This document shows, piece by piece, positions 1 through 53,726 of a DNA stretch of 53,726 nt. The position numbers and the translations under genes were made by a program. This stretch comes from Candidatus Bathyarchaeota archaeon (lineage in GTDB: Archaea; Thermoproteota; Bathyarchaeia; Bathyarchaeales; Bathycorpusculaceae): positions 1 through 53,726 of the forward strand of contig JAFGNM010000021.1 in the NCBI GenBank assembly GCA_016927015.1. Reading direction: 5' to 3'. The notes under the pieces were generated by a model. The model made no database searches, had not been told where the DNA came from, and was given only the letters and a program-made list of their open reading frames with translations. The stretch's first letter is position 1, and the number at the start of each line of letters is the position of its first letter.

Positions 1-2
1 TC

Positions 3-200
3 AGCGGAAAACAGATAAGACCTTTAAGCTATACCTATTTTTACGAGTCATACTATAAAGAACTGGCGCACTTTTTTGAATGCATACAATCTGACTCTGA
101 ACCGATGGTTACAGCCGAAGATGGCTTAAAGGCGATACAAATAATTGAAAAAGCTTATCAAATAGCTCAGGAGGAGACAAACAATGGGCAGTCCAGTTAG
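3..200 (+). CDS. Gfo/Idh/MocA-family oxidoreductase, C-terminal end (partial)
   Basis: An open frame enters from the left edge and stops at a TAG inside the next gene. The visible 65 residues have the pattern typical of the C-terminus of NAD(P)-dependent sugar dehydrogenases of the Gfo/Idh/MocA family: a helix with Y-x-E-L-x-H-F, then a D/E-x-P-M-V-T-x-E-D-G-L-K-A segment and a closing amphipathic helix. The same ending is seen in the two complete family members in this window. Its 3' end overlaps the start of the DUF362 gene by 17 nt, so the two are translationally coupled. The NAD-binding part lies outside the window, so the substrate cannot be judged. It is likely a nucleotide-sugar oxidation step for the polysaccharide island. 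Confidence 0.75.
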   Translation, partial: SGKQIRPLSYTYFYESYYKELAHFFECIQSDSEPMVTAEDGLKAIQIIEKAYQIAQEETNNGQSS

Positions 201-1110
201 TTTAGTTGGTGCCAAAGCTGATACTGGCGATCTCAAAAGCTCTGTAGCGAAGGCTTTTGACCTTATAGAGTTTAAACCGGAGAAAAAAGTAAAAACTGTA
301 ATAATAAAACCTAATCTGAACTATTACTGGGAAGCATCAACCGGGAACACTACTGACCCGCGTGTAGTAGGCGCGTTAATAGATTACTTGCGAGCGGGTT
401 ACGGCGAAGATTTGGAGATAAAAATTGCGGAAGCAGATGCCACGGCGATGCGCACGAAACATGTTTTCACTATGCTCGGATACGACAAATTGGCTGAAGC
501 AAAAAAGGTTGAACTCTTTAATCTTTGTTCGGATGTTGTGAAAAAAGAGAAAGTACACGTCAACGGGGTTGATTTAGACTTTGATATTCCCCAATCGTTG
601 GTGAACGCAGACCTTTTTATCAATGTTCCAACGGTCAAAACTTTGCGTGTAACAAAAATCACATGCGCCATGAAAAATCTGTTTGGGTGCATCGCTGTAG
701 TTCGAAAATTCAAGTATCACAAAAACTTGAGTGAAGCGATAGTTGGCATTAACAAGATTCTACGTCCAGATGTTACATTGGTAGATGGGTTGGTAGGTTT
801 AGGGCAATATCCAGTGAAGCTTGACCTTATAATGGCTGGCATTGACCCTTTTTCAGTGGATTGGATTGTTGCGCAAATAATTGGCTACAATCCTAAAACC
901 ATCAAGTTCCTCAAGCTTGCTCTGCATGAAAACTTGGGCGATCTTTCTGGAATTTCAACATGCGGTGAAAACCTTAATCAATTCCAAAAAAAGATTCCTA
1001 AAGAAAAATTTCCTTCAAGAAACCTCGTCTGGCCCATAGCGTTAAGAATTCTAAAGCTTTACACTAAAATATCTGGAGACGTAATACCTCCCTTCTTAGA
1101 GGACACATAA
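184..1110 (+). CDS. DUF362 family protein
   Basis: This 308-residue soluble protein has the DUF362 hallmarks: an early I-I-K-P-N-L strand near residue 41, a T-x-D-P-R/K motif after it, an A-E-A/S-D-A-x-A-M segment, and a central T-C-A-M-K-N-L-F-G-C motif. No ferredoxin-type cysteine cluster is visible, unlike some DUF362 proteins. The start is set by a strong GGAGGAGAC site seven bases upstream, inside the preceding dehydrogenase gene, so both are probably co-translated. A clear paralogue lies at 17258-18160, also next to a Gfo/Idh dehydrogenase. The biochemical role of DUF362 is not established. The repeated pairing with sugar dehydrogenases suggests work in sugar-precursor metabolism, which is inference. 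Confidence 0.85.
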   Translation: MGSPVSLVGAKADTGDLKSSVAKAFDLIEFKPEKKVKTVIIKPNLNYYWEASTGNTTDPRVVGALIDYLRAGYGEDLEIKIAEADATAMRTKHVFTMLGYDKLAEAKKVELFNLCSDVVKKEKVHVNGVDLDFDIPQSLVNADLFINVPTVKTLRVTKITCAMKNLFGCIAVVRKFKYHKNLSEAIVGINKILRPDVTLVDGLVGLGQYPVKLDLIMAGIDPFSVDWIVAQIIGYNPKTIKFLKLALHENLGDLSGISTCGENLNQFQKKIPKEKFPSRNLVWPIALRILKLYTKISGDVIPPFLEDT

Positions 1111-1220
1111 GCCCTACTTGTTTGTCTCTTTATTCTAAGTGGTCGGTTTGTTAGACTTTGTTGATGTTGAATTCCTTGACTAAGAAAGGCATAAATTGAC
1201 TTAATTGGAGAATAGAAAGG

Positions 1221-2126
1221 TTGAAAAAATCTGCTTCGTGCAGCCCAATCAGAGTTACTGTGGGACTGTGTGTCAAAAATTCGGTATTCACCATCCGAGA
1301 AGCGGTACGAAGCATAATAGCCCAAGATTTTTCACATGAATTTGTCGAAATAATAGTGGTGGACGGTCATAGTAAAGATAACACTTTGAATCTAATCATG
1401 GATGGCCTGAAAGACACTGCTATCCGATCAAAGGTTTTTCATGAGAATGAAGGCATCTCTAAAGCCAGGCAGATAGTAGTCGATAATGCCGAAGGTGATT
1501 ATATCATTTGGGTCGATGGCGATATGGTGCTTGCAAAGTCATTTATTAGAAAACAAGTGGAATTCATGGACCAAAATCAAACTGTGGGGATTGCCAAAGG
1601 TAAATACGTGCCTAGCAAAAATCACAATGTAAGTATAGTTGCTTTTCTGGAAGATATAGAATTTCTATTAAGCACTATGTTTGAAGGCAAAACCACATCA
1701 AAGTCTCTCGGAACATCTGGTTGTATTTATCGCGCAAAGGCTATAAAAGAAGTTGGCGGGTTCGACCCTTACATTATTGGGGTTGGAGAAGATATGGATG
1801 CTGAAAACCGAATTCGCCAAAAAGGATGGTTACTGTACATCACTTCGGCTCTTTTTTATGAAACTCGTAGACAAACTTGGAAATCGCTCTGGAAAGAGTA
1901 TTATTGGCATGGACGGGGTGGAAATAGCCTTTTTAGAAAAAGTTGGCGTGTCTTTAAACTTTATAAAATGCTTCCGCCTGTTGCGCTATTTGTTGAGCTT
2001 TTACGTGTTCCCAAAGCATATAAAATATCGCGCAAAAAATTAGTGTTGCTTTTGCCCCTTCACTATACTTTTAAAAGAATTGCTTGGGTATTCGGCTTCA
2101 TAAAAAGTGAACTTGTAAAGAATTAG
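1221..2126 (+). CDS. GT-A (family 2) glycosyltransferase
   Basis: This 301-residue glycosyltransferase transfers a sugar from a nucleotide sugar to a glycan or lipid acceptor at the cytoplasmic membrane face. The N-terminus carries the GT2 Rossmann-like start (V-x-V-G-L-C-V-K-N), the nucleotide-binding V-V-D-G-H-S-x-D-N-T, and the metal-binding V-D-G-D-M near residue 98. The acceptor-side G-E-D-M-D-x-E motif lies around residue 190. The C-terminal 70 residues are basic and hydrophobic and probably dock to the membrane. The start is TTG behind a GAAAGG site; no ATG fits the beginning of the domain. It sits in the polysaccharide island and its exact donor cannot be inferred. Confidence 0.88.
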   Translation: MKKSASCSPIRVTVGLCVKNSVFTIREAVRSIIAQDFSHEFVEIIVVDGHSKDNTLNLIMDGLKDTAIRSKVFHENEGISKARQIVVDNAEGDYIIWVDGDMVLAKSFIRKQVEFMDQNQTVGIAKGKYVPSKNHNVSIVAFLEDIEFLLSTMFEGKTTSKSLGTSGCIYRAKAIKEVGGFDPYIIGVGEDMDAENRIRQKGWLLYITSALFYETRRQTWKSLWKEYYWHGRGGNSLFRKSWRVFKLYKMLPPVALFVELLRVPKAYKISRKKLVLLLPLHYTFKRIAWVFGFIKSELVKN

Positions 2127-2205
2127 CAGTGTGGTAAAAAGATTTAATACACATTCGCGGTACCTCTAAATACATGTTTAGACTGTTACTCCCTGTTTTA
2201 GACTC

Positions 2206-3276
2206 ATGCCAGAGGTTATACAAATGAGAGTTGGAATGATAGGTTGTGGTGGAATTGCACCTACTCATATAAGGGTTTATAAAAGCTTAGAAAACGTAAA
2301 CCTGGTGAGTCTTTGTGATTTGAATTTTGAGCGAGCGAAAGCACTTGCCTCTAAGTTCCGTGTCGAGAAAACTTATGGTAATTATATTGAGATGTTTGAA
2401 AAAGAAGATTTGGACTTAGTTGATATCTGCACTCCTGCATCAACCCATTGTCGAATTGTTTGCGATGCAGCTGAGTATGTTCCAGCAATTCTCGTGGAAA
2501 AGCCTATGGCGCTTAATGTTTCAGAGTGCGATACAATGATACGTGAAGTGAAGAAGCACAGCACTAAACTTTGTATTGGTCATAACCAGATTTTTTCTCC
2601 AAATATTTTACGGGCTAAAGCTCTCATTAACTCTGGTGAGTTTAAGGTATGGTCATTTGAGACCGTGCAAAAAGAAAGTTTTGAACTGCTAAAGGCGCAT
2701 GATTTGGCTCCTGCGTGGAATGTTGAACCTGAACAGAGAGGCATTATCTGGGAAGTCTGCTGCCATCTTGCTTACATTCAACTTCACTTCATTGGCGATG
2801 TAAAAGAGGTTTATGCGGTTGGCGGTAAAGTTAGGTATCCTGTTTATGATGATTTTACGGTGCTTCTACGTACGGGAGGTCAACATTTTGGCGTTATTGA
2901 GCTTTCTTGGGTATCAAAGGAGACTGAGATCGTTTATGAGTTGCGTGATGTTTTAGGAAAACGGCTGCAGATTCACAGGGACTTCGATTACCTCGTTGAA
3001 AAATCCGAGAGTCCCCCTTTCAATTATGGTAGTGTATTGCGGAGTTTCTTGGTCGACGAAAAGCGGCTTTTGCAGAAATGGACAAAATTTGGGCTTAGTT
3101 ATGTTAAGAAAAAGAAACTTTTACCTACTTTCAATCTGATTAGCACGTATATAGATAACATTGAAAAGGACTTGCCTTCTCCAGTATCGCCAGAAGATGG
3201 AAGAAACACGATTAACCTTTTGGAATGTATTGAAAAATCTTTGAACGAAAAGCGACCGATATCTCTGAGTCAATAA
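2206..3276 (+). CDS. Gfo/Idh/MocA-family oxidoreductase
   Basis: A 356-residue NAD(P)-dependent dehydrogenase. The N-terminal Rossmann domain starts with G-M-I-G-C-G-G-I-A-P-T-H and continues through a C-T-P-A-S-T-H-C segment. The catalytic-domain entry E-K-P-M-A-L-N lies near residue 100, as is standard for the family. The second domain spans about residues 125-340. A second in-frame ATG at 2224 begins directly at the Rossmann strand and may be the true start, since no clear ribosome site precedes either ATG. Family members oxidise or epimerise UDP-sugars, inositols and similar compounds. Context suggests a nucleotide-sugar modification, but the substrate is not readable from the sequence. 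Confidence 0.87.
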   Translation: MPEVIQMRVGMIGCGGIAPTHIRVYKSLENVNLVSLCDLNFERAKALASKFRVEKTYGNYIEMFEKEDLDLVDICTPASTHCRIVCDAAEYVPAILVEKPMALNVSECDTMIREVKKHSTKLCIGHNQIFSPNILRAKALINSGEFKVWSFETVQKESFELLKAHDLAPAWNVEPEQRGIIWEVCCHLAYIQLHFIGDVKEVYAVGGKVRYPVYDDFTVLLRTGGQHFGVIELSWVSKETEIVYELRDVLGKRLQIHRDFDYLVEKSESPPFNYGSVLRSFLVDEKRLLQKWTKFGLSYVKKKKLLPTFNLISTYIDNIEKDLPSPVSPEDGRNTINLLECIEKSLNEKRPISLSQ

Positions 3277-3297
3277 ATTCAATAATACTGAAATTGA

Positions 3298-3310
3298 TTT
3301 ATTTTTTTTT
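3298..3310 (+). terminator. Oligo-T terminator after the dehydrogenase gene
   Basis: A nearly uninterrupted T-run about 20 bases after the stop codon at 3276 fits the U-rich terminators of archaea. It sits between convergent genes. No strong stem is needed or seen. Confidence 0.5.
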
Positions 3311-3328
3311 GGCTTTCTTCTGTATAAC

Positions 3329-4510
3329 CTATTCAAGTGTTAAAGGGTGTGGATATGGGTAAGGCGTGTACCCGGCGGGTTTGTACGTGAAGAAGTCAAT
3401 GTTAGGTGCAGGATGTAATAGTCCATCTGAACCCGTTTGTTGTGAAGAGGTATAACTTATAGGGCAGGTATCGCTGTTCCAGATGTAAACATCATGCGCC
3501 CAGCATTTTTCAACTGTTCCTTCTGCACAGAGCATGATGACTGGGAAGCTAAAGCTTGAGTCGAAGGTGTTGTCAAAGAATACACCCGCACCTCCGCGCC
3601 AACCAACTATTGATTTAGGAACACTGTAAGGTAAGTTTTCGATGAAACTATTGTTGTACACTTCTATTGCCCGTGTTCCAACAACGTTATATGTTCCATG
3701 TGCATCAATAATTTGGAAGCCGTAAGTCGGACCAATTTTGTTGTAACGCGCAACATAGTGCGCACCGTCGTTTGCGGCAAACTCGTGTCGCCACTTGGAA
3801 AGAGTACAGTCTTCAACGAAATGTGAGTATAATGTGTATTTTCCAAGAACTTCTGTAATAGGCTCCCACAAGTCTTCTGTGAAACTTCTGAAGAATGAAC
3901 AGCCATACCCAACATCGCAAGTTTCTATCATGGAAGTAACCGTCGCGTAATGATTTATAAACCAGCAATGGTCCACTACGCCTCTACAGTACTTTCCTGA
4001 AGCTGAAACACCGCCGCCTGTCATATGTTCAAAATAACAGTAGCAAACTCTATAATCTATAACACTCGCAACGGAAAGGGCTTTTACTTGAAGATGGTCA
4101 CTTGAATCTATGCTACGGTAGCCAACAAGCTTTAACCCTGCGAACATTGAAGATTCACCTGAACTCCCGTCACCTTCGATTTTGAATAGTGTAGGTGTGG
4201 ACTTGACTGTTCCCGTCCAAGTGCCGTACGGGTCTCCTCCTACCGAAGACGGAAGACGTAACATAGTGTTCCATGTTACATCATCGCCATTAACCGAATA
4301 ACTTCCGATAACATTTACTCCAGCAGGAATAGTGACTCTTGCGCCAGTCCAACTTTCACCGGTATTCACAAAATTAAAAGTACCTGCTGGAATGTACACG
4401 CTTCCACCACCAGCCGCGGCCACTTGATCTACAGCATTTTTAATATCTTGCCAATAACCGCTTTTTGCAGTCACCGCAAAAACGTTACTTATTGTGCCAG
4501 TGCTTTCCAT
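3329..4510 (-). CDS. Secreted right-handed beta-helix (pectate-lyase-like) protein
   Basis: At least 393 residues. The start of the fold (G-Y-W-Q-D-I-K-N-A-V-D-x-V, then G-G-G-S-V-Y-I-P-A-G-T-F) is the entry motif of pectate-lyase superfamily beta-helix proteins. Repeated short strands with N/D turns follow. This fold binds or cleaves polysaccharide, though no lyase catalytic site is recognisable. The first ATG (4510) is probably internal. In-frame codons continue upstream to about 4621 and encode a convincing signal peptide (a basic start, then L-L-V-I-T-L-L-V-G-S-L-T-I-A). A GAGGGG ribosome site sits 7 nt before an ACG at 4621, and no ATG/GTG/TTG exists in that stretch; the in-frame stop is at 4642-4640. 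The protein is therefore probably exported and acts outside the cell. It is oriented against its neighbours. Confidence 0.75.
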   Translation of the reverse strand: MESTGTISNVFAVTAKSGYWQDIKNAVDQVAAAGGGSVYIPAGTFNFVNTGESWTGARVTIPAGVNVIGSYSVNGDDVTWNTMLRLPSSVGGDPYGTWTGTVKSTPTLFKIEGDGSSGESSMFAGLKLVGYRSIDSSDHLQVKALSVASVIDYRVCYCYFEHMTGGGVSASGKYCRGVVDHCWFINHYATVTSMIETCDVGYGCSFFRSFTEDLWEPITEVLGKYTLYSHFVEDCTLSKWRHEFAANDGAHYVARYNKIGPTYGFQIIDAHGTYNVVGTRAIEVYNNSFIENLPYSVPKSIVGWRGGAGVFFDNTFDSSFSFPVIMLCAEGTVEKCWAHDVYIWNSDTCPISYTSSQQTGSDGLLHPAPNIDFFTYKPAGYTPYPYPHPLTLE

Positions 4511-4735
4511 AACTGCGCTGCTTGTCAGGGTCGAAAGTGTAGGGGCGATGGTGAGGGATCCTACGAGTAGCGTGATAACTAATAGTCTCGTGTAAAACTC
4601 CGTGGTTTGCGGTATCTTCGTGCTTTTACCCCTCGCGCTTTAATGTAGTTTGTAAGTTAAAAGGTTTTTTGTTTATCTGTTCTTCACTTATACGCGTGCA
4701 GAAGTGTGTATTAAGTCTTTTGTGTTAAGACATAT

Positions 4736-6916
4736 ATGTTTGACGTGCAGAAAGTTAAATACTCAAAAACCGAAGGTTTACCTATGACCTCACCGCCAAC
4801 TCAACTCAACTCAAAAAACTTTATAGCAACACTGCTACTTCTACAATTCACACTATATATCACGGTTATCTTCGATATACCAATCGCCCGCCAAGCTGTC
4901 GGCTTTATATATTTCACATTTATTCCAGGCTTCGTCATAGTCAAATTGCTGAAACTCGACAAACTTGACGGAGTAGAGACTGTCCTCTTCTCCGTAGGGC
5001 TAAGCATTGCCTTTCTAATGGTCCTCGGACTAGTTGTAAACGACCTCGGCTCTTTATTTGGATTTTCCCATCCACTCTCGCTGAATCCCCTTTTAATAAC
5101 TTTAAGCGTTGCTACTCTCATACTTGGAATCGCAGCATACGCACGAAGTAATGATTCAAAACCTCATAACAGAGAATCGTCCAGCTTCTCCCCAGTCGGC
5201 TTGCTTTTCGTATTTCTACCCATTCTAAGCATCGTGGGAGCCATGTGGGTAAATGTTTATAGAGACAATCTACTCCTTCTCTTCGCAATAACAGCAATTG
5301 CAATCTTATTTATCATGAGTGCTTTTTCCAAGAAATTGCTATCCCAAAAATTATACCCCTTTGTTATTTTCATGATCGCCCTTTCTCTTCTTTATCATTC
5401 GTCAATCATATCTAACAATCTTGTATCCTACGGGTCCGATGTTCACGTCGAAAATTTTGCTTTCCAGACAACTGCAAATAATGCATATTGGAGTTTGCCT
5501 TCTTCATTAGAATGGGCGACAGGATTTAGCAGAGTAAATGCGATGTTAAGCGTCACAATCCTTCCAACAGTCTACACGAGCATGCTAAATATTGATTCTA
5601 CATTGATGTTCAAAGTAATATACCCATTCATTTTCGCCTTCGTAGCTGTAGCATTGTACCAGCTGTGGCAGATGTACATAAGCAAAAGATACGCGTTCAT
5701 TGCCGCTTTTCTTTTCATGGCGCAGTCAACATTCTACACCGAAATGTTCGGATTAAACAGGCAAATGATAGCTGAATTATTCTTTGTCCTATTACTATTG
5801 GTCGTACTCACCAAGAAAATTTCCCCCCCAAATAGAATAATATTATTTACTATCTTCAGTTTTGCTTTAGTCGCCTCACATTATGCTATCGCAGAAATCT
5901 TCCTGTTTTTCATAGTCTTTGCATTTATCACTCTTATCATTTTGAAACGCCGTAACAGCAATATCACTCTTGGAATGATAGCAATATTTTCGGTCATTAT
6001 GTTTACATGGTACATTTATACATCTAACGCGTCTGTTTTTACTAGTTTTGTAGAATTTGGAGATTATGTTTATAGCCAGCTAGGTGATCTATTTAATTTA
6101 GGCGCAAGAGACCCGACAATACTCAGAGGTTTAGGGCTAGAAGCGGCATCCACAGTTTGGAACTGGATTAGTCGTGTATTCGCATATTTAACACAGTTTC
6201 TCATTGTTGTTGGCGTTATAGGGGGGCTATCAAAGCGAATAAAAGTTCGTTTGGGATCAGAGTACTTCATATTCGGCTTAGCAGCAATGGGCTTGTTGGT
6301 GGCGCTTATAGTGGTGCCTGGACTGGCAGATACGCTCAATATGACAAGGTTCTACCACGTACTGTTATTTTTCTTAGCGCCTTTTTGTGTGTTAGGCGTT
6401 GCTACCCTGTTAAAATTTTTATCTCACCGAGAAAAAAAACTGCTAGTTGCAGTTGTATCCATAATCGTTTTAGTGCCTTACTTCTTATTTCAAACAGGCT
6501 TCGTATATGAGTTCACAGGAACCGACAGTTATTCACTGCCTCTAAGTTTGCATCGAACGAGCGCGTTGATGTTGTATAGTCATCACGGTTACTTAAGTGA
6601 TCAAGATGTAATAAGCGCTCAATGGCTTGCAACTAACGTAAATTACAGACAGACAGCAATTTATACTGACATGACATCCCGCAGCAATATTCTTGAGGGT
6701 TATGCTATGTTACTCCCCGGCTACAGCAATTTAATATCCAACGTTACACAACTAAGCAAAATCGGCATGATTTACTTGAATAAACTAAATACGGTTGAAG
6801 GCACAGTAATAGGCAGCAACTTATGGAATATTACTGAATTTTTGCCCACTCTTAATGATATGAGTAAAGTTTACTCGAATGGGGGAAGTGACATTTACGT
6901 AAACCCCTTTCAGTAA
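4736..6916 (+). CDS. Large polytopic membrane protein of the polysaccharide island (DUF2206-like)
   Basis: A 726-residue integral membrane protein with about 15 hydrophobic helices between residues 25 and 580, followed by an approximately 120-residue C-terminal soluble domain. That domain contains a Y-T-D-x-x-S-R-S-N-x-L-x-G-Y segment and the ending I-G-M-I-Y-L-N-K-L-N. The layout resembles archaeal DUF2206-type proteins and polyprenyl-phosphate-dependent GT-C glycosyltransferases. A DxD or ExD in the first external loop, the usual GT-C mark, is not clear-cut, so the catalytic claim is weak. An in-frame ATG at 4784 (M-T-S-P-P-T-Q-L-N) is an alternative start. Candidate roles are glycosyl transfer on the outer membrane face or polymerisation. 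Confidence 0.75.
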   Translation: MFDVQKVKYSKTEGLPMTSPPTQLNSKNFIATLLLLQFTLYITVIFDIPIARQAVGFIYFTFIPGFVIVKLLKLDKLDGVETVLFSVGLSIAFLMVLGLVVNDLGSLFGFSHPLSLNPLLITLSVATLILGIAAYARSNDSKPHNRESSSFSPVGLLFVFLPILSIVGAMWVNVYRDNLLLLFAITAIAILFIMSAFSKKLLSQKLYPFVIFMIALSLLYHSSIISNNLVSYGSDVHVENFAFQTTANNAYWSLPSSLEWATGFSRVNAMLSVTILPTVYTSMLNIDSTLMFKVIYPFIFAFVAVALYQLWQMYISKRYAFIAAFLFMAQSTFYTEMFGLNRQMIAELFFVLLLLVVLTKKISPPNRIILFTIFSFALVASHYAIAEIFLFFIVFAFITLIILKRRNSNITLGMIAIFSVIMFTWYIYTSNASVFTSFVEFGDYVYSQLGDLFNLGARDPTILRGLGLEAASTVWNWISRVFAYLTQFLIVVGVIGGLSKRIKVRLGSEYFIFGLAAMGLLVALIVVPGLADTLNMTRFYHVLLFFLAPFCVLGVATLLKFLSHREKKLLVAVVSIIVLVPYFLFQTGFVYEFTGTDSYSLPLSLHRTSALMLYSHHGYLSDQDVISAQWLATNVNYRQTAIYTDMTSRSNILEGYAMLLPGYSNLISNVTQLSKIGMIYLNKLNTVEGTVIGSNLWNITEFLPTLNDMSKVYSNGGSDIYVNPFQ

Positions 6917-6997
6917 TAATAATCCGAGCGAGCACCAGTCGAATCCGCATTCCTCGATCTCATCAATATCATTTAAAAGTTTTTCTTATTCTGATAG

Positions 6998-8065
6998 GTG
7001 AGTGAAAATTTGACCGTAAACCCCATGATCTCCGTTTTAATACCGACTTACAGACGGGCACACTTGCTAAAGCATGTTTTGGAAGGTCTCACAAAGCAAA
7101 CATTCAAGGGTTTCGAGGTTATTGTGGTTCTAAAGCCAAGCGGTGACGGAACAGAAAGCATAGTTAAAAAATACGAAGAACGGTTAAACATAAAGCAAGT
7201 AACCCAAAATCAGGGTTTTATCGTGGACGCGTTGAATCTAGGGTTTCAGCATGTTCAAGGTAGAATCATCGTGTTCTTGGATGATGATGCGGTTCCCTTC
7301 CCGGATTTTCTTCAAAGGCATTTAGAATCTTATGTTCAAGGCAATGTTGGAGGCGTGGCTGGAGATGTTATACCTGCAAACCTTACCGATAAAGGCTTAA
7401 CACCAAAAAACGGGGAATTGTCTGAGATTGTTCTCAGGGATAAGCCCTTCTTGGATCGTATTGGCCGTAAGATTTGGGCTAAACCCTTAGAAGGACTAGA
7501 AGACTACTTTGTGTATATTTCAAAAAGCGGAGTTGTTGAATACAATTATGATGTGTCGCGTTTCGCTTCCCAACAGGTTGTCCGATCGATTCTTGGCATG
7601 GGCGCCAACATGTCCGTTTTGTCAAAAGCTATTAAAGATTTTAGATTCCCCCGTTTATGGATATTGGGTTTAGCATGGGAGCAATTTTTAGGCTGGTACA
7701 TCTGGAAAAAAGGATATAATGTCTTTTTTACTCCGAAAGCGAAGGTTCATCATATTGCCCATGGTCAAACCTTGACACGCCACATTCGAGATGCAAAAAA
7801 GGACATGCTTCGCTTGATTGAAAATAACCTCCTTTTCTACAGGCTCTACGAAACTGAACCACAACTCTCAAAAATGCATAGAGTCATATGGCTAGTCTAT
7901 GTTGTTCTCTTATCCATAAAGAAAATCTGCAAAGACAAGGAACTTCGCAGAACCACGCAACTGAAGAGTATTTTTTACTCAGAAATTATAGGTTTGAAAT
8001 GGCTTTTATCCAGAAGAATATGTGGTAAGTATAATCCATTGGCAGACTTGGAAAAATTCTTGTAA
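6998..8065 (+). CDS. GT-A (family 2) glycosyltransferase
   Basis: A 355-residue GT2 enzyme. The domain opens with I-S-V-L-I-P-T-Y-R-R-A near residue 11, includes the Q-x-x-F-K-G-F-E-V-I-V-V strand, and carries the metal-binding triple aspartate L-D-D-D-A near residue 92. A G-M-G-A-N-M-S motif and an E-Q-F-L-G-W segment occupy the acceptor region. The C-terminal third is basic. The GTG start is preceded by GATAG and lies only about 10 codons before the first strand, so little of the protein is uncertain. The stop codon overlaps the next ATG by one base (TAATG), which implies coupling with the pyruvyl-transferase-like gene. Confidence 0.88.
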   Translation: MSENLTVNPMISVLIPTYRRAHLLKHVLEGLTKQTFKGFEVIVVLKPSGDGTESIVKKYEERLNIKQVTQNQGFIVDALNLGFQHVQGRIIVFLDDDAVPFPDFLQRHLESYVQGNVGGVAGDVIPANLTDKGLTPKNGELSEIVLRDKPFLDRIGRKIWAKPLEGLEDYFVYISKSGVVEYNYDVSRFASQQVVRSILGMGANMSVLSKAIKDFRFPRLWILGLAWEQFLGWYIWKKGYNVFFTPKAKVHHIAHGQTLTRHIRDAKKDMLRLIENNLLFYRLYETEPQLSKMHRVIWLVYVVLLSIKKICKDKELRRTTQLKSIFYSEIIGLKWLLSRRICGKYNPLADLEKFL

Positions 8066-9300
8066 TGCGAAAAAATTGCTTAGTCTGCGTTAATATTTTC
8101 TGCAGGGCTTTTTTATCTGTTTTTCTTTTGAAGGACGGCATTGATTTGAGTAAGAAAGCACTAAGCTACGTGGGTTGGTTAGGGCATCAAAACATAGGCG
8201 ATGAAGCTGTTTACTTTGCCATTCGAGATTTGCTCAGTGAGTATGCGCTAACCCCTTACAATAGCTACAATTTTCTCATCGAAAATAGACATCGCCCGTT
8301 TCTGCATATTGAACATCCCATTTCTATTGTATCTCTATTTGGAGGTGGCACCCTACTTCCGGATGATGTAACATGGATCAAGCCAAACAAATATAATTAT
8401 GTTTTTGGTGCTGGAGTAAAAGATCCAATTTTTCGTACAAAGTTCGCTAATTTCGATAAGACAGTGATTGATAGGTTAAAATGTTTCAACTTTAGATTTG
8501 TTGGAGTTAGAGACAAGGCATCAAAACTTTTATTAAATAAGTGGGGAATTGCCTCCGAGGTAATAGGTGATCCCGCTCTGTCATTAAAAGCTGATTCGAA
8601 AATCAGAAGAGATGATCATCGTGTCGCTGTAAATATTGGTTGCGATGGCTTTTTATGGGGGGGCCATCAGGAACGGGTAGTCCATGAAGTAACTAGGGTT
8701 TGCAAGATTTTAAAAGATAGCAGCTATACGCCAGTTTTAGTGCCCTTTTCCAAGCGTGACCTTGAAGATGTTACCCGAGTATCTTTAGCCGCAAAAGTTG
8801 AAGTTTTCGATAACTGGTTTGATATTAAATCTGTTGTCGATTTTATTGCTTCTAGTAAAGTGTTGATTGGGCAAAGGTTACATTCTGTCGTTTTAAGTGC
8901 AGCAGTTTTCACGCCTTTTATTTGCCTTGAATATAGGCCTAAGTGTTTTCATTTTTCTGAAAGCGTAGGGATGTCAAAATATACTATTAGGACGGATAAA
9001 GTTACCGCTGAAAAAATACTACAGTTGTTGCAAAATCTTATTGGCGAGTGGCGTCAAACACATAATGAATTAGCAAGGATAGTTAACGCGTACCGTGAAA
9101 CGCAGCGTTCATTTGCAGACCGAATAATACGAGATTTAAAATTATTATCCGATAACGATTGGTCGAATGCAAATCTCTCAAGCAAGTGGAAAAATAAACT
9201 ATTTTGGGAAACCGATGTGTTTCTGCGAAAAAAATTTTACAAAATTTGGAAGCTCTATAATAAGTTGTTTTTTTCACGAATAATACGGTATATAGAATAA
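8065..9300 (+). CDS. Polysaccharide pyruvyl transferase family protein
   Basis: The protein belongs to the CsaB/ExoV-type pyruvyl transferase family, which moves pyruvate from phosphoenolpyruvate onto a sugar hydroxyl to make an acidic ketal. Recognisable elements are the N-terminal G-x-x-N-I-G-D-E-A-x-Y strand-loop, the F-G-G-G-T-L-L-P-D segment, V-R-D-K-A-S followed by G-D-P-A-L, and the C-terminal I-G-Q-R-L-H-S motif of the GT-B-like active site. The first ATG overlaps the previous stop by one base. The conserved domain begins near residue 30, and a TTG at 8146, preceded by AAGGACGG, is an equally good start. Some members of this family are not pyruvyl transferases, so the chemistry is probable rather than proven. 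Confidence 0.8.
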   Translation: MRKNCLVCVNIFCRAFLSVFLLKDGIDLSKKALSYVGWLGHQNIGDEAVYFAIRDLLSEYALTPYNSYNFLIENRHRPFLHIEHPISIVSLFGGGTLLPDDVTWIKPNKYNYVFGAGVKDPIFRTKFANFDKTVIDRLKCFNFRFVGVRDKASKLLLNKWGIASEVIGDPALSLKADSKIRRDDHRVAVNIGCDGFLWGGHQERVVHEVTRVCKILKDSSYTPVLVPFSKRDLEDVTRVSLAAKVEVFDNWFDIKSVVDFIASSKVLIGQRLHSVVLSAAVFTPFICLEYRPKCFHFSESVGMSKYTIRTDKVTAEKILQLLQNLIGEWRQTHNELARIVNAYRETQRSFADRIIRDLKLLSDNDWSNANLSSKWKNKLFWETDVFLRKKFYKIWKLYNKLFFSRIIRYIE

Positions 9301-9344
9301 AATTTTCCAGTGATTTCTTTCATATTTAATGTAGGTGTGCCTCA

Positions 9345-10724
9345 TTGTTTGGGAAAAAAACTATCAATATAGTCGATACCAAGGTTCGCAACGGGAACAC
9401 GGTTGTTTTCAAATTATCCTATCCTAGGAGCATCAAAAAATATCTTGCTTCAGACTACATTTACGCGGAATATAGCACGAGAATTGATTGCGTCGATGAG
9501 AGTATATTAAACATTCCTGCTGTTGCTTCATTGGTGCCATTGGCATGGGCTGTCGGTGCTGACTTATCAGTAAAAAAACTCGATAAAACTTTCGTTGAAT
9601 CTCTGAACAGGGTAAAGCCTGTATTTAAAAAATGGCATTCGAACTTCTCTTTCTCAACTAGAATTGGAGTTGAAGAAGTTGTTCATAACAAGTTTTCTAA
9701 CAAAGGCTACGCCTTGCTTTTTAGTGGGGGCCTTGATTCAACTGTTTCTTATATTAGAAACAAAAAAAAGAAGCCTATTTTGATTTTCATCAGAGGTTTA
9801 GATATTTTAACAAAAAACCGCGCTTTGTGGAATAATGCAAAAGCACAAGTTCTCGCATTCTCTAAACAGGAAGACGTGAAAGTTTATTTTGTAAAGTCAA
9901 ATATCCGCGAGTTATTTTATGATAACTTGCTTAGCGTAGAATTTGGTCAGTCTTGGTGGGTCCGGGTAAGTCACGGTCTTACCCTAATAGGTTTATGCGC
10001 CCCGCTTAGTAAGGAAGGCTTTGGGACTTTATTAATTGCATCTACACGTGGTCCTCAACAACCGGGTGAGAAGAGACCCCCTTTGGGGTCATCACCACTT
10101 ATTGACGAGAAACTTTCTTGGGCAGACATAAAAGTCGTGCATGACAGTTATGACTTGAATAGGCAGCAAAAGATAAAATATGTCCTTAAAAAATACGCCA
10201 AAAATGGGCATCATCCATTTTTAAGAGTATGTACTGAAGGAAAAAATAGTTTGAACTGTGGCAAATGCAAAAGATGTCTGCCTACGATTGCAGGCTTAGC
10301 ACTGGAAGGCATAGACCCAAATAAATGTGGCCTTAAAATGGACAATCAGACACTGGCAAATTTAAAACAGAGTTTTATAGATAAAAAATATCAAATTTTC
10401 GAAAATGACGTAATTTCTCCCAATTTTCTATATCGAACTGACGATTGGAAAGAAATTCAAAACGAAATTCCTAAAGGTATCACAATTGATTTATATAATT
10501 CCAAGGAATTTTTTGAATGGCTAAGGAACTTTGATCTCACGAGTTATGGTAATAAAATGGAGAGAAAGATGCAGAACGATAGGTTGCTCAAAGTCCTTAA
10601 ATGGCGCTTAATTGGTTGTGTGCTTTCTGTTTATTATGCTCTTCCTAAGGGTCAGCAAAACGCAACAAAGAAACTCTTAGATTATGGTTGCCATAAAAAA
10701 ATTACAACTTTGCTCGGGATGTAA
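9345..10724 (+). CDS. PP-loop ATP-pyrophosphatase (QueC/asparagine-synthase-like) of the polysaccharide island
   Basis: A 459-residue protein with a PP-loop, S-G-G-L-D-S, at residues 127-132, the adenylation signature of QueC, asparagine synthase and related N-type ATP pyrophosphatases. Downstream is a four-cysteine cluster (C-x-E-G, then C-G-K-C-K-R-C) like the zinc site of QueC-type enzymes. The first 120 residues and last 100 residues do not match QueC, which is only about 230 residues long, so this is not simply a queuosine gene. It probably activates a carboxyl or amide group by AMP transfer. Its place between a pyruvyl-transferase-like protein and two acyltransferase-like proteins suggests sugar decoration, for example amidation of a uronic acid. 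The start is TTG and the gene ends 3 bases before the next ATG. Confidence 0.78.
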   Translation: MFGKKTINIVDTKVRNGNTVVFKLSYPRSIKKYLASDYIYAEYSTRIDCVDESILNIPAVASLVPLAWAVGADLSVKKLDKTFVESLNRVKPVFKKWHSNFSFSTRIGVEEVVHNKFSNKGYALLFSGGLDSTVSYIRNKKKKPILIFIRGLDILTKNRALWNNAKAQVLAFSKQEDVKVYFVKSNIRELFYDNLLSVEFGQSWWVRVSHGLTLIGLCAPLSKEGFGTLLIASTRGPQQPGEKRPPLGSSPLIDEKLSWADIKVVHDSYDLNRQQKIKYVLKKYAKNGHHPFLRVCTEGKNSLNCGKCKRCLPTIAGLALEGIDPNKCGLKMDNQTLANLKQSFIDKKYQIFENDVISPNFLYRTDDWKEIQNEIPKGITIDLYNSKEFFEWLRNFDLTSYGNKMERKMQNDRLLKVLKWRLIGCVLSVYYALPKGQQNATKKLLDYGCHKKITTLLGM

Positions 10725-10727
10725 AAA

Positions 10728-11846
10728 ATGCCTAACAGGTACGACATTCAAGTTTTTACTACGGTCGATGATATAGGCAAAGATTCAATAGATGCTATTT
10801 CTGGTGATAGCGCGTTTACATATGGCTGGTTTAAAACTATTGAGCACCAAACAAATTTGAATTTTACTCCCAAATATTTCGCAGCTTACGAAAGCGACAA
10901 ATTAATAGGACTAGCCCCTTGTTTTCTTGATACTATTGGAAATTATTTTTCTTTTGGTCCTCATGTTATTCCTTTTATGAGTGAATTGATGAGGTTAGGA
11001 GAGCGAGTTGGTATTTGGCAAAAACGAATATTAGTTTGTTATTCTCCCTTTTGTTATCGTAGTAAAATCTTGCTAAGTGAAACTTGCTCCAAAAAAGATG
11101 TCCTTCACCTTTTACTCGAAAAAATCGATTATATTTGTAAAAAAGAGCGAATATTGTTTAGCTCTTTTCTTTTTGTTTCGGAATTTGACAAACTTTTGTC
11201 AAATGAGGTTTGGACTTTCCATTATAAAAAATTCCCTTGGAAATATACCTATTACATTGATGTTAACTGGTCTAATTTTGAAGAATACTTGACAAGTCTA
11301 ACACGTTGGAGTAGAAAAACGATTCGGCGCGACATTAAGAAATGCCGAGAAAATGGCGTGATATTTAATTACGAAGCTGAACTTGGTGAACTTTCAGAGA
11401 AATTATCTTTTTTACACTCAAACTTGTTCCGAAAACACAACAAAGGACATTTAAATTCCCCGTATCAACCATCTTTTTTCAAGAGTCTAAATGAATTTGC
11501 AGGAGACAGCGTTAAGGTTTTTATAGCCCAAAAAAAAGGTAAAGTTATGGGTTTTTCATTACGTATGGGTCATAAAAATGTTCTCGACAGTATTATGGTT
11601 GGATTTGATTATGATTTCCAAGAAACTGACTGTGCCTATTTTAATCTCGCTTTCTATGAACCAATAAAATGGGCTATCAAAAAAGGTTTTAAAAAAATAT
11701 ACTACAGATTCACCGCAGAAGAAGGAAAAATTCGACGTGGATGCAAACGCGAACAGATTTTTACTTATGTGAAATGCTACAATAGATTTTTAGATGCCTT
11801 GGCAGATGTCTATGTGAAAAGAAAATACAAAAACTGCCTTTGTTGA
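10728..11846 (+). CDS. GNAT/FemAB-like acyltransferase (BioF2-like domain)
   Basis: This 372-residue protein shows the double-GNAT layout of the FemAB/BioF2-like group (Pfam Acetyltransf_6 type). A W-S-R-K-T-I-R-R-D-I-K-K helix lies near residue 195, the strand V-F-I-A-Q-K-K-G-K-V-M-G-F-S leads into the acyl-CoA-binding core, and the family ending F-T-A-E-E-G-K-I-R-R-G-C-K-R sits near residue 340. Related proteins attach acyl or aminoacyl groups to cell-surface glycans. It follows the PP-loop gene by 3 bases, so the two are probably co-translated. Codon use is strongly A/T-ending, like the next gene and unlike the flanks. The transferred group is unknown. Confidence 0.75.
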   Translation: MPNRYDIQVFTTVDDIGKDSIDAISGDSAFTYGWFKTIEHQTNLNFTPKYFAAYESDKLIGLAPCFLDTIGNYFSFGPHVIPFMSELMRLGERVGIWQKRILVCYSPFCYRSKILLSETCSKKDVLHLLLEKIDYICKKERILFSSFLFVSEFDKLLSNEVWTFHYKKFPWKYTYYIDVNWSNFEEYLTSLTRWSRKTIRRDIKKCRENGVIFNYEAELGELSEKLSFLHSNLFRKHNKGHLNSPYQPSFFKSLNEFAGDSVKVFIAQKKGKVMGFSLRMGHKNVLDSIMVGFDYDFQETDCAYFNLAFYEPIKWAIKKGFKKIYYRFTAEEGKIRRGCKREQIFTYVKCYNRFLDALADVYVKRKYKNCLC

Positions 11847-11973
11847 CGTGTTTACCAACACCCGTTTTCATTTGCCCGAGACCTAAAAAGGAGATTGCTT
11901 TCCATTTCAAAATTTATGAGATAACTAATTAAGAATGATTTATTCCGAATAACATAATTTTTAATTTTTAGGT

Positions 11974-13071
11974 ATGATGCCCATGGATATTAGGATTAAA
12001 GCGATAAAAGATGGTGACAGTCTGCTCAAGATTGAACATGATTGGAATTCCGAATTAATGCGATCTGCTAATAACCCATTTCTTTATAGTCGTATACTTT
12101 GCGAATTTGTTGAATTTTTGAAATCTTCAAGTTGGACGCCTCTAATACTTACTTTTTTGTCTTATAATCGGATTGTAGGTATTGTACCTCTAAAACTACA
12201 TAGTAGATTTAATTTGAAATATGTTGAGAATCTTGATTCAAGGATTTATTCAGAATTTTTCTTTAGCGATGAATATCGTGAGCTTTGTTTTGAAAAAATG
12301 ATCAAGTACATATTTAGTGAATTAAAATGCCATTCGGCTTGCATAACCCTCCATAATGGCTTAGTTGATCACAAACTATTGGGAAAAATCTGCAAAGCTA
12401 ATGGGCTAGATTGCCGGGAGACCCAGTATATGGGTAGGGCTTTAATTCAGGTAGAGAATGGATGGGAAATTTTTTATGACTCTCTAAGCTCAAAGATAAA
12501 AAAAGAATTTCAGCGATTAACAAGAAAGCTTGATAGAATGGGTCCCTGGCAGATATCGAACAGTGAAATAAACTCTAATTCCATTAATAGAATTCTTACA
12601 ATTGAACGATATAGTTGGAAGAGTAGGTGGCGGGCTCAAAACAATGTTCAAAACGATTATAAACTTTTAAATATTTTAAACGCGTCTCAGCGAAATAGCC
12701 CTGTGACGCCAATTTATGAATCCAAAATTTGGTTCTTGGAAGTGAATCAGTTACCAATTGCTTATCTTTTAGTCTTAATTTACAAAGAAAAAGCCATTTT
12801 TGTAAAAACATCATACAATGAAAAATTTAAACAATTAGCCCCTGGTAAATACTTAATGATAGCTGCAACGCGTGAGATTTTACGAACAACTGGTGTCAAA
12901 AAAATAGACTTAATCACAAATCTCCCCTTCGCGAAAATATGGAAACCCATTTGCGAAAACAGAACGACGATAAAAATTGAACAGCATTGCTTTTTGTCAA
13001 CTATTGTGAGATTTATTGTCGCGAACCCTCTTATAAGCAGGTTTGCTAAATATGCAAAGATTATGAATTAA
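11974..13071 (+). CDS. GNAT/FemAB-like acyltransferase (second copy, divergent)
   Basis: A 365-residue protein with the same general plan as the preceding acyltransferase. It has an N-terminal GNAT-like half, a basic K-K-E-F-Q-R-L-T-R-K-L helix near residue 175 that matches the first protein's helix, a W-F-L-E-V-N-Q-L-P-I-A-Y core strand, and a Y-N-E-K-F-K-Q-L-A-P-G-K-Y-L-M segment, the usual acyl-CoA/acceptor motif of Acetyltransf_6 proteins. Overall identity to its neighbour looks low. Start choice is open between ATG 11974 and ATG 11983; the leader shows no clear ribosome site. The gene is AT-rich. It may modify the same glycan at another site. Confidence 0.72.
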   Translation: MMPMDIRIKAIKDGDSLLKIEHDWNSELMRSANNPFLYSRILCEFVEFLKSSSWTPLILTFLSYNRIVGIVPLKLHSRFNLKYVENLDSRIYSEFFFSDEYRELCFEKMIKYIFSELKCHSACITLHNGLVDHKLLGKICKANGLDCRETQYMGRALIQVENGWEIFYDSLSSKIKKEFQRLTRKLDRMGPWQISNSEINSNSINRILTIERYSWKSRWRAQNNVQNDYKLLNILNASQRNSPVTPIYESKIWFLEVNQLPIAYLLVLIYKEKAIFVKTSYNEKFKQLAPGKYLMIAATREILRTTGVKKIDLITNLPFAKIWKPICENRTTIKIEQHCFLSTIVRFIVANPLISRFAKYAKIMN

Positions 13072-13226
13072 CCCTTTTTCTTATTTTTTCTCGGGGTATA
13101 TTGTTCGCTTTGTTGATCAATTCTTAGCTTGGGCCGAAGGATAAATATTTACTAAAATCACCTGTTAATGTTTCATATTCTTCTTGTTTTCGTAGCAAGA
13201 TTTCAATTTTAAAAAACCGTAGACAG

Positions 13227-13331
13227 GTTGCGCGTGGATGCAAAAAAGGATTACAAACATTTTTGTGCGCCAAATTTCACAATATGCTTCCAATATTACT
13301 CTTCAAACGCGGCGGAAATACAGAAATCTAA
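13227..13331 (+). pseudogene. Possible acyltransferase C-terminal relic
   Basis: Within the otherwise empty 13072-13420 gap, one frame reads V-A-R-G-C-K-K-G-L-Q-T-F-L and on to a stop at 13331. This resembles the R-R-G-C-K-R-E-Q-I-F-T ending of the acyltransferase at 10728-11846. There is no start codon or upstream domain. It may be the tail of a decayed third acyltransferase. The match is short, so the call is tentative. The rest of the gap is AT-rich and shows nothing else. Confidence 0.3.
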
Positions 13332-13420
13332 ACAAGCAAATCCAAAGATTTTCTTAATAGATTTTAGTTCCATACACCTTTATTAATTTCGTTTTGTAAC
13401 TTAAGTTTGGAGAAGGTACA

Positions 13421-14410
13421 ATGAAACTTAAGAATATCGTAATTAGCTTGCTAGCTTTTCTACTGCTCTCTGGTGTCCTATTTACTTCAGTATCTGCTGT
13501 TGTTTGGAATCCTTCCTTGCCCACCGATCCAGCCACCATCAAAATTACTAACACAACAACTTGGGAATTTCCCTTCCTAATACTTTTGAGCAATGTTGAT
13601 CTGGGATTTGATATAACCAACGGGATGTATACAGGCTGGTGCGTTGATCTTGACCACTATATAACTCGCGGCGTGGAATATGACGTCATACTGTATTCAA
13701 GCCTTGACCCCCTAGCTCCGATACCAGCTGAAGACTGGAGTATCATAAACTATATACTCAACAACAAACAAGGAGGCACGGGCGCTGACGTTCAAGACGC
13801 CATATGGTACTTCATAAATGGCGGCGCTTACTATAATCATGGACATTGGCCTGTATCAACTACAACAGAAGCAATTGTGGCAGATGCCCTTGTAAATGGT
13901 GTGGAGTATGAACCAGACGAAGGTGACATATTGGGAATAGTCTGTATTCCGGTAGACGAGCCTCCTGTGCAAATAGTAATCATAGAACTCGAAATTCCTG
14001 GAGAATTCGAAGGCTTGACACCGGGCTTCTGGAAAAACCATCCGGACCTATGGACAGGCTACTCAACTGACGATACTTTCTATGATGTCTTCGGCGTATA
14101 CATAACGATAAATGCTAAAGGTAATGATCCAGGCATTTACAATCCAACACTTATCGAGGCAATCGCCGCTCAAGGCGGGGTTAACGAAGAAAAAGGCGTC
14201 TACGATGCATTGGCTCGACACGCCGTAGCTGCTTTGCTTAACGCTGCACACCCAGAAGTTACATACCCCATGACAGAACAAGAAATTATAGATGCGGTAG
14301 CTGAAGCAATAAGTAATGCAGACATGACAGATGCAGAACCCCTGAAGAATACGCTTGACATGTATAACAACGCTGGCGGCGGCATAGACGCCCACGGAAA
14401 TCCGATTTAA
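13421..14410 (+). CDS. Secreted protein with a predicted internal-thioester (TED/TQXA-like) domain
   Basis: A 329-residue exported protein. A signal peptide occupies residues 1-26 (basic start, a leucine-rich core, cleavage after V-S-A). The N-terminal domain carries T-G-W-C-V-D with Cys74 and D-V-Q-D-A-I-W-Y-F with Gln125. This Cys/Gln pairing and the Q-x-A-I-W context match the thioester domains of Gram-positive surface adhesins, in which the side chains form a thioester that binds targets covalently. A second domain from about residue 198 begins T-P-G-F-W-K-N-H-P and contains an A-R-H-A-V-A-A-L-L-N-A-A-H motif, a module seen in bacterial secreted proteins. There is no C-terminal membrane anchor or sorting signal. 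GGAGAAGG precedes the ATG. It stands alone inside the polysaccharide island. Confidence 0.75.
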   Translation: MKLKNIVISLLAFLLLSGVLFTSVSAVVWNPSLPTDPATIKITNTTTWEFPFLILLSNVDLGFDITNGMYTGWCVDLDHYITRGVEYDVILYSSLDPLAPIPAEDWSIINYILNNKQGGTGADVQDAIWYFINGGAYYNHGHWPVSTTTEAIVADALVNGVEYEPDEGDILGIVCIPVDEPPVQIVIIELEIPGEFEGLTPGFWKNHPDLWTGYSTDDTFYDVFGVYITINAKGNDPGIYNPTLIEAIAAQGGVNEEKGVYDALARHAVAALLNAAHPEVTYPMTEQEIIDAVAEAISNADMTDAEPLKNTLDMYNNAGGGIDAHGNPI

Positions 14411-14440
14411 GAAAAATAATCCATACCAAAAACAAACTCC

Positions 14441-14453
14441 TCTTTTCTTTTTT
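14441..14453 (+). terminator. T-rich terminator
   Basis: A T-rich run (T4, C, T6) lies about 30 bases after the stop of the thioester-type secreted protein, consistent with archaeal U-rich termination. The remaining gap to 14674 shows no other feature beyond the TAGGAG ribosome site of the next gene. Confidence 0.4.
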
Positions 14454-14674
14454 GTCGCCAATTATGATTAGTAACATACCATATTAAATCATGTATCTGC
14501 TTCATCAGCATTTCAAAATACGTTGATTCTAAAAAAATCCTTTATTGTAAAAAATAACTGTACACAGAAGCCTATACGTAGAACAGTGCACTCGCTCACA
14601 ATAGTAAAACTCAGATAAAGCGAATAGTCATCAGCTAACACTGTCATTGTGCGCATCTGATAGGAGATTTTGAA

Positions 14675-15796
14675 ATGAGAATTGGAGTCTTTCATCCCGC
14701 TCTTGACATGTACGGAGGTGCAGAGTTAGTAGCGGTCGCGACCGCAAACGCTTTGGCTCAAAACGGATACGATACGGTACTATTTGTAAATAAGTGGGTC
14801 GATTATAAGAAAATCGAAGAAATGATGGGCGCCCCTCTTTCTTCATCTGTAAAAGTAATGGTGCACCCAGCTTTTTTACAGCCACGCGGCATGTTTCATC
14901 TCTACGAAAGCGCCTTTAGGTCTCTCGCTTTTAAGGCCAGTTGCGACATATTGATTGACACTTACTCTAGTTACATTTTCCCATGGATAGATGTAAGTTA
15001 CATGCACTTTCCATATCTAAATAATTACGAATTCCGATCAAAATTTCCCTATCTAAAATCAGCACACCTCAGCCAGGTGCTGACCGTACCTTATGCTGCA
15101 TTTGAAAAAAATCTCGAAAACTATGACGAAAAATTGATATTAGCAAACAGCTATTTCACCGCCAAAGCAATAAAAGAATCATTGGGGGCTGAATCAAAAG
15201 TCCTGTACCCCCCTGTGCCATCAGCTTTAAGTGAAAAAAACATTGCTTCCTTTGAATCACCTCGTGAAAATCTGGTAGTCACAATTGCCCGATTTGGTCC
15301 AGATAAAAATGTAGACCTTATCCCTCAAATTGCCCATCAAACAGATAAGAATGTGCGGTTCTTGATGATTGGCTTAGCACATGACCTGGCTGTCGTTCAA
15401 GCAGTTAAAAGAAGAATCAAAGAACTAAAACTAGAAGACAGAGTTACGCTGATGATCAATGCTTCACGGCAGGACATAAAGAAATCTCTTAGTAAAGCAA
15501 AAGTTTATTTACACACTAAAAAAATGGAGCATTTCGGTATATCCATTGCAGAAGCAATGTCCATGGGCTGCTTACCCGTTGTTCATAATTCGGGGGGTGC
15601 TCCTGAATTTGTTCCAAATCGATACCGATACAACGACCTGAGGGAAGCTGCTGAGATAGTAGAAAAAGCAATATACCAATGGGATCCTGACAAAGCAAGA
15701 AGTGTTGTTAAAATTGCCGAGCGCTTTTCTGAAACTAACTTTTCCATAAGATTTATAGATTTATTTATTGATTATTGTGACTCCTTAAAAAAATAG
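14675..15796 (+). CDS. GT-B (family 4) glycosyltransferase
   Basis: This 373-residue enzyme has two Rossmann-like domains. The acceptor-side domain opens with R-I-G-V-F-H-P-A-L-D-M-Y-G-G-A-E, the G-G-A-E loop typical of GT4. The nucleotide-sugar domain begins with the strand N-L-V-V-T-I-A-R-F-G-P-D-K-N near residue 202 and ends with the donor-binding E-H-F-G-I-S-I-A-E-A-M motif near residue 287, which contains the E-x7-E pair of retaining GT4 enzymes. Such proteins use UDP- or GDP-sugars at the inner membrane face. TAGGAG sits just upstream of the ATG. It is followed by another GT4 gene after 150 bases. Confidence 0.9.
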   Translation: MRIGVFHPALDMYGGAELVAVATANALAQNGYDTVLFVNKWVDYKKIEEMMGAPLSSSVKVMVHPAFLQPRGMFHLYESAFRSLAFKASCDILIDTYSSYIFPWIDVSYMHFPYLNNYEFRSKFPYLKSAHLSQVLTVPYAAFEKNLENYDEKLILANSYFTAKAIKESLGAESKVLYPPVPSALSEKNIASFESPRENLVVTIARFGPDKNVDLIPQIAHQTDKNVRFLMIGLAHDLAVVQAVKRRIKELKLEDRVTLMINASRQDIKKSLSKAKVYLHTKKMEHFGISIAEAMSMGCLPVVHNSGGAPEFVPNRYRYNDLREAAEIVEKAIYQWDPDKARSVVKIAERFSETNFSIRFIDLFIDYCDSLKK

Positions 15797-15945
15797 AATT
15801 AAATGTAACCTGCTGACGTCTTTACTGTTCCATCATATAACTTGAAGGACTGTCTGAAGAGTTCAGTTGGTTTTGTATAAATCAATAACGATATAAAAAC
15901 ATACAATACTCAAATCTCGAGGGAAGAGCTTAGAAGGTTAAATCA

Positions 15946-17070
15946 TTGAAGGTTTTAATGATAACTCCCGGTTTTAGTCCGATTAGAGGTGGCACCGAGA
16001 CAATTGTAAAAGATCTTTCTATAGAACTCAACAGGATTGGAGTAAACACAGATGTCATGACTTTCAACATGGACAAAAAATGGAATCCAAAATGGCAAGG
16101 AACAATCCAAAAAATCGATGATATCACTGTTTTCAAGATTCCAGCGTTAAATTTAATTCCCATTGAACACCCTAAAAGGCTTATCTCTGAAATTAATCTT
16201 ATCCCAGGAAGATTTACTCATCTGATGAAAAACTATGATGTTATACATTTTCATGAACAGGAGTTTAGTTTTCCTTTGTTCTCTTACTTCAAAAGAAAAC
16301 CAAAATTATTTCATCTGCATGGGATAGATTATGAGTATTTTAGAAGATATCATCTAAGTAGATGTATCTTGAAAAATGTAACAGATTATTACGTCTGCAT
16401 AACAAAGAAAATTGAAAAAGAAGTAGCTAAGCTCGGGATTGAAAAAAATAGAATTCTGTACTTGCCAAATTCTATAAATGTAGACTTGTTTCAGCCGGGC
16501 AAAAAGGAGGATGAAAACCTAATACTTTTTGTTGGAAGAATTGCCCCAATAAAGGGCTTGCACATACTTATCAAAGCGCTACGCTACCTGAAGAGCCCAG
16601 TTAACTTAGTAATAGTAGGTCCGATCAACGATTTTGAGTACTATCAAAAAATTGTCAGGTATATCGAAAAAGAAAACCAAAGAGGTGAGCATAGAATAAC
16701 ATACTCGGGATGTATGCCTCCAGCAGACCCAAGTCTAATACGATTATATCAGAAAGCGTCAATTTTCGTCCTGCCTTCTTTCTTTGAAGGATTTCCTGTC
16801 GTACTTTTGGAAGCTCTTGCATGCGAAACTCCTGTTATCTCAACACCAGTAGGCGGGATCCCGGAAATTATTCATGACTTTAAAAATGGGTTTTTGGTTC
16901 CCACGGGCAATCCCATCAAACTGGCGGATACGATACAGTATCTATTAGAGAATAAATCTCTCAGAGCTAAACTCGGTCAAACAGGCAGAGAAGATGTGGA
17001 AAAAAACTACTCTGTAAGCGTAGTCACTCGAAAGCTCTGTCATATTTATGAACAATTGATCAACAAATAG
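15946..17070 (+). CDS. GT-B (family 4) glycosyltransferase
   Basis: A 374-residue retaining glycosyltransferase. The N-terminal domain starts M-I-T-P-G-F-S-P-I-R-G-G-T-E-T, and a histidine-rich H-F-H-E-Q-E-F segment follows near residue 105. The donor domain opens with N-L-I-L-F-V-G-R-I-A-P-I-K-G near residue 190. The catalytic region reads P-S-F-F-E-G-F-P-V-V-L-L-E-A-L-A near residue 280, with the E-x7-E pair, followed by V-G-G-I-P-E-I-I. The start is TTG at 15946; an in-frame ATG follows five codons later, but it would cut into the first strand. It is probably part of the assembly line for the same repeat unit as its neighbours. Confidence 0.9.
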   Translation: MKVLMITPGFSPIRGGTETIVKDLSIELNRIGVNTDVMTFNMDKKWNPKWQGTIQKIDDITVFKIPALNLIPIEHPKRLISEINLIPGRFTHLMKNYDVIHFHEQEFSFPLFSYFKRKPKLFHLHGIDYEYFRRYHLSRCILKNVTDYYVCITKKIEKEVAKLGIEKNRILYLPNSINVDLFQPGKKEDENLILFVGRIAPIKGLHILIKALRYLKSPVNLVIVGPINDFEYYQKIVRYIEKENQRGEHRITYSGCMPPADPSLIRLYQKASIFVLPSFFEGFPVVLLEALACETPVISTPVGGIPEIIHDFKNGFLVPTGNPIKLADTIQYLLENKSLRAKLGQTGREDVEKNYSVSVVTRKLCHIYEQLINK

Positions 17071-17257
17071 CTGATTCTATGAATAAGTAATACTTGATTT
17101 TGTTCGTGCTATATTCGGCAAAAGCCATAAATTAAAAAAATTCGCAGCAGATTAAAACAAGCATGTTTTATACAGCGATGTGAGCGCTGCATTTTTATTG
17201 AACAAAGTAATTTCCATTGAACATGTATTATCAAATTCCCCGCAAGAGGACACCCAT

Positions 17258-18160
17258 ATGAGCTTAGTTAGTTTTGTAGAAATTAAAGGAAACAGTGTGA
17301 ACTCGTTTAAGCAAGCTATTCTTCAATCAATAGATCTAACAGATTTCTCGTTTAATGATAAAATTAAGAGTATTATTATAAAGCCTAATCTCTGTTATTA
17401 TTGGGATTACTCTACAGGTCAGACTACTGATCCAAAATTTGTTGCAGGTTTAATAGATCTGCTTCGCGATAAAATCTCTAACAACGTAGATATTGCAATT
17501 GTTGAATCTGACGCATCAGCCATGAAATGCAAATATGCTTTCAAAATGCTCAACTACGAAAAATTATCCAGCGAATACAGTGTAAAGTTAGTAAATCTTT
17601 CTGAAGAGGAAACAATCACGCGTGAAGTAACTGCTGGAACGCAAAAATTTCAACTAGCCGTTCCTCGAATAATCGAAGAAGCAGATTTGAAAATTAACAT
17701 ACCGAAAATAAAGTTCACTATGGAAGAAATTAAGGTAACTTGCGCTTTAAAGAACATTTTTGGCTGCAATCCGTATCCCAAAAAATTCAAATATCACCCA
17801 AAACTGGGCGAAGCAATAGTTGCGCTTAACAAAACCATGCCATTTGACTTAACCATAATAGACGGCAACGTTGTCTCTGGAACCCAACCTCAGAAGCTAG
17901 GCTTAGTAATGGCGAGCAGAGACCCCGTTGCCATAGACGCTGCCGCCGCAAAAATAGCGGGAGTAAACCCCAAGAAAATGAAGTACCTCCAACTTGCTGC
18001 CAAAGAAGGCTTGGGAAACACAAATTTTGTTGAGAAAGGCATGACCCTGAGCCACTTCAAAGAACTTTATCCCAAGAGGGGATTACAAAAAAAGCTGATG
18101 GGAAAAGCCTACGGACTGGTTATCAAAATGAAACTTGGCAAAAGACTAGGATTAGCTTAG
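17258..18160 (+). CDS. DUF362 family protein (paralogue)
   Basis: A 300-residue protein clearly paralogous to the one at 184-1110. Shared segments include I-I-I-K-P-N-L-C-Y-Y-W, T-G-Q-T-T-D-P-K, E-S-D-A-S-A-M-K and V-T-C-A-L-K-N-I-F-G-C. The frame is open for 26 more codons upstream, but the ATG at 17258 lies behind AAGAGGA and lines up with the paralogue's start, so it is preferred. The gene is followed after 19 bases by a Gfo/Idh dehydrogenase, reversing the dehydrogenase-then-DUF362 order of the first pair. The molecular function of the family is not established. Confidence 0.85.
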   Translation: MSLVSFVEIKGNSVNSFKQAILQSIDLTDFSFNDKIKSIIIKPNLCYYWDYSTGQTTDPKFVAGLIDLLRDKISNNVDIAIVESDASAMKCKYAFKMLNYEKLSSEYSVKLVNLSEEETITREVTAGTQKFQLAVPRIIEEADLKINIPKIKFTMEEIKVTCALKNIFGCNPYPKKFKYHPKLGEAIVALNKTMPFDLTIIDGNVVSGTQPQKLGLVMASRDPVAIDAAAAKIAGVNPKKMKYLQLAAKEGLGNTNFVEKGMTLSHFKELYPKRGLQKKLMGKAYGLVIKMKLGKRLGLA

Positions 18161-18179
18161 ACGCCAGAGGAATTTGAAC

Positions 18180-19166
18180 ATGGAAAAAGTGAAATTAGGT
18201 ATAATCGGTCTCGGATATATCGGCAAAACGCACCTAAAGCACTCCCTAAAGATTCCCAACGTTGATGTCGTGGCAGTTTCTGACTTGTCAAAAAAGGCTC
18301 TCAAGGACGCTGAGGTAACTGGAGTAACAAAAACCTTTACCAACTACGAGCAGCTTTTAAAAGAACCCGACATAGACGCAGTAATCGTTGCGCTACCCAC
18401 ACACCTTCATTTGCAATGTGCACAGCAAGCGGCTGAAGCGCGCAAACATATTTTCATGGAAAAACCCATTGCCCTAAACACGGAAGAAGCCAAAGAAATA
18501 ATTGCCGCTGCCCACAAAAATTCTGTAACATTAATGGTGGGCTACCCACTCAGATTTAACGAAAAGTTCCAAGAACTAAAAGCAAGAAAAGATAAAGGGC
18601 TTCTAGGCGACGTTGAAATTGCATACGCCACCTACGTAAGCACAGGGCCATTCTTCCACAGAGCCGACGGGCACTCTCCTGTGCCTGTTCCTGAATGGTG
18701 GTGGAACAAAGAACTAACAGGCGGCGGTGCCCTAATGGACGTAGGCAGCCACATGATAAACCTAATGCGCTGGTTCTTCGGCGAAATCACAGACATAAAA
18801 AGCCAACTTAACTACAGATTTAACCTCGACTTCGAAGACAGCGCCATATGCCTAACCAAATTCGATTCAGGAACAAAAGCAGTCATAACCGTCGGCTGGT
18901 TCCTACAAGGCTACATGCTAAGAACCGAATTCTTCGGAACCGTAGGTCACGACCTCACAGAACACCGCCCGGGAAACATTTTGCTAACCGCACTTCAAAT
19001 GTTAACAACAGGCAAGTCAAAGTTCCATCAAGCACACCTTGACGAAATACAATATTTCGTTGATTGCCTACAAAACGATTCAACGCCTTCACCTTCAGGG
19101 GAAGACGGGCTTAAAGACTTGGAAGCAATTGAAAAAGCATACAAAAACCAAATACGATTAAACTGA
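18180..19166 (+). CDS. Gfo/Idh/MocA-family oxidoreductase
   Basis: This 328-residue NAD(P)-dependent dehydrogenase opens with L-G-I-I-G-L-G-Y-I-G-K-T-H. It carries the family E-K-P-I-A-L-N motif near residue 97, and a W-W-W-N-K-E-L-T-G-G-G-A-L-M-D-V-G-S-H segment near residue 180 that contains the conserved G-G-G-x-L-x-D-x-G-x-H of UDP-N-acetylglucosamine 3-dehydrogenase-like and glucose-fructose-type members. AGAGGA lies 8 bases before the ATG at 18180, which favours it over the TTG at 18174. It is less AT-rich than the genes at 8-13 kb. It is probably a nucleotide-sugar dehydrogenase working with the adjacent DUF362 protein. Confidence 0.88.
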   Translation: MEKVKLGIIGLGYIGKTHLKHSLKIPNVDVVAVSDLSKKALKDAEVTGVTKTFTNYEQLLKEPDIDAVIVALPTHLHLQCAQQAAEARKHIFMEKPIALNTEEAKEIIAAAHKNSVTLMVGYPLRFNEKFQELKARKDKGLLGDVEIAYATYVSTGPFFHRADGHSPVPVPEWWWNKELTGGGALMDVGSHMINLMRWFFGEITDIKSQLNYRFNLDFEDSAICLTKFDSGTKAVITVGWFLQGYMLRTEFFGTVGHDLTEHRPGNILLTALQMLTTGKSKFHQAHLDEIQYFVDCLQNDSTPSPSGEDGLKDLEAIEKAYKNQIRLN

Positions 19167-19241
19167 AAAAACGGGCTCCATCCAGACAATCACTCCAAGT
19201 CAAAAATGAATCCAAACGCGTCTTCAAAATAACCCTATCTT

Positions 19242-19520
19242 TCACGCAGGTGCAAGACTCACTTCCAGAACGTAACCCGCAAGATCTGGATTATCAACTA
19301 GCAACAAATCCAACGTCAACTTCGGAACGACAATGCGCCCATCTATGCCCATTTTCGCGTAAAAGAACTGCCACCCAGTCCACAAGTCGACAGCAGTCAC
19401 ACCAACCTTCAAAACTTGCTCCGTCTCCATTTTAAACCTCCACCGGATCAGCTTTGGAACTTGGACGCGGTTGCCTTTCTGCAACCTCGTTTTGAACGTA
19501 ACCGCTTCCGTAAGAGGCAT
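19242..19520 (-). CDS. Small AbrB-like (swapped-hairpin) protein
   Basis: A 92-residue protein on the opposite strand. It contains R-L-Q-K-G-N-R-V-Q-V-P-K-L-I-R-W near its start and G-I-D-G-R-I-V-V-P-K-L-T near its end, the latter resembling the R-I-x-V/I-P-K loop of AbrB/MazE-type swapped-hairpin DNA-binding folds. The start is fixed by AAGGAG eight bases before the ATG at 19520; the frame is open further upstream but lacks a ribosome site. AbrB-like proteins are transition-state regulators or antitoxins. No toxin partner is adjacent, so a regulatory role is more likely. It sits between the dehydrogenase and the flippase. The surrounding 19167-19751 gap holds nothing else. Confidence 0.65.
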   Translation of the reverse strand: MPLTEAVTFKTRLQKGNRVQVPKLIRWRFKMETEQVLKVGVTAVDLWTGWQFFYAKMGIDGRIVVPKLTLDLLLVDNPDLAGYVLEVSLAPA

Positions 19521-19751
19521 GTTAACAACTCCTTTCCACGACGTCCCATGCCTTTTGGAGACACTATTAGACGCAACCTGAAAGCAATTTAAGCTTTGCT
19601 CCAAAAAAACAACCAGAAACAAATTGTCCAGCAACACGCAAAAAAAGACTACTACTAATAAGCTGTATCCGAAACTCTAAAAAGACGCTTATATCATTTC
19701 ACAGAAAGCCACGCGCATTAAACCCTTAAGCAACCAATAGAGTGAAAAGCC

Positions 19752-21347
19752 ATGGACAAAGCGCTCAATATGGGCAAAGCATCAGCCACTGGAAGTTTTC
19801 AATTGTTCATCGGAAAAGTCCTATCCACCCTAATCTTGGCTGCTGGCTCTATAATCGTAGGCTTATTCATTTCAGACACCGACTATGGTCTATACACCAT
19901 AGCGTTAATCCCCGCATCAACCCTGCTTCTCTTTCAAAGCTTGGGCATCAGCGCCGCCATGATTAAATATTGCGCCCATTACAGAGCAACAAACCAGAAG
20001 GAGAAATTGCGCCAATTAATCGTTGCAGGATTAACTTTTGAGGTTACAACTGGATTAGCCCTGACGGCAATTTCGCTGTTAACGGCAAACTTCATAGCGT
20101 CAACAATCTTTGGTCAGCCAGATTCAGCATTTTTGATAACTCTTGCGTCCCTAGTTATTTTATCCACAGCCCTCATGGCTCCAGCTCAGTCCATATTTTT
20201 GGGTTTTGAACGAATGGACCTTAACGGTTTCACGATGGTTTGCCAAGCTATAACATATTTTATGACTCCTCTGCTCGTTTTTCTAGGATACGGCGCATTG
20301 GGCGCTGTAGTCGGTTACACTTTCTCACTGCTTGCGACAGGAATAATCGCGATAATAATGCTTTATTTTGTCATATTTAGAAAACTGGGCCCTAGCAAAA
20401 ACATGCAGTCTAGTCTATCTCAAACCCTGAAACCTATGCTTCATTATGGCGTGCCTATAGCGGTCGCATCCATTTTGGGAGGGATCCTCCTTCAATTCTA
20501 TAACTTCATGATGGGCGCGTTTTGCGACCTATCGCTGATCGGTAATTATAGAATTGCCACAAATTTCGCGATTTTGTTATCTTTCTTAACAATTCCCATA
20601 TCTACTGTTTTGTTTCCAGTTTTTTCCAAGCTCGACGCCAGAAAGGAGACGCAGCTTCTCCAGACAATCTTTGTTTCCTCAGTTAAGTATACTGCTTTCC
20701 TTTTGGTACCCGCAACTTTAGCTCTAATAGTGTTGTCACAGCCGATAATCAGCACAATATATGCTGATAAATGGCCTCATGCCCCTTACTTCCTAACTTT
20801 ATATGTTATATCTAATTTGTTTTCAATTTTCGGAAACCTGAGCTTGGGCAATCTGCTAAACGGCTTGGGCGAAACAAAAACGTGGATGAAGCTGAACATA
20901 CTAACGCTTTGCATAGGAGTTCCCTTAGCTTTTATCCTGATTCCCGCGCTTGAAATAGTTGGAGTTATCCTTTGCATTCTCGTAGCTGGGGTGCCAAGCA
21001 TGTTTATAGGTCTACACTGGATTTGGAAGCGCTACGGGGTCAAAGCAGACCTTAGCTCATCAGCAAAAATGTTTCTAGCATCTGCCATCGCCGCAATAGC
21101 AACTTACCTGTTCCTAACAGTTTTTAATGCGGCTGCTTGGTTAACGTTAACAGGAGGTGCAATAATTTTTCTGGCGATATACCTAATAGCTGCTCCGCTT
21201 ATCGGCGCAATCAACCAAACGGACATTAACAACCTCAGAGCCATGTTCTCTGGCTTAGGAATAATATCAAAGCTGCTGGAAATACCGTTGACTCTGATGG
21301 AAAAACCATTAAAAGTACGTCTTCATCGTGCTGAGACAATTAATTAA
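19752..21347 (+). CDS. Wzx-like polysaccharide flippase
   Basis: A 531-residue integral membrane protein with about 14 predicted helices, consistent with the MOP/MATE superfamily of polysaccharide exporters. Typical elements are the opening G-K-A-S-A-T-G-S-F-Q-L-F-I-G-K, an A-L-I-P-A-S-T-L-L-L-F-Q-S-L-G-I segment in the first helix pair, and a V-P-I-A-V-A-S-I-L-G-G segment at the start of the second half. Such proteins move polyprenyl-linked glycans across the membrane. The C-terminal 30 residues are basic and cytoplasmic. No strong ribosome site is seen; the ATG at 19752 is the first that precedes the conserved start. It provides the export step for the island. Confidence 0.88.
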   Translation: MDKALNMGKASATGSFQLFIGKVLSTLILAAGSIIVGLFISDTDYGLYTIALIPASTLLLFQSLGISAAMIKYCAHYRATNQKEKLRQLIVAGLTFEVTTGLALTAISLLTANFIASTIFGQPDSAFLITLASLVILSTALMAPAQSIFLGFERMDLNGFTMVCQAITYFMTPLLVFLGYGALGAVVGYTFSLLATGIIAIIMLYFVIFRKLGPSKNMQSSLSQTLKPMLHYGVPIAVASILGGILLQFYNFMMGAFCDLSLIGNYRIATNFAILLSFLTIPISTVLFPVFSKLDARKETQLLQTIFVSSVKYTAFLLVPATLALIVLSQPIISTIYADKWPHAPYFLTLYVISNLFSIFGNLSLGNLLNGLGETKTWMKLNILTLCIGVPLAFILIPALEIVGVILCILVAGVPSMFIGLHWIWKRYGVKADLSSSAKMFLASAIAAIATYLFLTVFNAAAWLTLTGGAIIFLAIYLIAAPLIGAINQTDINNLRAMFSGLGIISKLLEIPLTLMEKPLKVRLHRAETIN

Positions 21348-21499
21348 TAGTGCGCACTGTTTTAGGTCGTGTCTTACATTGAAATCTGCATATCACGTTC
21401 AATCAGTAAATAGAACATCGAATGGTTTGTTCTATATTAGCTTTACATATACGCTTAAATCATACCCGCCATATTACTTACAACGGAGAAAGAGAAGGC

Positions 21500-22207
21500 A
21501 TGCGCCGTTCCGCAGTGACAATTGTCATTCCAGCCTATAACGAGGAAAAAACTATAGGTAACGTTATATCCGAAACAACCTCAATCATGAACGGCTTAGA
21601 TGTGCCTTACGAAATCATAGTAGTCGACGACGGGTCAACAGACAAAACAGGACAAATCGCCTCTACCTATAAGGCAATAGTCATTTCTAACAAGAAAAAT
21701 TGTGGCAAAGGCTACGCTCTGAGAAAAGCGCTCCAACACGCAAGCGGCGACATAATAGTAACCATTGACTCTGATGGAGAACATAAGCCCAAAGAAATCC
21801 CGGACCTTATTGAGCCATTGTTTAACGGAACGGACATCGTGGCGGGATCAAGGTTCCTAGGCAACCAAAGGCGGGCGACAAAGAACCTTAACGTAATAGG
21901 CAATTTCTTGTTTAACGCTGCAATAATGACCTTAACTGGCAAGGTTGTTACCGACAGCCAGACAGGCTTTAGGGCTGTAAAAAGGCATGTTCTGGAAACG
22001 CTTAATTTGGAGTCAGACGGCTACGAAATTGAAGCTGAGATAACCGTTAAAGGTTTAAGAAACGGCTTTGTTTTCAAAGAAAAGCCCATAACCGTCGAAA
22101 GGAGACAGTATAGCATATCCAAGCTGAAGTTGCTCTCCGATGGAACACGGATCCTGAAAACCATCTTGAGGGCCAAGTTCGCAAAAATCACGGATTATTC
22201 CGATTAA
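21500..22207 (+). CDS. Dolichyl-phosphate-sugar synthase-like GT2
   Basis: This 235-residue glycosyltransferase resembles dolichol-phosphate mannose/glucose synthases, which load a sugar onto a polyprenyl phosphate for use outside the membrane. Motifs are V-I-P-A-Y-N-E-E-K-T-I-G-N-V, V-V-D-D-G-S-T-D-K-T near residue 43, D-S-D-G-E-H at the metal site near residue 94, and G-S-R-F-L-G-N-Q. A D-S-Q-T-G-F-R-A segment lies near residue 155. No C-terminal membrane helices are present, so it is a soluble or peripheral form. The ATG at 21500, with GAGAAGG just upstream, is preferred over 21422, because the extra 26 residues do not look like part of the domain. Confidence 0.88.
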   Translation: MRRSAVTIVIPAYNEEKTIGNVISETTSIMNGLDVPYEIIVVDDGSTDKTGQIASTYKAIVISNKKNCGKGYALRKALQHASGDIIVTIDSDGEHKPKEIPDLIEPLFNGTDIVAGSRFLGNQRRATKNLNVIGNFLFNAAIMTLTGKVVTDSQTGFRAVKRHVLETLNLESDGYEIEAEITVKGLRNGFVFKEKPITVERRQYSISKLKLLSDGTRILKTILRAKFAKITDYSD

Positions 22208-22384
22208 TTGCTGAGCAATACGCGCATTATATCCAAACGCGTGGACGCTTTTCAACTCGCCTTTTTGCTCTTTGAAACGCCCATTTTGCAATGGAACTTC
22301 CTTGGTTGTGTTCTATAATTCTTTTTCATACAGGCTTATTAAGAGGGTTTACGCAAAGTTGTGCCTGAGAGGGGAGAAGTGATT

Positions 22385-22903
22385 ATGCACAAGAGTATAC
22401 TATTCGCTATATTCGTTATCGCGTTGATCGGTAGTTTGGTAACGGTAGCTTCTGCTTACAACTGGAATGGCTCACTGGAATCAGGATACGCCGTTACAAG
22501 CAACTATCACGGGATTGATGTGCCATCAGGTGCCAAAGTAGTTGTCACTGCTATGACGACTGACTGGTCGGTGGACAAGGTCACCTTCATATGGAAAAAC
22601 CCGGCAGGTCAAGTAGTATTCTCGGAAACTAAACAAGTATACACTAACGGAACAAAGTACGCTGGCAAACTAATCCGCTATGCCAACTCAACATTCGAAC
22701 CAAATGCCTTTGGTGACTGGGGCGTCCAAGCAAAATTCTTAGACGTACATCGCATCTGCAGATGCATCTGGACAGAAAAAGTAGCAAAAAGAGCTACTTC
22801 ATTTAACGTCATTCCCGAGGTCCCAATAATAGGCACAGCAGGCGCATCAATAGCGATGCTTTTGGGCTTAACATATAAGCTAAAGAGGAAGTCTCAAAAG
22901 TAA
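22385..22903 (+). CDS. Exported protein with PEVP-type archaeosortase sorting signal
   Basis: A 172-residue surface protein. Residues 1-24 form a signal peptide (K-S-I-L-F-A-I-F-V-I-A-L-I-G core, cleavage after A-S-A). A beta-rich domain of about 115 residues follows, with several tryptophans and a C-R-C pair near residue 122. The C-terminus is tripartite: I-P-E-V-P-I-I-G, a hydrophobic helix A-S-I-A-M-L-L-G-L, then K-L-K-R-K. This is the layout of PEF/PGF-CTERM-type signals that archaeosortases cleave. The next gene is an archaeosortase, so it is probably the dedicated substrate. GGGGAG lies 8 bases before the ATG at 22385, preferred over the GTG at 22361. Function of the mature domain is unknown. 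Confidence 0.8.
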   Translation: MHKSILFAIFVIALIGSLVTVASAYNWNGSLESGYAVTSNYHGIDVPSGAKVVVTAMTTDWSVDKVTFIWKNPAGQVVFSETKQVYTNGTKYAGKLIRYANSTFEPNAFGDWGVQAKFLDVHRICRCIWTEKVAKRATSFNVIPEVPIIGTAGASIAMLLGLTYKLKRKSQK

Positions 22904-22914
22904 ATCAACCAAAA

Positions 22915-22980
22915 AGAGGGCAGCCAACGCTAGTTTTCACGACTAGTGTTCCGCATGTCGCGGGCCTCTGTTTTTATATT
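22915..22980 (+). terminator. Structured hairpin terminator with T-run
   Basis: An outer stem (AGAGG-C with GCCTCT) encloses an inner 9-bp stem (AACGCTAGT at 22926-22934 with ACTAGTGTT at 22942-22950, one G-U pair) and is followed by TGTTTTTATATT. It lies 11 bases after the stop of the sorting-signal protein and before the archaeosortase gene, so it probably ends the abundant substrate mRNA and keeps enzyme expression lower. Confidence 0.6.
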
Positions 22981-23032
22981 CTCTAACTGTCTTTTTGTTT
23001 GATTATCAATTGAAAACTGGAGTGTGAATTAA

Positions 23033-25084
23033 GTGGAAGCTGTTAAACTACATCTAAAAAGCAGCGTTGCTACATTAAGAACTCATTATTTGCACATTTT
23101 TGCATTTGCACTGGTTTTATCGTCAGTTTTTGTTGTCTACGGGAATGATTTCGGAATTCTAATAAGTGAAGCATTGCAGAATGAGGCCTTAAGTCACATT
23201 TTATTGATGCCGTTTTTTGTTGGTTTTCTCTTCTATCTCAAAAAAGATGCAGTTAAAGCCGCTCTCGCGATAGATACGCACCGCAAGCGAACAACCGTAA
23301 AATCTGTGAACGAAATTTTAGGCGTGGCGCTTTGTCTTGTGGCTTTCCTAGTCTACTGGTACGGGTCTCAAACTTTCTATCCGTTAGAATATCATATTCT
23401 CTCCCTTCCGATTTTCATTGCAGGTGTCATACTTGTTTTGCTTAATCCTCGAGCGCTCCTACTGCTGATTTTCCCGATACTCTTTCTCCTGTTTTTGGTA
23501 CCGCTGCCTGCCACATTCCTTTACACTTTCGGCGGGGGTTTGGCAAATTTCAACACTCAAGTTTCCTATAGTATATTGAAAACTGTAGGGTTACCAATCA
23601 CGTTGTCCTCTTCATATGGGGCTCCGACAATTTTGCTGACAAGTTCCTCTGGGCAACCTCTAAATTTTGCCGTGGATGTAGCCTGTTCAGGAATATACTC
23701 TTTAGTAGCCTTCACAATGTTTGCCACTTTCTTGGCTTTCTTGGCTAAAACATCTATTTTCAAGAAACTTTTACTGTTCATTCTCGGCTTTGTTGTTTTC
23801 GCCGCACTAAACATTTTACGTATTATATCAATTGTTGTTGTTGGCTACTCGTTTGGAGAAGAAGCAGCGCTCTTGTTGCATTCATTCGCGGGTTTAGTGC
23901 TTATCTTCAGCGGTATGTTGCTTATTCTTGTTTTTTCTGACAAAGTTCTGAAAATACAAATAGCGACCAGGCCAGAAGAGCAACCACCCTGTCCTAAATG
24001 TAAAAGGGAGACGCAGCCCCTGATTAGCTTCTGCCAAAACTGCGGAAGATTTATCGGCAAATCAAGTAGGTTTATTTCTAAAACTCTATTTGTGAAGCTT
24101 TTCCTGTTGCTGCTGGGCTGCTCCATCGTGGTTCTTTCTATCAGTGCGCCAACTTTTGCTACGGCTAAAGACTCAATTGAACTCGAATCAAGTGGCAACT
24201 TGCAAAACTCAACGAACGTGTTTCCAGAAATACCTGATTATACCCTTGCTTTTCTTTATCGAGACACTGAATACGAGGAAATAGCCGCTCAAGACACCTC
24301 ACTCGTGTACGGCTATTTTCCATCTAACATATCCGATCAAGTTGTGTACGCCGTTGCAGGTGTTTCAAGCAGTATATCAAATCTTCACAACTGGGAAGTC
24401 TGCTTCGCAGCATTTCAGACAGCTCAAGGCCAGTCTCCTCTGGTTAAGGTACATGATTCTAGAGACATTCAGTTGCTGGAAGACCCCGCGTTAATAGCTA
24501 AGTATTTCGTTTTTGACAGCCCTGACGGTTACACACAGATTACATTGTACTGGTATGAGAAAGCAACGTTTAAAACCGGGCTCTCCGTGGAGCAGAAGTA
24601 TGTTAGGATAAGTTTGATAATTCTCACGCAAAATTCTGCGGATTATCCACAGCTTGAAGAAGAACTGCTTGCAATTGGGCAGGTAATTGCTACCACATGG
24701 GAACCATTAAAAAGTCAAGCTTTGATATCTCTCGGCGTCCCAGCGCAGCAAGCTCTGCTTGCGGTTTCCATCGCTTTTCTTGCTGTTACAATAACAACGC
24801 AATATTTCAGTGAAAAAAGGAAAGCTTCCAATAACTTGAAACTTTTCAACAATTTTGCCTCTCCTGAAGAAAAGCTTGTATTTCAGACCGTGCTTGACTT
24901 GGCTGAGGAAAAAAAGAACATAAAGACGAGTGATATTCTTGAGAATGTGCGCAAAAAACACGGTGGGCGTTCAATGAGTCTTAAGAAAGTGTTGAACGCA
25001 TTAAACGTTTTAGATGAATATAGTTTAATTCGCAGAACGGTTGTTTCCGTTGGAAATACGCCTGTACTGGTGTGGAAGGTATAG
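23033..25084 (+). CDS. Multidomain archaeosortase (sortase core, zinc ribbon, external domain, winged helix)
   Basis: At 683 residues this is about twice the usual archaeosortase length. Residues 15-305 form the eight-helix exosortase/archaeosortase core with the catalytic triad: Cys218 in V-A-C-S-G-I, Arg263 in N-I-L-R-I and His283 in L-L-H-S-F. A cytoplasmic zinc ribbon follows (C320-P-K-C323 and C334-Q-N-C337). A further membrane helix is near residue 355, then about 195 external residues whose layout recalls EpsI-like companions of bacterial exosortases, a helix near residue 575, and a C-terminal winged-helix-like domain from about 605 (S-L-K-K-V-L-N-A-L-N-V-L-D-E-Y-S-L-I-R-R). The GTG start follows a weak site. 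The enzyme would cleave and transfer the adjacent PEVP protein. The winged helix suggests a link to regulation. Confidence 0.85.
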   Translation: MEAVKLHLKSSVATLRTHYLHIFAFALVLSSVFVVYGNDFGILISEALQNEALSHILLMPFFVGFLFYLKKDAVKAALAIDTHRKRTTVKSVNEILGVALCLVAFLVYWYGSQTFYPLEYHILSLPIFIAGVILVLLNPRALLLLIFPILFLLFLVPLPATFLYTFGGGLANFNTQVSYSILKTVGLPITLSSSYGAPTILLTSSSGQPLNFAVDVACSGIYSLVAFTMFATFLAFLAKTSIFKKLLLFILGFVVFAALNILRIISIVVVGYSFGEEAALLLHSFAGLVLIFSGMLLILVFSDKVLKIQIATRPEEQPPCPKCKRETQPLISFCQNCGRFIGKSSRFISKTLFVKLFLLLLGCSIVVLSISAPTFATAKDSIELESSGNLQNSTNVFPEIPDYTLAFLYRDTEYEEIAAQDTSLVYGYFPSNISDQVVYAVAGVSSSISNLHNWEVCFAAFQTAQGQSPLVKVHDSRDIQLLEDPALIAKYFVFDSPDGYTQITLYWYEKATFKTGLSVEQKYVRISLIILTQNSADYPQLEEELLAIGQVIATTWEPLKSQALISLGVPAQQALLAVSIAFLAVTITTQYFSEKRKASNNLKLFNNFASPEEKLVFQTVLDLAEEKKNIKTSDILENVRKKHGGRSMSLKKVLNALNVLDEYSLIRRTVVSVGNTPVLVWKV

Positions 25085-25176
25085 GGAATAATCCGAAACA
25101 TTAAAGAAAGCGTTGCCAGTCATTTCCGTTAGATGTTGCTTTCGCAAATAGTGAATTCGCAAAGGGGTCTGAAAAT

Positions 25177-25980
25177 TTGAAGCCAAAACGCCGAGTCGGG
25201 GGCGCTGTTTCGAGCAAAATTAGTGTTTTATTCTTAATTTCAGGCATCTTGTCTCTTGCTTTTTCCATGTACTCTGAATCCCAAATTTTGGCGCTCATAG
25301 GCTTAGGTTTGGCTTTCTGGGGTGCGCTTTTTATCCTTCTCAAACCTCCAAAGTTAGTAGAAGGTAGCCTTCTATACAACACTACGGTGTCCACTTACTT
25401 GACGGCTGACAGAATAATTGATGACTTCGGCTACAAAGGGGATGGCTATTACCTATCCACATATCCAAAGGACGTTTACCTTCCTGAATATCTCAAGGGT
25501 TTAAAGGCTTCAGTTGTTTTTATTTCTGCCAAAAACGATAGCGAAATGCCCTCAATCGAAGAAATAGCTAAAGGAAAATTCATGTCTAAAAGTGCAAAAG
25601 GAGTGCTTGTGACACCTCCAGGATCAGGTGTTCTGACTCAAATTGAAGAGAAAATGAACGTGGATTTTATCAAGATGAAACTTGGGGAAATTTGCGAGGT
25701 TCTGCCCATTTTTATCTCGCAGGATCTCAATTTGGCAAGAGAGATGGAGCTGAAACTAGACGGAGACCAGGTGCATCTAACGATGTTTGATTCGTTATAC
25801 AGAAATCTTTACAGCCTGCGGAATAATTTGAAAAGCGTTAAGCTTCTCGGCTGTCCAATTGCAAGTGCGGTGGCTTGTGCTCTTGCAAAGGCTTCTGGCA
25901 GAACTGTGACAATTCAGAAGCTGCAGGTGTCTCCTGACGGTTTAGCCATAGCCGTGTGGTATAACATTTTGCAAGGTTGA
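25177..25980 (+). CDS. Membrane-anchored protein of unknown function behind the archaeosortase
   Basis: I do not recognise this 267-residue protein. Residues 14-52 form two membrane helices, after which about 215 residues are cytoplasmic by the positive-inside rule. Notable segments are L-V-T-P-P-G-S-G-V-L near residue 145 and G-C-P-I-A-S-A-V-A-C-A-L-A-K-A-S-G-R near residue 230, the latter glycine/alanine rich and possibly ligand-binding. The start is TTG at 25177. It lies 92 bases after the archaeosortase and its stop codon overlaps the next small gene, so it probably belongs to the sortase transcription unit and may assist substrate processing. Confidence 0.65.
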   Translation: MKPKRRVGGAVSSKISVLFLISGILSLAFSMYSESQILALIGLGLAFWGALFILLKPPKLVEGSLLYNTTVSTYLTADRIIDDFGYKGDGYYLSTYPKDVYLPEYLKGLKASVVFISAKNDSEMPSIEEIAKGKFMSKSAKGVLVTPPGSGVLTQIEEKMNVDFIKMKLGEICEVLPIFISQDLNLAREMELKLDGDQVHLTMFDSLYRNLYSLRNNLKSVKLLGCPIASAVACALAKASGRTVTIQKLQVSPDGLAIAVWYNILQG

Positions 25981-25985
25981 TACAA

Positions 25986-26192
25986 ATGAGTTTCCCTTTA
26001 TCCTTGTCAGATATCAGTTTGTGGCTTGCCGTAACGGCTATAATACTTTTGCTAACGTCCGAGCTCCTGTATTCGCTACCAGAGATTTCGGCGCGGCTTG
26101 TGATTGATAAGAAGCGATTGAGGATGGCGGCTCTTGGCGTAGGCTTGGGTTTTCTGGTTACAGTTGTGATGCGCGTTTTCCAACCTTTCTAG
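25986..26192 (+). CDS. Small two-helix membrane protein
   Basis: A 68-residue protein (or 71 if the overlapping TTG at 25977 is used). It has two hydrophobic helices, about residues 10-30 and 45-62, separated by a loop with K-K-R-L-R. It starts at or just after the stop of the preceding membrane gene, which indicates co-translation. No family is recognised. The tight linkage to the archaeosortase block makes a structural or accessory role in that membrane complex plausible. Confidence 0.6.
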   Translation: MSFPLSLSDISLWLAVTAIILLLTSELLYSLPEISARLVIDKKRLRMAALGVGLGFLVTVVMRVFQPF

Positions 26193-26229
26193 CGAGCAGA
26201 TTTCAGTCCACGGACATGTGACTCAATAA

Positions 26230-26270
26230 TAAACTTCTTATATTTCGAATCTCAACGCATTTGACGGGGG
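26230..26270 (+). promoter_or_regulatory. TATA box and Shine-Dalgarno upstream of the helical protein gene
   Basis: ACTTCTTATATTTC around 26233-26246 fits an archaeal TATA box. Transcription would start about 26 bases on, near 26266, right at a G-run (26265-26270). That leaves a very short leader and implies translation begins near 26274-26280, not at the first ATG (26388). Confidence 0.4.
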
Positions 26271-26387
26271 GCCATCAAGTTAAGAGAGAAAAACCTGAAA
26301 GAACTCCAAGACATCTTCCAAGTTCTCAAATCTAACCTCAAAGAGTTAAACGAGGCCGCTGTCAGGGATAGAAAATACGACTCCCCA

Positions 26388-26858
26388 ATGATAAATGAGA
26401 ATTGGTTAAATCAAGCCCTAAAAAGTGAAATTGCGCTCAAAGAAAAGAAACAGCTGCTCCTAACACAAATAGGCTATTTACGCATAAATATATTCACAGA
26501 ATATTTCGAGCGAGTAAATCTCCTGCGAGAAAAAAACCAGCTAGAACATGCTGTCGAACTAATGAACAAGCACGCCGAAATAGCGAGCATTTTCATATCG
26601 ACAAAAAAGCAACCAGTCTTAATCAAGCGACTTAAAGAACTACTATCAATACGAAGCACCGAACCTATAGAATACCTGCAGAAATGGCGAACTGCTTACG
26701 AAGCATGGTATAAACAGGCGTCCAGTCAACAACTGACCGGTGAAAAAAAGCGAATGGAAGAATTCGATCAACTAAAAATGGCTTTCCTTGAATTATATAC
26801 ATTCTCATTTTCAGTCGATAACTTTCCGCCATTACGCAACCGTCGTTCAGATCATTAA
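26388..26858 (+). CDS. All-helical cytoplasmic protein, true start probably upstream
   Basis: The ATG-initiated form is 156 residues, rich in Lys, Glu, Gln and Leu, with long amphipathic helices and coiled-coil character. No family is recognised. The frame stays open upstream to a stop at 26262, adding about 38 residues of the same composition (an L-K-E-L-Q-D-I-F-Q-V-L-K helix). A TATA box and G-rich ribosome site lie just before that extension, but there is no ATG/GTG/TTG; the nearest candidates are ATC at 26274 and TTA at 26280. The gene is probably about 194 codons long. It stands alone between the sortase locus and the exported beta proteins. Confidence 0.6.
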   Translation: MINENWLNQALKSEIALKEKKQLLLTQIGYLRINIFTEYFERVNLLREKNQLEHAVELMNKHAEIASIFISTKKQPVLIKRLKELLSIRSTEPIEYLQKWRTAYEAWYKQASSQQLTGEKKRMEEFDQLKMAFLELYTFSFSVDNFPPLRNRRSDH

Positions 26859-27179
26859 CTTGTCAGTCGAATTGCTCTAATCTTGATGATCGCCTAGTTT
26901 TTTCGCTTTGAAAGTTCTGATAACCAAACATCGAAATGTCACCAAATACTTTAATTGAGGCTGTTGCTAAAGCGTTACGAGTGTCGCGAATAGAAGGGAG
27001 AAGCAATTCAGGTAAAGGTCTTTCTCACGAATTTTCTTCGATATATCCTAAAAAAGGCTAAAACCGCAGGCATTTTTCTTAAAAAGCTAGTTATCGCACT
27101 CACGCGTTTTCTTTATCGCAAAATCACGCCCTTTCTTTATCGCTCAAGAAAAACAGTTCTTTTAGTCGTCGCTGTTGCA

Positions 27180-27638
27180 TTGGTGACTCTAATTTCTAGT
27201 TTCCTAATAGCCTCATGGTTCTATGGCGCTTATACGCCTATCGGTGACGATGACCGAACCATCCCAACTACTGGCGTAATATACGTTAGAGGTTTAGAAA
27301 TCTACGGTGGAGACATAACATCAGCGACTGGGAACGTCACCGTAGATTGGGGTGAACTTACTTTGGGGGCTTCCAAAAACGCGTCGTTTCACGTAAAAAG
27401 CACCAGTAACGTTGATGTGGAACTTGGTTTAAATGTGACTAACTGGGAGCCATTGGGAATTGAGGAGTACATAACTATTTCCTGGAATTACAATGGAACC
27501 GTGCTCAGTCCAGCCCAAGAGATTTTGGTCACCGTCAACTTGGACGTCTCGTCATCGGAAGATTTTATCGACTTTCTTGTGGAAAACAACGTTACAGCGT
27601 TTGGTTTCGATATAACTATTTACGCTTCTGGCGTGTAA
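27180..27638 (+). CDS. Membrane-anchored beta-sandwich-like exported protein
   Basis: From the TTG the product is 152 residues: the second half of a membrane helix (V-T-L-I-S-S-F-L-I-A-S-W), then an external domain of about 125 residues with V-D-W-G-E-L-T-L-G-A-S, V-K-S-T-S-N-V-D and W-N-Y-N-G-T-V-L segments. These match the protein encoded convergently at 27708-28154. The TTG cuts through the hydrophobic helix. In-frame sequence continues back to 27006, adding a Lys/Arg-rich amphipathic N-terminus and the first half of the helix, behind AAGGGAG and an ATT codon. A TATA-like element (ACTTTAATTG near 26950) supports the longer form of about 210 residues. The fold recalls CARDB/DUF11-type or TasA-like surface domains, but that is tentative. 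Confidence 0.65.
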   Translation: MVTLISSFLIASWFYGAYTPIGDDDRTIPTTGVIYVRGLEIYGGDITSATGNVTVDWGELTLGASKNASFHVKSTSNVDVELGLNVTNWEPLGIEEYITISWNYNGTVLSPAQEILVTVNLDVSSSEDFIDFLVENNVTAFGFDITIYASGV

Positions 27639-27707
27639 GTAGCGAGTTACAATATTTTGGACGCAAATCTTACCTTGAAAAAGTTAAGAGAGATAATCGG
27701 AGATTGC

Positions 27708-28154
27708 TTATTCTGCGCCTGTTATGACTATGTTGAAGCTGAAATCTGATAGGTCGCCTGTAGTTGAAGCTGCCGTCAGAGTGAGATTCGCTGAAACTGA
27801 CTCGCCGACGCCTAGGTCTGTACCTTCTTTATCCCACGTTAAAGTCAGATAGTCGTCAGCGTCTGTCGGCACCCAACTGTCAGTGGTCATGGTGAGCTTG
27901 ATTGGGATGGTTCCAGTATTTTTCACGTATACTGTTTTGCTGGTTGAGTTGCCTGGGTATAATGATCCCCAGCTAATTGATGTGCAGTTTTGGGTGCATC
28001 CACTATCTGAGTAGACGCCTACGTTTACTGTTGTTACTGTTCCGTTTGACGGTATTGTTTGTGTGGCTATTATTCCAGCGGTTACTAAGGTTAGGAATAT
28101 GCTTGTTGTTGCGAGTGCTATTATTACTCCTGTGGATAGTTTCGGTGTTGCCAT
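27708..28154 (-). CDS. Exported beta-sandwich-like protein (signal anchor)
   Basis: A 148-residue protein. A signal peptide or anchor occupies residues 8-30 (V-I-I-A-L-A-T-T-S-I-F-L-T-L-V-T-A-G). The external domain has V-G-V-Y-S-D-S-G-C-T-Q-N-C (a probable disulfide), S-W-G-S-L-Y-P-G-N-S and Y-V-K-N-T-G-T-I-P, and ends in a F-S-F-N-I-V-I-T-G strand. The same order of motifs is seen in the convergent gene at 27180-27638, so the two are distant homologues. The ATG at 28154 lies behind GGGGAGAG; an earlier in-frame ATG at 28196 lacks a site. It has no sorting signal. It may be a surface or filament-type subunit. Confidence 0.75.
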   Translation of the reverse strand: MATPKLSTGVIIALATTSIFLTLVTAGIIATQTIPSNGTVTTVNVGVYSDSGCTQNCTSISWGSLYPGNSTSKTVYVKNTGTIPIKLTMTTDSWVPTDADDYLTLTWDKEGTDLGVGESVSANLTLTAASTTGDLSDFSFNIVITGAE

Positions 28155-28650
28155 TGTTTGTTCTCTCCCCTTGATGTCTTGAATCGGTTGTCTCAAGTGT
28201 TAATAAACATTATTGTCCACGATAACAACACAAATACACTTCCCAAACGCGGAAAACAAAATTCAGCTTCACCCTAAAACAGAAAAAAGAAAACCTGTTA
28301 AACTAATCCACGCAAGCAATTTTTCTCGAATCTGCTAAAACGCGCTCAAGCAACAAATAGCGTTTAGACCCAAAACCACTTAACTGCCAAATAGTGTCGC
28401 CAGTTATTCAGTCAGCGACTTAAGCTGCGACTGGCGTCACCTAAAGGAGGCGCTAAACTCTAAGCTTAATATCATGGTGTGAGGACTCAGATGACCAAAC
28501 CACACTTATAGCTTTACCAACCTTCTCAAAAAACAGCCGCCAGACATTTCTGACCGCTATTACAGCTACCTCACTGGTTGTTAGACCTTCTGAACCGCGA
28601 AAGGATCATACCAGAAACCCTGAAAAACCACACCCACCCAACAACCACCG

Positions 28651-28689
28651 TATAAACAAAATGTATAAACAAACCATATAAACAAAAAA
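28651..28689. repeat. Three 13-bp tandem repeats (TATAAACAAA core)
   Basis: TATAAACAAA begins at 28651, 28664 and 28677, an exact 13-bp period. It lies in the 28155-28764 non-coding gap, about 75 bases before the next gene. It may be a TATA/operator cluster or simple-sequence drift. Nothing else is recognised in this gap. Confidence 0.5.
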
Positions 28690-28764
28690 CCCACCACACC
28701 CCAGCACTCTCTCACACACACAACCCCATCAACAAACAACCTTATTAGCAACCCAGCCAAATGT

Positions 28765-29400
28765 TTGCCTTCTAAGGAGGAACACACCTCGTTTGCTGTT
28801 GGACACATGGCGCTAGCATATTTGTTGAGTAAAGCATCCGCCAAGCTTCTTAAGGTAAACTTCAACGTACCACTAATCTTGGTTCTCTCAGTAATTCCAG
28901 ACATCGACCTTCTCTTCGATTTTCTCCTCAAAACTGAGATACATCGAGGCCCAACACACTCCGTAATAACGGCAATACTAGTTTTCATCCCTTTCTTTGT
29001 GCTCTACCGCCAGAAGGCAGTACCCTACTTCACCGCTTTAATTTCTCATTCTCTGATAGCCGACTTCTTAATTGGGGGCCAGCTGCAGTTACTGTGGCCT
29101 TTGTCCACAAACGAGTTCGGTTTTCCTTACATTAACATCTATGATCCAATAAATATTGCACTTGAATTCACATTATTCATTATAGCTCTAGTAGTCATGT
29201 TGAAGACGCGTGATTTATTCCATTTTTTTCGGGACAGCAAGCTAACCTTAATTCTAGCCATACCCATTTTCACGGTTTTGCTGCCCACTTTCACAGGTTA
29301 CCCGTTAAGCGTTCCCATCCTGTTGGTGCTGCCGCATCTGTTTTATTTAATGCTGTTTTCCATTTCAATTTTAATCACGCTCAAGGGGATTCTGAAATAG
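28765..29400 (+). CDS. Membrane-bound metal-dependent hydrolase (YdjM/DUF457-like)
   Basis: This 211-residue integral membrane protein has the layout of the LexA-regulated/YdjM membrane hydrolase group. An early H-x-x-x-G-H segment (E-H-T-S-F-A-V-G-H) is followed by I-P-D-I-D-L-L-F-D near residue 50 and H-R-G-P-T-H-S near residue 65, the metal-ligand pattern, with about six membrane helices. The substrate is unknown; relatives resemble phospholipase C-like zinc enzymes. The TTG at 28765 gives the only start that includes the first histidine. A strong AAGGAGG at 28774-28780 lies inside this frame with no usual start codon at its proper distance, so the real start is unclear. Confidence 0.75.
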   Translation: MPSKEEHTSFAVGHMALAYLLSKASAKLLKVNFNVPLILVLSVIPDIDLLFDFLLKTEIHRGPTHSVITAILVFIPFFVLYRQKAVPYFTALISHSLIADFLIGGQLQLLWPLSTNEFGFPYINIYDPINIALEFTLFIIALVVMLKTRDLFHFFRDSKLTLILAIPIFTVLLPTFTGYPLSVPILLVLPHLFYLMLFSISILITLKGILK

Positions 29401-29591
29401 ACAAATAGTGGCGTGACAAGCTATTCGTCTTAACAAATCTGCTTTTTCGTGCCATAACACTTAGTTCTGCACTGAAGTTCAGCCTTTAAATAAGGGAGAG
29501 GGGCGGCAGTCTCCAGAGCTACTAGCCTTCAGACTCTCTGCCCAAAAAAGATAAACCTTCGTCTGAACCAGCAACCCCCGTTGAAGCTTGT

Positions 29592-30887
29592 CTATTCTTG
29601 CTGTTCCGCTGTTTTCTTTGATCCTCTTCGTTTGAACTTTAGTTTTGCGGTTAAGATTTTTTCTGTGGCGAACAATCGCGATGCTATGTACATTATGACT
29701 ATGGTGAACGCGGCAACGTAGATTATGCCGAACACGACTGTAGCGTAATCGCCTAGCACAACCGCTTTAGACGCGATAACTGGGTGACTGAAAGGAATCG
29801 CGTAAAAAATCGCTTTGACAAATAGCGGCAAAGAGTTAATGTCCAAATACATTAACGCTAATGACGGAACGAAAATAACTGGATAGATGTATCCAATTAG
29901 TGCCGTTGCACCACGCACGTCCTCGGCGAAAGCTGACATGATGACAGCCAACGCCAGCGCTGACAGCAACGTAACGAATAAGGACAACCCTAACAAGGTG
30001 TAGTCAAACAATGAAGGCGTCAAGCCCAACGCAGCCAAGTCAACGCCTGGAGCGCCAGTTTGAGCCATACCTGCAAACGACCCCAGCATGTAATTGTAGC
30101 CAAACATGTAAGCCACAGCGCCTATGCCTGCGATGAAAATTGAACCAGACAATTTACCCATTAGTATAGCAAACCTGTCTACGGGAACAGTTAACAGAGT
30201 CTCAAGCGTCTTCTCCTCTTTCTCCATAGCAACTGAAGTCGCCGCGATCTGCATTGCGTAAGTGAGCAAAATCATTATTGTGATTGGCAACGCCAACGAC
30301 TGGATGAATAGTAAACCCGATAAGGTGTTAGGGTCCACGCCCGCTTGAATTTCACCGTCAAGGATTGTTGACTGCGAAGCGTAAATGACGTTCGGCGAAA
30401 CGGCTCGGTTAAAACCCTCGACTATTGTGGTTATGCCTGCTGAGGCGACATTTGAGAAGATCCCGCCACTTTTGAAGACTCCGTAGATGTCCACTGTGGC
30501 TTTGACGTTGAGGTTGCCGTTAGTGAACTGGGTCATATTTTCGCTAAAGCCCTGTGGGATGAGCAGGAACTGCGTGCTGTTGTTCTGTGTTAACAGGTCC
30601 TGTGAGACCACTTGTTCGGGTGTTGTGTTGTTTATGACTGTGGTCGTCACGTTAACTGCGCGAAAGAACTTTATGAAAGCTTGGCTCCAGTTTCCTCCAT
30701 CGTTGTCCACGACTAGTAGTCTTGCTTGTGCGGCTTCTTCTTGAGCTGTTTGTGTGGCGTATCCAATTACTAAGCCTAGAATAGGGAACATTATTAATGG
30801 AACGATTATGATGCCGACAAGGATTTTGGGGTCTCGCATCATTTCTTTAAGTTCTTTGACCAGAATTGTTTGGAAACCTTTAAGCAT
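29592..30887 (-). CDS. ABC-2 type transporter permease (NatB-like)
   Basis: A 431-residue permease of an ABC-2 exporter. Its N-terminus is V-K-E-L-K-E-M-M-R-D-P-K-I followed by a first membrane helix. An external domain of about 180 residues comes next, then a five- to six-helix core starting near residue 215. A cytoplasmic E-K-E-E-K-T-L-E-T-L-L-T-V-P motif lies between core helices, the coupling helix typical of the NatB/CcmB-like group. The frame extends 45 codons upstream, but the ATG at 30887 overlaps the ATPase stop by 8 bases and fits the family start. It pairs with the ATPase gene to export an unknown solute. Confidence 0.88.
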   Translation of the reverse strand: MLKGFQTILVKELKEMMRDPKILVGIIIVPLIMFPILGLVIGYATQTAQEEAAQARLLVVDNDGGNWSQAFIKFFRAVNVTTTVINNTTPEQVVSQDLLTQNNSTQFLLIPQGFSENMTQFTNGNLNVKATVDIYGVFKSGGIFSNVASAGITTIVEGFNRAVSPNVIYASQSTILDGEIQAGVDPNTLSGLLFIQSLALPITIMILLTYAMQIAATSVAMEKEEKTLETLLTVPVDRFAILMGKLSGSIFIAGIGAVAYMFGYNYMLGSFAGMAQTGAPGVDLAALGLTPSLFDYTLLGLSLFVTLLSALALAVIMSAFAEDVRGATALIGYIYPVIFVPSLALMYLDINSLPLFVKAIFYAIPFSHPVIASKAVVLGDYATVVFGIIYVAAFTIVIMYIASRLFATEKILTAKLKFKRRGSKKTAEQQE

Positions 30888-31611
30888 AACCAACCACCTT
30901 CGCAAAAACTTCTTCCAGATTTTGGCTCTCGTATTTCTGCTTAAGCTCGTCAGATTTGCCTTCAACCACGATTTTGCCCTTGTTAACCAAAGCCACGCGA
31001 TCGCACAGGTACTCCACTTCAAGCATGTTGTGACTACTAAGCAGGACAGTCACGCCATGTTCTTTCACGTAGGTTTTGATTATTCCCCTAACGTAGTAGG
31101 CATGCAAGACATCTAAACCGCTGGCAGGTTCATCTAGCACGGCGAGTTTCGGTTTGGTCATCAAAGCTCTCGCAACAAGTAGCCGCCGTTTCATGCCTTT
31201 GCTGTAGGTTTTCGCTTTATCCTTTAAACGGTCGGCTAGCCCACTGATTTGGGCGGCTTCGTTGATGATTTTTTCGAGTTCGCTAGCGTTTTTTGTGTAG
31301 AATTTAGCCATGAATTTGAGGTATTCCCAGCCTGAGAGATTCGGGTATGCTCCGGCTTCTTCTGGAAGGTAGCTTATGATTTTGCGGACTTCCCCCGCCT
31401 GATTAACCGCGTCTAAGCCGAAAACCTCTACGCTGCCAGAAGTAGGCAAGATTAAGGTGGAGATTGCGCGGAGGGTTGTGGTTTTGCCCGCGCCGTTTGG
31501 GCCAATGAGCCCGAAGATTTCACCTTGTTTTATGTGGAAACTTAGCTCGTCTAGGGCACGGATGTTGCCGAACTGTTTGACTAAGTCTTTAGCTTCAACT
31601 GCAAGACCCAA
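30880..31611 (-). CDS. ABC transporter ATP-binding protein (NatA-like)
   Basis: This 243-residue ABC ATPase has a complete set of motifs: Walker A G-P-N-G-A-G-K-T-T near residue 38, a Q-loop at Y-L-P-E-E, the signature Y-S-K-G-M-K-R-R near residue 135 (S-K-G-M-x instead of L-S-G-G-Q, as in NatA-type exporters), Walker B L-A-V-L-D-E-P-A near residue 155, and the H-loop S-S-H-N-M. The start is TTG behind AGAGGTG. It is translationally coupled to the permease. Energises an ABC-2 exporter; the cargo is not readable from sequence. Confidence 0.92.
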   Translation of the reverse strand: MGLAVEAKDLVKQFGNIRALDELSFHIKQGEIFGLIGPNGAGKTTTLRAISTLILPTSGSVEVFGLDAVNQAGEVRKIISYLPEEAGAYPNLSGWEYLKFMAKFYTKNASELEKIINEAAQISGLADRLKDKAKTYSKGMKRRLLVARALMTKPKLAVLDEPASGLDVLHAYYVRGIIKTYVKEHGVTVLLSSHNMLEVEYLCDRVALVNKGKIVVEGKSDELKQKYESQNLEEVFAKVVGYA

Positions 31612-31881
31612 AGCGAATACACCTCTTTTGCTTTTGGCATCTAAGCTTATTTAAGGCTTTATTGGTACAGCACCTTACGAAGAACCTTTGTTGTGGCTGA
31701 GAACGCTTTTATTTTCGGTTTAGATTACATTTTCTTGCCGGATGAAGAGAAGGCATTAGCTTGACCGTTGTGGATGAAAGTTCAGAGTTACTCGGACGGC
31801 AACTAGCCAGTTTGACTCTGAAAGCTTATACATGGTTAACAGTAATTTTAAATAGGACTGGGAAACAATCTTTTTCTCTAT

Positions 31882-33498
31882 TTGCGTTCAAGGTCAAGGA
31901 GGGAAACGAAGACGGGTTCAGGTTTTAAAATTGTGCTTACGGCTTCAGCCACCGAAATGAGCGACTTCTTCAACAATCCCTTCATGGCTTTCTCCGCAGG
32001 CTTCGGCTTAGGACCCATTCCACTTGGGTTCGCCAGAAAAACCCTGTATCCTCCAGTTGACCGCTATGCTGATGGCAGAGCCAAGTACGCGCCTTACGGC
32101 TTAAGAAAAGTTGAAGCTATGCTTTTAGAGAACGGTTTCACCCCGTCCGACGTCGTTGTCGCTCACCCGGACGACTTGGGCGCTTTCGTTGGGTCAGATA
32201 CTAAAGTGGTTGGAATCTCCTCCATGGATCCAACAGGCATGGGCTACGTAAGCAAAACGTACTCTTCAGTTATCGGCGGCGGAGAACCGATGAACGCCCT
32301 CGAGTTCCAGAGACTCGTGAAGCATCCCAGCATCAAAAAGTTTAAACCCAAAATCGTTGTAGGCGGGTTCGGTTCTTGGCAGTTGGAACGCAAGCACATG
32401 ACTGACAAGTACGGCGTGGACTGCGTAGTCATCGGCGGAAGACCTGATGCCATAATTGACACTTTCAAGAAGGCAGTTAATGGTGAACCGCTCTCGCGTT
32501 TAGTGCATGCTGATGAGTCGTTGGCTAAGTGGGATTACGCGACGATGCCTTTATCTAAGCATGCGGCCATTCACGGCGCGGTTGAAATTTCCAAGGGGTG
32601 CGGTCGAAACTGCCAGTTCTGCACGCCCACTATGCAAAACAAGGTGGATGTGCCGCTGGAACGGATCATGCAAGAGGTTGCGATGACCATAAGAGATGGC
32701 AGCGACCATATCACCTTAATCACGGAAGACCTGTTTCTTTACGGTTCAAAAAACAAAACTTTCATTCCTAACAAAGACGCCGTGGTGAAACTGGTTAAAA
32801 GCGTGGCAGAGCACCCAGGCGTCAAAAGCATCCAAGCTTCGCATATGTCTCTGGCGCCAATAGTTAATAATCCTCAGATGATTAAAGAGTTGGCTGAGAT
32901 TCTGATCGAGCGCAGCTGGTATTCGCATGGCAAAAAAGCCATAATCACCGCCGAGACAGGCATCGAGACAGGTAGCGCTCGGCTGATGAAGAAGTATATG
33001 GGTGGTAAAATGCTGCCTTACAAGCCAGAGCAGTGGCAAGAGATAGTTACCGGCGCGTTTGGAATATTGAATGATAACGATTGGTATCCGTTGGCGACTT
33101 TGATTGTGGGGCTTCCTGATGAGAAGGAAGAAGACGTTTTGGACACGCTTGAGCTTATGGATAAGTTGAAGGGTTACAACGCGTTTTACGTGCCGCTTTT
33201 CTTTGTGCCGCTTGAAAACTGCGTGTTGATGAATAATAAAGGTGCAGAGCTTGATTCGCTTTCAAGAGCCCGATGGGACTTCTTCATCCGCTGCTGGGAA
33301 TACAACGTCAAAATTTGGAAGCCTACTTTTCTTGAAAACAGGATAAGCAATCCTTTCGTCTTCAAGTTCATAAACAACGTGTTCATCCCATGTTTCGCTG
33401 GGGTTATGGGTCTTTACTATGGCTGGACACGCGGTGAACAGTTAAAGCAGGCTTTCTGGACGCTTGGCATGCCGCAAGCCACAGCAAAGACTGAATAA
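31882..33498 (+). CDS. Radical SAM protein with B12-binding-like N-terminal domain
   Basis: About 530 residues. The N-terminal 230 residues look like a cobalamin-binding Rossmann domain (V-V-G-I-S-S-M-D-P-T-G and the K-I-V-V-G-G-F-G-S-W strand). The radical SAM core follows, with the cluster motif C240-G-R-N-C244-Q-F-C247 and an E-T-G-I-E-T-G-S segment. It belongs to the B12-dependent class whose members methylate or rearrange unactivated carbons; the substrate is unknown. The TTG at 31882 is the conventional start, but the best ribosome site, AAGGAGGG at 31896-31903, lies inside that frame and is followed 8 bases later by an in-frame ACG at 31912, just before the conserved F-K-I-V-L-T-A-S-A start. 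A TATA-like element sits near 31846. Confidence 0.85.
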   Translation: MRSRSRRETKTGSGFKIVLTASATEMSDFFNNPFMAFSAGFGLGPIPLGFARKTLYPPVDRYADGRAKYAPYGLRKVEAMLLENGFTPSDVVVAHPDDLGAFVGSDTKVVGISSMDPTGMGYVSKTYSSVIGGGEPMNALEFQRLVKHPSIKKFKPKIVVGGFGSWQLERKHMTDKYGVDCVVIGGRPDAIIDTFKKAVNGEPLSRLVHADESLAKWDYATMPLSKHAAIHGAVEISKGCGRNCQFCTPTMQNKVDVPLERIMQEVAMTIRDGSDHITLITEDLFLYGSKNKTFIPNKDAVVKLVKSVAEHPGVKSIQASHMSLAPIVNNPQMIKELAEILIERSWYSHGKKAIITAETGIETGSARLMKKYMGGKMLPYKPEQWQEIVTGAFGILNDNDWYPLATLIVGLPDEKEEDVLDTLELMDKLKGYNAFYVPLFFVPLENCVLMNNKGAELDSLSRARWDFFIRCWEYNVKIWKPTFLENRISNPFVFKFINNVFIPCFAGVMGLYYGWTRGEQLKQAFWTLGMPQATAKTE

Positions 33499-33518
33499 GC
33501 CGGTCGCGCAGCGTTTTT

Positions 33519-34364
33519 TTAAGACGCGTTTTCAGGTGTTTCCTGCTGAGGTTTTACGGCTTTGCGGGCGTGGGTTATGTAGCCTGTGTGTCCCGTCATC
33601 ATGGTGTGCGGACGTGTTTTGCCCCGTTCAACCTGCATACCCCGCATCATGCACTCTATGGTTTCGATGAAAACGAAGTTGTTTTCTTTTAGGGCTTCGG
33701 TTGTTTTGACAACTTGGTCTATGGTTGGGCTGAAGGAAACTATTGTTCCCGACGGCTTTAACGCTTCGTAAGCGTGCGGCACAACCAGCCATGGAACAGC
33801 CAAGTCCAGTATGACTGCGTCCACGTCGCGCTCTTCAATTCCAGCCGTGACGTCTCCGCTTTTCAGCTCCACGAAATCCAGCAGGTTTGTCCGTCTCAGG
33901 TTTTTCTCTGCGTTCTTCTGGAATTCCTCGCGGTACTCGTAAGTGTAAACTTTGCCTTCTGGCTTCACGTAATGCGCAAGAGCCGTTGTTAACGCTCCTG
34001 TTCCAGTGCCCGATTCCACAACGCGACTGCCTGGACCAATGCCGCTGAACATGACGATTAAAGCGATGTCTTTCGGGTAAGTTATCTGCGTCTTGCGAGA
34101 CGACTTCATAATGTAATCTTCAAGAGTAGGCTTCAACGCCGTAAATTCGATGCCGAGGCTGCTTTGAAACGCGACACCGAACTCTTTGCCAATCAGCTCG
34201 TCCAGTTTCACGTAGCCTTTGTGAGTGTGAAAGGTTTTTCCAGCTTCCACTTTCAACATGTACGTTCTCCGCGTATCCAAGCAGAGAAGCACGTAGTCGC
34301 CTTCACTTATTTTTTGGCTTGCCACAGGTTTTCTCCTTCTGAAATGAAGTGCGCCTTGTGTCAT
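33519..34364 (-). CDS. trmI: tRNA (adenine-N1)-methyltransferase TrmI
   Basis: This 281-residue enzyme matches the archaeal/bacterial TrmI family, which uses S-adenosylmethionine to methylate N1 of adenosine at position 57/58 in the tRNA T-loop. An N-terminal beta-domain (residues 15-70) is followed by the conserved Y-P-K-D-I-A-L-I and then the SAM-binding motif I, V-V-E-S-G-T-G-T-G-A-L-T, near residue 113. The catalytic-side D-A-V-I-L-D-L-A-V-P-W lies near residue 180. The C-terminus ends with G-H-T-G-Y-I-T-H-A-R-K. It converges on the radical SAM gene with a 20-base gap and is a housekeeping gene. Confidence 0.92.
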   Translation of the reverse strand: MTQGALHFRRRKPVASQKISEGDYVLLCLDTRRTYMLKVEAGKTFHTHKGYVKLDELIGKEFGVAFQSSLGIEFTALKPTLEDYIMKSSRKTQITYPKDIALIVMFSGIGPGSRVVESGTGTGALTTALAHYVKPEGKVYTYEYREEFQKNAEKNLRRTNLLDFVELKSGDVTAGIEERDVDAVILDLAVPWLVVPHAYEALKPSGTIVSFSPTIDQVVKTTEALKENNFVFIETIECMMRGMQVERGKTRPHTMMTGHTGYITHARKAVKPQQETPENAS

Positions 34365-34585
34365 TTAAGCTTTGAATTTCTTCAGCGGAATCGTTGCTCA
34401 CGGAGCACTGCTCTTCCCTTTTAAACAGGCTGCATCTTGATATGGTAGGTTCCTATCGTTTTCTTAGACCCCTATCCCTCTACGTTTTTTGGTTGTGGAA
34501 AGCGCCGCGGGTAGACCCCCTATGCTGGTTTCTGCATAGAACCTCTATTAGGATTCAAATATGACGAAAAAAGGTGTGTGGTGGT

Positions 34586-34825
34586 TTACTTGACTTGGCG
34601 CATTAGGCGCTGATAAATGTAGATGAAGTAGACCGCGGCGAAAGCGGTAAGCGCCACTTCGAATGCGAGTATGGCTGGGTTCTGCTCTACCGCCATGAAA
34701 TAACCGTGCTGAAGAATGTCCGCGAACACCAAGATTTGGAGGAATATGGCACCGCCTAAGCAGCTTAAGCCTAAGCTGTGGAAGACGAAGCGCATTCTGC
34801 GTCCGAACGCTGGCGAAAGAGTCAT
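34586..34825 (-). CDS. Small two-helix membrane protein
   Basis: A 79-residue protein with two membrane helices (about residues 18-38 and 49-72) and basic residues on the same side at both ends (F-G-R-R-M-R-F and Q-R-L-M-R-Q). No family is recognised. Codon use looks like real coding sequence, and the region has no competing frame. The gap before trmI (34365-34585) contains only a CTATGC/GCATAG inverted repeat at 34520-34539 that could be a terminator or regulator. Confidence 0.55.
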   Translation of the reverse strand: MTLSPAFGRRMRFVFHSLGLSCLGGAIFLQILVFADILQHGYFMAVEQNPAILAFEVALTAFAAVYFIYIYQRLMRQVK

Positions 34826-34933
34826 TGGCGGTCGTGATTATTGAGGGCTTTTTGAGAGCTTATAGCTTATGAAACCGCAAACAGAATTAAACCTAAAGAT
34901 TAATACTCAAACTGTGACAGCAAACACCAAGGT

Positions 34934-35212
34934 CTATTCTTCTTCGCATTGCTTTTCTTCTTCAGCAACTAACCGTTTCAGTTTTTTCTCCATCTGTAAC
35001 TCGTAAGCATGCTCTTTTATTGGAGACGGCAGATATTTCCGCTTGTGAACCTTGTCAGATGGCACAATACGCTGCTCTCCGACCTTAACCGTGACTTTCT
35101 CGCCGTCAGCGTCGTCTTCAAACTCTTCAAGGGCTTCCACAATCCAGTAGCCTTCGCTTTCAGTTACAACCTTAACTTTATGCACGCCCTTGTAAAACCA
35201 CACTTCGTTCAT
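34934..35212 (-). CDS. Small charged protein
   Basis: A 92-residue acidic/basic protein (97 if the ATG at 35227 is used). The first half looks like a small beta-barrel (V-W-F-Y-K-G-V-H-K-V-K-V-V-x5-G-Y-W-I-V-E-A) and the second half is a charged helix rich in Lys and Glu. The barrel-like start recalls KOW/SH3-type RNA- or protein-binding modules, but no family can be named. It lies directly before the RNase J gene on the same strand, 55 bases from that gene's stop, so it may belong to an RNA-processing neighbourhood. Confidence 0.6.
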   Translation of the reverse strand: MNEVWFYKGVHKVKVVTESEGYWIVEALEEFEDDADGEKVTVKVGEQRIVPSDKVHKRKYLPSPIKEHAYELQMEKKLKRLVAEEEKQCEEE

Positions 35213-35282
35213 GCGGCTCACACACATATTCTTCGTTGAACAGCAGATATAAACGCTCGCAAAACCTCACAGGCACCGAAAA

Positions 35283-36626
35283 CTACAGCGTGTATTCTTT
35301 GCTTTTTTCGACGAGCGTAACTTGGCTTTTTAGGTCTCGCATGAACTTGGCGAACAACTTTGCGCTTTCGGTGTGGACTGGAAACATCCGTTTCGGGTTG
35401 ATTTCTTTAAGCGCCTTTTTCAGCTGCAACGGCATCATGTGCCCCGACACGTGAACATGGTACTGTGGCAGGCCGTAATGGCTCAGCCAGTTAACCAAGC
35501 GTTCATAGTCAATCTCCATTTCCTCGTTGAACGGTTCCGAAGTGGACAACACGTAGCAGCTGCCTGCTTCAGGCTGAAGCGGGACAAGCTCCTCGAAATC
35601 GTAAAAGGACACGGCTAAAACTACTTTGCACTGCTGCTTCGAAACTTCGAACACGTCGAAAATCTTGTTTTGCCGGTCATACCGTTCGATCAGTTGTTTT
35701 TCCCACTTGGCAAAACGTTTCTTCGACTTTCGAAAAATCAATATCCCCTCGTCATCTAACGCTGGAACAGTTAAGCCCTTATCTTTTCGCAGTGCATCCA
35801 GCAGGTAAGCTTGCTTCAGTGAAACAGCCAAGCACCGCTGGTTCTTCTTGGCTATGTGAAAGAAAGAGTTCAAGCGGTCAACATCTGAATAGGCAAACTC
35901 GGCAAGCACTATACCATCAGCGCCTGCAACGACTGTGTTCAGTTTGCTTTCAACCTCTGCTTCGGAGGAAACCGTTGCGCCCGTCATGTTCGTTGCTTCG
36001 GTGACTATTGCGGTGGGCTCCGCTTTTTTGGCATTTTCCACAAAATCGCGGGTCATCTCAGGCTTGGCGCCGTGGTCCCGGAAATCTCCAGTGTAAACAA
36101 CTGCGCCGTTCGAAGTGTGGATGACAAAACCGTAAGCGCCTGGAACCGAGTGGTCAACGTGGAACGGCTCAATCTCCAAGTTGTCAACAGTGATTTTCTT
36201 GCCCGTGCGGAACGCCTTGAACTCGATATCAGCGACGCTGAACTCCAAGTCTGCGCGGCGAACTTCGCTTAGCGCCTGCAATATTATCTGTGTTGTTTCA
36301 CCGCAGTAGACAGGGATTTCACGTTTTATGAACGACAAGTAAGCCGAGTGGTCCAAGTGCCCGTGTGACAGGAAAACGGCGTCAACCTCGGGCGGGCTTC
36401 GGTCAAACTTGTAGACCCCACTGATTTTCGGGAGAATCCCGAGCTCTTGAAGACTTTTTTCGCTTTTCGGCGAGAGAAACGGCGGCGAATAAAACTGTTT
36501 CTTCATGGCGAAGGACATGCCAAAATCAAAAAACACCCGCGTGTCCCTATCTTGGAGTAAGATTTTGTTTCCGCCGATTTCGTCGACGCCGCCGTAGAAG
36601 GTTAAGGTAGTTTTGTTTTTTACCAT
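35283..36626 (-). CDS. Archaeal RNase J-type beta-CASP ribonuclease
   Basis: This 447-residue metallo-beta-lactamase/beta-CASP protein starts with F-Y-G-G-V-D-E-I-G-G-N-K, the RNase J opening. It carries the zinc motif S-H-G-H-L-D-H near residue 90, a second ligand in V-D-H-S-V-P-G-A-Y, a D in V-Y-T-G-D-F-R-D-H, and the C-terminal H-V-S-G-H-M and F-P-V-H-T-E-S motifs of the beta-CASP domain. Archaeal RNase J enzymes degrade RNA 5' to 3' and contribute to RNA maturation. It starts 8 bases after the kinase gene upstream, so the two form an operon. The linker between domains is short, and no RNase J C-terminal extension is present. Confidence 0.88.
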   Translation of the reverse strand: MVKNKTTLTFYGGVDEIGGNKILLQDRDTRVFFDFGMSFAMKKQFYSPPFLSPKSEKSLQELGILPKISGVYKFDRSPPEVDAVFLSHGHLDHSAYLSFIKREIPVYCGETTQIILQALSEVRRADLEFSVADIEFKAFRTGKKITVDNLEIEPFHVDHSVPGAYGFVIHTSNGAVVYTGDFRDHGAKPEMTRDFVENAKKAEPTAIVTEATNMTGATVSSEAEVESKLNTVVAGADGIVLAEFAYSDVDRLNSFFHIAKKNQRCLAVSLKQAYLLDALRKDKGLTVPALDDEGILIFRKSKKRFAKWEKQLIERYDRQNKIFDVFEVSKQQCKVVLAVSFYDFEELVPLQPEAGSCYVLSTSEPFNEEMEIDYERLVNWLSHYGLPQYHVHVSGHMMPLQLKKALKEINPKRMFPVHTESAKLFAKFMRDLKSQVTLVEKSKEYTL

Positions 36627-36633
36627 GTGCCCT

Positions 36634-38355
36634 TTACCCCTGTGCTTCGGTTTTTTTGCAAACGTTTGATATGGCTGACATTATGGATGGCATGGTGAAA
36701 ACGCTGAATATCCGTGTGTACTTAGAGTTACCTGCTTTCTTGATGACGTTAACGTCACCGCCGCCCTTCAAGTAGCCGCTTACGAATGCCTTGGCAATGG
36801 CTTCGGCTTTGCCGTTGCTGTACAACGGTTGAAGATAATGCCCCGCGTAATACAGAAACACTGCTACGTCCCATGCTTTGTCGCCATCGTGAGAAGCCTG
36901 CTCAAAATCTAACAAGTAAACCCTGTCATCTAAATCGAATATTACGTTTTCTGGTTTCGTGTCGCCTAATGTAACATTGAGAGCATGCACCTGCGCGAAT
37001 ATCGCTCCTACTCTCTCTATTTTTGTAAGTTCCTTTTCTGCTTTTTCTCTGCTTTTTGCTGTGGCGATGCGTTTGATGGCGTTGCTGAGGTTTTCACCTT
37101 CTATGTACTCCATGAAAACTAAGCGTTCGTTGTGGCTTACGTGTAAAATCTTCGGAACGTTAATTCCTTCACAACGCAAAAACTCGCTTATCGCACATTC
37201 CTTTTCAAGTCTGGATCGCCCTAAGACAGCGAAGTTTCGTGCTCCAAACGACCACAAGGATAATGGAAACCATTTGAAACTAGACCAGTCCTTAAACCTT
37301 TTAACAAGAACCTTTTTTTCCACGCCGTTAGGATAGGCTTTAATTAAGTAAACGTCATTTAAGACGCCGCCGACTGGTTCAAACTCGATTTTGGCTTTTT
37401 CGTCGTTTAAAAGCATCTTTCGGGCAAAGGTTTCGATGTCCAGCCGGTCCGCCAGAGAAACTAAGCCTTCTGCTGTGGGAACAAACACGTATTTTTGTGG
37501 GTCTACAAAGCGTCGCGCCAAATCCGCTTCTCTTTTCACCGTGAATTTCTGAAATTTCAGAAGGGCTTTTGTGTTCTGCGAAAAAAAGTTCAAGAGTTGC
37601 GGGAACGCCGCGAGCACCGAGGTGAACAGGGTTCTAGGCGCATTTTTTGAAATGTTTGTTAAGCGGACTTTTGGGTTTTTGCTTTCAACCACAAATTTTT
37701 TGGGAACCATCACGTAGCCCTCTGAAACCACGATTTTTTTCTCTTGTTCAAGCTGTTTCAAGGCTTCCATGTAGCCGCGGAAGACCATTTCAACTTCCTT
37801 TTTGGGGGCAACGCCGTTCATGAAGTTTGACAGGCCGTAAGCCAGCGGAGGAAAAATTCTAACGCGGTTCAGCATGACTTCGTACATGAAATATTTGGGT
37901 TTTATGTGAAGGCGGTGAGAGAGTTCTGGAAAGCTGAGGACCAAGTTTTCCAGCAGTTCCAAGATTAGACGTTTTTTCAATAGTATTTCTTGTTTGTGCA
38001 AATACTCTTTGCCGAGTAGGGCTGTGTGAGGAAAAATTAGGGTGCCTGCTAAGGCTTCGCCTAGGAAGCCTCGGTCGATGTCTCTTTCGAAAACCCATTG
38101 GTCGACAGCGAAAAAGATTATGCTTCTTCCGCCGACGATTTTGGCGTAGCTCATTAGTCTGGGCTGGAAATCGCGGATTACCAAGACGGTTTCTAAGGTT
38201 GCTTTTACGCTTGAGGTTCCTGTAGAGTAGTTGTCGAGTAGACTTATGGCGGTGATTTGAGCTGAACCAGCGATATGCCTGCAAAATTCGAGAACTTGCT
38301 GGTTTAGTTCGCCATTTTGGCCGCTGGAATCTTCGTTCAACCCTTCACCTTGCAA
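36634..38355 (-). CDS. Nucleotidyltransferase-like/protein kinase fusion protein
   Basis: A 573-residue protein. The N-terminal third (I-T-A-I-S-L-L-D-N-Y-S-T-G-T-S-S-V and a following V-L-V-I-R-D-F strand) resembles a minimal nucleotidyltransferase domain, with a helical part to about residue 310. The C-terminal 240 residues are a RIO/Bud32-like kinase: a Lys in V-L-V-K-R-F, then the catalytic L-G-D-T-K-P-E-N-V-I-F near residue 482 and the metal-binding L-L-D-F-E-Q-A. The D-T-K-P-E-N motif resembles that of Bud32. The full-length fusion is too big for Bud32 itself. It precedes RNase J by 7 bases, which suggests RNA- or translation-linked signalling. Substrate unknown. Confidence 0.72.
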   Translation of the reverse strand: MQGEGLNEDSSGQNGELNQQVLEFCRHIAGSAQITAISLLDNYSTGTSSVKATLETVLVIRDFQPRLMSYAKIVGGRSIIFFAVDQWVFERDIDRGFLGEALAGTLIFPHTALLGKEYLHKQEILLKKRLILELLENLVLSFPELSHRLHIKPKYFMYEVMLNRVRIFPPLAYGLSNFMNGVAPKKEVEMVFRGYMEALKQLEQEKKIVVSEGYVMVPKKFVVESKNPKVRLTNISKNAPRTLFTSVLAAFPQLLNFFSQNTKALLKFQKFTVKREADLARRFVDPQKYVFVPTAEGLVSLADRLDIETFARKMLLNDEKAKIEFEPVGGVLNDVYLIKAYPNGVEKKVLVKRFKDWSSFKWFPLSLWSFGARNFAVLGRSRLEKECAISEFLRCEGINVPKILHVSHNERLVFMEYIEGENLSNAIKRIATAKSREKAEKELTKIERVGAIFAQVHALNVTLGDTKPENVIFDLDDRVYLLDFEQASHDGDKAWDVAVFLYYAGHYLQPLYSNGKAEAIAKAFVSGYLKGGGDVNVIKKAGNSKYTRIFSVFTMPSIMSAISNVCKKTEAQG

Positions 38356-38523
38356 AATGCGATAAATAGAAGTATGAACTTGGGGAGATATATTTACCGT
38401 TTTTGTTGCTGCTTTGAGCGGGGTCTGCTGTGCAGTAGGTTAGGATTTAGAAGATTGTAGTTTGTATTCTTACGTGTGGGCCTACGGCTTGTTTGTGATT
38501 ACGCGAAATTCTGGGGAGGGAGG

Positions 38524-38940
38524 TTAAATGAGTTGGTTGTGGGTTCCGATTTTTTTTACCAGTGTGCTCAGTGGTGCTTGGTTGGATGGTTCGACTGTTA
38601 TATTGTTGCTTGGCGTGCTTATTTTTTTGCATATGAAGTTTAGTGAGCTTTCTGTGAAGTTCAGTAGGTTTTGTCCTTCGTTTGTTAGTTTGTAGATTTT
38701 TCTGGGTCTTTCGTTGTTCATGTTCCATTGGCTGTTGACGTAGCCTTTCTTTTCTAGTGTGGCGAGTAGTGGGTAGATGGTGCTTGGTCCGAAGTAGACG
38801 CCGAAGCTTTTGCGGATTTTGGTGATTATTTGGTAGCCGTGCATTGGTTGTGTGCTTAGGAACTGGAGTACTATGAGGTCTAGTAGGCCTTTTGCCAGTT
38901 TGGCTTGAACTTCTTTTTGTATGTTGCCCATTTTTATCAT
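38524..38940 (-). CDS. PadR-family transcriptional regulator
   Basis: A 138-residue PadR-type winged-helix regulator. The DNA-binding domain reads K-G-L-L-D-L-I-V-L-Q-F-L-S near residue 17, H-G-Y-Q-I-I near 34, and G-P-S-T-I-Y-P-L-L-A-T-L-E-K-K-G-Y near 52, the last being the strongly conserved recognition helix and wing start. The C-terminal helix for dimerisation is short. ATG 38940 and ATG 38931 are both possible. The upstream region has a TATA box and two CATACATA direct repeats that may be its own operator. No target gene is adjacent; the kinase/RNase J operon lies downstream on the same strand. Confidence 0.88.
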   Translation of the reverse strand: MIKMGNIQKEVQAKLAKGLLDLIVLQFLSTQPMHGYQIITKIRKSFGVYFGPSTIYPLLATLEKKGYVNSQWNMNNERPRKIYKLTNEGQNLLNFTESSLNFICKKISTPSNNITVEPSNQAPLSTLVKKIGTHNQLI

Positions 38941-39006
38941 CCCATTTTTGTGTTCAACAGTTCCGTTGTGAGCCTGTTTCTCGAGTCTTTATACAGCATA
39001 AACGAT

Positions 39007-39051
39007 GATATAAAGGTTCATACATACGACAGGCATATCCGCGCATACATA
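39007..39051 (-). promoter_or_regulatory. padR promoter with direct repeats
   Basis: On the minus strand CCTTTATATC (39016-39007) is a good TATA box about 70 bases before the padR start. Immediately upstream of it are two CATACATA copies at 39019-39026 and 39044-39051, 25 bp apart. They could be an operator for autoregulation. The rest of the 38941-39200 gap shows nothing else. Confidence 0.45.
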
Positions 39052-39200
39052 AAAAAAGACGCGGCAACGCTAAACACAGCATAACAACATGCGCCACCCT
39101 AAATTAAACCACGTTTTACTCGAGAAAAATGGTCGCAAAGTAACTGTTGGACACATCTACTAAAAACTGTTATTTCCATGGAAAAAGGCGGGTGCCTTAA

Positions 39201-39587
39201 CTATTGGAGTTGCAGTAAGAAAGTGCGCAGGCTGGCTGCGTATTCCTTTAAAGTCACGACACCCTTTTTTGGGGTGAACATGAAATCCGGAATCCTCTTG
39301 TGGAGCGCCTCGATTATCCTGATTTCAATCAGTTTTGCCCCAATCCCGAAAATCTGTTCAATTGCGTCCGCGAAGTCTTTGATTCTGCAAGGGATTTCTT
39401 GTTTCTTAATCTTGAAAGCGTTTTCTAAGTGGAAGTAGATTTCTTGCTTGTCCACGTTACTGAATGAAGAGAAACTCTCATCAATCGCTCCCATCATGGC
39501 GACTTTAAACTTATCTTCGTTTGGTTTCTGGTTTTCTCTGCTGAGTTGCAGTGTGCAGGTGATGTTTGGGTTTGCCGCTTTCGTCAT
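39201..39587 (-). CDS. Small archaeal conserved protein (NitrOD5-like helical domain, tentative)
   Basis: A 128-residue, mostly helical soluble protein. The core K-I-K-K-Q-E-I-P-C-R-I-K-D-F and A-I-E-Q-I-F-G-I-G-A-K-L-I-E-I recalls the NitrOD5-type domain common in TACK archaea, but this is from memory of the pattern, not a search. The ATG at 39587 is preceded by AAAGGT; the TTG at 39617 lies within an inverted repeat and is less likely. A palindrome and a TATA-like element sit directly upstream, so the gene probably has its own controlled promoter. Function unknown. Confidence 0.6.
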   Translation of the reverse strand: MTKAANPNITCTLQLSRENQKPNEDKFKVAMMGAIDESFSSFSNVDKQEIYFHLENAFKIKKQEIPCRIKDFADAIEQIFGIGAKLIEIRIIEALHKRIPDFMFTPKKGVVTLKEYAASLRTFLLQLQ

Positions 39588-39605
39588 TTTTTTCGACCTT
39601 TGTGT

Positions 39606-39619
39606 AGTTGTGTACAACT
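39606..39619. promoter_or_regulatory. 14-bp palindrome at the start region of the small conserved gene
   Basis: AGTTGT-GT-ACAACT is a perfect 6-bp inverted repeat. It lies about 20 bases before the ATG at 39587 and just downstream of a TATA-like TTAAGTATAAC (minus strand, about 39640-39630), so it would overlap the transcription start. That position is typical for a repressor operator in archaea. Confidence 0.45.
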
Positions 39620-39804
39620 GTTGACTTGTTATACTTAACTACATCTTACGTCGCAAGATTTAATATATAGATTGTTTTATCCGCTGACATATTCCAAAAA
39701 TCGATATATTGTCGCCAAAAGACACATACCAAGCTTCAGCCCTCCAAGCACTCTTTCACAGGCTAACAAATGCGCTGAGAGCCAAGCAGCTTTATAGACG
39801 ATGG

Positions 39805-41292
39805 CTAGTTGTCTGCTGTTAACTCCTTTCCCATCCGTATTACTTCTCTTACAAGAACATCAAAATCTCCACGGCGACTACGATGATTGCTGTTTGCGGC
39901 ACGCAGAACATACTTACCTTTGATTATAGTGCCGCTTAAAACGGCGACGCCTTGTTCCTGCAACTCGATGACAATTCGCTTGTTAACCTCATCCAACGCA
40001 TCACCATCCATGTCAGGAGCAACGTAACGAAAGCAGACAACATTAAGCGTAACCGGCGCCGAAAGCTCCAACTCTGGCGAAGCATTAACAAGTTCACCCA
40101 AGTAAAAAGCTTGATCAATGTTCTGCTGTATTATCCGCGCGTACTTGCAACTGCCATGCTCTTTAAGAGACATCCAAGCCTTAAGCGCTCGGAACCCACG
40201 TGAAAGCTGGAAGCCATAGTCGCTGAACCACGGCAAATCACCCCCGCTCAAGCCGCGCCCACCTTCTCCGTGAACGAGGTACTCAGGCATCACGGCGAAA
40301 GCTTTACGATGTTGCTCCTCGTGGCGCACAAGTATGCAGCCGATTTCGTATGGCATATACATCCACTTGTGCAAGTCTAGCGCCAGCGAGTCAGCCCGTT
40401 CCATTCCAGCTACTTTGTTTCTTGCTCTGGGTGCTAGGGCAGCCCATGCGCCGAATGCGCCGTCAACATGGAGCCACAGGTTTTCCTGCTGACAAAGGTC
40501 AGCAAGCGCGCCAAGGTCGTCAATGCCTCCGGTGTTGGTTGTTCCAGCTGCTCCAACGACGCAGAATGGCTGATAGCCGTCTTCCCGATCCTTTGTGATA
40601 GTTGCTTTCAGCGCCTCAAGATCGATTTGGAAGTAATCGTTGACGGGTAAACGGCGGAGCGCCTCGCTGCCCAGTCCAAGTAATTCGACGGCTTTTTGTA
40701 TTGAACTGTGAACTTCTTGGGACGCGTAAAGCACCATTTTTCTGGGTGCAGACTGGAGACCCTTGCGGCGGAGGTCAAAACCTGCCTTGGCGTTTCGGGC
40801 AACTGTTAATCCGATTATGTTTGCAGCTGAGCAGCCGCTGGTTAATACGCCGCTCGCTGACTGGGGGTACCTTAAAATTTCTTTGATCCAGTCAATCACC
40901 TGTTTCTCAACATGATTGGCAATGTGGTTGTCGCCGCCGCCGGTGTTCGTGTTCATGGAGGCTGCCAGCAGTTCAGCGAAGGCACCCATGACAGTTCCTG
41001 TTCCCAGTATCCAACCCCAGAAACGAGGGTGAATATTTCCCATTGGGTAGGGTAGCACTTTTTCCACGAACTCTTCATAAATTTCTTCGGGTGGCTGAGG
41101 CTGTTGCGGGGCGGGTCTGCTGAAGTGGGCTTTGATTTGGTTGGGGACGGGTTGCCAGACAGGCCGTTCTCGGACGGTTTGCATGTAATCCAGCATGTCG
41201 TCAAGCATCTTGTGACCTAGCTTTCGCATTGATTCCCAGTCATCAGGGTCAAGCGTTTCCTCAGATTCAACATTTTCGTTCTCGCGTTTCAC
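39805..41292 (-). CDS. Group II pyridoxal-phosphate-dependent amino acid decarboxylase
   Basis: This 495-residue enzyme matches the aromatic-L-amino-acid/tyrosine decarboxylase group. Features are the N-terminal P-M-G-N-I-H-P-R-F-W-G-W segment, L-T-S-G-C-S-A-A-N (phosphate binding) near residue 150, H-V-D-G-A-F-G-A-W near residue 275 (the aspartate that binds the pyridine nitrogen), and L-D-L-H-K-W with the Schiff-base Lys309. The C-terminal R-S-R-R-G-D-F region is shared by the family. It probably removes CO2 from an aromatic amino acid to give an amine; substrate specificity is not certain. It is a single gene, with bacteria-like composition and no operon partner. Confidence 0.88.
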   Translation of the reverse strand: MKRENENVESEETLDPDDWESMRKLGHKMLDDMLDYMQTVRERPVWQPVPNQIKAHFSRPAPQQPQPPEEIYEEFVEKVLPYPMGNIHPRFWGWILGTGTVMGAFAELLAASMNTNTGGGDNHIANHVEKQVIDWIKEILRYPQSASGVLTSGCSAANIIGLTVARNAKAGFDLRRKGLQSAPRKMVLYASQEVHSSIQKAVELLGLGSEALRRLPVNDYFQIDLEALKATITKDREDGYQPFCVVGAAGTTNTGGIDDLGALADLCQQENLWLHVDGAFGAWAALAPRARNKVAGMERADSLALDLHKWMYMPYEIGCILVRHEEQHRKAFAVMPEYLVHGEGGRGLSGGDLPWFSDYGFQLSRGFRALKAWMSLKEHGSCKYARIIQQNIDQAFYLGELVNASPELELSAPVTLNVVCFRYVAPDMDGDALDEVNKRIVIELQEQGVAVLSGTIIKGKYVLRAANSNHRSRRGDFDVLVREVIRMGKELTADN

Positions 41293-41552
41293 TATTGCCT
41301 ACCTCTTCACTTTCCTGTTTTACAATGGATTGATTTGTTCTTATAACTAAACCTTGTGACTAACCGTGCTTCAGTGTTACCACTTAAATACAGGACAAAT
41401 GGTGATGGCAGCCGCAAACTCTTCTCTTTTTCTTTCAGCGTGCTTTTTGCCCTTTAATTCAAAAAATAATGTGGAGAGATGTTTTAGACCAAGTTATAGA
41501 GCGCAAAGCTTTTAACTACTTCAGGATGATACCTAAAATTTTGTGGTTCAAA

Positions 41553-41939
41553 ATGGACCTGAAACAGATATCGAAATGGGCATATCTATTGTTCGTTATA
41601 ATCGCGGTCGTAATGGGACTGGTCGTTGGCTACATGGCATGGGCTGAAGGAAGTTGGGCAGCTGTATCAGACATAAATGGCTGGGTCTTACTGATTATGC
41701 TAATCCTAGGCATCATAATCGGACTAACAAGCCTAACCGCCAAAGAAGTAACGCCATTCCTCATAGCCACAATCGCATTAGTAGTAGCTGCCAGCGCGAA
41801 CGTATGGTCTCCGTTGGGTCAAATACACGGACTACTAGACTTCTGGGCTACAGGAATACTGAGTTACATAGTAGCATTTGCAGCCCCCGCAGCGGTCATA
41901 GTGGCAATCAAGTCAGTGCTAACGATGGCCAAAGACTAA
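41553..41939 (+). CDS. Small polytopic membrane protein
   Basis: A 128-residue membrane protein with four helices. It opens with K-Q-I-S-K-W-A-Y-L-L-F-V-I-I-A-V-V-M-G, contains L-L-I-M-L-I-L-G-I-I-I-G-L-T-S-L, and ends with a short cytoplasmic tail. The frame is open for 28 codons further upstream, but the ATG at 41553 directly precedes the first helix. A TATA-like CTTTTAACTA at about 41508-41517 would start transcription about 15-20 bases before it. No family can be named confidently. Confidence 0.65.
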   Translation: MDLKQISKWAYLLFVIIAVVMGLVVGYMAWAEGSWAAVSDINGWVLLIMLILGIIIGLTSLTAKEVTPFLIATIALVVAASANVWSPLGQIHGLLDFWATGILSYIVAFAAPAAVIVAIKSVLTMAKD

Positions 41940-41950
41940 CAATCAATCCC

Positions 41951-41964
41951 TTTTTTCTTTTTTT
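41951..41964 (+). terminator. T-rich terminator
   Basis: T6-C-T7 lies about 11 bases after the stop of the small membrane protein, a typical archaeal U-rich termination site. Confidence 0.5.
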
Positions 41965-42043
41965 GTGCGCGTGTATTTTTCTATAGAAACTTGGAAGCCA
42001 TAGTGAAAGGTCCGTTAAAAAAAATCGTTAGTTCTAATGAAAA

Positions 42044-42117
42044 TGCCGAGGGCCGGGTTTGAACCGGCGACGACTCGGTCTTCAGCCGAGCGCTCTCCCA
42101 GGCTGAGCTACCTCGGC
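42044..42117 (-). tRNA. tRNA-Phe (GAA)
   Basis: On the minus strand a complete cloverleaf folds. The acceptor stem is GCCGAGG/CCTCGGC with discriminator A, the anticodon stem CTCGG/CCGAG encloses a CTGAAGA loop (anticodon GAA), and the T-arm has GGTTCAAAC. Length is 74 nt. There is no intron, and CCA is not encoded. Confidence 0.95.
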
Positions 42118-42302
42118 GGGGTGCGTTACCTTTTCAAGATGGGGTGTAGTGTTTTAAAGTTTTCTGATTGGTTTTTGGGCGTTTTTAAGGGTTCGCTTTT
42201 GGGCTGTTTAATCGTGGTCGAATTCCGAGTTTTTTTACAATTTAGAAAGGGAGACACCGCTTAATAATGCGGCTTCATTTTTGGCTAGGTGGAGGTTGAG
42301 TA

Positions 42303-42464
42303 ATGGGAGGTAAACGAGCTGTGATTGTTGCTGAGTTGGTTGGTGAGAGCCGTGAGAAATCTAATGATGTGATTGCAACGGAATTATTTGTGTGGTTTAC
42401 GGATGAAGTGTTAGCTGTGCCTTGGGTTAAAGAAGTAAAAAAGGTTGTTGTTCAGAAGTTTTAG
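42303..42464 (+). CDS. 53-residue small protein
   Basis: A short gene starting at an ATG seven bases after GGAGGT. The product (starting M-G-G-K-R-A-V-I-V-A-E-L-V-G-E-S) has regular beta-strand/helix alternation and no long hydrophobic helix. The pattern suggests a small alpha/beta protein, and the strand K-E-V-K-K-V-V-V-Q-K-F ends it. No family is recognised. Its stop codon overlaps the stop of a convergent 44-residue gene by 4 bases. It lies between tRNA-Phe and tRNA-Val. Confidence 0.6.
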   Translation: MGGKRAVIVAELVGESREKSNDVIATELFVWFTDEVLAVPWVKEVKKVVVQKF

Positions 42465-42595
42465 GCGCTGAATAGGGCTACGTAGTGCGTTAAGAAGTAT
42501 CCGATTAGCGAGCTTGTTAGGAAGCATAGGAATATTAGGAAACTCTCGTGTTTCTGGCTTTTTTCTGGTTTTTCGGTTTTTTCTTGGTTGTGCAT
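42461..42595 (-). CDS. 44-residue single-helix membrane protein
   Basis: An ATG seven bases after AAGGGA opens a frame of 44 codons on the minus strand. The first 18 residues are hydrophilic (many Glu, Lys, Gln), followed by a single membrane helix (F-L-I-F-L-C-F-L-T-S-S-L-I-G-Y-F) and a short tail. It is a candidate membrane micro-protein. The stop overlaps the convergent gene's stop. No family is known. Confidence 0.55.
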   Translation of the reverse strand: MHNQEKTEKPEKSQKHESFLIFLCFLTSSLIGYFLTHYVALFSA

Positions 42596-42683
42596 TTTTG
42601 TGTCCCTTTAGTTTCTTTTTGTTTTTGTTTGGGGAAAGGTTTTATGAAGGGTTGATTAGTATTTTGGATTCAGGAGAGTGTTT

Positions 42684-42757
42684 GGGCCGATAGTCTAGCT
42701 CGGTAGGACGTTGCCCTCACGCGGCAAAGATCGCCGGTTCGAATCCGGCTCGGCCCA
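42684..42757 (+). tRNA. tRNA-Val (CAC)
   Basis: A full cloverleaf: acceptor GGGCCGA/TCGGCCC with discriminator A, anticodon stem TTGCC/GGCAA around CTCACGC (anticodon CAC), and T-arm GGTTCGAAT. Length 74 nt, no intron, no encoded CCA, and a T-run follows. Confidence 0.95.
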
Positions 42758-42846
42758 TTTTTGGTGTTTTTGTGTTGTACGTGTGCACAAAAAGGTTTAT
42801 TAAATCTGATTATTTGAGATATATGGTTGTTTCCTGGAGGGTTAAG

Positions 42847-43224
42847 ATGGAAAGAAATGTTACTTCATTGAAGTTTGGGGTTGAGGGTCCTGTGTTCTCT
42901 GAGAACCATGCGGCGTCTAGGTGTGGCACTTGTGGGGAAGAGTTTGAGCAGCCACTTTTCGCCATGGTTTTTTCGGATTCACTGGTGGAGGAGTATTATG
43001 CGTGTCCCACGTGCCTTTCGAAAGTGGCTAGTGTTGGCCGCCAGAAGGATTTTGAGGCTGAAGAGGATGAGGGGCAGGAGTCTGTGGCGGCCGAGGTTGC
43101 GAACGCTGCGGAAGGACCTGTAGGTTGCACGCATAACTTGGGATATTTGAAGCAGCGTGCGAAGAATACACCTATACCTGAAGAATGCTTAACGTGCAGC
43201 AAAATGATCGAGTGTATGTATTGA
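42847..43224 (+). CDS. Small zinc-binding cysteine-rich protein
   Basis: A 125-residue protein. Cysteine pairs C-G-T-C-G near residue 26 and C-P-T-C near residue 53 look like one zinc site. A central acidic, low-complexity linker follows, and the end has C-L-T-C-S-K-M-I-E-C-M-Y. GGAGGG lies just before the ATG at 42847, preferred over an open frame from 42772. It may be a rubredoxin-like or zinc-ribbon adaptor. It starts 90 bases after tRNA-Val. The family cannot be named with certainty. Confidence 0.68.
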   Translation: MERNVTSLKFGVEGPVFSENHAASRCGTCGEEFEQPLFAMVFSDSLVEEYYACPTCLSKVASVGRQKDFEAEEDEGQESVAAEVANAAEGPVGCTHNLGYLKQRAKNTPIPEECLTCSKMIECMY

Positions 43225-43354
43225 GCGAAGCTACGATTCTTTCGCGATTTTTCCTGTTCTTTTAGCGCTGAGACGGCGCCGAAGGCTTTCTGCGTTTGCT
43301 TTTTGGCTTTGGAAGGGGTCTGTCCATCTTAACTCGTCATCTTTCCCATTCAGA

Positions 43355-43377
43355 CTGGGACGGCGACATCATCCCCC
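43355..43377 (+). repeat. Dispersed 23-bp repeat, copy A
   Basis: CTGGGACGGCGACAT, then C, then ATCCCCC. The same sequence with one change (C to A) recurs at 48666-48688. In one plus frame both copies read W-D-G-D-I-I-P, and the single difference is synonymous (ATC/ATA), so they may be relics of short zinc-ribbon genes. The gap 43225-43803 also has a strong TATA-like CTATATATAG near 43470-43482 but no convincing gene. Confidence 0.55.
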
Positions 43378-43803
43378 AAAAAGAGGATGTTTTTGGCTTA
43401 AGATAAAGTCTTTGTTTGCGTGTTTTGGCTGTGAACTGATGCGTGAAAAATCGTCTATACCCCCTCTATATATAGGTTCAACTTCAGCTTGACTGTGAAT
43501 TGCTGACTGAACAGCGACGGCTAAACAGCTACTTCTGCACCAATCACCTCCGCAAAAAACCAGTTGGAACAAACCACCAAACAACACCAAGGTTCCCCCA
43601 ACAAACCCAGAAAAACAAAACAGCCCCATAAAAACCCTAACGAAATTCACCAATTCACAAATTTACCAAGAAACTACTCTAAGACAACTTGAACAAACCC
43701 TCAAACGAACCCGCGCAAACCCAAGCGTGTGCTAACTTGGCGCGCGTGAAAATCACAAATTGAAGGGATAAATGGGAAAGGATAAGAATAACGTATTCTC
43801 TTA

Positions 43804-44367
43804 ATGGTCTTAGTGCCACAATTGAAAAGAATTCCTATTCGCTATCAGACATTCCCTCGAACTGTTAACCCGCCTGAATTTGCTGAAAAAGTGGCTAAAA
43901 TCTTTAGAGACCATGAACAACAAATTTCAACGACAATCCTTAAGAAAGGATTAACCAGCGATGAGGTTCTTCCAGTGATTCGAGGTGACCTAGAAAAATT
44001 AGGGTTTGAATGCGAAAAAAGTAAGATGGCCAGCGGCAAAATAAATAGACCAGTTCTATTCGGAGAAAATGGCAAAACAGAAGTAAGCTATGATATTGAT
44101 GCAAGTCATCCACAGTGGCATGCTGTCCTTGAAGTTGAAGCTGGACGTGCTTGGAAAGGAAATGCCATTTACAGAGATTTAATTCGCGCAAGTATAATGG
44201 TCGGAGTTAAATTTCTGATATTAGCGGTTCCTAACAGGTACAAATACAATGTTTCTGGTAAAATATCCACGAGCACAGATTATAAAAATACACGGGATTT
44301 GGCAGATGCATTGTACGGAAATGATTCGTTCCGATTACCGTACCAATTAATGCTCATAGGATATTAG
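43804..44367 (+). CDS. Possible PD-(D/E)XK-type nuclease-like protein
   Basis: A 187-residue soluble protein. The core Y-D-I-D-A-S-H-P-Q-W-H-A-V-L-E-V-E-A-G-R-A, followed by a helix Y-R-D-L-I-R-A-S and a strand F-L-I-L-A-V-P, fits the D-x(n)-E-x-(E/K) layout and alpha/beta core of restriction-endonuclease-like folds. Glu replaces the usual Lys in the last position, which is known in some enzymes, but no subtype can be assigned. No methyltransferase is adjacent. The gene sits in a gene-poor accessory region with relic repeats, consistent with an orphan defence or mobile-element remnant. Confidence 0.6.
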   Translation: MVLVPQLKRIPIRYQTFPRTVNPPEFAEKVAKIFRDHEQQISTTILKKGLTSDEVLPVIRGDLEKLGFECEKSKMASGKINRPVLFGENGKTEVSYDIDASHPQWHAVLEVEAGRAWKGNAIYRDLIRASIMVGVKFLILAVPNRYKYNVSGKISTSTDYKNTRDLADALYGNDSFRLPYQLMLIGY

Positions 44368-44581
44368 AAGCGGATACTGCACGCGCTAATTGCCGCGTTA
44401 CCATAGCCCGCAACAATTCGATTTCCTCACCCTTCTCTAAATCTTCCTCAGAAACAAAACCAATACCAAAGAAGATAAACTGCGAGACAGAACACCATTT
44501 AATTGACAAACAGTAACGCGCGCTCAAACTTCCATTACCTTCCTTAAAGTCGAAGTAACTCACATTATAGACGTAAATCAT
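44354..44581 (-). CDS. 75-residue protein (parent of a duplicated fragment)
   Basis: A short minus-strand gene that overlaps the 3' end of the nuclease-like gene by 14 bases. The sequence is protein-like: V-Y-N-V-S-Y-F-D-F-K-E-G-N-G-S near the start, a hydrophobic F-I-F-F-G-I-G-F, then an acidic E-E-D-L-E-K-G-E-E helix. No ribosome site is clear. A 33-bp exact copy of its middle (44429-44461) recurs at 45244-45276 in the same orientation, reading the same G-F-V-S-E-E-D-L-E-K-G. This suggests a once longer duplicated gene. No family recognised. Confidence 0.45.
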   Translation of the reverse strand: MIYVYNVSYFDFKEGNGSLSARYCLSIKWCSVSQFIFFGIGFVSEEDLEKGEEIELLRAMVTRQLARAVSASNIL

Positions 44582-44751
44582 ATTGGCAGTATGGTGGCGT
44601 AGAATCTTACGAAGCTTTATCTTTTTAAAAGGTGAATAGACTTATACCGTTAAAGGTTGAAAAGGGGAAAAAGCGCGTTTCACCTGAAATTTTGAATTTA
44701 CTCGAAAGTTATTAAAGCGCTGTTACGCATATTATGCTTCTGGGGACATAT

Positions 44752-44844
44752 GTGCCAAAAAAAGATAAACCCTTGACTAAGAAAGAGCGAAACGAGAAAA
44801 GAAAGAAACAGAAGGAAAAGAAAAGCAAAACGCAGTCTTCTTAA
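44752..44844 (+). CDS. 30-residue lysine-rich mini-protein
   Basis: A GTG start five bases after GGGGAC (or ATG at 44734) opens a short frame that begins M-P-K-K-D-K-P-L-T-K-K-E-R and is almost entirely Lys, Glu, Arg and Gln. It resembles the gene at 45009-45137 in composition and in its M-P start. Such basic peptides may bind nucleic acid. Real translation is unproven. Confidence 0.4.
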   Translation: MPKKDKPLTKKERNEKRKKQKEKKSKTQSS

Positions 44845-45008
44845 GCTCAAGAAAAGGCTTTACAAAACTCTTTCTCTTTTTACCCATAACGTTGGCTTCT
44901 TAATGGAAAGAAAGAAGCAGTGGTTTTGGTTATTGTTGCCTTCCTCAATTAATGCGAAGGAAAAATGTTTTAGCTTGGTCGTCTATTGTTAATTTGTGGC
45001 TGAGATTT

Positions 45009-45137
45009 ATGCCGAGTGTAGCGAAACGTAAACAAAAGAATACACAAATCGCACATCAGAAAAAGATGGAACGAGAAAAAGAAGCGAAAAAGAAACAGTT
45101 GAGACAGCAACTTCCTGCCAAGGGCAAGAAACGTTAA
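45009..45137 (+). CDS. 42-residue lysine-rich mini-protein
   Basis: A short basic protein beginning M-P-S-V-A-K-R-K-Q-K and ending P-A-K-G-K-K-R, with a helix-prone K-K-M-E-R-E-K-E-A-K-K-K centre. The frame is open for 19 more codons from 44952, but the ATG at 45009 gives a product like the neighbour at 44752-44844. It may be a small nucleic-acid-binding protein. No ribosome site is obvious, so confidence is modest. Confidence 0.42.
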   Translation: MPSVAKRKQKNTQIAHQKKMEREKEAKKKQLRQQLPAKGKKR

Positions 45138-45243
45138 AGCGACTAAGGAGCAATTGTAACCATCGGCGTCGCTTATGCCCCGCCTCGCACGTTCCAGATG
45201 ACGACGGTCAAGTGCGCATCACAGTCTATACTTGGCTTTCCTT

Positions 45244-45276
45244 ACCCTTCTCTAAATCTTCCTCAGAAACAAAACC
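45244..45276 (-). repeat. 33-bp exact duplicate of part of the 44354-44581 gene
   Basis: Identical to 44429-44461. In the minus frame it reads G-F-V-S-E-E-D-L-E-K-G before a stop, and flanks diverge at once. It is a gene fragment left from duplication or decay. The surrounding 45138-45422 stretch holds no intact gene. Confidence 0.7.
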
Positions 45277-45422
45277 GAGCTCTACAGAACTAATGAGAAA
45301 AGTTCTAAAGTCAACTTGAAAGGTCTATTCAAGAGCTTGAAAAAGTCGCGACCTGATAACTCTCAACGGCAATGATACTATAGCGCTCATATTACTAGCC
45401 ACGTTGGACGAGGAGGTGAGAG

Positions 45423-45584
45423 GTGAAATTGAAAGAATATGCTTGCATACAAGTTAATCACCACAAAGAAGTACCTACGGCAATTGCTGACATGCAGAAC
45501 CTAGGTTGGCGTCTTCACACCTATCAAGCTACTGGGTATGGTGCAGATGTAAAGCACTACTTACTATTTGAAAAGGGTGACTAA
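45423..45584 (+). CDS. 53-residue DUF4177-like protein
   Basis: A GTG start just after GGAGGTGAGAG opens a 53-codon frame. The layout, strand K-E-Y-A-C-I-Q-V, then helix, L-G-W-R-L-H-T-Y-Q-A-T-G, then K-H-Y-L-L-F-E-K, is that of DUF4177-type small domains (a strand, helix, strand with a conserved G-W and an aliphatic final strand). The family's role is unknown. The strong ribosome site supports real expression. Confidence 0.65.
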   Translation: MKLKEYACIQVNHHKEVPTAIADMQNLGWRLHTYQATGYGADVKHYLLFEKGD

Positions 45585-45729
45585 CTGCTGTAAAGACAAC
45601 GCCCAGCGGGCGCTGAGATTTAAATTAGATTGAAGTGTTGCAAGACAAATCAGCATTTTTAAGATAAAGATTCACAATTCACAAATGATTAATTAAAAAA
45701 GTAACAAAGAAACAGCAGAGTGCAGAAAA

Positions 45730-46038
45730 ATGGCGAAATCTAAGCTCGAACTATACGAAGAAGTCCTCTCAGCATTAGTAGACAAAAGCCTCAGCGTTGA
45801 CAACCTTGCATTCCTATGCGACATGGACTGCGCAACCGTTACAGAGTTATTAGACTTTCTAGAGAAAAATCGACTCGTTGAAAACAACCACAGCTACACA
45901 AAAGTACTCTATTCTCTGACAGAAAGAGGAGAAGCAGTATACAAATCGCTCACCAAAACCAAACGCTTAAACAAACTGAAAAAATCAATAAAACCTATCA
46001 AAGAAACTAAACACGCGCTCACAACCCTCGCAGAATAG
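45730..46038 (+). CDS. Small winged-helix transcription factor
   Basis: A 102-residue DNA-binding protein of archaeal winged-helix type. The N-terminal helix L-E-L-Y-E-E-V-L-S-A-L leads into a helix-turn-helix (S-V-D-N-L-A-F-L-C-D-M-D-C-A-T-V-T-E-L-L), with F-L-E-K-N-R-L-V-E-N as the recognition/wing junction and L-T-E-R-G-E-A-V as the wing end. The last 25 residues are Lys-rich. The layout is like archaeal Sso7c4/DUF-type ArsR-related proteins. It has no clear partner, and it lies in the accessory region. Confidence 0.8.
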   Translation: MAKSKLELYEEVLSALVDKSLSVDNLAFLCDMDCATVTELLDFLEKNRLVENNHSYTKVLYSLTERGEAVYKSLTKTKRLNKLKKSIKPIKETKHALTTLAE

Positions 46039-46373
46039 CGCGCGTAACTAACTTAGCGCATGTGCTCGAAGGGTTGAAGAAGTCACGACCTAAAAGCAAA
46101 AACCCTTTTCTTAGTAAAAAATAGCGCGTTTTAAAATGTTTGAAATTGATGACGCTTTTTCCTAAAAATACAAAATGAAATAGAATTACCATACAAAAAG
46201 TGTTTTCTCTATGATTACATTAATATATTATGCTACGAACTTCATATAGTAACTGTTGGATTTTTTAGAGGAAGAGTCAGATCAACTATAAGCGCGTTTT
46301 ACTTTTTCTCAGATTATTCTAATAGTATATTATCGGGGCATGTAACTGTGAAAGGAAAAAAGAGTGAAGAAAT

Positions 46374-47027
46374 TTGAGAAAAAAGAAGTCTGTAGGAGAA
46401 TATCTTGCTTTTCTTTCAGTGAAATATGAAGTTGATCCTGAAGAATTTTTGTATTCTCTGCGTTCAGCAGAAGAGCATAAAGAATCAAGATGTGCCAAAT
46501 TATCAATTCAATGTCGGGGCAAAACAAAAAAGAAATTCATCTTTCTAATTAAGAGGGAATCTGAAGTCATTGCGCAATTCCGTATAGATGAAGACTTTCT
46601 TTTTAATGAAAACAATCACTTAAGAAATTTTATGGACACCGATGAGATTCGCAGGTATTTAGCAAGGAAAGCTAGAACAGCTACTGCTAATTCCATTAAA
46701 GATTTGCGGACTGGAATGACGCATGTTAATCTGAAAGCTGAGATTTTGGATGTTACAGAGACAACGCATGTTATTACTAGATATGGAAACCACGCTAGCC
46801 TCGCTAAAGCGTCAATAGGTGATGAGACTGGAACAATCAAACTTTGCCTATGGAACGGACAAATAGCCGGTGTTTCGGCTGGAGACATCGTTCAAATTGA
46901 GAATGCGCAAGTGTCCGCGTTTAGAGGTGAAAACCAACTGAGCCTTGGCAAAAAAGGAACCCTAAGTAACGTTGAAATCGGTAAACCCCACGCGATATCT
47001 ATGGATTTGCCCAATCCCATGATCTAA
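46374..47027 (+). CDS. OB-fold (RPA/SSB-like) single-strand binding protein
   Basis: A 217-residue protein. The C-terminal domain (about residues 110-205) is an OB-fold of the archaeal RPA/SSB type: V-N-L-K-A-E-I-L-D-V-T, A-S-I-G-D-E-T-G-T-I-K-L-C-L-W-N and G-D-I-V-Q-I-E-N-A-Q-V. The N-terminal 100 residues form a separate, charged domain without a known match. The start is TTG behind GAAGAAA; no ATG fits. Archaeal proteins of this kind bind ssDNA in repair or replication. It lies alone in the accessory region, with about 335 non-coding bases before it in which nothing else is recognised. Confidence 0.75.
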   Translation: MRKKKSVGEYLAFLSVKYEVDPEEFLYSLRSAEEHKESRCAKLSIQCRGKTKKKFIFLIKRESEVIAQFRIDEDFLFNENNHLRNFMDTDEIRRYLARKARTATANSIKDLRTGMTHVNLKAEILDVTETTHVITRYGNHASLAKASIGDETGTIKLCLWNGQIAGVSAGDIVQIENAQVSAFRGENQLSLGKKGTLSNVEIGKPHAISMDLPNPMI

Positions 47028-47287
47028 TTAAAGCGCGTTCATTGGATAATGCTTTGTTTGTTGCACCTTGTCTTGACTCAATAAGAGACGCAAGTTTTTG
47101 AATTGCTGAAGCCGATAACGGTTTCGCATAAAGCGCGCGCCTTCCATACAAAAAGGCTTCGCGTTATCGACTTAATTTCCTGTGGAAATTTTACACTGTC
47201 AAACTTGAGAAGTCTCACGATGCCTTCTGCTGAAGCCATCCTTTTTGTTGCGGCGCGCCACACATAAAATAGAAAAAAAGAATGGGG

Positions 47288-47632
47288 TTAGAATAACAGT
47301 CCCCAAATTCCAAGGATTATGGCTATTATACCGATTATGGTTTGGAATCCGCCTAGCCATTTTGCTACTTTTGCTATGTCCTTTCCTATTGCAGGTATGC
47401 TTGTCAGAATTCCCATTGCCAGTATCAATCCAGCTACGATTGCCACGATGCTCTGCAACAAATCACCAAAGTATAGTATTCCTAAGATTATGGCTATTAC
47501 TCCGATGATTGTTTGGAATCTGCCCAGCCATTTAGCGACTTTCTCTAAGCTTTCGCCGATTGCAGGAATGCTTGGTAGAATGCCCATTGCCAGTATAAGC
47601 CCAGCTACAATATTGATTATCTCTATTATCAC
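47288..47632 (-). CDS. Membrane protein made of two tandem repeats
   Basis: A 114-residue hydrophobic protein built from two nearly identical halves of about 46 residues. Each half has A-G-L-I-L-A-M-G-I-L, then S-I-P-A-I-G, a basic K-V-A-K-W-L-G, and F-Q-T-I-I-G. The two copies cover about residues 9-54 and 67-112 and also match at DNA level. Each contributes two membrane helices. The Lys-Trp-Leu link is probably cytoplasmic. It looks like a recent internal duplication. Function is unknown. AGAGAGG lies just before the start. Confidence 0.7.
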   Translation of the reverse strand: MIIEIINIVAGLILAMGILPSIPAIGESLEKVAKWLGRFQTIIGVIAIILGILYFGDLLQSIVAIVAGLILAMGILTSIPAIGKDIAKVAKWLGGFQTIIGIIAIILGIWGLLF

Positions 47633-47836
47633 AATCCTCTCTCCGTACCTTTTTGTTTTGTAGGGGTGAGTTTATAAGGTTTTTAACAAAGTCAAGCTCG
47701 AGATTAAAATTAAAGCGCAAAAATCAGATTTTCGCGAAAAAAGGACGCATATCAATCTCAACAAGGAATGATGAACAATGATTGGAGGCTTTGTTTTCTC
47801 CAATCTTATAGAAACGAAGCGACAAAACATTTATTA

Positions 47837-47884
47837 GTTAGAAACATTTAACCTTATGTTAGATAAATGCAATAAAATGTTAGA
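47837..47884. promoter_or_regulatory. Three GTTAGA boxes spaced 21 bp
   Basis: GTTAGA occurs at 47837, 47858 and 47879. The exact 21-bp step equals two helical turns. The last two are extended to ATGTTAGATA. They lie about 110 bases before the DUF2178/XRE gene pair and are a likely operator for the encoded XRE regulator. Confidence 0.6.
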
Positions 47885-47992
47885 TATAATTAAATGGAGT
47901 TCGAGAAACACGAAAAAATATAGAAAAATATCATTCGTTTTAAGAACTTTGATTTCCCAAAGAATCGCAATTATTAACGGAGGTGAATAGGT

Positions 47993-48331
47993 ATGACTAC
48001 GTTTGGATGGCCTATAATTCTAATCCTAAACGCTGTGATAATTATTCTACTAGCAATATTTTTGATCTGGACGGTGCAAAAAAACAAGAAAGCAGGATAT
48101 CCAATGCAAGATGAACGAACATCAAAGATTCAAGGCAAAGCAGCAATGGGCACCTATTATATTACCTTAGCCTTCATGGTGTCAATAATGCTGTGGAACA
48201 TTTTCGGAAACGAGTTTCTAAACTTCTTGCCTGAACTGGACACAGGATATACTGTAATCGCCATAATGCTGGTAATGGGATTCTCGTTCGGCTTGCTGAG
48301 CTGGTACTACGCTAAAAAAGGAGAATTCTAA
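47993..48331 (+). CDS. DUF2178-like membrane protein
   Basis: A 112-residue protein with three membrane helices. The loop after the first helix has [11 protein letters not shown], the family mark of DUF2178. Its stop codon overlaps the ATG of the following XRE regulator (TAATG), the usual operon arrangement of this pair in archaea and Gram-positive bacteria. GGAGGTG gives a strong ribosome site. It is likely a sensor or co-factor controlling the regulator at the membrane. A 21-bp-periodic GTTAGA array lies upstream. Confidence 0.82.
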
Positions 48332-48546
48332 TGAAATTCAAAACTCGAATCAAAGAGTTAAGAGCACGATACGATTTAACCCAAGACGACCTTGCAAAAA
48401 GCGTGGGTGTCAGAAGAGAAACCATCCTTTACCTAGAAAAGGGCAAGTACAATCCATCCCTAATGCTAGCTCACCAGATAGCTCAAACTCTAAAAACCAC
48501 AATAGATCACCTATTTATTTTCGAAGATGAAAAAACCCGAAAATAA
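48331..48546 (+). CDS. XRE-family helix-turn-helix regulator
   Basis: A 71-residue compact regulator. The domain reads [22 protein letters not shown], then [16 protein letters not shown], the standard XRE layout with the K-Y-N-P-S turn of the YgzD-like subgroup. It ends with I-D-H-L-F-I-F-E. It is co-translated with the DUF2178 gene. It probably binds the GTTAGA boxes upstream and represses its own operon. Confidence 0.9.
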
Positions 48547-48665
48547 GCGCGCGGAAGAAAAAACATCAGAAACCATAAATCTAGAACTAACAACACTACT
48601 ATAGAGAATATCAAAAATGAAGAACAAGCCAAAAACAAAGAGTAAAAAATTACTTTGCCCTAAGG

Positions 48666-48688
48666 CTGGGACGGCGACATAATCCCCC
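48666..48688 (+). repeat. Dispersed 23-bp repeat, copy B
   Basis: Same as 43355-43377 except one base. Just upstream a short frame from an ATG at 48617 runs M-K-N-K-P-K and reaches L-C-P-K, then loses phase: the repeat reads W-D-G-D-I-I-P-R-K in another frame. A deletion of a few bases in a small zinc-ribbon gene would explain this. The rest of the gap 48547-49160 has no convincing gene. It does hold a TATA-like ACTTTATGTA near 49081 and a GCACG-CAA-CGTGC inverted repeat at 49118-49130 in the presumed leader of the hydrogenase operon. Confidence 0.5.
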
Positions 48689-49160
48689 GAAAATAAAACA
48701 ACGTCCCCCGACAATTTAAACATTATAAATGTAATGTTGTGGATAAAACGAAAGTTCAGCGACAACAAGATTAAATTTGTACTTTATTTAAAAGGGGGCT
48801 ATAGTCGGTTCCGACCAGCTAGCCATGAACCCGCCAGCGCAGTCAAAACAATGCGCTTCCTTGGACTTGCTGCGACTTTTCAGAACTTTCTGGGACAGAA
48901 AAAGACACGGGAAAAGCCCGCTTCACAGCCAGAACAACAAACAGGGCTCAAAACACAAACAACCATCACGACAGAGGGGCTATAGAAAAACCGCACAACA
49001 CTACTCACCCCATGAACGGTATAGTTTTTCATTCAAAATCTAGGGTTTAAGATGGAAAAACCAGCGGAAACGTGACTGAAACTTTATGTAGTTGATATGG
49101 ACTTTTTGAGTATCTATGCACGCAACGTGCCCAGCGAAATGCTGCCGAGGTGACGCTTAA

Positions 49161-49700
49161 GTGACCGAAAACACAGCAACCTCCAAAGAGCCCATAAAAG
49201 CTTCCGAAATCGACCCGAAATTCAAGTATGAACTCTCACGGATGCACGGCAGCGAAAAACTTCTCAGATGCTTCCAGTGCGGAACATGCACCAGCGACTG
49301 CCCAGTGGCAAGATTCAGCGACACCTACAGACCCCGCACCATAATCCGCATGGCACAACTCGGACTCAAAGAACGCGTGCTAAACAGCGACACCCTATGG
49401 CTCTGCGCAGCATGCTTCACCTGCACAGACCGCTGCCCACAAGGCATCGAAGTCGCAAGCGTAATCCGCGTACTAAGAAACCTGGCAGCGGAAAAAGGCA
49501 TCGTACCCCAAGTTTTCAAAGACCAAGCCGCATGCATACTTGAATCAGGCTACGCTTACAAGATTCCAGAATTAAGAATCAAAAAACGCGAAACCCAAGG
49601 GCTGCCACCGCTTCCAAAAGGCAACCCAGAAAACATACGCAAAACACTCAAAGGCGTCAAATTCTTGGAAAAAACCGAAAAGGAAGGCGAACAAGCGTGA
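49161..49700 (+). CDS. hdrC: CoB-CoM heterodisulfide reductase subunit C (HdrC-like)
   Basis: A 179-residue iron-sulfur protein with two [4Fe-4S] sites: C37-F-Q-C40-G-T-C43-x3-C47-P and C82-A-A-C85-F-T-C88-x3-C92-P. This matches HdrC, which passes electrons between HdrA and HdrB. The GTG start follows a GAGGTG site. The gene overlaps hdrB by 4 bases (GTGA). In a non-methanogen the complex would reduce another disulfide or serve electron bifurcation. The N-terminal 35 residues are charged and cytoplasmic. Confidence 0.9.
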   Translation: MTENTATSKEPIKASEIDPKFKYELSRMHGSEKLLRCFQCGTCTSDCPVARFSDTYRPRTIIRMAQLGLKERVLNSDTLWLCAACFTCTDRCPQGIEVASVIRVLRNLAAEKGIVPQVFKDQAACILESGYAYKIPELRIKKRETQGLPPLPKGNPENIRKTLKGVKFLEKTEKEGEQA

Positions 49701-50584
49701 GCAGTAAATACCTGATTTTCCTCGGATGCGCAGTTCCCTACCGCGTATCATCCTACGAAATTTCAGCGCGCAAAGTCCTCGCCAAGCTCGGCGTGGAACT
49801 GGTTGAGATGCCTGAATTCAACTGTTGCGGTCTCCCCTTAGACCCAGTTAGCCACGAAACCATGCTTATCCTCGCAGCAAGGAACCTCGCGTTAGCCGAG
49901 CAAACAGGCTTAAGCATTCTCACGCTGTGTCCAGGCTGCGCTGGCACCCTAAAGAAAGTTAACAAGACTTTAAAGGAAGACAAAGAATTAAGAGAGCAAA
50001 TCAACGCTCACCTGAAAGAATCAGGATTGGAGCTAAAGGGAACCGTGGAAACCAAACATATACTACAAGTGCTTACGGAGGAGGTAGGCTTGGAAAAAAT
50101 AAAAAACGCCGTAGTCAAACCGCTCACCATGCTTAAGGTTGCAGAACATGTCGGTTGCCATCTGCTGAGGCCAAAAGAAGTCATAGGTTTCGACGACCCG
50201 GAAGACCCGCAAACTCTAAAAAAGCTTATTGAAGCAACAGGCGCCACTTGTCTCGATTACATTGATGAGACAGAGTGTTGCGGCGCACCAAGCGTCGGCG
50301 TAAGCGACAAAGTCGCGTTGCAGCTTGCCCGAGACAAACTTAACCACGTAAAAATGGTGGAAGCGCAAGCCTTAATTACGATTTGCCCGTTTTGCCACAT
50401 TATGTTCGACACGAATGAGCTGCGCATAGAAAGAATGTTCAGCGAAACCTATGGAATTCCGGTTTTGCATTACCCGCAGTTACTCGGGTTAGCCATGGGT
50501 ATGACTCCTGAAGAACTCGCTTTCAACGAGCTCAGAGTCGACACCTCAAAAATGCTACAAGTAATCAAAGAAGGAGTAAACTAA
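49697..50584 (+). CDS. hdrB: CoB-CoM heterodisulfide reductase subunit B (HdrB-like)
   Basis: A 295-residue protein with two cysteine-rich CCG domains. First: G-C11 then F-N-C-C-G-L-P, with C-P-G-C later. Second: V-G-C-H-L-L-R-P, then E-C-C-G-A-P-S and C-P-F-C-H. This C-x(31-39)-C-C-x(35-36)-C-x-x-C pattern binds the non-cubane [4Fe-4S] clusters that reduce the heterodisulfide. Both motifs look intact, so it should be active. The start is GTG inside the hdrC stop; the gene ends 2 bases before mvhG. Confidence 0.9.
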   Translation: MSSKYLIFLGCAVPYRVSSYEISARKVLAKLGVELVEMPEFNCCGLPLDPVSHETMLILAARNLALAEQTGLSILTLCPGCAGTLKKVNKTLKEDKELREQINAHLKESGLELKGTVETKHILQVLTEEVGLEKIKNAVVKPLTMLKVAEHVGCHLLRPKEVIGFDDPEDPQTLKKLIEATGATCLDYIDETECCGAPSVGVSDKVALQLARDKLNHVKMVEAQALITICPFCHIMFDTNELRIERMFSETYGIPVLHYPQLLGLAMGMTPEELAFNELRVDTSKMLQVIKEGVN

Positions 50585-50586
50585 AA

Positions 50587-51564
50587 ATGAGTAAAAACAA
50601 GCTGAAAATAGCCTTTTACTGGGCTGCAAGTTGCGGCGGCTGCGAAATCGCCGTTTTAGACATAAACGAGAAAATCCTTGACGTAGTGCAAATAGCAGAC
50701 ATAGTGTTCTGGCCCGTAGCCCTAGACATCAAATACAAAGATGTCGAAGCCATGCCAGACAAGTACATCGACATCACTTTCTTCAACGGGTCAATCCGAA
50801 ACAGCGAGCAAGAACACATGGCTAAGGTACTGCGGCAAAAATCCAAAACGCTGGTTGCATTCGGCTCCTGCGCCCACGAAGGCTGCATACCAGGCTTAGC
50901 GAACCTGCACGACAGCAAAGAAATCCTTGAATACGTTTACCAGAAACAGAAGGGACTTGTGAACCCAGAGGGAACCATCCCCAAAACTGAAACAAAAGTG
51001 AAAGAAGGCACACTAGAAATCCCTGAGTTCTACGACACGGTTAAAACTTTAGCGCAAACAGTGGACGTAGACTATTACCTGCCTGGCTGTCCGCCACCCG
51101 TCAAGCTCATAGCCGACGCCATAGACGCTATCGCAAAGAACGCGTTGCCTCCGAAAGGCTCAGTGCTTGCACCGCTGAAAGCAGTGTGCGACGAGTGCCC
51201 CAGAACAAGAGAAAACAAGAAAATCACCAAGCTTTACCGAGTATACGAGAAAGCGCCTGACCCAGAAAAATGCCTGCTTGAACAGGGCATACTCTGCATG
51301 GGTCCAGCTACTCGCAGCGGTTGCGGCGCTCAATGCTTAAACGTTGACATGCCATGCACAGGCTGTGGTGGACCTGGCCCAAACATGCCTGAACTAGGTG
51401 CTGGAATGATAACTGCTTTAGCATCCATACTTGGATATGACGAGAAGGATTTGTCTCCAGAGGCTGTTGAGAAGCTGATGAGCCAGATAGTAGACCCTGT
51501 CGGCACGTTTTACATGTACTCTTTACCAGCTTCAATTCTTAAGAGAAAGGTGATGAAGAAATGA
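50587..51564 (+). CDS. mvhG: F420-non-reducing [NiFe] hydrogenase small subunit (MvhG-like)
   Basis: A 325-residue electron-transfer subunit of a group 3 [NiFe] hydrogenase. Cluster ligands visible are C-G-G-C near residue 17, F-G-S-C-A-H-E-G-C near residue 95, P-G-C-P-P-P near residue 173, and distal cysteines in C-D-E-C-P-R and C-G-A-Q-C-L-x5-C-T-G-C-G-G. The latter resemble the MvhG [4Fe-4S] C-terminal region. It is cytoplasmic: no Tat signal peptide. It overlaps the large subunit gene by 4 bases. Confidence 0.9.
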   Translation: MSKNKLKIAFYWAASCGGCEIAVLDINEKILDVVQIADIVFWPVALDIKYKDVEAMPDKYIDITFFNGSIRNSEQEHMAKVLRQKSKTLVAFGSCAHEGCIPGLANLHDSKEILEYVYQKQKGLVNPEGTIPKTETKVKEGTLEIPEFYDTVKTLAQTVDVDYYLPGCPPPVKLIADAIDAIAKNALPPKGSVLAPLKAVCDECPRTRENKKITKLYRVYEKAPDPEKCLLEQGILCMGPATRSGCGAQCLNVDMPCTGCGGPGPNMPELGAGMITALASILGYDEKDLSPEAVEKLMSQIVDPVGTFYMYSLPASILKRKVMKK

Positions 51565-53012
51565 AAGAAATAAGCATAAACCCGATTACGCGGCTTGAAG
51601 GACACGGAAGCATTTCCATATTCCTCAACGACGCAGGCGAAGTTGAAAACGCTTATCTGAAAATCCCTGAACTTAGAGGCTTCGAGAAATTCTGCGAGGG
51701 AAGACGCGCTGAACTCATGGCTCAGCTCACCACAAGAATCTGCGGAGTCTGCCCCGTAGCCCACCACTTTGCGTCAGTCAAAACCTTAGACGCTGCGTTC
51801 AAAGTTGACCCGCCATCAGCAGCGAAGAAACTCAGAGAACTCATGTACTCAGGATACATCATCTACGACCACATACTGCACTTCTACTATTTGGGTGGAC
51901 CCGACTTTGTTGTTGGTCCTGACGCTCCCCCAGAAAAACGCAACATCCTAGGCGTAATCGAAAAAGCGGGTTTGGACGTAGCTAAAGAAGTTATTAAACA
52001 CAGAGCATATGGGCAGAAGATAACTGCGATTATCGGCGGCAAAGCTACTCATCCAGTGTGCGGCTTGCCCGGTGGCATATCAAAAGCGTTAAGCGAAGAG
52101 GACAGGCAGGAAATCAAAAAGATGGCTGTTTCCTCCGTGGAGTTCGCCAAGTTCAGCTTGAAGCTTTTCCATGACATAGTGCTTGGAAACCCCGATTACG
52201 TTGACTTGATTAAGAGCGACGCTTACACGATGAAAACTTACTACATGGGTCAAGTGGACGCTAACAACAAGGTTAACTTCTACGACGGAAAAATCAGGGT
52301 AGTCGACCCAAACGGCAGTGAATTCTTGAAGTTTGAAGCGAAAGACTACCTAACACACATCGGTGAGCACGTGGAACCATGGACCTACTCGAAGTTTCCG
52401 TTCCTGAAAAAAGTCGGCTGGAAAGGTCAATTCTACGGCAAAGACAACGGAGTCTACCGTGTTGGCCCGCTTGGGCGGTTAAACGCTGCTGACGGTATGG
52501 CTACGCCGCTTGCCCAAGCAGAGTACGAAGTGATGTACAAAACCTTAGGCAGACCAGTACACGGCACCCTAGCTTTCCATTGGGCGCGTTTGATTGAGCT
52601 GCTTTATGCTGCTGAGCGCGCAGTTGAGTTGGTGAATGACGCTGAAATCACGAGCACGAACATACGCAACAAGCCTGGCGAGCCAGGTGAAGGCGTGGGA
52701 GTGGTTGAAGCTGCGCGGGGGACACTGTATCACCATTACGTTCTGGACGAGAAAGCGCTGGTTAAGAATGTGAACATGATTGTGGCTACCACCAACAATT
52801 ACCCCGCTATCTGCATGTCCATCCGCGACGCGGCTAAGGGCTTGATACACAACGGCAAGGTTGACCAAGGCGTGCTTAACAAGGTTGAGATGGCTTTCAG
52901 GGCTTATGACCCGTGCTTCGCGTGCGCAACGCACCTCGCAGTGGGGCAGATGCCGCTGACCGTTAAGGTTTATGACAACCAGAAAAACCGGTTACAAACC
53001 CTCCAGCGGTAA
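51561..53012 (+). CDS. mvhA: F420-non-reducing [NiFe] hydrogenase large subunit (MvhA-like)
   Basis: This 483-residue subunit holds the Ni-Fe centre. The L1 motif is R-I-C61-G-V-C64-P and the L2 motif is D-P-C452-F-A-C455-A-T-H458, giving all four cysteine ligands. The N-terminus begins I-N-P-I-T-R-L-E-G-H-G. A 25-residue tail follows the L2 histidine, which the maturation protease encoded next should remove. It would oxidise H2 (or make it) and send electrons to HdrBC, probably through HdrA. No mvhD or hdrA gene is seen beside it. Confidence 0.93.
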   Translation: MKEISINPITRLEGHGSISIFLNDAGEVENAYLKIPELRGFEKFCEGRRAELMAQLTTRICGVCPVAHHFASVKTLDAAFKVDPPSAAKKLRELMYSGYIIYDHILHFYYLGGPDFVVGPDAPPEKRNILGVIEKAGLDVAKEVIKHRAYGQKITAIIGGKATHPVCGLPGGISKALSEEDRQEIKKMAVSSVEFAKFSLKLFHDIVLGNPDYVDLIKSDAYTMKTYYMGQVDANNKVNFYDGKIRVVDPNGSEFLKFEAKDYLTHIGEHVEPWTYSKFPFLKKVGWKGQFYGKDNGVYRVGPLGRLNAADGMATPLAQAEYEVMYKTLGRPVHGTLAFHWARLIELLYAAERAVELVNDAEITSTNIRNKPGEPGEGVGVVEAARGTLYHHYVLDEKALVKNVNMIVATTNNYPAICMSIRDAAKGLIHNGKVDQGVLNKVEMAFRAYDPCFACATHLAVGQMPLTVKVYDNQKNRLQTLQR

Positions 53013-53060
53013 ACCTTTTCTTTCCTTTTTCTTACTTCTAGTTTCTGTTGGCGTTTCAAT

Positions 53061-53558
53061 TTGGCTAAGGATGAGTATAGCGTTCAAGATGCGCTGGAAA
53101 AGTGGTTTGCGAGCGCAGACAGAGTTGTGGTGGCGGGTATCGGAAACCCCATTCGCAGGGACGATTTCGTGGGCGTAAAAATTGTTCAAGACTTAGAGGG
53201 CAAAGTTTCAGAGAAAGTCAATTTGCTTGAGTGTGAGACTGTTCCCGAAAGCTTCATGCAGGAAATAGTCGACCTTAAACCAAGCCACGTGCTCCTTATC
53301 GACGCCGCAATTCTTGGACTAAAACCAGGCGAGACAAGGCTTGTCTTTCCAGAACAGATTACGGCTTTCCCAGCAGTCACAACTCACGTGTTGCCTCTGC
53401 GCATTTTCTGCGAGTACATTACAAAAATGACGGAAGCGAAAATCGCTTTGCTGCTGATTGAACCTGAGAGCACAGAGTTCGGGGAAAGCTTGACATCAAC
53501 GGTGCAAGCAGTTGCAGAAAAAATCACGAAAATACTGCTCGAATTGTTCCCAGCCTAA
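53061..53558 (+). CDS. Hydrogenase maturation protease (HycI/FrhD family)
   Basis: A 165-residue peptidase M52 enzyme. It has G-I-G-N-P-I-R-R-D-D-F-V-G near residue 26, the metal ligand Glu in E-C-E-T-V-P-E-S-F, an Asp in L-I-D-A-A, and His in T-T-H-V-L-P-L. These bind the nickel of the precursor, and the enzyme then clips the C-terminal tail of the hydrogenase large subunit. The TTG start lies 49 bases after mvhA, so it is likely in the same operon. The remaining 168 bases to the window end show no gene. Confidence 0.9.
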   Translation: MAKDEYSVQDALEKWFASADRVVVAGIGNPIRRDDFVGVKIVQDLEGKVSEKVNLLECETVPESFMQEIVDLKPSHVLLIDAAILGLKPGETRLVFPEQITAFPAVTTHVLPLRIFCEYITKMTEAKIALLLIEPESTEFGESLTSTVQAVAEKITKILLELFPA

Positions 53559-53726
53559 ACCATTTCCAGCGCATTTAAAACCTTATTTCTTAACAAGATT
53601 GAAACCGGTATTCCTCTCCTAGCAGCGAGTAACGAGCTAACCCCCTCTACGTTTTCTGCATTGATTGGCTATTAGGCGGCAAATGCTTCGCGGTTTCAAC
53701 ATGCTAATGGTTGCGGAAAACAGCCA

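Follow-up and report, generated by a model that had tools for sequence, protein, structure and literature searches.

A bacterial-type exosortase and its putative VPE-tailed substrates beside a glycan locus in Bathyarchaeota

A long, multidomain exosortase encoded in a genome of Candidatus Bathyarchaeota very probably sorts secreted proteins that carry a C-terminal tail opening with V-P-E, in what would be an archaeal equivalent of the PEP-CTERM/exosortase system of bacteria. The DNA analyzed (the window, 53,726 nucleotides) is one contig, number 53, of a draft genome that totals 1.93 Mb and is split into 133 pieces, and the four database neighbors of the long exosortase were each labelled Candidatus Bathyarchaeota. 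The evidence comprises the architecture of the enzyme, its conservation among homologues, the co-occurrence of tails and enzyme across genomes, and the glycan locus in which the genes lie. The features of the locus are collected in Table 1.

Table 1. Positions of the sorting genes and their island neighbors in the window
Feature	Position	Strand	Remarks
FemAB-like protein	10728..11846	+	Adjacent glycan locus; PF04339, 1e-23
Polysaccharide flippase (MOP/Wzx type)	19752..21347	+	Island-conserved
GT2 glycosyltransferase	21500..22207	+	Upstream of the substrate gene; PF00535, 2e-34; homologues share the ATG start
Putative substrate, 172 aa	22385..22903	+	Secreted, tail-bearing; signal peptide, small divergent ectodomain, IPEVP tail
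I-P-E-V-P motif	22811..22825	+	Membrane helix and basic tail run to 22900
Terminator-like hairpin	22917..22977	+	Between substrate and enzyme genes; z -3.3
Multidomain exosortase, 683 aa	23033..25084	+	
Exosortase domain, residues 32-300	23126..23932	+	PF09721, 3e-34
Catalytic-site codons	23684 (C218), 23819 (R263), 23879 (H283)	+	
Zinc ribbon, C320/C323/C334/C337	23990..24046	+	Cys invariance; weak Pfam zinc-ribbon scores
EpsI-like external domain, about residues 375-570	24155..24742	+	H452, E455, C457, Y506-W507
Predicted cytoplasmic winged-helix domain, about residues 605-683	24845..25081	+	P677 and W681 invariant
p267	25177..25980	+	Two N-terminal membrane helices, soluble alpha/beta domain; conserved partner
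p71	25977..26192	+	Two-helix membrane protein; conserved partner; overlaps p267
Ig/ASH-like secreted protein	27180..27638	+	Membrane-anchored; island-conserved
Ig/ASH-like secreted protein	27708..28196	-	Paralogue of the 27180..27638 protein
YdjM-like membrane protein	28765..29400	+	Island-conserved; PF04307, 1e-13

An intact multidomain exosortase

By both profile and motif, the enzyme is a member of the exosortase/archaeosortase superfamily. It scored 119 bits against PF09721 (cut-off 25.7; E 3e-34; residues 32-300) and 59 bits against TIGR04178 (cut-off 23), and its C218-x-G220, N260-x-x-R263, and H283-x-x-x-G287 correspond to the three motifs that define exosortases in Haft 2006 (PMC1569441). 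The first-pass annotation had named Cys218, Arg263, and His283 as an exosortase-type site; these residues were read correctly and were invariant in 19 homologues reaching down to 30% identity, as were C320, C323, C334, C337, H452, E455, Y506, W507, P677, and W681, with N260 nearly so. In three genomes of one genus (G239, G297, G382), Ser replaces the catalytic Cys in both the long (L167, L168, L169) and the short (L173, L174, L175) Xrt, within the motifs EPSSG and WPSAG and with Arg and His retained; these genomes nonetheless carry four to ten VPE-tail proteins.

Along the chain, the exosortase domain is followed by a zinc ribbon inside the cell, a helix, an EpsI-like domain outside, a second helix, and the winged helix inside. 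The outside domain was acidic or neutral and the inside domain basic in 19/19 homologues, a charge pattern predicted by that topology. The multidomain enzyme proposed from the window alone was found to recur: 20 of the 61 relatives carry the chain, two of which have it as fragments at contig ends. Across the phylum, 25 of 398 genomes have it, single-contig genomes among them, and it occurs in two more distant lineages as well. An assembly join or read-through that fused a normal exosortase to unrelated zinc-ribbon, EpsI, and winged-helix genes might be suspected in so fragmented a draft, but it is already refuted by this intact recurrence and retains a vanishingly small probability; the zinc ribbon and winged helix belong to one gene. 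In the AlphaFold model of the full enzyme, pLDDT fell below 50 at residues 205-221 and the membrane part lay below the confidence useful for placing Cys, Arg, and His relative to one another, and searches of PDB sequences with profiles of the enzyme and p267 gave no useful match.

The name archaeosortase, which had been used for the long enzyme, was rejected on profile scores and a tree. Against NCBIfam models the enzyme scored 90 bits with XrtW, 76 with XrtA, and 60 with XrtD, with XrtV and XrtB also within 60-90 bits, versus 27 bits with ArtC (cut-off 100); ArtA was not listed for the window protein. None of the named subfamily cut-offs (XrtA, XrtD, XrtW, and others) was reached, the best being XrtW at 90 bits versus 425. 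The two short Xrt genes of the same genome are thaumarchaeosortase-like, and the short archaeal enzymes stood apart from the long and bacterial ones in the tree (93/91; unrooted, with long branches). These comparisons indicate that the long enzyme should be called a bacterial-type exosortase rather than an archaeosortase. Like XrtA (TIGR03109), XrtD (TIGR04152), and XrtW (NF038142), it has an 8TM core with C-x-G, N-x-x-R, and H-x-x-x-G, an EpsI domain (fused here, fused or adjacent in the bacterial systems), and a glycan locus with glycosyltransferases and FemAB-like proteins. Unlike them, it lies far below each subfamily cut-off and adds a zinc ribbon and a C-terminal winged helix. With ArtA/PGF-CTERM, ArtC/PEF-CTERM, and thaumarchaeosortase (TIGR04297) it shares the superfamily, archaeal hosts, and the tail logic of motif, helix, and basic end, but it is nearer to bacterial exosortases in sequence, is much larger, and has the EpsI domain.

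Zinc-ribbon Pfam models matched most homologues with weak scores. A single-sequence search of the enzyme with PF11984/TIGR02914 (EpsI) gave no match. A profile of the segment was then compared with bacterial EpsI and XrtD C-termini, using sequences from plasmids, and hhalign aligned it with bacterial EpsI at a probability of 86% and E 5.5e-6 (one target, single comparison). In the alignment, H452-x-W-E455-x-C457 lies opposite H-S-P-E-V-C and the YW motif opposite YYWF, giving the core motifs H-x-[WP]-E-x-C and YW[YF]; H452 and E455 are universal among the homologues, C457 is not. The XrtD model, an exosortase with fused EpsI, spans residues 44 to 516 of one homologue. Fusion of exosortase and EpsI has already been described in bacteria (PMC1569441), so the new parts of the enzyme are the zinc ribbon and the winged helix. 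Our literature search found no published report of this exosortase/zinc-ribbon/EpsI/winged-helix fusion.

The C-terminal region has a predicted H-H-H-E-E order of elements with pLDDT of about 80. Its weak Pfam matches were Cdc6_C in four members, MCM4_WHD in two, and HTH_12 in one, and Foldseek gave matches to RTP (replication terminator protein) and archaeal Orc1/Cdc6 (E 0.04-0.17) that are suggestive, none being statistically strong. The agreement of element order with these weak family and fold matches supports a winged-helix fold for the domain. An apparent EpsI-winged-helix protein that does not include an exosortase domain was seen in genome G315 (L141:1303-2451), near a p267 homologue and a short protein with a tail; upstream of it, a masked stretch of N may hide the missing part.

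VPE tails and their link to the long enzyme

The secreted protein with an IPEVP motif, membrane helix, and basic tail had been placed and spelled correctly in the first-pass annotation, and its tail reads NVIPEVPIIGTAGASIAMLLGLTYKLKRKSQK. Its start was taken as the ATG at 22385, an in-frame GTG farther upstream at 22361 being possible. Orthologues of this protein in seven loci had diverged bodies and conserved tails. A tail model of 38 positions was built from 18 tails, and the window tail matched it at E 1e-14. Searching with this model revealed a second tail protein in the same genome, on contig 59, with 422 aa, an Ig-like domain, and a tail beginning VIPEVPLGT; relatives carry up to 17 such proteins, with 15-17 in some. 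The original proposal of a one-substrate system was consequently dropped. The tails are borne by mostly unrelated or diverged ectodomains, encoded both in cis and in trans to the enzyme.

Tails of the window's clade were mostly VPE-x-P-[LI]-G, and those of the other clade had the forms VPE-[LI]-[GA]-T and VPEY-x-x-G. Across the tails compared here, the general motif is V-P-E, with PEVP as its local form. The suggested search of other genomes for the same domain chain and for PEVP tails found the chain and the tails as such, the motif being generally VPE. The sorting tail of bacterial PEP-CTERM proteins begins VPEP. The tails described here likewise open with V-P-E, but continue as VPE-x-P-G or VPE-[LIY]. 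NCBIfam CTERM models, searched at E up to 1, gave nothing above cut-off, either for the window protein or for 10 further proteins; below cut-off, only weak LEVG-PEP-CTERM, LPXTG, and NPXTG matches were seen. VPEY-type tails often have a Cys in the membrane helix (ACFAA-like; L087, L145-L147, L151, L157-L159), which is absent from most PEVP-type tails.

Among 61 genomes, some of which supplied the tail model, tails were found in 18 of the 20 with a long Xrt versus 2 of the 41 others (p 2.5e-11). In a held-out set of 27 genomes, none used for the model, the counts were 12/12 with the long enzyme versus 0/15 without it (p 5.8e-8); both Fisher p values are inflated by relatedness among the genomes. 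Four genomes departed from the pattern. In G027, which has a tail and no enzyme, a contig starts within p267, at the place expected for the enzyme gene, and the 94%-complete G042 has a substrate orthologue with a tail and no detected long Xrt. Conversely, G035 has a long Xrt with a sub-threshold VPEF tail near it, and the long Xrt of G051 is a fragment. Short Xrt genes occurred in most relatives whether or not tails were present, and the tail link is therefore specific to the long enzyme. The pairing of sortase and tail suggested at the outset was thus upheld in genomes that had no part in the model, and the sequence data support a genuine sorting pair, the long exosortase and the VPE tails, located next to a glycan locus.

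It is improbable that the enzyme acts instead on polysaccharide, with the tails serving as plain membrane anchors. A glycan locus is indeed adjacent, and a flippase or polymerase role was once proposed for EpsH (cited in PMC1569441), but the association of tails with the enzyme holds for unlinked tail genes and in the held-out genomes. Moreover, the bodies of the proteins diverge whereas the motif preceding the helix is kept, which plain anchors would not require.

Since a terminator-like hairpin lies between the substrate and enzyme genes, their cotranscription may be lacking. No promoter motif common to the two substrates of this genome scored better than shuffled controls. One candidate, CTTATTAAGARGGG, an element upstream of both, was rejected: it did no better than shuffles, stood at unequal distances from the starts, and partly resembled a ribosome site.

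The glycan island and a proposed sorting mechanism

Around the enzyme, the flippase, the GT2 gene, two Ig/ASH-like anchored proteins, p267, p71, and the YdjM-like protein recur. Farther upstream in the window lie glycosyltransferases, a pyruvyl transferase, and the FemAB-like gene, and this glycan locus parallels one bacterial XrtA locus that carries a FemAB gene. The proposed tie to a glycan island was therefore borne out by the glycosyltransferases, the flippase, and the FemAB-like protein. Each of the paired Ig/ASH-like proteins has a single domain, with Cep192/HYDIN-like matches (E down to 1e-3 among members), and such anchored proteins recur in islands even where no long Xrt was found. 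The islands of the second clade also contain DUF1616 membrane proteins whose N-terminus is HTH-like, encoded downstream of either the enzyme or p267 (L055:13115-13750; homologues in L037, L050, L051, L053, L056, L059, L070, and L072); tblastn found no such homologue in the window. A 156-residue protein at 26388-26858 stands beside the island here and in one relative only (L036/L044, 68% identity), and a Pfam search with it gave no match. Elsewhere in the window, genes for tRNA-Phe (42044-42117, minus strand) and tRNA-Val (42683-42758, plus strand) lie on opposite strands with about 570 bases between them.

The two small membrane genes downstream had been described as coupled. The 4-nt overlap of p267 and p71 makes this clear for that pair only, p267 starting 92 nt past the enzyme stop. 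Their co-occurrence with the enzyme, put forward as a check, was confirmed, p267 being present in 19/20 long-Xrt genomes and p71 at most loci. Six genomes without a long Xrt also have p267, several of them in glycan islands, so p267 is bound to the island and not to the enzyme alone. Unlike the bacterial exosortase systems, this one has partners, p267 and p71, that matched no named family. The fold of the soluble part of p267 weakly matched Bet3/TRAPP and H-NOX-like structures (E 0.01), hinting at a possible ligand- or acyl-binding domain.

In the mechanism we favor, secreted proteins would enter the membrane via Sec and be kept anchored by the C-terminal helix. With its Cys/Arg/His site presumed to lie on the outer side of the membrane, the long exosortase would recognize V-P-E just beyond the membrane and cut there. 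The cut protein would be handed to an acceptor, a lipid or a glycan, produced by the neighboring glycan locus or by genes close to it. We infer both cleavage at VPE and this transfer by analogy with exosortase/archaeosortase systems, among which Haloferax ArtA is linked to cleavage and lipid anchoring (PMC7157517). The EpsI-like domain, outside beside the active site, probably aids use of the acceptor or release, a role modelled on the fused bacterial XrtD and XrtA enzymes. Inside the cell, the zinc ribbon and winged helix would most likely couple sorting to cytoplasmic partners or to gene expression.

How the inside domains might do so was considered in two forms. It is plausible, though we hold it only tentatively, that the zinc ribbon and winged helix serve to dock cytoplasmic glycan enzymes or translocation partners at the sortase and have no DNA role. 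The best-conserved winged-helix positions, P677 and W681, are structural or on strands and lie off the recognition helix, and the glycan locus offers a fixed partner set; the nearest fold matches, however, are DNA-binding winged helices, though weak ones. The other form, a one-component membrane regulator in which the occupancy or state of the sortase and EpsI parts is relayed to substrate or glycan promoters, is rather unlikely. The winged helix is kept in every full-length homologue and is basic in 19/19, but the positive-inside rule would likewise predict a basic charge, the surface residues of the recognition helix are unconserved while P677 and W681 are conserved, and no promoter motif of both substrates outperformed its shuffled controls. 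Membrane-bound HTH regulators of archaeal surface structures do exist, namely ArnR/ArnR1 (PMC6396743), and other HTH-like membrane proteins (DUF1616) occur in some of these islands. ArnR/ArnR1 resemble the long exosortase in having an HTH-type domain tethered to the membrane and a link to surface structures; they differ in that the HTH is N-terminal and is not fused to an enzyme, and regulation has been demonstrated for ArnR (PMC6396743), whereas a regulatory role of the winged helix described here is putative. We consider it doubtful, at roughly one chance in a few, that a sortase and a transcription factor are joined in one chain, so that the sensed state of substrate or acceptor adjusts the expression of tail-protein or glycan genes; if the winged helix were regulatory, the sortase would signal how active it is.

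Under the favored sorting mechanism, the exosortase and VPE tails would constitute a real and hitherto undescribed surface-sorting system. Exosortase/EpsI systems of the bacterial type, here with a separate class of tails and numerous substrates, would now extend to Bathyarchaeota and related archaea, organisms about whose cell surfaces almost nothing is known. The host archaeon differs from the bacterial hosts in having no outer membrane, and the EpsI and FemAB-like genes are shared between the two, which suggests that the function of exosortases is linked to glycan acceptors and not to outer-membrane export. The VPE tail may serve as a sequence tag that predicts sorted surface proteins in these organisms, with p267 and p71 as the partner gene set.
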